Source: a virus. From it: a DNA stretch of 36,161 nt. Below the pieces are notes generated by a model. That model saw nothing but the letters and a program-made list of their open reading frames with translations, had not been told where the DNA came from and did no database searches. Positions 1-36,161 of the stretch are shown piece by piece; position 1 is the stretch's first letter; each line of letters opens with the position of its first letter. A program made the translations under genes and the position numbers. The DNA is taken from the IMG/VR virus record IMGVR_UViG_3300032607_001125, positions 1-36,161 of that record; one strand, given 5' to 3'.

Positions 1-2457
<2,457 letters not shown>

Positions 2458-2490
2458 TGAGAACTAGAGAAGAAGAAGGAGGTAGATAAC

Positions 2491-3186
2491 GTGCCAATTG
2501 ATTTTCCAGGATCCCCAACGGTGGGACAGCAATACATATATGGAACACAGACATATCAATGGAACGGAACTGCCTGGCGTTTAGTTCGTACTAGCGCAGT
2601 GGGACCAACGGGACCGCAAGGACCAGCAGGTTTAGATTCAACTGCTATTGGAGCAACAGGTCCTACAGGGCCAACAGGACCAGGAGTTACTGGTCCAACT
2701 GGTGCGGCTTCTACAGTTGCGGGTCCAACTGGTGCAACAGGACCAACAGGAACTTTTGCAGTTAATGCTTGGAGTTCATATGCACCAATTTTAACTGGAT
2801 CTACAACTAACCCTGTAATCGGTAATGGAAGTATTACTGGTAGATATATGCTTACAGGAGCAACAGTTTTTGGTGAAATTCGTATTATTGCTGGCACTGT
2901 AGGTTTCACTCGTGGGTTAGGAACATACAAAGTAAGTATTCCTGTAGCTGGTGTTATTGAAAATTATCAACCAGTAGGTCAAGTTGTCATGCGTGATGAA
3001 GGTCCAGGTATTACATACTTTGGAACAGCAATTTTTAATAACAATGCTAATAACGTTATAGAACTTTATATGCACTCTCAGGTTTCTCAGTTTGATGAAG
3101 GTGTGGCAGTCACAGAAAGCACTCCATTTTTGTTCAGTGGAAATGATAAAATTCTTATTCAATTTACATACGAATCTATAGTGTGA
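2491..3186 (+). CDS. Short collagen-like tail fibre protein
   Basis: This 231-aa protein starts at GTG; the choice rests on a perfect AAGGAGG at 2476-2482, eight bases upstream. Residues 1-36 form an N-terminal module (IDFPGSP...[12 protein letters not shown]) shared with the genes at 3202 and 6223, probably an attachment domain common to the three. Residues 37-90 are a short collagen-like GPTG tract interrupted by STV segments. Residues 91-231 form a beta-rich tip resembling the C-terminal domain of the preceding gene (a YxPxxTG opening, then alternating hydrophobic strands). It is probably a trimeric fibre or fibre tip. Collagen length is much reduced compared with its neighbours, so it may be a short spike or decoration rather than a long fibre; that is inference. 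Confidence 0.8.
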
Positions 3187-3201
3187 TAGGAGATATAAAA
3201 A

Positions 3202-5091
3202 ATGGCAGCCATTGATTTTCCTAACTCACCTACAGGTCCAGGACATTTATTTACATCAGGTGTACAAACTTGGCAATGGAATGGAACTACATGGAACCTT
3301 GTAGTTTCTACAGTAGTTGGTGCAACTGGACCAACTGGTGCACAGGGATCGGCATCGACTGTAACTGGTCCCACTGGTCCAACAGGAGTTTTTGCAACTG
3401 TTGCTGATACACCTCCAGGATCTGCAGATTTAGGTGACTCATGGTTTAACTCTGCAACTGGAAAAATCTATGTTTATTACGATGGCTACTGGGTAGAGTC
3501 AGCTTCTTCTAGTGTTGGTTCTCAAGGTTCAACTGGCCCAACGGGTCCTACAGGTGCACCAAGCACTGTTACTGGACCAACTGGAAGTGTTGGAGCTACA
3601 GGTGCAACAGGAGCGCAAGGAAATACAGGTCCAACAGGAGCACAAGGTTTATATGTTACTGGTCCAACAGGAGCGCAGGGACCCACTGGTGCACAAGGTG
3701 TTCAAGGAATAGAAGGACCCAGAGGCGTAGTAGGTGCTACAGGATCTATTGGTGCAACTGGTCCGACAGGTGCAACGGGTGCAACGGGTGCTACGGGTCC
3801 AACTGGATCTACAGGTTCAACAGGTCCAACAGGAGTAAGAGGATTTGTTGGTGCTACAGGATCTATTGGTGTAACAGGTTCAACAGGTCCAAGCGTTACT
3901 GGTCCAACTGGACCTACAGGTGCAACTGGACCATCTGGTGGACCTACAGGTCCGACTGGATCTACTGGACCTTCAGGTTCATCAGGGCCAACGGGAGATA
4001 CAGGACTTCGTGGTGCAACAGGTTCCACTGGACCAACAGGTTCAGCTTCAACTATTCCTGGTGCTACTGGCGCTACTGGCGCAACAGGTGCAACTGGTGC
4101 AGCGTCTAACGTAGTAGGTCCAACTGGCCCTACAGGAAATACTGGACCTAGCGTAACTGGACCAACAGGACCAACAGGGCCTAGCTATCTTGGTGTAACT
4201 AGCGCAAGTAATCTAACTATTGAGGGTGGAGTTACAAAAAACTTTGTTGTAAATAAAGTAGATGCATTTGTTGTTGGAACAAGAGCAAGACTAGCAAGTA
4301 CTGCAGTTCCAAGTAATTTTATGGAAGGCATTATTACTGTAATTGCATCTCTTTCTATCACAATATTAGTAGATAAAATTAATGGAAATGGTAATACATA
4401 CGCTTCTTGGAACTTAGTCCTTGGAGCTGGTGAAGTAGGACCTACTGGTGCAACTGGTGCACAGGGAACTTCCATCACTGTTAAAGGACAAGTTGCTGCT
4501 GTAGTAAATCTTCCATCAGTAGGTAATACTGTAAATGATGCCTACATAGTTACTGCAAACGGAAATCTTTATGTGTGGAGCGGTTCTGCATGGGTAAATG
4601 CTGGACCTATTGTTGGCCCAACGGGTGCAACTGGTCCAAGCGTCACAGGTCCTACAGGTCCTGCGTCAACTGTCACTGGACCTACAGGTGCAACTGGTGC
4701 TAGTTTTACTGGACCAACTGGATCAACAGGTCCCACTGGAACATCAGTAACTGGTCCAACAGGTCCTGCTAACTTTGCTTTAACGGGTTCTCAATATCTA
4801 ACTTCTATGATTTTAACAAGTGGAGATCAAGCAACTATTGTAAAAATGAATAGTTCTTCTGCAACTACTATAACAATTCCAGTAGACGGTTATTCAGGTT
4901 TGACTTTCCCAACAGGAACTCAGATTGTATTTACACAGTTGGGAGTAGGTCAAGTAACAGTACTTGCTCAAGGGGGAGTAACTATCTTGACAGAAGGTGC
5001 TCGTCTTACAACTAAAGCTAGATATGCAGTAGGTTCTCTAATTAAATTGTCAGCTAACTCTTGGTTACTTAGCGGAAACTTAACGGTTTAA
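3202..5091 (+). CDS. Long collagen-like tail fibre protein
   Basis: The 629-aa product starts at ATG after AGGAGA (3188-3193), just past the previous stop. Order of parts: the shared N-terminal module (1-37, IDFPNSP...[10 protein letters not shown]); a [10 protein letters not shown] bead (about 64-102); a long collagen-like tract (about 105-327) with repeated PSGGPTG register breaks; a non-collagen domain (about 328-413); a [12 protein letters not shown] bead (about 423-472); more collagen; and a C-terminal domain (about 523-629). The C-terminal domain contains GVGQVTV...GGVTIL and is shared with the fibre at 17819-19888. The shared C-terminus suggests a common trimerisation or tip fold. A tail-fibre role is inferred from family and context; the host ligand is unknown. 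Confidence 0.85.
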
Positions 5092-5092
5092 T

Positions 5093-6007
5093 ATGCTTAT
5101 ATCTGTTCATCCGATGCATGCAACGCTAGCGTTTCCTTTTACTCCAGTAAGCTGGCAATTAGTTGCATCAACTTCTTTTAGTGATACAAATATTAATGCA
5201 ATTAACTATACAACAACAAAAGGATATGTAGCTGTAGGTAATCTAGGAAAAATTGCAACCTCCCCTGATACACAGATATGGGTTCAGCGAGATGGTGGTT
5301 TTGGGGATAGTAGTGTTTTCTGTGTTTATTATGGGAATAATATGTATGTTGCTGCAGGTGCATCTGGAAAATTAGCTACTTCTATAGATGGAATTACTTG
5401 GACTCAGCAAGCTTCTTCCTTTGGAGCTAGCGCTATTTTATCAGTTACATACTCAACTGGGGCATCTTTGTGGATTGCAGTTGGTGCTTCAGGAAAGCTT
5501 GCTACATCTATTGATGGAATTGCTTGGACTCAACGGACATCTTCTTTTAGTACAACATTTATAAATGGCTTGTGGTCAAATAATAGTATTATTGTAGCCG
5601 TAGGATATGATGGAAAGCTTGCAACTTCAACTAATGGAGTCTCTTGGACACAAAGAACCTCTTCGTTTGGTACAAGTATTATAAATGCTGTAACAGCCAC
5701 CGCTGGAAATAGGTTTATAGCTGTAGGAGAAGCGGGAAAGGTTGCTTTCTCTACAAATGGCACATCTTGGACTCAAGTATTTCCAACAAGTAGTTTTGGA
5801 GCTTCAAGTATTAGATCTATATCTGTATCTCAAGACGGTACATATTTGGCTGGTGGAGCAACTGGTAAGTTAGCTACTTCATTTGATGGGAGCTCTTGGA
5901 TTCAAAGGGTAAGCGCTTTTGGAACAAGTAATATTAATGGAGTATTTATGGATAACGACACAGCGCTCGCTGTGGGTGCCGCTGGAAAAATATCATATTC
6001 AATCTAG
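5093..6007 (+). CDS. Seven-repeat beta-propeller protein (Asp-box-like)
   Basis: The 304-aa protein contains seven repeats of about 40-43 residues. Each has the pattern hydrophobic-AVG-x-x-GKLATS-x-DG-x-x-W-T-Q, with GK pairs at residues 52, 92, 134, 174, 215, 258 and 299. The SxDGxxW loops resemble Asp-box (BNR) motifs one residue shorter than the classical form. The last repeat stops right after its GKI strand, and the missing W-x-x-x-x-SF strand is found at residues 21-29. This suggests the ring is closed 'velcro' style into a seven-bladed propeller. ATG 5093-5095 lies one base after the preceding stop with no clear Shine-Dalgarno, so translation is probably coupled. It sits between collagen-like fibres, so a carbohydrate-binding or adhesin role is likely. 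No catalytic residues of a sialidase were recognised. Confidence 0.75.
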   Translation: MLISVHPMHATLAFPFTPVSWQLVASTSFSDTNINAINYTTTKGYVAVGNLGKIATSPDTQIWVQRDGGFGDSSVFCVYYGNNMYVAAGASGKLATSIDGITWTQQASSFGASAILSVTYSTGASLWIAVGASGKLATSIDGIAWTQRTSSFSTTFINGLWSNNSIIVAVGYDGKLATSTNGVSWTQRTSSFGTSIINAVTATAGNRFIAVGEAGKVAFSTNGTSWTQVFPTSSFGASSIRSISVSQDGTYLAGGATGKLATSFDGSSWIQRVSAFGTSNINGVFMDNDTALAVGAAGKISYSI

Positions 6008-6022
6008 TGAAGGAGAGATACA

Positions 6023-6190
6023 ATGTTTTCATATGTAATTATTGAAGATCAGTTGCTGGTTCAGATCCTTCAAGGTGTTAACGTCATTGACGAAAGCGGC
6101 CCGTGGGAGTCTTTAACAGCAGCAATAAACTGGGCATCAGCCTATACAAACAAGCTTAACGGCGGGGTAGAAGAACCCGTTGTCGAGTAA
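6023..6190 (+). CDS. Small conserved-type phage protein (55 aa)
   Basis: An ATG at 6023 preceded by GAAGGAGAG (6009-6016) opens a 55-codon frame ending TAA at 6188-6190. The protein begins MFSYVIIEDQLLVQILQGVN and continues with a GPWES motif, then an amphipathic helix (AAINWASAYTNKLN) and an acidic tail. Small proteins of this style are often found between tail-fibre genes of large phages; their role is unknown, and fibre assembly is a guess. The strong Shine-Dalgarno, exact fit between neighbours and protein-like composition support it as a real gene despite its size. Confidence 0.7.
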   Translation: MFSYVIIEDQLLVQILQGVNVIDESGPWESLTAAINWASAYTNKLNGGVEEPVVE

Positions 6191-6222
6191 AATAGCGTTT
6201 AGACTAGAGAGGACAAACCAAG

Positions 6223-6873
6223 ATGGTAGCCATTGATTTTCCAACGCCCGTAACTGTTGGCGAGCAATTTACTGTTGGCGGCCAAACTTGGACTTGGACC
6301 GGGGCAGTTTGGGAAGCACTTCGTGTGGCTCCAACTGGACCACAAGGTCTTCAGGGTATTCAAGGTATAACAGGTCCAACAGGTTTAACTGGCCCAACAG
6401 GAACTCAAGGTATTGCTGGGCCAACAGGTCCTACTTCAGATGTTGCAGGTCCTCAAGGTCCTACTGGTCCGACTGGCCCGCAGGGAAATACGGGAGCACA
6501 GGGCATCACTGGATCTCAAGGTATTCGTGGATACACTGGTCCTTCTGGTGCTGACTCATCTGTTACGGGCCCGTTGGGACCTACAGGTCCTAGAGGTTTT
6601 GTTGGACTTACTGGTCCAACAGGTGCACAGTCTGAAGTTCCAGGGCCAACTGGTCCAACTGGCCCAGTTGGAAAATTTACGGTAGGTGCTACACAGCCAA
6701 GTATTGAGACTTCAGTCAATGGTGATGCATGGTTTAATACAAATACTGCAAAAACATATGTTTATTTCGATGGAGTTTTTATTGAGGCAGCTGGTGGCAC
6801 ACAAGGTAGTACAGGTCCAACAGGAGCGCAAAGTACTTTAGCAATTTCTACATCTTGGTGGTTAGGTATCTAA
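6223..6873 (+). CDS. Collagen-like tail fibre protein
   Basis: This 216-aa protein carries the N-terminal module shared with the genes at 2491 and 3202 (residues 1-35; IDFPTPVTVG...GGQTWTWTGAVW). A collagen-like tract follows (about 36-148), richer in Gln than its paralogues (PQG, AQG, TQG). Then come a GDAWFN...YVYFDGVFIE bead (about 150-190) and a very short tail ending STSWWLGI. It lacks the large C-terminal tips of the other fibres, so it may be a shaft element, or a fibre truncated by recombination. The start is supported by AGAGAGGA at 6206-6213, nine bases before ATG. The stop is followed by 82 noncoding bases before the next gene. Confidence 0.8.
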   Translation: MVAIDFPTPVTVGEQFTVGGQTWTWTGAVWEALRVAPTGPQGLQGIQGITGPTGLTGPTGTQGIAGPTGPTSDVAGPQGPTGPTGPQGNTGAQGITGSQGIRGYTGPSGADSSVTGPLGPTGPRGFVGLTGPTGAQSEVPGPTGPTGPVGKFTVGATQPSIETSVNGDAWFNTNTAKTYVYFDGVFIEAAGGTQGSTGPTGAQSTLAISTSWWLGI

Positions 6874-6955
6874 TGTATAATTATAAAAAGTCATGCGGTA
6901 GAGAAAGTGTTATTCTGTACTCAGCTCCCTTGCGTAGTGAAAGAGGTATCTACTA
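6874..6955 (+). promoter_or_regulatory. Possible promoter or leader before the 1001-aa gene
   Basis: This is the largest gap on the + strand of the fibre cassette. It contains TATAAT at 6876-6881 (extended TATAATTATAAA), a perfect bacterial -10 hexamer, about 75 bases upstream of the next ATG. A weak TTGGTG at 6855-6860 is the only -35 candidate and is spaced slightly short. TATAATTA also differs by one base from the T4-type late promoter TATAAATA. AT-rich DNA produces such matches by chance, so this is only a candidate. A Shine-Dalgarno-like GAAAGAGG lies at 6939-6946. Confidence 0.25.
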
Positions 6956-9900
6956 ATGCCCGGTTTTCTAGGCGGTAGTTCAGGCAGTTCAGGCTCAGGT
7001 GGAGAAATCACCTTCCCAAAGGAATTTGTCGATCCAGTAACAAAACTCCGTATTTCGCAGCCTGAAAACTTAATTGATACCGACTTTGAGTACGGCCTTC
7101 AGCCAACCAAGTGGGAAACAGTAGAGCTTATTAACAATACCCCTTCTTTCTTCTCAAAAAGCGGTGATACCACTATTCCAGGTATTAAATCTATTACAAC
7201 CAATGCTGGTACCCGTGAAATTACAGTAACAACTGACTTTGATCATCTTTTGTCTTCTGGAATTCCTATCTCAGTTACTGGAACAAAATCTGTAACTGCA
7301 GACGGTGCTTATATTATTAACTCTATCCCAAACACTACAACTTTTACTTATCTATGTAAGTCAAATCAAGAGTTTACATCCTCTATCGAAGACTTGTATT
7401 CATCTATTATTACTGGAGAGTTTTTTCAAGGATCACAGCTTCGCATTTCTGATGCCGCTGGAATTACGACAAATGATGCAGCCACTTCTGTTTTAACAGT
7501 TACTACAGAGAGTTCTCATGGATTTAAAGTAAATACGCCTTTTTACTTCCTCAATCTTAACTCAACAATTTCTCAAGATTTTCCTGCAACAAACCTAACA
7601 GCAAAATCTTTTGACTCTACAAACTCTGCAACAGCTCAGACATTTGATGGTTCAAACACTCTCTCTTCCGTTAACATCGATTGGTCTAACTCTGGAGTAG
7701 TTGGAGGAGCAACAAGTAGTATCTCCTCTATTAGTACTGTAAATAATACGATTACAGTAGCTCACGGTATAGAAAATTTTGTAGGAAAAGTAGTAGGAAC
7801 CCCCCTTTACTATTCTGTAGCTGGAGGAGCTGGCTACTTCGTAGATAATCCTAGAGGAGTTGTTTTCTTAAAGACAAATACTACTTTAGGCGCTGGAGTT
7901 TCTACATTTCAAGTAAGCGCTATTCCAAACGGAGATGCTATAGCAATAACAGCAAATATATCAGGAACTTTTCAATTATCAAATCAGAGTCGTACCTTTG
8001 CTGGAAACAACATTAATGATCTAACTCAAACAAGTATTGATGTAATAAAGGGAACAGCTCTGACATTTGATGGTTCAAACCTTGATGGTTTAATTGGAAC
8101 TGTTACAGGGTACAGCGGTTCAAACGTTACGGTATCAAGTGCAACGGTTTTAGAGTGGTATACAGGCGCGATGGTTCAATTTAATTCATCAACGAACCAA
8201 CCGCCTTCAAGCAGTCCTGCATCACTCTTTACTAACAATGCTACTTTTTGGATTGACAGCTTTTTCCGTCAAGGAACTACTAATCTATATACTTTTACCT
8301 TAAAACCTTTGCCTAACGGAGCTGTGATCACCTCTATTTCTGGTGGCGGTGGAACTCAGACTTTTAAAACAATCGGTATTTCAATAGATAAAGACATCTT
8401 CCATGTAAAAGATTGCGGTTTTACTCAGTACGATATGTTGGAGTACGAGTACCCTGTAGGAGGAAGATTTGGAGTAGTAAGCGTTGATCAAGAAAAAGAG
8501 TTTTATTTTGTTCAGACTATCTATGACGCTCACAACTTTACTCTAAATCAAACTACAGGCGACTTAGCACCTCTAACTATTACTATAGTAGTAGATCGTG
8601 GTACTGCTATAACCCCTACTACTGCCGTCCCCACCGGGCTAACTGCACCTATAACATTTGCAGTTACAGCAGGTGTTCTACCTACTGGTTTGACTTTAAA
8701 TACATCAACTGGTTCTGTTTCTGGTACTCCAGTAGAAGTAGTTACTGGACGAGTAGTTGTGATTACAGCAACAGACGCTGGTGGATCTACAGCTTTCCAG
8801 ACACATACCTACACAGTAAACGCAACAGTTGGTTCTGTAAATCCATCTACAGTTTCTAGAGAAAATATTTTTGCAACACAGGCGATAACTGCCATTACAT
8901 TTACAACAACAAACCTTGTCGCTCCACTTACATGGGCAATCTCAAGTGGAACTCTCCCTACAGGTCTTAGCTTTAATAGTGCAAATGGTTCTATTACAGG
9001 AAGTCCTTCAGAAATAATTGCAGCTCCAGGTCGTCAAGTAATTGTTCGTGCAACAGATGTTGGTGGTCTACAAGGATTCTCTACCGTTACATTCCAAATC
9101 AACCCTGCACCAAACTTATATGCCTTTAGCTCTGTAACATTTACTTCTGGCGGACAAACTGGCCCGTACGGTCCAAATATTAACCAGATAAGATCTGGAG
9201 CTGGAAGCCCCTCATGGGCAAATACATACATAAATAGCCCTCAAGGTAACGGAAGTATTGACTGGACAATTCCTGAAGATGGAACATATAGAATTGAAGT
9301 TTTCGGTGCCAGAAGCGCAAGCTGTGGAAACACTGGACAGCGTGCTGGTTACGGTGCAAGAATGCGTGGAGATTTTAATCTTGTAAAGGGTAACGTACTT
9401 CGTATGGTTGTTGGACATCCAGGAAGAACTCAGTCTAACGGCTGGGGTGGAAGTAATGCTGGTGGTGGAAGCTTTGTGTGGGTACCAGGACAAACAACTC
9501 CATTGATTATTGCAGGTGGTGCTGGTGGTTCAGGAAATAACGGCCGAACAGATTTAGCTGATGCACCTACTGGAACCTCTGGTAATAGCGGAACTGGTAC
9601 AAGTGGTGCTTCAGGCGGCAACACTGCTACCCAAGGTGGTTGTCACGGTGGTGGCGGAGGTGGCTGGTATGGCGGATCAACTGGTATTTGTGGTGGTTCA
9701 GCATCTTATTCAAACGTTTATGACAATGCAAAAGGTCTTACTGGCTGGGGTTCAGACAACAACGATCACGGCAGCTATGGTGTAGGGGCAGGTTCTTGGG
9801 GCGGTTCAGGCGGTGGCGGTGGATACTCTGGTGGCGGTTCTAGCTCATGGGCATACTCAACATACTCTGGTGGCGGCGGATCGTTTGCTGCTGGTTCAAA

Positions 9901-9961
9901 TCAGTCTAATACAGCTGGAGCCAACACAGGTGACGGTCGTATCGTGATTACAAGGATATAA
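6956..9961 (+). CDS. Multidomain phage adhesin: cyanophage-like N-terminus, Ig-like domains, glycine-rich C-terminus
   Basis: The product has 1001 aa. Residues about 17-58 (LRISQPENLIDTDFEYGLQP and onward) resemble the N-terminus of structural proteins in T4-like cyanophages, suggesting a baseplate or fibre anchor. Next comes a beta-rich region with HG motifs (H188, H270) like the repeats in the following gene. Two putative Ig (He_PIG-type) domains follow at about 545-624 and 625-718, marked by LPTGLTLN...GSVSGTP and LPTGLSFN...GSITGSP. A glycine-rich domain (about 720-1001) opens with QTGPYGP and ends GRIVITRI. It resembles the glycine-rich domain known from receptor-type and phage proteins, where Gly-rich tips bind receptors. 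The gene below carries the same domain in a different position. Surface adhesion is inferred. Confidence 0.8.
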   Translation: MPGFLGGSSGSSGSGGEITFPKEFVDPVTKLRISQPENLIDTDFEYGLQPTKWETVELINNTPSFFSKSGDTTIPGIKSITTNAGTREITVTTDFDHLLSSGIPISVTGTKSVTADGAYIINSIPNTTTFTYLCKSNQEFTSSIEDLYSSIITGEFFQGSQLRISDAAGITTNDAATSVLTVTTESSHGFKVNTPFYFLNLNSTISQDFPATNLTAKSFDSTNSATAQTFDGSNTLSSVNIDWSNSGVVGGATSSISSISTVNNTITVAHGIENFVGKVVGTPLYYSVAGGAGYFVDNPRGVVFLKTNTTLGAGVSTFQVSAIPNGDAIAITANISGTFQLSNQSRTFAGNNINDLTQTSIDVIKGTALTFDGSNLDGLIGTVTGYSGSNVTVSSATVLEWYTGAMVQFNSSTNQPPSSSPASLFTNNATFWIDSFFRQGTTNLYTFTLKPLPNGAVITSISGGGGTQTFKTIGISIDKDIFHVKDCGFTQYDMLEYEYPVGGRFGVVSVDQEKEFYFVQTIYDAHNFTLNQTTGDLAPLTITIVVDRGTAITPTTAVPTGLTAPITFAVTAGVLPTGLTLNTSTGSVSGTPVEVVTGRVVVITATDAGGSTAFQTHTYTVNATVGSVNPSTVSRENIFATQAITAITFTTTNLVAPLTWAISSGTLPTGLSFNSANGSITGSPSEIIAAPGRQVIVRATDVGGLQGFSTVTFQINPAPNLYAFSSVTFTSGGQTGPYGPNINQIRSGAGSPSWANTYINSPQGNGSIDWTIPEDGTYRIEVFGARSASCGNTGQRAGYGARMRGDFNLVKGNVLRMVVGHPGRTQSNGWGGSNAGGGSFVWVPGQTTPLIIAGGAGGSGNNGRTDLADAPTGTSGNSGTGTSGASGGNTATQGGCHGGGGGGWYGGSTGICGGSASYSNVYDNAKGLTGWGSDNNDHGSYGVGAGSWGGSGGGGGYSGGGSSSWAYSTYSGGGGSFAAGSNQSNTAGANTGDGRIVITRI

Positions 9962-9972
9962 GGAGAAAATAA

Positions 9973-12900
9973 ATGCCAATTAATATGACAGCTGCAGGTG
10001 CTGCAGGTACTCACTCCTTAAAAAGATCTAACATTAATACTGCTGATGATTTTATTTACTTTAAAAACGCTGCGCCTTCAGTAATCCCTACTACTTTAAT
10101 TAATGGCTCTTCTTTTATTTACTCTGCTGGAGTGGGATCAATTGGCGGATATACAAATGGGCAACTTGTCTATGTTACAACTACAGAGCCTAAAAAACTT
10201 AAGTTTAGTGCTACATCTGGCGGTAGTTCTGTAGATTCAACTAGTTATACAGCTGGATCAATTAACTTTAATAACCCTGTGGTGTACAACAATAAGGTAA
10301 ATATTGACGGATCAACATCATCTAATCAAGCGGTAAAGTATTACACAACTGGAACTCCGCTTACTGGTCTTACAAGTGGTAACACTTACTTTTTAAAGAA
10401 CGTTTCGGTTTCTGATTTTGCTGGTCAACAGGCTTTGTATTCATTTTCAACACAGACTTTTACCTCGGTAGGACAGACTGGACGCACTGGACCAACAATT
10501 TCTCAGCTTAGAAACAACTATGTTGGTTCTGCTTCTTGGGTGAGTACATATTTAAATGAGGGAGCTTTTGTAGGTTATCAAGACTGGACAGTTCCTGTAT
10601 CTGGAGTTTACTCATTTGCAGCTAGTGGAGCATCTTCTTATAATCCTCCAGCTGTTACTGCAACAGTTTTAAATACGCAGCTTAATAGCAACGTTGTATC
10701 GATAACTACTACTGCTGCTCACGGGTTAACTGCTGGTCAACCCATAACTGTATCTGGTGTAGCAAATGCTACTTATAATGGAAATTATATGATTCTTGAT
10801 ACCCCTTCGGCAACTACTTTTAGATATTCTCGTATAAATGCAAATATTGGTATTACTACACAAGGTGGAACAGTAACCCTACTTAGACAACCAGGTTTAG
10901 GTGCAAAGGTATCTGGAAGAGTAACTCTTACAAAGGGTGAAATTATTACTATAGTTGTTGGACAAATGGGTGTAAACGGTACTGGTGCAGCTGCTCTTAA
11001 AAATGGTGGCTCTGGTGGTGGAACTTTTGTTGTTCGTAAGACAGGTAGCGAAGCTTTATTTGTTGCAGGTGGTGGTTCTGCTGCTGCTGGAACAACAGCA
11101 GGTAGAGATGGTGTAACTACTCGTTTAGGTGGTACAAACTCTGCTGGAGTTGTTGCAGGTGGTACTGTAGGTTTTGGTGGATTTGGTGCAGGTGGTAACT
11201 CAGGAGGAGGTGGTGGTTTCAGTGGTCGAGGCGGTAATGGACGTACTGTTTCCCCATTTAACCAAGGTGGAGGATCTTTCCTAGACGGTTTAACAGCGGT
11301 AGCTCAGTCTGGTCGTATTGGTGGTAATGGTGGTTTTGGTGGCGGTGGCGCAGCTGATGGAGATCAAGTTGGTCAGTCTGGTGGAGCTGGTGGTTTCTCA
11401 GGTGGTGGTGGTGCAAGAGTAACTACAGCACTAGCTACTGGTGGTGGTGGTGGATCATTTATAAACACAACTGCAACTCTTGTTGGAACTTCTAATGGAA
11501 CATATGACACAGTAGCTACTTTTGCAGGAGCTGCAATTACGAATCTTAACTCTTACAATCTTGGAGATGGAAGCGTAGCTGTAACTTTGGTTTCATCATT
11601 TACAAACGGTAACGAAGTATATCCAACTGCTGCAGATTCTGAAGCAGGAACAAATAAAATTTTAGTTGCTCCAGTAGGAAACTCATATCACGCCTTCGTT
11701 CCAATCAATTATGACGCAGCAAATGATTTAATTTACAGTGCAACGGCTCATAATTTAAATAATGGTGAGGCAATTGTCCCGACATTTACTTCTACTACTC
11801 CTTTAGGAATTGCAAATGCAACTATCTACTATATAGATAAAGTAGATAATTTTACATATAGACTAAGCTCTAGCCCTCTTGGTGCTTTTACAACTATAAA
11901 TTTGACAGTTCCATCTGCTAGAGCGGTTGGAGTATCAGATAAGGTTTCTCGCGTAGTTGTCAATACATCAACTAATACCTTGTCAATTACTGCTCACGGT
12001 TTTCAAGTTGATCAGCCTGTTCAATACAACAATGGTAGTGGAAATGCAGCTGGAAACAATACTGGTTCAATTGTCCCACTTCAGCATCTAACTACTTACT
12101 TCGTTTCTGAAGTATTGAATGCTAACCAAATTAAACTTAAAGTAGCTCTTGATTCTTCAGAATCTATTGATTTCACATCTGCAGGTACTGGAACAGAGCA
12201 CAGCTTTATCTTTATTACAGTTAACTTCCTTTTGGATACATTGTATATTCCTAACCACGGACTTGTCTCTGGTCAAGGCGTTAAGTACTCAAATGGTGGA
12301 GGTACATCTATCGGTGGACTTACAAATAATACAAACTACTTTGTTAAAAAAGTAGATAACAGCCAAGTTCAACTTTCTACTTTAGCTAATCTTTCGAGCG
12401 TTGCAAACCTTGTAACACCAGGTACAGGTACTCAGGCACTCTTAGTCATCTCTCTAGATTATGCTAACAATGTATTTAGTATACCTAATCATGGATTTTT
12501 ACAGAAAGAGCTTGTTCTTTATGATGCAAAGGGTCAGACTGTTATCAACGGGTTAACTACGGCCACTCCATACTATGTAATTTTTATTGATGGTAACCAG
12601 ATAAAGCTTGCAACTACTCCAGAAAATGCTGACGCTGGAACTGCAATTGATATTACAGATACCCCTATTGCTGTAGGTATCCACTCTTTGCAATCTCTAA
12701 GCAAGACTCCAGATGGTATTTATACTATTGCCTCTACACCAACTGCAACTACATTTACTGTAACTGCTTCTGGTAAAGTGCCGATTATTACAAAAATATT
12801 TAACCCAAGAGCTGCTCTTGATTTAATTCAAAACTCTTTTAGACTTACATCGCATGGATTCTTAACAGGAACTAAGCTTACATACAATAAAGGAGACTCT

Positions 12901-15900
12901 GCAACTATAATTATAGGTCTTACAGATCTTACAGATTACTATGTTGTTGCAACTAATAAAGACTACTTTAAACTAGCCTCATCTGCTGTCGATGCTGCAT
13001 CTGGTACAACTATATCAGTTACAGACTTTGGAACTGGCGTGGCTCATAAGTTCACGACACAGCAGCTTAATGGAAATATTACTGGTAGCGGTTCTGTAAG
13101 TATTGTCTCTGGTTCTGTTCTTGTAAACGGTACAGGTACGTCTTTCTCTAAGATCCTAAAAGTAGGAGATCGTTTCCGACTATTCCCACCTAATACAGTT
13201 ACAAATATTAACTTTATTTCTACAGATATTAATACAGTAACTAATACAATTACAAAGAGTGCTCACGAGTTTGGCACAGGTGACACAGTACTGTTTAGCG
13301 CAAATGGTGGAGTTTCTCCCTCACCTCTTGTTGATGGATACTACTACTTTACTCGTGCAGTTAGCTCAAGTGTTATCACACTACACTCCTCAGCAAGTGA
13401 TGCAATAGCTAATACAAACGTTGTAGCTATCTCTACACCAGGAACAGTGGGTGGTGTTACAGCGTACTTCTCATTAACTAAGACAGTTCCTGTAGGTCCA
13501 ATTATTCGTCGTATTACAGCTATTGGTTCTGACACACAGATCTCCGTGGATCGTCCTTATGCTTCTGCATATAACTCGGTCTCTTATTCATACCCAACCT
13601 TCGTATATGTTCGTCCAGAAGGATACTCACTACACCGTCCATTTGATGGTGGCGTAGAGATGTCAGTTGGATCGGGTACATCTCTTGGTCAAATTATTCG
13701 TCAAACTCGTAAGTACTTCCGTTACCAGTCAGGTAAAGGTATTCAAACTTCTGCTGGTATTAACTTTAAGCCATCGGTTGATATTGAAAGTATGATTCAG
13801 TTTGCAGGACAAACAGTTGAAGTAAAAACACGTCGCCCCCACGGGTTGATTTCTGGGCTCACTATTAAAGTTTCTGAAGCAACTGATTCCTATGGAAATT
13901 CAACAAATGTTTATAATGGTAGCTTCCAAGTAACTGTTGTTGACCTTACAACATTTAGAGTTCCAGCAAACGCAACTGTTGTTGAAACTAGAGCCTATGG
14001 TTTCCCTCAATTCTATGTTACTAACTGGTCAAATGGAGCGGTTCGCTCTGGTATGTATGATGATCAAAACGGTATGTTCTATGAGTACGATGGAGCTAAA
14101 ATTTACGCAGTTCGTCGCTCATCTACACAGCAGCTAGCAGGAACTGTTGCTGCACTGCAAGGCTCCGAGCTTGTATTTGGTACAAACACAAGTTTTCAAG
14201 CTCAGACAGCGGTGGGTGACTTTATTGTTATGAGAGGCCAGTCTTACAGAATTGTAGAAATCTCTAGTCAAACTCGTATGTCTATTCGTCCAGAGTATAA
14301 AGGATCTTCTGCAACAGAAAAAGAATTTAACCCTGCTGTAGTTGTAAATACTTCGACAGATGTTTTTGCAATTATTGGTCACGGGTTTAGTAACCTATTA
14401 CCAGTTATCTATAACTCTATCGATGGAGAGCCAATCGGTGGTCTTATCAATGGACGTACTTACTATGTAAGTCTTATAGACAATAATAGCTTTAAGCTGA
14501 AGGCAGCCCCTGATTCTGGTGGATTTGTTAACTTATCAAGCGTTGGAACTACCACTATCCACTCTTTTGTCCCCGCGAAATCAGGAATTATTGTTACAAA
14601 AACTGTTGATACTAAGGTTCCTCAAGAAGATTGGTCAATTGACCCTTGCGATGGAACTGGCGTAACTGGTTACAATCTTGATCTAAGTCGTATTCAGATG
14701 GTCTATATTGACTACTCTTGGTACGGAGCAGGTAAGATTCGTTTCGGGTTTAAGACTACTGGCGGTCAAGTTCAGTATGTTCACGAATATGTTCACAATA
14801 ACAATTTGTTCGAGTCATATTTACGTTCTGGTAACCTTCCAGGTAGATATGAAGTAGTTACTTACGTTAACCCAACATACATTCCATCCCTATTCCACTG
14901 GGGTACTTCGGTAATGATGGATGGCCGTTTTGATGATGACAACGCTTACTTGTTTACTGGTTCTAGCCAGACACTTAACGTAACAGGAACTACTGCTAAG
15001 TCTTTCTCATCTGCTGGAATTGATCTTGCAACAGACTTATTTACTGTTCAGAGTCACGGATTTTCTACAGGACAGATTTTACAGTTCCAATCACTAGGAT
15101 CAAATGCTCTTCCAGGTGTAAATGCATTAAACCCAGCAACTCAAATTGTGGGGTCTAACTCACTAGCTTATTTAACTAACAATACTAGATACAAAGCTTT
15201 TGTTAACTCAGCTAACTTAATCCACTTAACTCCTCTTACTTCAACAATCACTGTTGGAGCTACAGTCGAGCGCACAACTGGAACGGTCACTGTAACAACA
15301 GCAACAAACCATGGGTTAACTACAGGAATGTATGTAGGAATCTACGGTATGACTGCCACAAACATTCCAAACGGTCCTGTCACAGTCACTAGAACTAGCG
15401 ATACAGTGTTTACATACCCAGCAACTGGGTCACAGACAGTAGTTAGCGTTGCTCAGCCAGGAGCTGTTATTGGTGAAGTTATTAACTTTACAAGTAGAGG
15501 TAATACTCAGTACACCTACTTCTTATATCCAGATGGATCTTTAAACAACACATCTGGCCCTAACTACCAGCCTCTACTCTCAATCCGTTTGAGCCCATCG
15601 GTTTCTTCTGGTTTGACAGGTAAGCTTGGTGATCGTGATGTTATTAACCGCATGCAGTTGCGTTTGAAAGAAATCGGTATCTCTACTACTCAGTTGGTAG
15701 ACGTAAAGGTTCTTCTTAACTCTCGTCTAAACAACCTCAGCTTTGCTGGAGTAGATTCTCCTTCACTTACACAGACCATTGAGCATACAGCTCAGGACAC
15801 TGTTTCTGGTGGAGTTCAGGTTTACAACTTCCGTGCATCAGGTGGACAAGGTGGAGTAGAGGAAACAACAGTAGTAGATGTAAGCTCCCTGTTCGAGCTT

Positions 15901-16032
15901 TCAAACTCAATCCTTGGTGGAGACTCTATCTTCCCTGACGGACCTGATATCCTTACAATTGCAGTATCTAGACTTACAGGTAACTCAACACTCGCATCAG
16001 CTAAGCTATCTTGGTCTGAAGCACAGGCGTAA
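9973..16032 (+). CDS. Giant tail protein with HGF/HGL repeats (2019 aa)
   Basis: Starts at ATG 7 bases after AAGGAG (9960-9965). A roughly 145-residue N-terminal region leads into a glycine-rich domain (about 155-545) paralogous to the C-terminus of the previous gene. At least eleven divergent repeats carry an HG[FL]-like motif, with His at residues 250, 593, 675, 762, 840, 961, 1098, 1290, 1470, 1695 and 1780. Typical repeats read HGF...GLT...YYV...D...IKLA. A conserved core (about 1195-1670) contains SLHRPFDGGVEM, TRKYFRYQSGKG, SWYGAGKIRFGF and HWGTSVMMDGR. These are close to those of large structural proteins in T4-like cyanophages. A C-terminal segment (about 1840-2019) completes it. It is likely a large baseplate-linked or long-fibre protein; exact virion location is unknown. 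Confidence 0.8.
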   Translation: MPINMTAAGAAGTHSLKRSNINTADDFIYFKNAAPSVIPTTLINGSSFIYSAGVGSIGGYTNGQLVYVTTTEPKKLKFSATSGGSSVDSTSYTAGSINFNNPVVYNNKVNIDGSTSSNQAVKYYTTGTPLTGLTSGNTYFLKNVSVSDFAGQQALYSFSTQTFTSVGQTGRTGPTISQLRNNYVGSASWVSTYLNEGAFVGYQDWTVPVSGVYSFAASGASSYNPPAVTATVLNTQLNSNVVSITTTAAHGLTAGQPITVSGVANATYNGNYMILDTPSATTFRYSRINANIGITTQGGTVTLLRQPGLGAKVSGRVTLTKGEIITIVVGQMGVNGTGAAALKNGGSGGGTFVVRKTGSEALFVAGGGSAAAGTTAGRDGVTTRLGGTNSAGVVAGGTVGFGGFGAGGNSGGGGGFSGRGGNGRTVSPFNQGGGSFLDGLTAVAQSGRIGGNGGFGGGGAADGDQVGQSGGAGGFSGGGGARVTTALATGGGGGSFINTTATLVGTSNGTYDTVATFAGAAITNLNSYNLGDGSVAVTLVSSFTNGNEVYPTAADSEAGTNKILVAPVGNSYHAFVPINYDAANDLIYSATAHNLNNGEAIVPTFTSTTPLGIANATIYYIDKVDNFTYRLSSSPLGAFTTINLTVPSARAVGVSDKVSRVVVNTSTNTLSITAHGFQVDQPVQYNNGSGNAAGNNTGSIVPLQHLTTYFVSEVLNANQIKLKVALDSSESIDFTSAGTGTEHSFIFITVNFLLDTLYIPNHGLVSGQGVKYSNGGGTSIGGLTNNTNYFVKKVDNSQVQLSTLANLSSVANLVTPGTGTQALLVISLDYANNVFSIPNHGFLQKELVLYDAKGQTVINGLTTATPYYVIFIDGNQIKLATTPENADAGTAIDITDTPIAVGIHSLQSLSKTPDGIYTIASTPTATTFTVTASGKVPIITKIFNPRAALDLIQNSFRLTSHGFLTGTKLTYNKGDSATIIIGLTDLTDYYVVATNKDYFKLASSAVDAASGTTISVTDFGTGVAHKFTTQQLNGNITGSGSVSIVSGSVLVNGTGTSFSKILKVGDRFRLFPPNTVTNINFISTDINTVTNTITKSAHEFGTGDTVLFSANGGVSPSPLVDGYYYFTRAVSSSVITLHSSASDAIANTNVVAISTPGTVGGVTAYFSLTKTVPVGPIIRRITAIGSDTQISVDRPYASAYNSVSYSYPTFVYVRPEGYSLHRPFDGGVEMSVGSGTSLGQIIRQTRKYFRYQSGKGIQTSAGINFKPSVDIESMIQFAGQTVEVKTRRPHGLISGLTIKVSEATDSYGNSTNVYNGSFQVTVVDLTTFRVPANATVVETRAYGFPQFYVTNWSNGAVRSGMYDDQNGMFYEYDGAKIYAVRRSSTQQLAGTVAALQGSELVFGTNTSFQAQTAVGDFIVMRGQSYRIVEISSQTRMSIRPEYKGSSATEKEFNPAVVVNTSTDVFAIIGHGFSNLLPVIYNSIDGEPIGGLINGRTYYVSLIDNNSFKLKAAPDSGGFVNLSSVGTTTIHSFVPAKSGIIVTKTVDTKVPQEDWSIDPCDGTGVTGYNLDLSRIQMVYIDYSWYGAGKIRFGFKTTGGQVQYVHEYVHNNNLFESYLRSGNLPGRYEVVTYVNPTYIPSLFHWGTSVMMDGRFDDDNAYLFTGSSQTLNVTGTTAKSFSSAGIDLATDLFTVQSHGFSTGQILQFQSLGSNALPGVNALNPATQIVGSNSLAYLTNNTRYKAFVNSANLIHLTPLTSTITVGATVERTTGTVTVTTATNHGLTTGMYVGIYGMTATNIPNGPVTVTRTSDTVFTYPATGSQTVVSVAQPGAVIGEVINFTSRGNTQYTYFLYPDGSLNNTSGPNYQPLLSIRLSPSVSSGLTGKLGDRDVINRMQLRLKEIGISTTQLVDVKVLLNSRLNNLSFAGVDSPSLTQTIEHTAQDTVSGGVQVYNFRASGGQGGVEETTVVDVSSLFELSNSILGGDSIFPDGPDILTIAVSRLTGNSTLASAKLSWSEAQA

Positions 16033-16041
16033 GGGGCAGAA

Positions 16042-17580
16042 GTGGCAATCATTCGCCTCGGTGTTGCAAATCCAGCAGCTAACGCTGATACAGCTCTGCA
16101 AACTTTTGATGACCCGCATTTAATATCTGTTATAGCTGCAAGTAAGGCAGTAACTGCTACTCCTGTAGCTAAAGTAACTATTTGGGTCGTTCCTGCTAAT
16201 GCAACAGTTGTTGCTCAATATGCTTACATTGCTTTTAACGTTTCTGTAGGTCTAGGTCAATCCTTTGAAACATTCAGATTTGCTGTAAATGAAGGGGATA
16301 TTTTATATGTAAAATCTACAGTTTCAACTATGTCTTTTAGTTGTAGTGGCATTGTTCAAAGTGATGCAGGTTTGCCAGAAAATATTTCTCAAGTACTAAC
16401 AAACAAAACTATTCGTGGAGTAGATAATACTTTGTATTTAGATATAGGTTCAACTGCAAATAGAAATCAAAACGTTTCAACTGGATATGTAAGATTTAAT
16501 ACTGAAACCGATGCATTAGAAGTTAAAACTTCAACCGACTGGGAAACAGTTGGTTCGGGTGCAGGTGGCGGAAGTGGAGCAACAGGTCCTACAGGTCCAA
16601 CAGGCCCATCGGGTGGACCTACTGGTCCAACTGGACCTGTTGGCGTAACTGGAGGTATTGGCCCAACAGGACCCGCAGGTGGACCAACTGGTGCAACAGG
16701 ATCTACGGGTCCTACTGGTCCATCAGGTGGACCTACTGGTGCTACAGGATCTACAGGAGCCACAGGACCAACTGGACCATCAGCAGGTCCCACTGGTGCG
16801 ACAGGTGCACAAGGTATTACAGGTCCGACAGGTGCAACGGGTGCAACTGGACCTAGCGTAACGGGAGCAACTGGTGCTGCAAGTACAGTAACAGGTCCGA
16901 CAGGAGCAACAGGAGCTACGGGAGCAACTGGTGCTGCAAGTACAGTTGCTGGTCCTACAGGTCCAGGTGGAGGTGCTACTGGTGCTACTGGTGCTACTGG
17001 AAGTACAGGTCCTACTGGACCTAGCGTAACTGGTGCAACTGGTGCTACTGGACCAACCTCAACTGTTGTAGGTCCGACAGGAGCAACTGGAGCTACGGGT
17101 CCAACGGGTGCTCCCTCTACAGTTACTGGACCAACAGGTGCAACAGGTGCTGCAACATTTAATGGACTAACAGATGGAGCCACTGCTGGATTAACAGTAG
17201 ATGAGATCGCCTATCCTGCGATTACTAGATTATCTGTAACTAATAGTGGATTTGCAGCGTATCTTTTTAATAATCAATATACTGGAAATAACCCTACTAT
17301 TTATGCAATTTCAGGAACTACTATTGCCTTTAACTTAGCCGTAACTGGACATCCTTTCTTAATCAAGACTGCAGCTGGTGCATCAACCTATGACACTGGC
17401 CTAATTCATGTGGCTACCGATGGAACAGTTTCTACGGGAGCATCAGCACAAGGTAAAGTAACAGGGACTCTATATTGGCAAATACCAGCTAGTGTAACTG
17501 GAGCATACGCTTATCAATGTTCAATTCACACTGGAATGCTTGGAGTTATCACCATCAAGAACATTGCGTCAATGGCATGA
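16042..17580 (+). CDS. Collagen-like fibre with cupredoxin-like C-terminal domain
   Basis: The 512-aa product starts at GTG, ten bases after the previous stop, with AAGGGG just upstream. Residues 1-108 form an N-terminal domain shared with the gene at 17819 ([12 protein letters not shown]...GD). Residues 120-171 resemble a fibre stem ([13 protein letters not shown]). Residues about 176-372 are collagen-like. The tip (about 373-512) looks like a cupredoxin: GHPFLI contributes His437, and [11 protein letters not shown] contributes Cys493, His496 and Met499. The C-x2-H-x2-M spacing equals that of amicyanin-type copper proteins. All four type-1 copper ligands are therefore present. Whether it binds copper, or uses the fold only for structure or receptor binding, is open. 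It is followed by an overlapping small gene. Confidence 0.8.
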
Positions 17581-17582
17581 TA

Positions 17583-17819
17583 ATGGAAACGGTGGGCAAT
17601 TTTGAGTGGAAAGCAGAGGAGAGTGAAAATACTCCTTTGCTTAACTTAACCATTAAAAATATTTCTGAAAATAAGACTGTACTAGTTTCAGATGTAGTAT
17701 GGGCCACTGGCCGTGAAGATTTTCTTGAGGGTGTGTATAATACAGCTGTAGAAACTCTTGAAGGAGCAGATCATTGCTGCTATGAAGGAAAAGTTTCTTT
17801 AGTAGAGGGTGGTCAATAA
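17583..17819 (+). CDS. Small protein between two fibre paralogues
   Basis: The 78-aa product begins [13 protein letters not shown] and has no recognised family. It is acidic, with a predicted beta-strand segment ([10 protein letters not shown]) and a Cys pair (HCCYEG) near the C-terminus. An ATG at 17577 overlapping the upstream TGA (ATGA) would add two residues (MI) and is an equal candidate for coupled initiation. A still longer frame from 17517 runs inside the upstream gene and is not favoured. Its stop overlaps the next ATG by one base. The position between two genes that share an N-terminal domain suggests a fibre-associated accessory protein or chaperone, but there is no direct evidence. 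Confidence 0.6.
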
Positions 17820-19888
17820 TGCCAGTAAAACGTTTAGGAACTAATACTCCTCTAGCTAATACATTAACTCTTTTGACAACTTCTGATGTCGCAGGAGTTG
17901 CTTCTGTGATTACAGCTAATAAAGGTGCAGTTGATGCTCAGGTAACAATTTATGTAGAGCCCTTTAATGCTGGTGGTAACCCTAATAGTCTTGCATACAT
18001 TGTAAGTGATTTAGTAATTGGTATTGGTCAGTCTTTTGAAACTTTTAGGTTTGCTGTAAATGTTGGAGATTTTATCTATATTAGATCAACAACTGCTCAG
18101 TGTGCATTTTCAACACATATCGCATATGAATCTTCAGGTAGATCAAATATTATTTATCAATCTACAGAACCAGGAAGTCCTCAGGTTGGAGATATATGGA
18201 TTGATAGTGATGATGAGTCAATCAATGTTTTCACAGGATCAGATTTTAATACTGTAGGAACTGCAGCTCCTGTAGGTCCAACTGGACCAGCTGGTCCCAC
18301 TGGTGCGACAGGTCCTTTAGGACCAACAGGACCAGATGGATCTGGAGTTAGAATATTAGGTAAATATGAAACTCTTGGTGCTCTTGTAGCGGATAGTCCA
18401 ACAGGTAACGTTGGTGATGCTTATATAATATCTACAAATTTATATGTATGGAATGATACAAATCAAGAGTGGTTTAATGCTGGAGCATTTGTAGCTGGAC
18501 CAACGGGATCTACAGGACCTACTGGACCAGCTAGCTTAGTTCCTGGACCTACAGGACCTTCTGATGGCCCAACAGGTCCGACTGGTGCATCAGGTCCGAC
18601 AGGTGCAACAGGTCCATCGGGAGGTCCGACAGGTCCGACAGGTGCAACAGGTCCATCGGGAGGTCCGACAGGACCAGCTGGACTTACTATAGTAGGACCA
18701 ACAGGTCCAATTGGGCAAACAGGTTTACAAGGAGCAACTGGACCAACAGGACCTAGAGGTACTGCTTCAACTGTTGTAGGTCCTGCTGGAGCAACAGGTG
18801 CAACAGGCTCAACAGGACCATCTGGTGGACCAACAGGTCCAACAGGTGCAAGTGGTCCACAAGGAGATATAGGCGCAACTGGTCCTACTGGTGCGACAGG
18901 TCCAAGTGTTACAGGAGCCACTGGTGCGACAGGAGCTACAGGATCCGCAAGTACAGTAACTGGTCCTACTGGTGCGACAGGTGCAAGTGTTACAGGACCT
19001 ACAGGTGGAACTGGTCCAACTGGACCATCAGGCGGGCCTACTGGACCTACAGGACCTACGGGTGCTGGCGGTGGATCTATTGATGTTGCTACAACTACAG
19101 ATTCAACATCTTTTGTTGGTCTATATGAAAGCCCTACAGGATCACTTGGTGGTAAAACAAACAGCGGAATTACTTATAACGCAACAACAGAAACTCTTAA
19201 AGTAACAACAATAGAAGCAAATACAGTTGCAGCTCCTGCAGGTTTGGTTGGAACTTATACGATTTCATCTCCAACAACTATTACTTTAAGCCCAACTACA
19301 GAAATTTTAAATAATGCTCCAGTACGTTTATATGCAAGAACCGCAGTACAACTATCTTCTTTAGTTTCTAGTACTGGAGCTTTAACTTGGGATAGCACTA
19401 ACTCTCAAGTTAAAGTAAACAATGGAAGCACTTGGGTAAATGTGTCAGGTTCTACAGGACCTACAGGACCAACTGGTCCAACATCAACAGTACTTGGACC
19501 TACAGGACCAACTGGCCCTACAGGAAGTACTGGTCCAACGGGTGCTACAGGCGCGACTGGTGCTGGCGGTATCGAGTCAGTTAACCCACAAACAGGAACA
19601 ACATATCCTTTTGTTTTATCAGATCGTGATGATTTAGTTACCGCATTGAATGCAAGCGCTCAGACATATACAATTCCTTTAAACTCAAGCGTTGCATTCC
19701 CTATTGGAAGTTTAATCAATCTTATTCAAATTGGTGTAGGACAAGTAACCGTGCAAGGTGCTGGTGGTGTAACTGTTTTATCAACAGCTGCAGTTGCTGC
19801 TACCCCTAAAACTAGAGCTCGCTACTCTGCTATGACATTGATCAAAGCGGGAACGGATCTTTGGTACGCAAGCGGAGATATAGCTTAA
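17819..19888 (+). CDS. Long collagen-like tail fibre protein
   Basis: The 689-aa product starts at ATG 17819, overlapping the preceding TAA by one base. Residues 1-110 are paralogous to the N-terminus of the 16042 gene ([11 protein letters not shown]...[15 protein letters not shown]). Then come a divergent GDIWID...FNTVG bead (about 115-150), a [14 protein letters not shown] bead (about 176-226) and a collagen-like tract with PSGGPTG register breaks (about 227-420). A separate beta-rich domain (about 420-545), a short collagen stretch and a C-terminal domain (about 586-689) complete it. The C-terminal domain (GVGQVTV...GGVTVL) is shared with the 3202 gene. So the protein combines the N-terminus of one paralogue with the C-terminus of another, as expected from domain shuffling. 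Tail-fibre function is inferred. Confidence 0.85.
18592..18669 (+). repeat. Perfect 39-bp tandem duplication in collagen-like coding DNA
   Basis: Bases 18592-18630 and 18631-18669 are identical 39-bp copies encoding a 13-residue unit that includes GATGPSGG. Because 13 is not a multiple of three, each copy brings a Gly-Gly step that shifts the Gly-X-Y register. Identity at every base indicates recent duplication by slippage or recombination within the fibre gene. Confidence 0.9.
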
Positions 19889-20800
19889 ATGCCTATCATT
19901 GGGATTTTATCTAGTAGTTTAATTTTAAAGCCTGTCCTTACTGGCGGAATTTTGGCTTCCGATGCTACTTATTATTATCGAACTTTTATTGCAAACGGAA
20001 CTTTAGGTATAACTAGACTAGCAATTAATTTAAATGTATTAGTTATTGCAGGTGGCGGTGGTGGCGGAGGTTTCTTTGGTGGAGCTGGTGGAGCTGGCGG
20101 AGTGCGTACTACTGCAGTTGCTGCCGCATTAGGCAATAAAAATATAATTGTTGGTGGCGGAGGATCTGGTGGAGCTAGTTTTACAAATGGTGGAGTTGGC
20201 ATAGATTCAACATTTGATGGTTTTACTTCAAACGGTGGTGGTTTTGGCTCGGGTGGCGGCGTAACAAATGGAACTTTAGAAGCTGGTGGTTTTGGCGGCT
20301 CGGGTGGTGGTGGCGGATCAAGTAACACAAGCGGGTTTTCTTCTGCTGGTGGTGGAAACTACCTTACAACAAGCCCATCTCAAGGTAGTGATGGTGGTCG
20401 TGGATATAGAAATGCAGCAAACCCAACGGGTGGTGGTATTGGTTCTGGTGGTGGTGGCGGTGCTGGTGCATCAGCAGTTGATGGTCCAGTAAGTCCAGGC
20501 GGAATTGGTACAGATACTTACTCTACTTGGTTGTACGCAATTGCTGCATCATTGAGCGGTGTCCCTAACTGGTCTACTGCTATATCATCTGGTCACATTG
20601 CTGGCGGTGGTGGTGGATATCCTGCGTACAACACTAGCGGCGGTGCTGTTTCAAATGCAAGCGGTGGTCTAGGTGGAGGCGGTGGGACTCAGGTTTCTGG
20701 AACAACAAACACTGGTGGTGGCGGTGGCGGTGGTGGAACTGGTGCTGCTGGTGGTTCAGGACTTGTAGTTGTTCGTTATTTGAAATCGGCGGTTGATTAA
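19889..20800 (+). CDS. Glycine-rich tail fibre tip / adhesin
   Basis: The 303-aa protein starts at the ATG directly after the upstream stop, with GGAG about 12 bases before it. After a short N-terminal segment (about 1-50) it becomes dominated by Gly runs (GGGGGGG, GGAGGAGG) separated by short polar or aromatic stretches, and ends GGSGLVVVRYLKSAVD. This architecture is common for C-terminal tips of phage fibres and resembles the polyglycine-sandwich adhesins of T4-like phages (gp38 type), where loops between Gly helices bind the receptor. That functional analogy is inference. Its stop overlaps the next start by one base (TAATG). Confidence 0.7.
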   Translation: MPIIGILSSSLILKPVLTGGILASDATYYYRTFIANGTLGITRLAINLNVLVIAGGGGGGGFFGGAGGAGGVRTTAVAAALGNKNIIVGGGGSGGASFTNGGVGIDSTFDGFTSNGGGFGSGGGVTNGTLEAGGFGGSGGGGGSSNTSGFSSAGGGNYLTTSPSQGSDGGRGYRNAANPTGGGIGSGGGGGAGASAVDGPVSPGGIGTDTYSTWLYAIAASLSGVPNWSTAISSGHIAGGGGGYPAYNTSGGAVSNASGGLGGGGGTQVSGTTNTGGGGGGGGTGAAGGSGLVVVRYLKSAVD

Positions 20801-21093
20801 TGGCGCATTGGGCAGAAATTGATAGTAATAATAAAGTCATTCGTGTTTTAGTTGGAGATAATAATGATCCAAATAACGACGAGGGATATCAATGGCTAAT
20901 TGATAATCTTGGTGGTACTTGGATTAAAACTTCGTATAATGGAAATATTAGAAAAAACTATGCTGGAGCTGAGATGTCTTATGATGAGGGGCGAGATGCC
21001 TTTATTCCAGAAAAACCAGCGGTAGGTAATTGGTATCTTGATGAAGAAACTTGTAAGTGGTTTGAAGAACCAGAGGAGCCAGTGGAGCCATGA
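20800..21093 (+). CDS. Small tail-associated conserved phage protein
   Basis: This 97-aa protein (MAHWAEIDSNNKVIRVLVGD start) contains WIKTSYNGNIRKNYAG, FIPEKP, and a closing WYLDEETCKWFEEPEEP. Proteins with this WAxID...RKNxAG...F.P.KP...W.LDE..C.W layout are frequent in large marine and freshwater phages next to fibre genes. They are annotated as hypothetical or structural. It overlaps both neighbours (TAATG upstream, ATGA downstream), so it is translationally coupled to the glycine-rich adhesin and the protease. A fibre-assembly role is possible but unproven. Confidence 0.7.
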   Translation: MAHWAEIDSNNKVIRVLVGDNNDPNNDEGYQWLIDNLGGTWIKTSYNGNIRKNYAGAEMSYDEGRDAFIPEKPAVGNWYLDEETCKWFEEPEEPVEP

Positions 21094-22643
21094 GTGAACT
21101 AAAAAAATACACTGTAACTACTGAAGGCATTGAAGATACAGATTCTGTGTGGGATGACCTAATAACTGAAGGCTCTACTGTCGAGACTATTCCAAATAGA
21201 GTTGTAGAAGTGTCAAATGAAAGAGCAATAAACCCTAGAAATACCGAATATCTACTTACAGAAGAAGAAGCGCAGAAACTAAAAGAGGACCCTCGGGTTC
21301 AAGATGTAGTAAATTTAGAAGAGCTTGTACCTGTTAAGTTTGCCTTTCAAGATGGAACTTTTAATAAAACAGGTATTCAAGTAGGTGAAAAACAGAACTG
21401 GGGTCTTCTTCGTCATACATCTGCGACTAATGTTTTTGGAACAAGTACTGCAGATCCAGGTGGAACATATGACTATGTATTAGATGGTACTGGTGTAGAT
21501 GTAGTTATTATTGATAGTGGTATTCAAGCAAATCATCCAGAGTTTCAAGATGCTAACGGTGTAAGTAGAGTTAAAGAGATAAATTGGTTTACAGCAAGCG
21601 GTGTAGCTGGAACTATGCCTACTGCTCACTACACGGATTACGATGGCCATGGAACACACGTTGCTGGAACAATAGCTGGTAAAACATTTGGCTGGGCTAA
21701 AAATGCAGACATATACTCTATTAAACTTAGTGGACTTCAAGGCGCAACAGACCCTAACGGTGGAATAAGCTCAGCTAATACGTTTGACTGCATACTTGGT
21801 TGGCATAATGCAAAAACCAATGGAAGACCTACTATTATTAATAACAGCTGGGGATATAGAATTCTTTGGGATACATCTGCAAATGCTATGACTTTTGATG
21901 GAATATCTTTTTACGCAATAACTGGTGGATCTTATAGAACAACCCCTTGGGCTGGAAGTGCTAAAGACACAGGTAAAGGGCATACTGGAAGTTTATTTTT
22001 TGTAAATACCTATGCCTTTGAATATAAAGTTACCTCTGTGGATGCAGATATAGATTTACTAATTGCAGCAGGAGTTATTGTATGTAATGCAGCTGGTAAT
22101 ACTGGAATGAAGTCTGACATTTCTGGCGGAGTAGATTACGATAACTATATAACAGCCAATGCTGTAGGTAATGTTTATTATCACAGAGGAGCATCTCCAA
22201 ACTGTGGCAGCGGTGACGGTTTTGATGTTGGCTCAATGGGGCTTGATTTTAATTCAACAACTGAGGCAAGAAGTTCTTTTAGCGTTTGTGGTCCCGGAGT
22301 AGATGTTTATGCAGCTGGAGAAAACGTTATGAGTGCTATGAGCAATACAAACGTACATGGAGGCTCTACTTACTATCTGAATGCTTCATATAAACAGGGA
22401 GTAATCTCAGGTACATCTATGGCATCTCCTCAAGTAGCTGGCATATGCGCCCTACTTAAGCAAGCTCACCCAGATTGGAATCCAAGTCAGATAAAAAAAT
22501 GGATACTGGCCAATTCCCAGTCGATTCTATATACTACTGGCCTGATCAATGATTATACGAGTACTTTAAGCGTTCAAGGTGGAGATGTAAAAATAATCTA
22601 CATGCCCATGAAGGGGCAAAAAAGGTATACAATTTCAGGATAG
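21090..22643 (+). CDS. Subtilisin-like serine protease (peptidase S8)
   Basis: The 517-aa protein has the full S8 catalytic set: Asp142 in VVIIDSG, His187 in DGHGTHVAG, Asn337 in NAAGN (oxyanion hole) and Ser443 in GTSMASPQVAG. Residues about 35-75 (NTEYLLTEEEAQKLKEDPRV) look like an I9-type propeptide, which in subtilases assists folding and keeps the enzyme inactive until cleaved. No signal peptide is evident. It ends the fibre cassette and overlaps the preceding gene by ATGA. Possible roles are maturation of fibre or tail proteins, or degradation of host-surface protein during adsorption; context favours one of these over a cytoplasmic role. S8 peptidases are uncommon but known in large phages. 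Confidence 0.88.
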   Translation: MSELKKYTVTTEGIEDTDSVWDDLITEGSTVETIPNRVVEVSNERAINPRNTEYLLTEEEAQKLKEDPRVQDVVNLEELVPVKFAFQDGTFNKTGIQVGEKQNWGLLRHTSATNVFGTSTADPGGTYDYVLDGTGVDVVIIDSGIQANHPEFQDANGVSRVKEINWFTASGVAGTMPTAHYTDYDGHGTHVAGTIAGKTFGWAKNADIYSIKLSGLQGATDPNGGISSANTFDCILGWHNAKTNGRPTIINNSWGYRILWDTSANAMTFDGISFYAITGGSYRTTPWAGSAKDTGKGHTGSLFFVNTYAFEYKVTSVDADIDLLIAAGVIVCNAAGNTGMKSDISGGVDYDNYITANAVGNVYYHRGASPNCGSGDGFDVGSMGLDFNSTTEARSSFSVCGPGVDVYAAGENVMSAMSNTNVHGGSTYYLNASYKQGVISGTSMASPQVAGICALLKQAHPDWNPSQIKKWILANSQSILYTTGLINDYTSTLSVQGGDVKIIYMPMKGQKRYTISG

Positions 22644-22668
22644 ACCCTATATAACGAAAAGAGATAAA

Positions 22669-23253
22669 ATGACTGAAGACTATGTAAACTGGTTTAAGAA
22701 TGATGGACAGACAAATTTTGCTACATTTCTTTTAAAGAACTACGTTCCCGGTAAGCCAGCTAAGTATCTACAAGTTGGGGCGTATACAGGGGATGCCTCA
22801 CTTTGGGTTTATGAGAACCTACTTAAGAATTCAAACTCTGTTTTAGTAGATATTGACACATGGGAGGGTTCTGACGAGCCTGTTCATCATAAAATGAATT
22901 GGCAAACTGTGGAGTCCTTGTATGATGAAAAGGTTGCAGAAGGATTAAAAGATAAAAAGATTGTTAAGTTTAAAGGCACCAGCGATGAGTTTTTTAGATC
23001 TAATACTGAAAAGTTTGACTTTATATATGTTGACGGTGACCATACCGCTTACGGTGTCCTCAAAGATGCAATTGCTGCATATGAATGCTTAGAGGTCGGA
23101 GGGATCATCGGCTTTGATGATTACGAGTGGTCTGCTGGTTTAGGGGTTAGAAAAGAGCCAAAAATGGCAATTGATGCCTTTAGCAACATTTATGGCGATA
23201 GAGTTGTAGAGATATTTAAAGGATATCAGCGGTGGTTTAGGAAAATAGGGTAG
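22669..23253 (+). CDS. Class I SAM-dependent methyltransferase-like protein
   Basis: The 194-aa product shows a Rossmann methyltransferase layout: motif I at about 33-41 (YLQVGAYTG), an acidic strand end VDID (60-63), FIYVDGDH (118-125) and GGIIGFDDYEW (144-154). The pattern fits the Methyltransf_24-type families, which act on small molecules or sugars. Substrate cannot be read from sequence. It follows the protease by 25 bases with a weak purine-rich ribosome site (AAGAGAT). Nearby glycosyltransferase and halogenase genes suggest involvement in modifying a glycan or small molecule, but that is inference. Confidence 0.7.
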   Translation: MTEDYVNWFKNDGQTNFATFLLKNYVPGKPAKYLQVGAYTGDASLWVYENLLKNSNSVLVDIDTWEGSDEPVHHKMNWQTVESLYDEKVAEGLKDKKIVKFKGTSDEFFRSNTEKFDFIYVDGDHTAYGVLKDAIAAYECLEVGGIIGFDDYEWSAGLGVRKEPKMAIDAFSNIYGDRVVEIFKGYQRWFRKIG

Positions 23254-23279
23254 ACTAGGAAATAACAAAAGGAGACACA

Positions 23280-23474
23280 ATGAGTAAGTATACGAAACCA
23301 GATCAAACAGCAAAAGTAAAGACACGTCTTTATACATATCACATCACAATGGATGTACAGGTTCTTGCTAGTAATTCAGAGGAAGCAGACTCTTTACTGG
23401 ATAACCAAGGCGGGTATGTAAGTACAAGAAGAGTTCTTTTAGTTAGCGACGCAGCTGTATTCGAGGAGGAGTAG
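23280..23474 (+). CDS. Small hypothetical protein (64 aa)
   Basis: ATG 23280 follows a strong AAAAGGAGA (23267-23275). The protein (MSKYTKPDQTAKVKTRLYTY start) has a basic N-terminus, a beta-rich middle (YTYHITMDVQVLASN) and an acidic end (VFEEE). No family was recognised. It is spaced tightly before the Cys-rich gene at 23483 and is likely cotranscribed. Confidence 0.6.
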   Translation: MSKYTKPDQTAKVKTRLYTYHITMDVQVLASNSEEADSLLDNQGGYVSTRRVLLVSDAAVFEEE

Positions 23475-23482
23475 AGGATACA

Positions 23483-23719
23483 ATGCTTAACGGTAGAAAA
23501 TGGTCTAGAGGAGCACGCCCTTGGGATCTATTAGACTCAGAGATAGGTAGAGTTTCAGAAGTAGTTCAAAAAGAAAGACTTTCTATTTGTGAAAAATGCC
23601 CTCTTCTTAATCCTGTTATGAAAACTTGCGCTGAATGCGGATGCTTTATGGCTGTTAAAACCAAACTACCTAATGCTTTTTGTCCTATAGGCAAATGGGG
23701 AGAAAGTGTGAAAGAATAG
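23483..23719 (+). CDS. Small Cys-rich putative zinc-binding phage protein
   Basis: This 78-aa protein contains six Cys residues: Cys36, Cys39, Cys49, Cys52, Cys54 and Cys67, in the order CEKC...CAECGC...CPIGKW. The arrangement matches a small phage protein type with a C-x2-C...C-x2-C-x-C...CP..KW layout and is expected to bind zinc. Such proteins occur near tail and adhesin genes in large phages; function is unknown. ATG 23483 is preceded by GAGGAGGAGTAGAGG, giving several overlapping ribosome-binding options. Confidence 0.7.
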   Translation: MLNGRKWSRGARPWDLLDSEIGRVSEVVQKERLSICEKCPLLNPVMKTCAECGCFMAVKTKLPNAFCPIGKWGESVKE

Positions 23720-23762
23720 CTTTATAAAATATATACAATAGCAGTATTACTTAGGAGACAAA
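23720..23762 (+). promoter_or_regulatory. AT-rich leader with possible -10 / late-promoter-like motifs
   Basis: The 43 bases before the glycosyltransferase contain TATAAAAT (23723-23730) and TATACAAT (23732-23739), then a clear AGGAGA ribosome site about 7 bases before ATG. Either motif could be a -10 or a T4-like late element, but no -35 stands out and base composition makes chance matches likely. Confidence 0.2.
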
Positions 23763-24818
23763 ATGAAAGTAGCTATCTACACGATTGCGCTTAATGAGCG
23801 TCAGTTTGTCGATAAGTGGTTTGAAGCATCGAAAGATGCAGACTACCTTCTTATTGCTGATACTGGTTCTACAGATGGAACGATAGAGCGTGCCCGAGAG
23901 CTTGGGATAAATGTTGTAGATGTGAGAGTTGCTCCTTGGAGATTTGATGACTCACGCAATGCTGCTTTAGCTGCACTCCCTATTGATATTGATATGTGTA
24001 TCTCTTTAGATATGGATGAAGTGATTACTCCTAATTGGAGAGAGCTCTTAGAACCAGCTTTTGAACGTGGAGTAACTCGTCCTCGCTACAAGCACATCTG
24101 GTCTTGGAATGAAGACGGCACTCCTGGTTTGGAATTCAGTTATGATCACATTCATGCTCGTAAGGGCTATCGCTGGCGTCATCCTGTCCACGAGTGTCTT
24201 TATGTTTACGGTATGGAAGAGAAACAAGAGTGGATTGAAGGTCTAGAAACACATCATCACCCGGATCCATCTAAATCTCGTTCTCAATACCTACCACTTC
24301 TTGCTCTTTCAGTAAAAGAAGATCCCTACAATGATCGCAATGCTTTTTATTATGGACGTGAGCTTTATTTCTACGGACACCACGCTGAAGCTGCAGCAGA
24401 GTTAAAACGTCATTTAGATCTTCCAACAGCGCACTGGGCACCAGAGCGTGCAGCATCTATGCGTTTTATTGCTAAATCAGTTCCAGCAGAAGCAGAGATC
24501 TGGTTGCGTAGAGCAATCGAACAAGCTCCAGGTAGAAGAGAACCTTGGGTAGATCTTGCAAAAATGTATTACGAACGCAACGACTGGGTTAAATCTCTCG
24601 ACTGTGCAAGAGAGGCTCTTGCTATTAAAGAAAAACCCCTCGAGTATCTCTGTGAAGCAGAAGCTTGGGGAGCAGCACCGCATGATTATGCAGCTATAGC
24701 ATGCTATAACTTAAGTATGTATAGTGATGCCTTGATTTATGCTGAGACAGCAACTAGTATTGATCCGTTAGATGAAAGATTAAAACTGAACTTACAATTC
24801 TGTAAAGATATGATGTAA
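23763..24818 (+). CDS. Family 2 glycosyltransferase with helical-repeat C-terminus
   Basis: The 351-aa protein has a GT-A/GT2 catalytic domain in its first half. It starts with YTIALNE; TGSTDGT at 34-40 is the nucleotide-sugar loop, and SLDMDE at 81-86 provides the DxD metal site. The C-terminal half (about 190-351) is alpha-helical with TPR-like character (WLRRAIEQAP, SLDCAREALAI, ALIYAETATSIDP). This combination is typical of bacterial and phage GT2 proteins that glycosylate surface polymers or proteins. AGGAGA precedes the start. In this context it may glycosylate virion proteins or alter host surface glycans; the acceptor is unknown. Confidence 0.85.
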   Translation: MKVAIYTIALNERQFVDKWFEASKDADYLLIADTGSTDGTIERARELGINVVDVRVAPWRFDDSRNAALAALPIDIDMCISLDMDEVITPNWRELLEPAFERGVTRPRYKHIWSWNEDGTPGLEFSYDHIHARKGYRWRHPVHECLYVYGMEEKQEWIEGLETHHHPDPSKSRSQYLPLLALSVKEDPYNDRNAFYYGRELYFYGHHAEAAAELKRHLDLPTAHWAPERAASMRFIAKSVPAEAEIWLRRAIEQAPGRREPWVDLAKMYYERNDWVKSLDCAREALAIKEKPLEYLCEAEAWGAAPHDYAAIACYNLSMYSDALIYAETATSIDPLDERLKLNLQFCKDMM

Positions 24819-24844
24819 CTTCTAGCGACTATGAGGACATGTGT

Positions 24845-25549
24845 ATGAGTAAAAAAACTATTAAATTTGGTGCACAGCTAGATTGGTTAGAAAAACCAAA
24901 CCCTAGTCGCGTTCATATACCAGAGTGGTATAAGAAAGTACCTCTTTGGTCTAGATCTGGAAAACCAGAAATTAGATCAGACGGAGGCAACGCTACTGTT
25001 AAATCATGTCCACCTTTTCTTGATAGTTTCTTAACTGGATACACTGTAGAGTTGTGGCAAGACATACAGATTGAGAAATCAGATCGAAACGACGAAATTA
25101 ATATTACTTGGGGGTTAGAAGAAGCACCAGTAGTAACTAATAGAGATCCAGAACTTACTAAAGGATTCCCAATGCCTTCCGAGTATAGAGATATACATTT
25201 TATATGGAAAAGTCCTTACGCAATGCAGACACCAAAAGGTTATAGTTTATTGATTACCCATCCTTTAAATAGACTAGATCTTCCTTTTACTACTTTAAGC
25301 GCTGTAGTAGACGCAGATAAATATCCTATATCTGACGGATCAATTCCATTTTTTCTTAAAAAAGATTTTTACGGGATAATAAAAAAAGGAACTCCGCTAT
25401 TTCAAGTTATTCCCTTTAAAAGAGACGAGTGGAATTCAGAAATGAGCGAAGAGTTATTTATTGAAGCTAGAATATATTCTAAAAAGTCTAGAAGTATCGT
25501 TAGTGGTTTTTATAAAAACTTTCAGTGGAGCAAGAAGACATATACATAA
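24845..25549 (+). CDS. Unrecognised conserved-type phage protein (234 aa)
   Basis: Start chosen at ATG 24845 because GAGG at 24833-24836 lies eight bases upstream. The ATG at 24839 would be only two bases from it and would add MC. The protein shows IPEWYKKVP near the N-terminus, then SCPPFLDSFLTGYT, WKSPYAMQTPKGYSLLITHP (about 120-139), PFFLKKDFYG and KKGTPLFQVIPFKRDEW. This WxxxTPxGYSxLxxHPxN...GTPxxQxxPFxR layout is a recurring phage hypothetical, beta-rich and possibly a jelly-roll-type fold. I cannot assign a reaction. It lies 59 bases before the halogenase-like gene, so cotranscription and a shared pathway are plausible. Confidence 0.6.
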   Translation: MSKKTIKFGAQLDWLEKPNPSRVHIPEWYKKVPLWSRSGKPEIRSDGGNATVKSCPPFLDSFLTGYTVELWQDIQIEKSDRNDEINITWGLEEAPVVTNRDPELTKGFPMPSEYRDIHFIWKSPYAMQTPKGYSLLITHPLNRLDLPFTTLSAVVDADKYPISDGSIPFFLKKDFYGIIKKGTPLFQVIPFKRDEWNSEMSEELFIEARIYSKKSRSIVSGFYKNFQWSKKTYT

Positions 25550-25608
25550 TCATTAATACTTTATATACTTAAATTTATTATATAAATCTATCTTTAGGGA
25601 AGGCGTAA
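25550..25608 (+). promoter_or_regulatory. AT-rich intergenic with possible late-promoter-like element
   Basis: The 59-bp gap is almost entirely A/T. TATAAATC at 25581-25588 differs by one base from the T4-type late promoter TATAAATA and lies 20 bases upstream of the halogenase start. AGGGAAGG at 25596-25603 is the ribosome site, five bases before ATG. The promoter call is weak because of base composition. Confidence 0.25.
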
Positions 25609-27117
25609 ATGAAAATTGTTATTGCTGGAGGCGGCACGGCTGGCTGGCTGGCTGCATTTGCATTACATAAAGCTAACCCTAACAGGCATGAAATAACTGT
25701 TGTTGAGTCAGAAAAAATTGGAATTATAGGTGCTGGCGAAGCTACTAGCGGTTTACTGTATGACCTACTGTCAGGTGTAATGTTTACTAATGATGGAACA
25801 GTAAATGGATTCTCAGAGCCTTTTGATTTCCAGCATTTTATGAAAGAAGTAGGTGGAATACCTAAGTATGCTTTAGAGCATATCAACTGGGCAAAAGATA
25901 AAGGTAGTTACTGGGCACCTATTGAAGGATCTGAAACTTGGAAACAGACTCCCGATTATTTGTTTAATTACGCAGTTAGTGAGTTTGGGATTAAAAAAGC
26001 ATATCTATCTAGCACAATAGGTCAATGTTATGATCTAAATAAGGTACCAAATGGAGCTTATGGATTTCAATTTGATGGCTTAAAAGTTGGAAAATATATA
26101 AAAAAATATTTATTAAATAGCACGAAAACTACTAGCATAGATGCAATTATTATGGATTCTTATATAAATTCTAAAGGGTTAGTAGAGAATATAGTTTTAG
26201 ACAACGGGCAAACTATTTACGGTGACTTCTTTATAGACTCTTCTGGTTTTGCAAAAGTTATTTCTAAAAAACTTGATATGGGATGGGTAAGCTATAAAGA
26301 TTGTTTGCTAGTAGATAGGGCTATGCCATTCTTAACACCTTATGCTGAAGACGAGAAGATAAAGCCAGTGACTCAAGCCTACGCTATGTCATCAGGGTGG
26401 ATCTGGAGAACTCCTACTAGATACCGTAGAGGTAATGGCTATGCATACAATAGTCAATTTATCTCGGATGAAGATGCAAAGCTTGAAGCAGAAAAATTAG
26501 TAGGACATGAGATAGAGCCGATAAAGTTTATTCAGTATGATTCAGGTAGAGTTAAAGAGTTCTGGAAGGGAAACGTTCTTACTATAGGACTTGCTGGTTC
26601 ATTTTTAGAACCTTTAGAGGCAACTTCTATTCATGGAACTGTACTTCAACTATATACTTTTTGTAGCGAGTATCTGACTAAAGATATCGAGACAACTTTA
26701 AACCCTGCATCAATAAGAAACTACAATAAGAAAACTGTAGAGATGTATGAATATTATAAAGATTTCACTGTATTGCACTATCAAGGTGGTAGGGAGGACT
26801 CAGAGTTTTGGCGTCATATTAAGAATGAAAAAATAACTACCCCTGTTGTTCAAGACTATATTGAAAAATCTAAGAGCAAAATACCTTCTACTATGTATTT
26901 TGCAGATTACTGGAACACAGACACCTTGTGGAAGTGGAGCCTTGCAGGTCTAGGGTTGATGACCGAAAAACAAGCTCTAGACGAGCTATTAGATGCTAAT
27001 AAGTATGAATATGCAAAAGATCATTACGAATACTTTGTAATGGAAACAAAAAACTCTGTGCAGGATAATTATCCATTTGAGGTAAACGTGTCTATGTTTT
27101 TAGACGAGCTTAAATAA
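25609..27117 (+). CDS. Flavin-dependent tryptophan-halogenase-like protein
   Basis: The 502-aa protein has the family hallmarks. The FAD-binding GGGTAGW lies at 7-13 and GAGEAT at 41-46. Lys86 in GIPKYALEHINW matches the catalytic lysine that forms the chloramine or hypohalous acid adduct (Lys79 in PrnA). The signature WIWRTP (WxWxxP) lies at 264-269, and FLEPLEATSI at 332-341 matches the PLExTxI loop near the halide and substrate sites. Length fits the family (about 500-540 aa). Such enzymes need FADH2 from a reductase, which is absent here and presumably supplied by the host. Substrate could be tryptophan, an indole or a peptide. Related genes are known in cyanophages; their role is unsettled. 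Its 3' end overlaps the convergent gene by 8 bp. Confidence 0.85.
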   Translation: MKIVIAGGGTAGWLAAFALHKANPNRHEITVVESEKIGIIGAGEATSGLLYDLLSGVMFTNDGTVNGFSEPFDFQHFMKEVGGIPKYALEHINWAKDKGSYWAPIEGSETWKQTPDYLFNYAVSEFGIKKAYLSSTIGQCYDLNKVPNGAYGFQFDGLKVGKYIKKYLLNSTKTTSIDAIIMDSYINSKGLVENIVLDNGQTIYGDFFIDSSGFAKVISKKLDMGWVSYKDCLLVDRAMPFLTPYAEDEKIKPVTQAYAMSSGWIWRTPTRYRRGNGYAYNSQFISDEDAKLEAEKLVGHEIEPIKFIQYDSGRVKEFWKGNVLTIGLAGSFLEPLEATSIHGTVLQLYTFCSEYLTKDIETTLNPASIRNYNKKTVEMYEYYKDFTVLHYQGGREDSEFWRHIKNEKITTPVVQDYIEKSKSKIPSTMYFADYWNTDTLWKWSLAGLGLMTEKQALDELLDANKYEYAKDHYEYFVMETKNSVQDNYPFEVNVSMFLDELK

Positions 27118-27454
27118 AGTGTTTTACAAGAAACGTTACTGCAAGAACACTCCATAAAATATTAAACCAAATCAAAGTTGGAAGAGTTTTAATAGTCGCT
27201 GACCAGATCAGCAGGATACTTGTGATTAGTGCAAAGATATAAAGCCACCATATAGAGATACCAAAAAGCAGTCCTGGAATGATGATTAAGGCTTTTGTTG
27301 TAAAAGCACAGAACTCAACTGTATTGGGGATATTCCAATAAGCTTTTGTCTTCATTGTTTTTAAGGCAGTAATCCATTGAAAATGCTTTTTTACATTCCC
27401 ATCAAATACCTCTGCGTTAGTGAAGAAGTTTGGATCCTTATAGTTTTTTGTCAT
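27110..27454 (-). CDS. Small integral membrane protein
   Basis: The 114-aa protein has a soluble N-terminal part (about 1-48) followed by hydrophobic stretches at about 50-69, 68-86 and 91-110. These are two or three transmembrane segments rich in Ile, Leu and Trp. Its ATG overlaps the WhiB stop (ATGA at 27451-27454), indicating translational coupling. The 3' end overlaps the halogenase-like gene in convergent orientation by 8 bp. No family was recognised. Possibilities include host-membrane modification, superinfection exclusion or lysis control; the three-helix shape with Trp-rich segments could fit a holin-like protein, but no endolysin is seen nearby, so no function is assigned. Confidence 0.65.
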   Translation of the reverse strand: MTKNYKDPNFFTNAEVFDGNVKKHFQWITALKTMKTKAYWNIPNTVEFCAFTTKALIIIPGLLFGISIWWLYIFALITSILLIWSATIKTLPTLIWFNILWSVLAVTFLVKHFI

Positions 27455-27936
27455 TTTTTCCCTTTTTTAGTCTTGTCGGTTTTCTCTGTACGTTCTAGTT
27501 TATAGGCTTCAACTGCATTTGCGCTAGTACGGCTTCTCCACGAGAAGTTACATTCAGTACAGGTAACTACCTTTGCCGTGGTCCAACGACCGCCATTAGG
27601 TAGCTCTTCTATAGATGTCTCGAGTTTAGATGGGCGAGCTGTGCAGTACGGGCAGTTAGGAAATCTGCGTCGTCTTGTCTCTTCACCGTTATAAGATACA
27701 GAGAGTGTTCTACGAATGTCAACCTCATCTTTACCACCCCAGATGCCCCAGATCTGACGGTGCTCTAGAGCCCACTGGAGACACTGTGAGCGCACAGGGC
27801 ACTCAAAGCACATGTTCTTAGCTGAGTATTTTTCTGCAGGTTCTTTGGAGAAGAACCAGTCAACTGATTCTTTATTCTTAGGATCGGCGCACAGACCGTC
27901 TCGTTGCCACTCTAGGTTGTCAGCTGGTTTCCACAT
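27451..27936 (-). CDS. whiB: WhiB-family iron-sulfur regulator with extra C-terminal zinc ribbon
   Basis: The 161-aa protein has the WhiB core: Cys16 (GLCADP), Cys43, Cys46 and Cys52 (MCFECPVRSQC) for a [4Fe-4S] cluster, then GIWGG at 64-68 and the basic segment RRTL / TRRRRF. WhiB proteins bind sigma factor region 4 and control transcription in Actinobacteria, and mycobacteriophages carry versions that alter host gene expression. Here a second module follows at about 92-135: CPYC (95-98) and CTEC (126-129), a zinc-ribbon-like pair absent from usual short WhiB proteins. A Lys/Thr-rich tail ends it. No clear Shine-Dalgarno precedes the ATG, so a short-leader or leaderless transcript is possible. 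It is coupled to the downstream membrane protein. Confidence 0.88.
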   Translation of the reverse strand: MWKPADNLEWQRDGLCADPKNKESVDWFFSKEPAEKYSAKNMCFECPVRSQCLQWALEHRQIWGIWGGKDEVDIRRTLSVSYNGEETRRRRFPNCPYCTARPSKLETSIEELPNGGRWTTAKVVTCTECNFSWRSRTSANAVEAYKLERTEKTDKTKKGKK

Positions 27937-27995
27937 ATAGACTATATTAGACTATAGAGTATAAAACCGCTCGACTATAGACTATAGAGTATTCA
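27937..27995 (-). promoter_or_regulatory. Candidate whiB promoter/operator with CTATAG repeats
   Basis: The 59 bp between whiB and the upstream gene contain two exact 13-bp copies of GACTATAGAGTAT (27950-27962 and 27980-27992), 30 bp apart. Extra GACTATA copies lie at 27940 and 27973. The palindrome CTATAG occurs three times (27952, 27975, 27982). On the - strand TATACT at 27958-27963 could act as a -10, leaving a leader of about 15 bases. The even repeat spacing and palindromic core suggest an operator, perhaps autoregulatory; this is inference. Confidence 0.4.
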
Positions 27996-28331
27996 CTATA
28001 TTTCTACCCATGTAGTTGCGAGTGCTACCCCTACAACATCTCCATACTCTGTCTCTCCCGAATCATCGCAGACAGTAAACTCTAGCTCTTCATCTATTAG
28101 TCCAGACCACCCATGCGCTGGAGTTGCTTTATCTATCATATTAAATCCATCGCCTAAGGAGACTGCAATACCGTCTCTTTGTAGAGCTGAGGCAAGAGCT
28201 CTGCGTACTAAATCATTTTCTAAATCGATATGATCAAAAGTGTAGTAAACAGTAGAGTATGAGAGTTGTTCGTTGTAGCCATTTCCACCCCACTCAGACC
28301 AGAGATGCTGGCCGTGTCTTTCGTCTTTAAT
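27996..28331 (-). CDS. Hypothetical protein with apparent ATT start (111 aa)
   Basis: An open frame of 112 codons fills what otherwise looks like a 400-bp gap. No ATG, GTG, TTG or CTG lies between the upstream in-frame TAG and an internal Met at residue 64. A perfect AAAGGAG (28338-28344) sits six bases before ATT at 28329-28331, so ATT is the most likely initiator. The product would read (M)KDERHGQHLWSEWGGNGYNE and continue through an alpha segment (LVRRALASALQRDG), GDGFNMID and an acidic beta C-terminus ending TTWVEI. Composition and codon use look normal for the region. No family was recognised. The alternative is a gene broken at its start, or a sequencing error. It lies 16 bases after the preceding stop in the same operon. 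Confidence 0.65.
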   Translation of the reverse strand: MKDERHGQHLWSEWGGNGYNEQLSYSTVYYTFDHIDLENDLVRRALASALQRDGIAVSLGDGFNMIDKATPAHGWSGLIDEELEFTVCDDSGETEYGDVVGVALATTWVEI

Positions 28332-28347
28332 CTCTATCTCCTTTAAA

Positions 28348-28641
28348 CTATTCTTCTTCTGTTCTTTCTAATGGAACTTCAAAACTTTCTTCATATGATC
28401 CATCTAAGTAATAAGCTTCACTACTCATCTTGAAGTCAAATATCCCTGCAATAGTTACTCCACCACACATAACGCAGACTTCAACATTTCCATTGTTTAC
28501 TTTTTCAGGGACATCTACCCCTTTAAGACGCATAAGAATCTTACCTTTTTCGTCCACACTTTCAGGCTCCCACTTAGTGTGGTTCTCTAGCCAGCATGAC
28601 TCGCACACTGGCATAGGGCTTATAAAATGCTCTGCGGCCAT
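28348..28641 (-). CDS. Small zinc-ribbon-like actinophage protein
   Basis: The 97-aa protein begins MAAEHFISPMPVCESCWLEN. It pairs Cys13/Cys16 with Cys56/Cys59 (CVMCGG), forming a CxxC...CxxC zinc ribbon around a short loop (MRLKGVDVPEKV), then an acidic C-terminus (ERTEEE). This protein type is common in actinophage early regions and has no established function. A purine-rich AAGGTAGGAA precedes the ATG. The gene lies 43 bases downstream of the DUF6378-like gene. Confidence 0.7.
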   Translation of the reverse strand: MAAEHFISPMPVCESCWLENHTKWEPESVDEKGKILMRLKGVDVPEKVNNGNVEVCVMCGGVTIAGIFDFKMSSEAYYLDGSYEESFEVPLERTEEE

Positions 28642-28684
28642 TTATTCCTACCTTCAAGTAGCTGTATATGGCTCTAGTCTACTC

Positions 28685-29029
28685 TTATTGCTCGGAAGCA
28701 ATCTTTCCGACCTCATAGCCACAGCCAGCATATCCTGCAATATCAATCCAAGTATCTGGTTGGAAGCCTGACCCGTGAGCAAACCGTGCCATCTTAAGGC
28801 CAACCATCATCATTGCAACCTGCTCGTTTGTTATATCTTGGCCAAGAATGACAGACCAGATCTTTGCAGTTCTTGCAAAGTTTTCCTCTGGGCCACCGTA
28901 GCTGGTATTCCTATCCTGAGTCGTGATTCGAGCAGCCTCGCGTAAAGCCTCTACCCGATGTGGAGTGTCGCTTGTCTGCTTAGAGTATTCATTTGCAGAA
29001 GGAATGGAGCTATTTAATTCTTCAGACAT
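28685..29029 (-). CDS. DUF6378-like phage protein
   Basis: The 114-aa protein shows the DUF6378 pattern: EALREAARITTQDRNTSYGG, then ENFARTAKIWSVILGQDI, VAMMMVGLKMARFAHGS and DTWIDIAGYAGCGYEV. The family is widespread in phages and prophages; its function is unknown. The spacing of conserved acidic and helical segments resembles MazG-like helical folds, but that resemblance is weak. It overlaps the upstream 70-aa gene by 8 bp, indicating translational coupling within the leftward operon. Confidence 0.8.
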   Translation of the reverse strand: MSEELNSSIPSANEYSKQTSDTPHRVEALREAARITTQDRNTSYGGPEENFARTAKIWSVILGQDITNEQVAMMMVGLKMARFAHGSGFQPDTWIDIAGYAGCGYEVGKIASEQ

Positions 29030-29234
29030 TCTTTAACCTCGCAGTCACTAAAGCAGAGTATGAGTATGTACTAGCCGTTTTTTCAATAGCACTTATGTCT
29101 AGCTCGTAGTTAACGTACTTACTAAGATCTTCAAGATCAATCTCAATAAACCCAGCTAACTCTTTTTTAACCTTATCTTGTAGATTTTGATAATCACTTC
29201 CCTCAACTTTAAACTTAAAAGTGGCAGAGTTCAT
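29022..29234 (-). CDS. Small hypothetical protein (70 aa)
   Basis: The product starts MNSATFKFKVEGSDYQNLQD and appears to fold as beta-alpha-beta: an opening strand, the helix LQDKVKKELAGFIEI, then a long strand (YSYSALVTARLKNV). The layout resembles small dodecin- or ACT-like folds but no motif confirms it. Its ATG overlaps the upstream stop by one base and its 3' end overlaps the next gene by 8 bp. A real, coupled gene of unknown function. Confidence 0.6.
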   Translation of the reverse strand: MNSATFKFKVEGSDYQNLQDKVKKELAGFIEIDLEDLSKYVNYELDISAIEKTASTYSYSALVTARLKNV

Positions 29235-29674
29235 TACGGAACTCGCTTTTCAAGCTGCTGAGGTGTGTAGTGAAATCCTTCCAGCACTGGTTCTTTGCCA
29301 TCCGTTGTCTTGACAATGATGTCACCATAGCGAATGCTAACAATCTTGCCACGACGCCCGTTATGGATCTTACCTTTTTCACCATCAAAGGCATTCCACT
29401 TAACACGAACCTCATCCGCGACTACAAGATCTCCCGCTTGAGCTGGAGTCCAGTTTTCGTTTTTGTTCTCTTTTACAATGGCATGACCTAAAGCAATCTT
29501 GCTAAAGAGCTCAACTATCTGACTCAGATTTGCTTGATCTTTAGTTGGATCTGGATCCGTGTTCTTAATCTCAATCCAAGTATTAAGGAGCTTAATGACG
29601 GAATCGCCAACCACCCTTTTAGTCTTGTTGTCTGTGAGTTGTTGTTTAACCCAGTTCATATCTACTTCTGGCAT
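29234..29674 (-). CDS. KOW-like domain protein (146 aa)
   Basis: Start chosen at ATG 29672-29674 because AAAGGAC (29681-29687) lies six bases upstream. A longer frame to 29896 would run through about 196 bases of the upstream gene. The N-terminal half is helical (MPEVDMNWVKQQLTDNK, VGDSVIKLLNTW). The C-terminal half (about 85-146) is a small beta-barrel-like segment, RVKWNAFDGEKGKI...RRGKIVSIRYGDIIVK, with the alternating Gly and hydrophobic pattern of KOW domains found in NusG and ribosomal proteins. KOW domains bind RNA or RNA polymerase, so a regulatory or nucleic-acid role is possible. It ends overlapping the 70-aa gene by one base. Confidence 0.7.
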   Translation of the reverse strand: MPEVDMNWVKQQLTDNKTKRVVGDSVIKLLNTWIEIKNTDPDPTKDQANLSQIVELFSKIALGHAIVKENKNENWTPAQAGDLVVADEVRVKWNAFDGEKGKIHNGRRGKIVSIRYGDIIVKTTDGKEPVLEGFHYTPQQLEKRVP

Positions 29675-29700
29675 CTTAATGTCCTTTCTGACAGATGTGC

Positions 29701-30729
29701 CTAGATTACTAACAGCAAGCTCTGGTTGTCCAGTGCTCCTACTGTTTTTTGCAAAGATTCCTCCCGTGAGGGAGTTGCATCTCTGTAAAAATCTTTCTGA
29801 TTTTGTGCCACGATAAGCCGCTGACTCGGGCTCATCTCTTCCACTGTTGAAGGTAAAAACGCCCATTCTGCTCCTACCCAAGATGTATGACGCCAATCAG
29901 TAACTACAGGAACACCAACCGCAATCGATTGAGATATTGCTATAGACCACCAAGGGTCGTTGTTTTTGTATGTACTAATCAAAGTTCCCATAGAGTTCTC
30001 TATGCGACTTAGAATTTCGCTGTTCTTATCGTAAGTTTTAACTCTTATGGGGACTACCTCTGAGACAAGACTTTTTGTGACCCTCTTAGTCCAATCACTT
30101 TTAGGTGCATCAGCACACCAATAATTACCTAGTGAAGGCTCAATACGATCTACAGAGGTATCAATAAGCTCTCTGTCATAGCAGATACCAATCACATCTT
30201 CAGTTTTAATGTTTTTTATTGAGTTGGAAACAATCTCTCTAGAAAACCACGGCATACTTGGAACAATAACCTTACCCCACTGTTCCGTGTAAAGATGTTG
30301 AAGAAAATGATATATTGACTCGGCGTACTTACTATCCTGAGCCTCTAAATAATTATCTCTACGTCCATAGAAAGACTTAAAAAGCTTTTCTGGATTATCA
30401 TTACAGTCTCTAATTCCAGACCATATCCAGTATGGATCTGGTGCATCAATAAGAAGTCTAAGTTTCCCGAGTTCTTTTGCTTGGCTGGCTACCCAGAGAC
30501 CTCCATATACATAATTAGCTGCCATGCTATGAGGCGAAGCAAGACCAACTACTATCAAATCATATTGATCTAAATATTCTTTGCTCATACTGAGCTGTGG
30601 TTTTTCCCAAGTAACATCATATTGAAGTTCATCCAAAGCATTTTTAAACAATCCAGTAAAAGTAGACAGGCGATTATTTACATTCTCAGAACACTGAGAT
30701 GCTGTAAATCCTGTGACTAGTACTTTCAT
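29701..30729 (-). CDS. GT-B-fold glycosyltransferase-like protein
   Basis: The 342-aa protein opens with the Rossmann-like strand MKVLVTGFTASQ, then DLIVVGLASPHSMAANYVYG and LRLLIDAPDPYWIW. The C-terminal part resembles the nucleotide-sugar half of GT-B enzymes: DPWWSIAISQSIAVGVPVVT, then AEWAFLPSTVEEM. Similar proteins in actinophages are annotated as glycosyltransferases of unknown acceptor. A role in modifying phage DNA bases or host glycans is possible; location within the early operon leans to DNA or host modification, but this is inference. AAGGAG lies four bases before ATG. A strong hairpin separates it from the replication genes upstream. Confidence 0.6.
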   Translation of the reverse strand: MKVLVTGFTASQCSENVNNRLSTFTGLFKNALDELQYDVTWEKPQLSMSKEYLDQYDLIVVGLASPHSMAANYVYGGLWVASQAKELGKLRLLIDAPDPYWIWSGIRDCNDNPEKLFKSFYGRRDNYLEAQDSKYAESIYHFLQHLYTEQWGKVIVPSMPWFSREIVSNSIKNIKTEDVIGICYDRELIDTSVDRIEPSLGNYWCADAPKSDWTKRVTKSLVSEVVPIRVKTYDKNSEILSRIENSMGTLISTYKNNDPWWSIAISQSIAVGVPVVTDWRHTSWVGAEWAFLPSTVEEMSPSQRLIVAQNQKDFYRDATPSREESLQKTVGALDNQSLLLVI

Positions 30730-30744
30730 TTTTCTCCTTGTTAG

Positions 30745-30783
30745 TTGTTAGGAGGCTGCCCTGTCTCGAGCAGCCCCTAACAA
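30745..30783 (-). terminator. Strong inverted repeat between SSB-like and GT-like genes
   Basis: The arms TTGTTAGG(A)GGCTGC (30745-30759) and GCAGCCCCTAACAA (30770-30783) form a 14-bp stem with one bulged A and a 10-base loop. No U-tract follows in either direction: the - strand continues CTAACAAGGAG, which is the next ribosome site. It may be a Rho-independent terminator variant, an RNA-processing or stability element, or a regulatory hairpin that partly masks the ribosome site. The inverted repeat itself is clear; its function is inferred. Confidence 0.5.
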
Positions 30784-30789
30784 ACGTTA

Positions 30790-31350
30790 TTAGAACGGTG
30801 CTTGCGGTGCTGCTGCTGGAGCAGGAGCTGCTGCTACTGGTGCGGGAGCAGGAGCGGGTGCTGCTGCAGGAGGTGGAGATGCTGGTGCTGGTGCTGCTGC
30901 CTGAGCAGGAGCTGCAGTTTCACCTTGCATTGCTGCAATAGTTGCTGCACTTGGAAAGTAGTTTCGGATTTCGTTCTTCTTAGCACCGTTATACAAACGG
31001 CTACCAATCTGTGCACGGAATCTGCGACCAGTTAAAGTCGCCTCAATTTGTGCGTTAGTTGGGTTTGTATCGAAGTAGTTACGACCAATACCCATTGCGT
31101 GAAACTTTTTAAACAACATACCAAGTGCTGCAGGACTGTCTGGTGTTACAACCAAGTTATCCCATACAAGACGCTTGTTGTAAGGTCCACCCTCAACCTG
31201 CGCCTTTAGCTTGAACATTGTCTTACCAGATTGTGATGTTGTTGCAGTTGCTTCTACTACCAATAGATCAAAATCACCATCAGGTAGTGGTTCGTAACTG
31301 CCAGTTTCACCAGCATCCTTAATTAAGTCAGACCAATTTTTGGTACTCAC
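30790..31350 (-). CDS. SSB / DUF669-like single-strand DNA-binding protein
   Basis: The 186-aa protein has an OB-fold-like N-terminal domain (about 1-135), with YEPLPDGDFDLLVVEATATT, SGKTMFKLKAQVEGGPYNKR and LTGRRFRAQIGSRLYNG. These are typical of phage DUF669/SSB-type proteins encoded beside Sak4 recombinases. From about 140 onward it becomes a flexible Ala/Pro linker (PAQAAAPAPASPPPAAAPAP), ending APQAPF. Bacterial SSBs end in acidic residues followed by Pro-Phe to recruit partner proteins; here the Pro-Phe remains but the acidic residues are missing. It likely coats ssDNA for the neighbouring recombinase and polymerase. It starts 3 bases after the Sak4-like gene. Confidence 0.7.
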   Translation of the reverse strand: MSTKNWSDLIKDAGETGSYEPLPDGDFDLLVVEATATTSQSGKTMFKLKAQVEGGPYNKRLVWDNLVVTPDSPAALGMLFKKFHAMGIGRNYFDTNPTNAQIEATLTGRRFRAQIGSRLYNGAKKNEIRNYFPSAATIAAMQGETAAPAQAAAPAPASPPPAAAPAPAPAPVAAAPAPAAAPQAPF

Positions 31351-31353
31351 CTA

Positions 31354-32142
31354 TTATCCTTCTTTCTCTGTTGTTGTTTCAGCTGCTGCGGCCGCCGCTG
31401 CTGCTTGTCTCTGACCGAAAACAATGTCTAACATTCTTTCGATAGAGAGGTTTTCTTGCTCAACCACTTTTCCAAGGCGTCCCTGTACTCGCTCACCAGC
31501 TTCATGTTGATTTGTCCTCTCAACATACATACGGCGAACCTTGTAAGGCAGTTGTGTTGGATCTGGATTGTGACGTTCTTCAACGGTAATCGCACCCAGA
31601 ATGTCGTAGAAGTAAGGAGCTTGAATTGCAAGCTGACCTTGTAGGTATGGACGATAACGACCATCCTTATCAAGACGAGCCATTGCAGTTAGAACTACTG
31701 CTTCTAATGGATTTGTTGCATGCATTGTTAGGTCACGCAGATCACGCAAGAGTCCACCCATATGGCGAAGAAGTTCTCCCCATTGTTGTTGTGTCATCTG
31801 ATTAACACCTGCAATGTTCTCCAAGCACTTAACTTGAAGTTCAGATACAGAGTCAATGATAAGACTCTTAAATTGATGCTTACCTAGTTGTAGCCACTGG
31901 TATGTCTTAAGAACAGTGTCATAGTCACGAACTGTGACAACACATGTATCCCAAGTTCCATCAGCTACTGGTGGCTCCTCACGAAGAGGATCCCAATACT
32001 TAACGATGATAGGGAGGAAGCGGTGTCCGCCCTCAACATCGAGCATTAGGCGTGGATAAGGCGCTGTGACAGCAAAACTGGATTTACCAACCTTACTCTC
32101 TCCATACACCATAACTGTAAGAGAACGTTGAATATCGCTCAT
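31354..32142 (-). CDS. Sak4/RecA-like recombination ATPase
   Basis: The 262-aa protein carries Walker A GESKVGKSS (14-22), an acidic strand MLDVEGG (33-39) and Walker B SLIIDS (93-98, Asp97). The layout is that of phage Sak4-type / AAA_24 ATPases, which are shortened RecA relatives that promote single-strand annealing together with an SSB. The adjacent SSB-like gene agrees with this pairing. A C-terminal run of eight Ala residues (about 246-253) followed by ETTTEKEG is probably a disordered tail. It is tightly packed between the SSB-like gene (3-bp gap) and the nuclease gene (3-bp gap). Confidence 0.85.
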   Translation of the reverse strand: MSDIQRSLTVMVYGESKVGKSSFAVTAPYPRLMLDVEGGHRFLPIIVKYWDPLREEPPVADGTWDTCVVTVRDYDTVLKTYQWLQLGKHQFKSLIIDSVSELQVKCLENIAGVNQMTQQQWGELLRHMGGLLRDLRDLTMHATNPLEAVVLTAMARLDKDGRYRPYLQGQLAIQAPYFYDILGAITVEERHNPDPTQLPYKVRRMYVERTNQHEAGERVQGRLGKVVEQENLSIERMLDIVFGQRQAAAAAAAAETTTEKEG

Positions 32143-32145
32143 ACG

Positions 32146-33072
32146 TCACTCACTTCCTTTTTTGTCGGTTTCATAATACGCATAAGGATCTGCTTCCTCA
32201 TACGAATCGCTAAGTGCTTGTTCAGCGGCGCTTCCGTCATCGAACATTGGGCATATAGCGAAAAATTGGCACTTCCATTTGCAATCACGAGTTGGTGTTG
32301 GATACGCAACAAATGAATGATCAGAACCTGTATCTAAAGCTCTACGAACATTCATAAGATCAGTGATTGTTCCGTGGATTCTATTCCAGAAAGAACGCAT
32401 TGTAAATACATTGTGATGAACTTCTACTTGATCATAGAAAGGTGGGCGAGCAGTTGCTGTGCGCTTTACTTTTTTAAGAAGCGTAAATAGTCCACCATCT
32501 GAGCGATGCTCTTCATCAGCCTTTGTAGCCTCAAGAAGCATGTATGTCATAACCTGCTCATTCATATGAGCAAGGTTTCCAAAGTCTCCTAAAGAGCCAC
32601 CAACAGTTTTAAAGTCACGGAACATACGAACTCCGTCAACTTTACGACGAACACGCATGTCAAGCTTTCCCTGTAGTTCAACTTCGCCATTAAATAATGG
32701 AGCAATGATTGTCTCTTCTGTTGAGATCATCTCGAGCTCTGCATCAATTCCCTCTTCTGACACCCACTGTTCATAGCCTTCAAGCATGATGCGACCCAGC
32801 TCTGCTTCTGCTTCAAGATTAGATACATCCATAAAGCTAGCAAGAAGAACTTCTTTATCTACTAACACAAGGTTTGAGTGTGCTTCAAGTAGTGGAGTTC
32901 CATTTGCATAATGATCATCTAGCGCTGCGTGGATACGGCTACCAAAAGCTAGAGCACCAGTTTTATCACGAAACTTTGGCTGTAGACGGCGATAATAAGC
33001 AAGCCACCACTTACGACGGCAATCCTTAAATGTTTGTAGTTCAGAGTTAGATAGTCTTATTACACCACTCAT
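32146..33072 (-). CDS. Cas4/RecB-like PD-(D/E)XK nuclease with Fe-S cluster motif
   Basis: The 308-aa protein begins with a RecB-family pattern: SNSELQTFKDCRRKWWLAYY (Cys18), GSRIHAALDDHY (His48), LQGKLDMR (Asp138) and DFKT (153-156, the D/E-x-K element). Three C-terminal cysteines, Cys264, Cys268 and Cys274 in CKWKCQFFAICP, join Cys18 as the likely [4Fe-4S] ligands of Cas4/AddB-type nucleases. It probably resects DNA ends for Sak4-mediated recombination or degrades host DNA. No cas genes are present, so it is not part of a CRISPR locus. It overlaps the helicase stop by ATGA, indicating coupled translation. Confidence 0.87.
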   Translation of the reverse strand: MSGVIRLSNSELQTFKDCRRKWWLAYYRRLQPKFRDKTGALAFGSRIHAALDDHYANGTPLLEAHSNLVLVDKEVLLASFMDVSNLEAEAELGRIMLEGYEQWVSEEGIDAELEMISTEETIIAPLFNGEVELQGKLDMRVRRKVDGVRMFRDFKTVGGSLGDFGNLAHMNEQVMTYMLLEATKADEEHRSDGGLFTLLKKVKRTATARPPFYDQVEVHHNVFTMRSFWNRIHGTITDLMNVRRALDTGSDHSFVAYPTPTRDCKWKCQFFAICPMFDDGSAAEQALSDSYEEADPYAYYETDKKGSE

Positions 33073-34871
33073 AGAACACCTGCCTTATCATCCTTGAGCA
33101 ACTTCATCAGTTGATCCTTGTCTCGAACAATCTGTTCGAAGTTATCTGACTTTGTTTCTAGTACTTGTAAAACTCTTTCTTCAATTGTTCCCTCTGTTAC
33201 ATAATCCATAATCAAGATAGAGTCGTGGATTTCGCTACCAATACGGTGCACACGGTCTAGAGCCTGACGATGATCAACTAGTGACCAAGGTCGCTGTAGC
33301 ATAACAAGACGGCGAGCAGCGGTCAACGTGATACCTACACCACCTGCTTGAGCAGTAAAGAGAACCCATTTAATGTTTCCTGCTTGGAAATCATCTACCG
33401 CTCTCTGACGCTCATCTTCGTTTTGAGCACCAGTAATCAAACCATGCTTAATTCCAGCCTTAGTAAGTTCTGCGCTAAGGAGATCAATTAACTGGCGAGA
33501 TACGGCGCAAACTGCAACAGAGTCATCGCCAAAGTCGCCATTCTTAATATCATCCATAAGTGAATCCACCTTACAAGATGGCCCAGCAAGAAGGGTCTTT
33601 ATCTCCCCAGTTGACTCGTCAACTTCCATAGTTGCATAAGAACTAGCAAACTGAAGTAGTCGTGTTGTCTGAGTCAGAATACTTGGGGCAGTAACTGCAT
33701 CACCATTTTCAAGCTCAGCAATCATTGTGTCACGCATCTGATCGTAAGCCTTCTTTTGCTTAGTTGACATCTCAATATCACGACGCTCATTCATAACAGG
33801 TGGAAGCCAAGGAAGCACTACCTTCTTAAGCATACGACGCATTACAGGATTTACGCTCTTATGGAATTCATCTTCCATATGTGGCTTAACGCCAATAACC
33901 ATCATTCCACCAAAAGCGTTGAGCATAATGTCAATCATTCGATCAATCCATTTTGTCTTTGACGGCCAATCGATAGGAGAAAGCCAGTGAAGGATTGACC
34001 ACAGGTCAACAACATCTTTAGCAATTGGAGTACCAGTAAGTGCAAAGCGGATAGGAGCATCACCAGTTGCAGCCCATAGAGCACGAGTCTGTTTAGACTT
34101 TGGTTCTTTGGATCGGTGGATTTCATCGGCTACTACAGCTTTAAAATCAATTTTATTAAGTTCACGAGGGTGAACCTCACAACGGGTCTCTGTAACACTT
34201 GGATCTTGTCCGCCCATATCAACGCACTTAACTAAAGCAATAGAGCCGTAGCCAGCCAGCCGTGAGTGTGAACGAAGTGATTCCCAGTTAATAATAAATA
34301 CTTCTGCTTCTTCGTTAGCAAACTGTTTTTTGCGTTGAGCTGCAGAACCCTTAATAACTTGAGTTTTAACGCCGGGCCACCATTTTTCAAACTCTCTGGC
34401 CCAGTTCTTCTTAAGAGTATTGGGGCAAACAATGAGTGCAGGGAAGACATCTTCGCCATTATCCTGAAGTTTTTTAAGAGCACGAATAGCCTGAGCAGTT
34501 TTACCAAGGCCGGGCTCATCTGCTAGGAGAGCACGCTTTGCGGTGCTAAGAAATGCTACGCCAGCCCTTTGATGAGGGAAAAGATCTTCATCACCCTCAT
34601 AGGTCTCAAGCTCTCGAAGAGCATTGGCAGGGGCAACTCTATTATTAAGTTCATTCGTTGCCCACTCTGTTAGAGCAGGTCCAACAAAGAGATCTTCCTT
34701 GAATGTTGAGCGTAGAGCGAGGCAAGTTGTCCAGCTGAGTGGAACACTCCAGACCTGCTCCTTAGGGCTCCAGGAAGCCCCTGGAAGGCTCTTACAGAGC
34801 TCTTTAAAGCGCCAGTCAGCAGTTATGAGGATGTTGTTCTTCTCTGGATTTATGTCTACTGTTACTGCCAT
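33069..34871 (-). CDS. SNF2-family DNA helicase/translocase
   Basis: The 600-aa protein has an N-terminal HARP-like segment (about 12-55; ITADWRFKELCKSLPGASW). The helicase motifs follow: LFPHQRAGVAFL (about 97-108, Q-like motif), Walker A DEPGLGKTA (118-126), DEIH box (249-252), TGTPI (279-283), and C-terminal GGVGITLTAARRLV and RPWSLVDHRQALDRVHRIGS (motifs V-VI). SNF2-type enzymes of phages remodel forks or reanneal DNA rather than move nucleosomes. The HARP-like segment hints at annealing activity as in SMARCAL1, but this rests on weak resemblance. A clear AAGGAG-type site precedes ATG. Confidence 0.88.
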   Translation of the reverse strand: MAVTVDINPEKNNILITADWRFKELCKSLPGASWSPKEQVWSVPLSWTTCLALRSTFKEDLFVGPALTEWATNELNNRVAPANALRELETYEGDEDLFPHQRAGVAFLSTAKRALLADEPGLGKTAQAIRALKKLQDNGEDVFPALIVCPNTLKKNWAREFEKWWPGVKTQVIKGSAAQRKKQFANEEAEVFIINWESLRSHSRLAGYGSIALVKCVDMGGQDPSVTETRCEVHPRELNKIDFKAVVADEIHRSKEPKSKQTRALWAATGDAPIRFALTGTPIAKDVVDLWSILHWLSPIDWPSKTKWIDRMIDIMLNAFGGMMVIGVKPHMEDEFHKSVNPVMRRMLKKVVLPWLPPVMNERRDIEMSTKQKKAYDQMRDTMIAELENGDAVTAPSILTQTTRLLQFASSYATMEVDESTGEIKTLLAGPSCKVDSLMDDIKNGDFGDDSVAVCAVSRQLIDLLSAELTKAGIKHGLITGAQNEDERQRAVDDFQAGNIKWVLFTAQAGGVGITLTAARRLVMLQRPWSLVDHRQALDRVHRIGSEIHDSILIMDYVTEGTIEERVLQVLETKSDNFEQIVRDKDQLMKLLKDDKAGVL

Positions 34872-34910
34872 TCTCCACCTACTCCTTAGCGTCTCTACAT
34901 CAAGTAAAAC

Positions 34911-34956
34911 ATACTATTGAAGATACTGCAAACTAAAAGTTTTTGAATAGTATCTT
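34911..34956 (-). repeat. Overlapping inverted repeats between resolvase and helicase genes
   Basis: AAGATACT (34920-34927) pairs with AGTATCTT (34949-34956), and ATACTATT (34911-34918) pairs with AATAGTAT (34946-34953). The two pairings share the right arm, so they exclude each other. An inner AAACT/AGTTT pair lies between. The element overlaps the resolvase stop. On the - strand it could be a weak terminator or an operator or promoter for the helicase gene; it lacks a clean U-tract. Confidence 0.35.
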
Positions 34957-35422
34957 AGTCTAACAGAGTTCTAGGAACCCAGCCAGTTTTAACCAATCTT
35001 AGTAAGGCGTGTCGCATCGCATCATTTGCGTGTCCTTCCCCGCCTACATGCCAAGTCCCAAGCTTTTTGAGGGTTGGGTTGGGGAACATGTTTTTGGCAT
35101 CGGCTGGAGACTGAAAAACAATCTTTTCAGGGTCATACATATTGATACGACAGAGGTGCTTAAGTACCCCTATCTGCTCAAGGCTATAAGGAGCCTGAGA
35201 GTTGCGGACTGTCTGAGCGTTAATAGTAAAACGCTCACATACAACTGTGAAATTACCTTCTTGCTTCTGAGTATTTAATATTGTTTCAATAACCATAGCA
35301 AACTCTTCTGGTTGCACCTCTTTAGAGATAATTACATTAGGGACTGGGTCAGACCCGTTCCAAGACATAAAAACAACTCCAGTTGCCTTACCGGGATCCA
35401 CTGATAAAACGTATTTTGTCAT
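34955..35422 (-). CDS. RuvC-like Holliday junction resolvase / RNase H-fold nuclease
   Basis: Start set at ATG 35420-35422, which overlaps the polymerase stop as ATGA. A TTG 18 bases upstream (at 35440) is possible but less likely. The 155-aa protein has the RuvC layout: Asp9 in SVDPGKATGVVF, Glu63 in VVCERF, and His131/Asp134 in GHANDAMRHALLRL. These are the acidic metal ligands of RNase H-fold resolvases. It likely cuts recombination or replication junctions before packaging. It is expressed with the polymerase. The downstream 83-base gap contains inverted repeats. Confidence 0.83.
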   Translation of the reverse strand: MTKYVLSVDPGKATGVVFMSWNGSDPVPNVIISKEVQPEEFAMVIETILNTQKQEGNFTVVCERFTINAQTVRNSQAPYSLEQIGVLKHLCRINMYDPEKIVFQSPADAKNMFPNPTLKKLGTWHVGGEGHANDAMRHALLRLVKTGWVPRTLLD

Positions 35423-36161
35423 GCGTACTTTTCCCCCCAATTATCCATAGGACCATCAATACCTGCAGTTAGCGGAACAGCCCAACCTTCGGTAGTAGTC
35501 ATACATTCTTGAACAGTTCTCTTGAACTCTTCAACTTGATCTTTTGGTGCTTGTAAAACAATTTCATCGTGCACTGGAACAATAAGATGCTCGGTTAAGT
35601 CTGCTTGATCTAATCTAACAAGGCTACTCTTAAATACTTCTGCAGCCCCTCCTTGGATAAGGTAGTTAACAAGAGTATAAACACGCTCTTCATCGCAAGG
35701 AATACGGCGACCAGTCCAAGTCTTCACATAACCTTGACCTTCTTGACGAAGTCTAGTCATTCCAATATTTTCAATCTGCTTTTGGAACTGCATCATTCCT
35801 GGATAGTTAGCATCAAAAGAGTCAGACACAGAACGCATCTGAGGCTCTGACACACCAGCAGTCAAAGCTTGCTTAGCAACTCCTGCTCCGTAGAGTCGTC
35901 CGTAGACAACACCCTTGATGAGGTTACGACGCTTATCTGATCTTTGCATATCTGGTTCTTGATAAACCTGACGACCAATTTCAGTAAAGGGATCAGAGCC
36001 AGTTGCATCTGCTTTATGAAATAGAGAGATGAGGTTTGGATCTTGAGATAGAGATGCAAACATACGGAACTCAACTTGGTCTAAGTCAGAAGATATAATT
36101 ACATGGTCAGGGTCACGAGGTAAGAACGCCCTGCGTACTGTCTCGTCTCCCTTAGGAAGAG
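35419..36161 (-). CDS. Family A DNA polymerase, partial
   Basis: The frame is open to the right edge, so the N-terminal and exonuclease parts are outside. The visible segment contains motif A (SSDLDQVEFRMFASLSQD), motif B (RRNLIKGVVYGRLYGAG) and motif C (VPVHDEIVLQ). In motif B, the residue matching Phe762 of E. coli Pol I is Tyr (codon 35902-35904), as in T7 polymerase. In viral surveys Tyr or Phe at this position has been linked to virulent, fast-replicating phages and Leu to temperate ones. The protein is the likely replicative polymerase. The C-terminus is GPMDNWGEKYA, and its TGA overlaps the resolvase start. Confidence 0.92.
   Translation of the reverse strand, partial: LPKGDETVRRAFLPRDPDHVIISSDLDQVEFRMFASLSQDPNLISLFHKADATGSDPFTEIGRQVYQEPDMQRSDKRRNLIKGVVYGRLYGAGVAKQALTAGVSEPQMRSVSDSFDANYPGMMQFQKQIENIGMTRLRQEGQGYVKTWTGRRIPCDEERVYTLVNYLIQGGAAEVFKSSLVRLDQADLTEHLIVPVHDEIVLQAPKDQVEEFKRTVQECMTTTEGWAVPLTAGIDGPMDNWGEKYA

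Follow-up and report, generated by a model that had tools for sequence, protein, structure and literature searches.

Why phages carry genes for tryptophan halogenases has been unexplained since such genes were first noticed in cyanophage genomes. One of these genes lies in IMG/VR virus record IMGVR_UViG_3300032607_001125, the whole of which (36,161 bp) was analysed here and is called the window. Two testable clues emerged, the recurrent placement of phage halogenase genes beside tail-fibre genes and their recurrent pairing, across halogenase lineages, with one family of dUTPase-fold proteins. We tentatively favour the explanation that the halogenase is a tailoring enzyme that does not act on free tryptophan and belongs to a tail-fibre modification module, in which it would likely halogenate fibre or adhesin proteins. 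This reading suggests, short of proof, that phages may alter the chemistry of the fibres with which they recognise their hosts. Were fibres halogenated, phage virions would have a modification of a new kind, and the enzymes would be a source of protein-level halogenases.

The window and its tail-fibre operon

The window virus is a phage of freshwater actinobacteria, and its gene order is the same as that of Actinomycetia phage DSL-LC01: collagen-like tail fibres, halogenase slot, glycosyltransferase (GT), reverse WhiB, SSB, Sak4, nuclease, helicase, RuvC and Pol I. DSL-LC01 was assembled from a Dishui Lake metagenome and is uncultured, with a host assigned by prediction (PMC10611076). The Sak4 proteins of the two phages are 85% identical and the GTs are 61-62% identical. 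Because it has no genes for the terminase, the capsid or a large part of the tail, and DSL-LC01 measures 129 kb, the window is most likely a fragment of a larger phage genome.

The original prediction had grouped a methyltransferase (MT), a Cys-rich protein, a GT, a 234-aa protein and a halogenase at 22669-27117, and all five are present there on the plus strand (Table 1). It overlooked a 64-aa ORF, the collagen-like tail-fibre operon immediately upstream and a 114-aa membrane protein at the 3' end. The operon order is fibres, protease, MT, Cys-rich protein, GT, p236 and halogenase, with WhiB convergent at the end; gaps are at most 60 bp from the protease through the six plus-strand genes that run from MT to halogenase. 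Chance ORFs can be excluded, since the ORFs are long, the family matches are strong and the neighbours are conserved in dozens of related contigs. Promoter-like sites in the window were fewer than expected by chance and terminator-like sites were barely above it (9 versus 6.2 expected, sd 2.4), both counts being uninformative. Further along the minus strand, two conserved ORFs (29234-29896 and 29701-30729) overlap by approximately 200 bp as called, and the true start of the 220-aa ORF of this pair is probably further downstream.

Table 1. Features of the tail-fibre and halogenase region of the window
Feature	Position	Strand	Matches and remarks
Collagen-like (GPT-repeat) and glycine-rich tail-fibre ORFs	16042-20800 (16042-17580, 17517-17819, 17819-19888, 19889-20800)	+	Located upstream in the same late operon; PHROG tail fibre matches for 16042-17580 and 17819-19888; weak Gly_rich_2 match, just under cut-off, for 19889-20800
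Subtilisin-like (S8) protease, 517 aa	21090-22643	+	PF00082, 7e-36; phrog_9158
Class I methyltransferase (MT), 194 aa	22669-23253	+	PF13578 Methyltransf_24, 3e-15
64-aa ORF, function unassigned	23280-23474	+	Recurs near MT/GT in relatives
Cys-rich protein, 78 aa	23483-23719	+	DUF6171; phrog_13558
GT2-like glycosyltransferase (GT) with TPR tail, 351 aa	23763-24818	+	phrog_13126, 1e-112
p236, 236 aa (234 aa from second ATG)	24839-25549	+	phrog_7084, 6e-35; dUTPase/dCTP-deaminase fold in model
Flavin-dependent halogenase, 502 aa	25609-27117	+	PF04820 Trp_halogenase, 6e-80
Membrane protein, 114 aa	27110-27454	-	Overlaps and is convergent with halogenase 3' end; relatives' homologues on plus strand beside GT or halogenase
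WhiB-like regulator	27451-27936	-	PF02467, 2e-16; bounds module

A flavin-dependent halogenase without the free-tryptophan motif

The window protein is a genuine flavin-dependent halogenase (FDH). It matches PF04820 over residues 2-455 with 269.7 bits (cut-off 21), and its structural model (mean pLDDT 91) has the PrnA-like FDH fold (Z 45.4 over 473 residues, rmsd 2.6), superposing on both PrnA and RebH at Z 45. The FAD motif (GGGTAGW, residues 7-13), K86 and the WxWxxP motif (WIWRTP, 264-269) are intact as originally described, and so is E337 in FLEPLEATS, which had not been named. K86 aligns with Lys79 of PrnA and E337 with Glu346, the catalytic residues of that enzyme. Close relatives have not lost these residues: both are the same in approximately 20 distinct actinophage homologues (most 43-72% identical), while across 36 aligned sequences K86 is found in 36 and E337 in at least 90%. 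In the halogenases of S-PM2 and S-RIM44 (33% identity) the position of the catalytic Glu is occupied by Gln. According to a review, replacing an active-site Glu near the indole NH with Asp lowers activity and with Gln abolishes it, though this Glu may not be the equivalent of E337 (PMC8407142). Values of dN/dS for close halogenase pairs are mostly 0.05-0.1, with one pair at 0.27, indicating purifying selection. The enzyme thus appears to be catalytically working and FADH2-dependent, adding chlorine or bromine to an aromatic substrate.

Halogenases have already been published for cyanophages (PMC2984593, PMC3037559), and the original prediction that the window extends them to phages of actinobacterial hosts was anticipated in 2023 by ORF137 of DSL-LC01, annotated as a 'tryptophan 7-halogenase' (PMC10611076). 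ORF137 occupies the corresponding position in the gene order, with tail fibres on one side and WhiB on the other, and adjoins the orthologous GT, but it is only 21-22% identical to the window halogenase and belongs to another lineage. It also reads EPLD rather than EPLE and WVSKIP rather than WxWxxP (L010:19344-20915), residues from which it is likely to be inactive or altered. In our tree the window lineage belongs to a clade with support of 1.0, whose 34 sampled members are all viral. An actinobacterial origin was considered and rejected: most of the 80 best bacterial matches (28-36%) come from Alpha- and Gammaproteobacteria, and no title among them names an actinobacterium. A single-sequence search of IMG/VR found no relatives of the halogenase; those used here were reached by profile searches.

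Characterised free-tryptophan halogenases (groups A/B) are marked by the Trp4 motif, YYxxF..FRNFW or YYHGxxxYS (PMC8269204). This motif was found in none of 281 homologues tested, the window protein included. PrnA, RebH and PyrH share with the window enzyme the fold and the catalytic Lys and Glu, but they carry the motif and are only about 25% identical to it. Free-tryptophan halogenation was rejected as a candidate function on account of the missing motif; the window halogenase probably does not use free tryptophan, and 'tryptophan halogenase' is unsupported as a statement of its substrate. The absence of Trp4 fits the group that contains VirX1, BrvH and the peptide halogenase MibH, a grouping that does not name a substrate. 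MibH, a lanthipeptide Trp halogenase (PDB 5UAO), halogenates Trp within a peptide and is a model for a protein-bound substrate; it has the same fold as the window enzyme (Z 37) but is 21% identical to it, and RiPP genes were not recognised in the window. VirX1, the published flavin halogenase of cyanophage Syn10 (PDB 6QGM), likewise has the FDH fold (Z 35.5) and is listed without Trp4; its active site is large and open, and its small-molecule scope is broad (PMC8407142).

Genomic context and a possible role in fibre modification

Profiles of Sak4 and GT scanned against IMG/VR gave 160 loci (80 each) from the phage family of the window and its relatives. Among 63 distinct GT loci, 31 had a complete fibre-to-WhiB interval and 16 of these 31 contained a halogenase, counts that refer to distinct sequences and not to independent events. 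In the complete intervals sampled, the halogenase lies between the tail fibres and WhiB, with optional presence and variable position, and the usual order where it occurs is MT-GT-halogenase-WhiB, so that the neighbours seen in the window co-occur in many actinophages. MT is present with GT in close relatives whether or not there is a halogenase; GT and MT belong to the regular gene set of the phage family, the halogenase to its optional genes. Both p236 and the Cys-rich protein also accompany tail fibres. The idea of a joint tailoring block therefore survives in part: tailoring of the virion is plausible from the tail-fibre context, but a single dedicated five-gene pathway was rejected because relatives that lack the halogenase retain GT and MT.

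The halogenase could instead be a moron carried at a hot spot, the fibre-WhiB interval taking up unrelated genes with some other role, such as superinfection exclusion or the release of hypohalous acid. Its optional presence and variable position agree with this, as do the variable islands known at the tail fibres of freshwater actinophages (PMC10202952), but most close relatives carry a limited repertoire of modifying enzymes and carbohydrate-binding modules in this interval (a few distant ones have primase genes there), and the pairing of p236 with a halogenase is seen again outside this site. We consider cargo of this kind unlikely.

Beyond the actinophages, the next-closest viral halogenases are 36-44% identical, and their commonest neighbours are 2OG-Fe(II) oxygenases (34 and 31 domain matches, which may overlap, among 132 neighbours). 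Certain phage 2OG oxygenases resemble prolyl hydroxylase, a protein-modifying enzyme (PMC12774648). Tail-fibre proteins adjoin the halogenase in four contigs (L208, L213, L222 and L248), S-SRM01 has the order tail fibre, unknown gene, halogenase and gp37-gp38 adhesin tip, and S-CREM1 encodes a collagen-like protein near its halogenase. Syn10 has tail-fibre assembly genes upstream of two halogenases and a phrog_7084 gene immediately after them; it differs from the window in its host, in a separate tree lineage (about 23% identity to either copy) and in that no GT/MT block was recognised. No annotated tail gene was present near the halogenase in the stretch viewed of S-B64, S-H38, S-SSM7 or P-SSM2. 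Two tandem halogenases form a common arrangement in about 17 marine contigs; in L194, the only one of these scanned, a tail sheath stabiliser precedes the pair, and matches to PfkB, an epimerase and a cytidylyltransferase fit the genes after it.

Another explanation is that the halogenase is an auxiliary metabolic gene whose product halogenates a small aromatic metabolite, host-derived or secreted, with an effect in defence, signalling or antibiosis. Such a role was proposed earlier for cyanophage prnA (PMC2984593), the open active site and broad scope of VirX1 agree with it, and the neighbours of the halogenase in S-SSM7 are sugar-nucleotide and carbamoyltransferase genes. However, a biosynthetic scaffold gene was not recognised in the window, and placement at the end of a tail operon, the missing Trp4 motif and the 2OG-Fe(II) oxygenase neighbours elsewhere all speak against it; a metabolite substrate seems to us rather unlikely.

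Modification of the fibres is favoured by the intact active site and PrnA-like fold, purifying selection, the all-viral clade and the absence of Trp4, together with the fibre-WhiB placement, the short gaps, tail adjacency in other phages and the oxygenase neighbours. The halogenase could then be optional within a late module for tail-fibre modification that also comprises GT, MT and p236, with which it is probably co-transcribed. Late in infection, transcription of the fibre operon would read through into the halogenase gene, and a host flavin reductase would supply FADH2. In FDH chemistry, reduced flavin and O2 form a flavin hydroperoxide, which with halide gives HOX. The HOX would move to the Lys86 side and react there with an electron-rich aromatic group, possibly the side chain of Trp, Tyr or His or else a protein-attached group. 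The most immediate candidates for such a substrate are the tail-fibre or adhesin proteins encoded in this operon, and their halogenation may alter host recognition or stability to the benefit of the phage. Several points weigh against modification of the fibres. GT and MT are independent of the halogenase, and the aromatic (Trp/Tyr) content of fibres shows no visible difference between phages with and without it, the independent lineages being too few for a test. Because the fibres are part of a variable island, the halogenase may be located there through hot-spot insertion. The halogenases of S-B64, S-SSM7 and S-H38 are not adjacent to annotated tail genes, and a second actinophage locus, in the large relatives G002, G003 and G004 (L344, L345 and L346), lies near ribonucleotide reductase and endolysin genes. 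In the open-access papers that could be searched, no report was found of a link between phage halogenases and tail fibres or of their pairing with p236.

p236 and its pairing with halogenases

The 234-aa protein, at first described as unrecognised, belongs to phrog_7084, and modelling indicates that it is a dUTPase/dCTP-deaminase fold protein. The AlphaFold2 model has a pLDDT of 91 and a best PDB match at Z 9.9, and among the 50 matches listed per structure search all were dUTPases or dCTP deaminases. Strongly conserved GIVDxD and GTPxxQ segments resemble dUTPase motifs III and IV, a likeness of sequence pattern only. The protein differs from the dUTPase superfamily, including its DUF6065-like members, in that the C-terminal motif V is absent; the match to DUF6065 itself was under the cut-off.

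As for co-occurrence, which the original prediction had proposed to check, p236 adjoins halogenases of several lineages. In four of the five named phages that have both (S-RIM44, Syn10, P-TIM40 and S-CREM1, but not S-RIM4) the phrog_7084 gene is directly after the halogenase, and three of these four pairings look like one inherited arrangement. In the second actinophage locus a halogenase of another lineage, 28-29% identical to that of the window, directly follows p236, the pairing in its three representatives probably being a single inherited event; in G002 and G003 this halogenase precedes a TM114-like membrane protein. Gene arrays in IMG/VR (L203, L227, L228 and L236) have p236 runs within a few genes of halogenases, and the environmental arrays with this arrangement are rich in 2OG-Fe(II) oxygenases. 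Because the halogenases paired with p236 fall in different tree lineages, the pairing probably arose or was kept several times. A fixed bond between the two at the GT-WhiB site was rejected, both being there only in the window and L042. Halorubrum virus HF2 has p236 without any halogenase, and therefore p236 has uses of its own. In S-RIM4 (L014) and HF2 (L015), which are unrelated viruses, p236 is close to ribonucleotide reductase genes.

These features raise the question of whether a nucleotide is the substrate of p236 and the halogenase, GT, MT and 2OG enzymes acting as further base modifiers. The dUTPase fold and the GIVDxD segment agree with this, as does the proximity of p236, in HF2, S-RIM4 and actinophages, to ribonucleotide reductase. 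Against it, the window pair lies in a tail operon distant from replication genes, p236 has no motif V, and the best Pfam match of the MT is Methyltransf_24 and not a DNA-methylase family, though its PHROG matches carry the label DNA methyltransferase. We regard nucleotide halogenation as very unlikely, and it is still more doubtful that the pair makes halogenated nucleotides which become halogenated bases in the DNA of some tailed phages, a finding that would add a class to the known hypermodifications of phage DNA. With regard to the fibres themselves, the C-termini of tail-fibre proteins in L096, L101 and L130 contain YxCxxHxxM-like segments reminiscent of the cupredoxin copper site.
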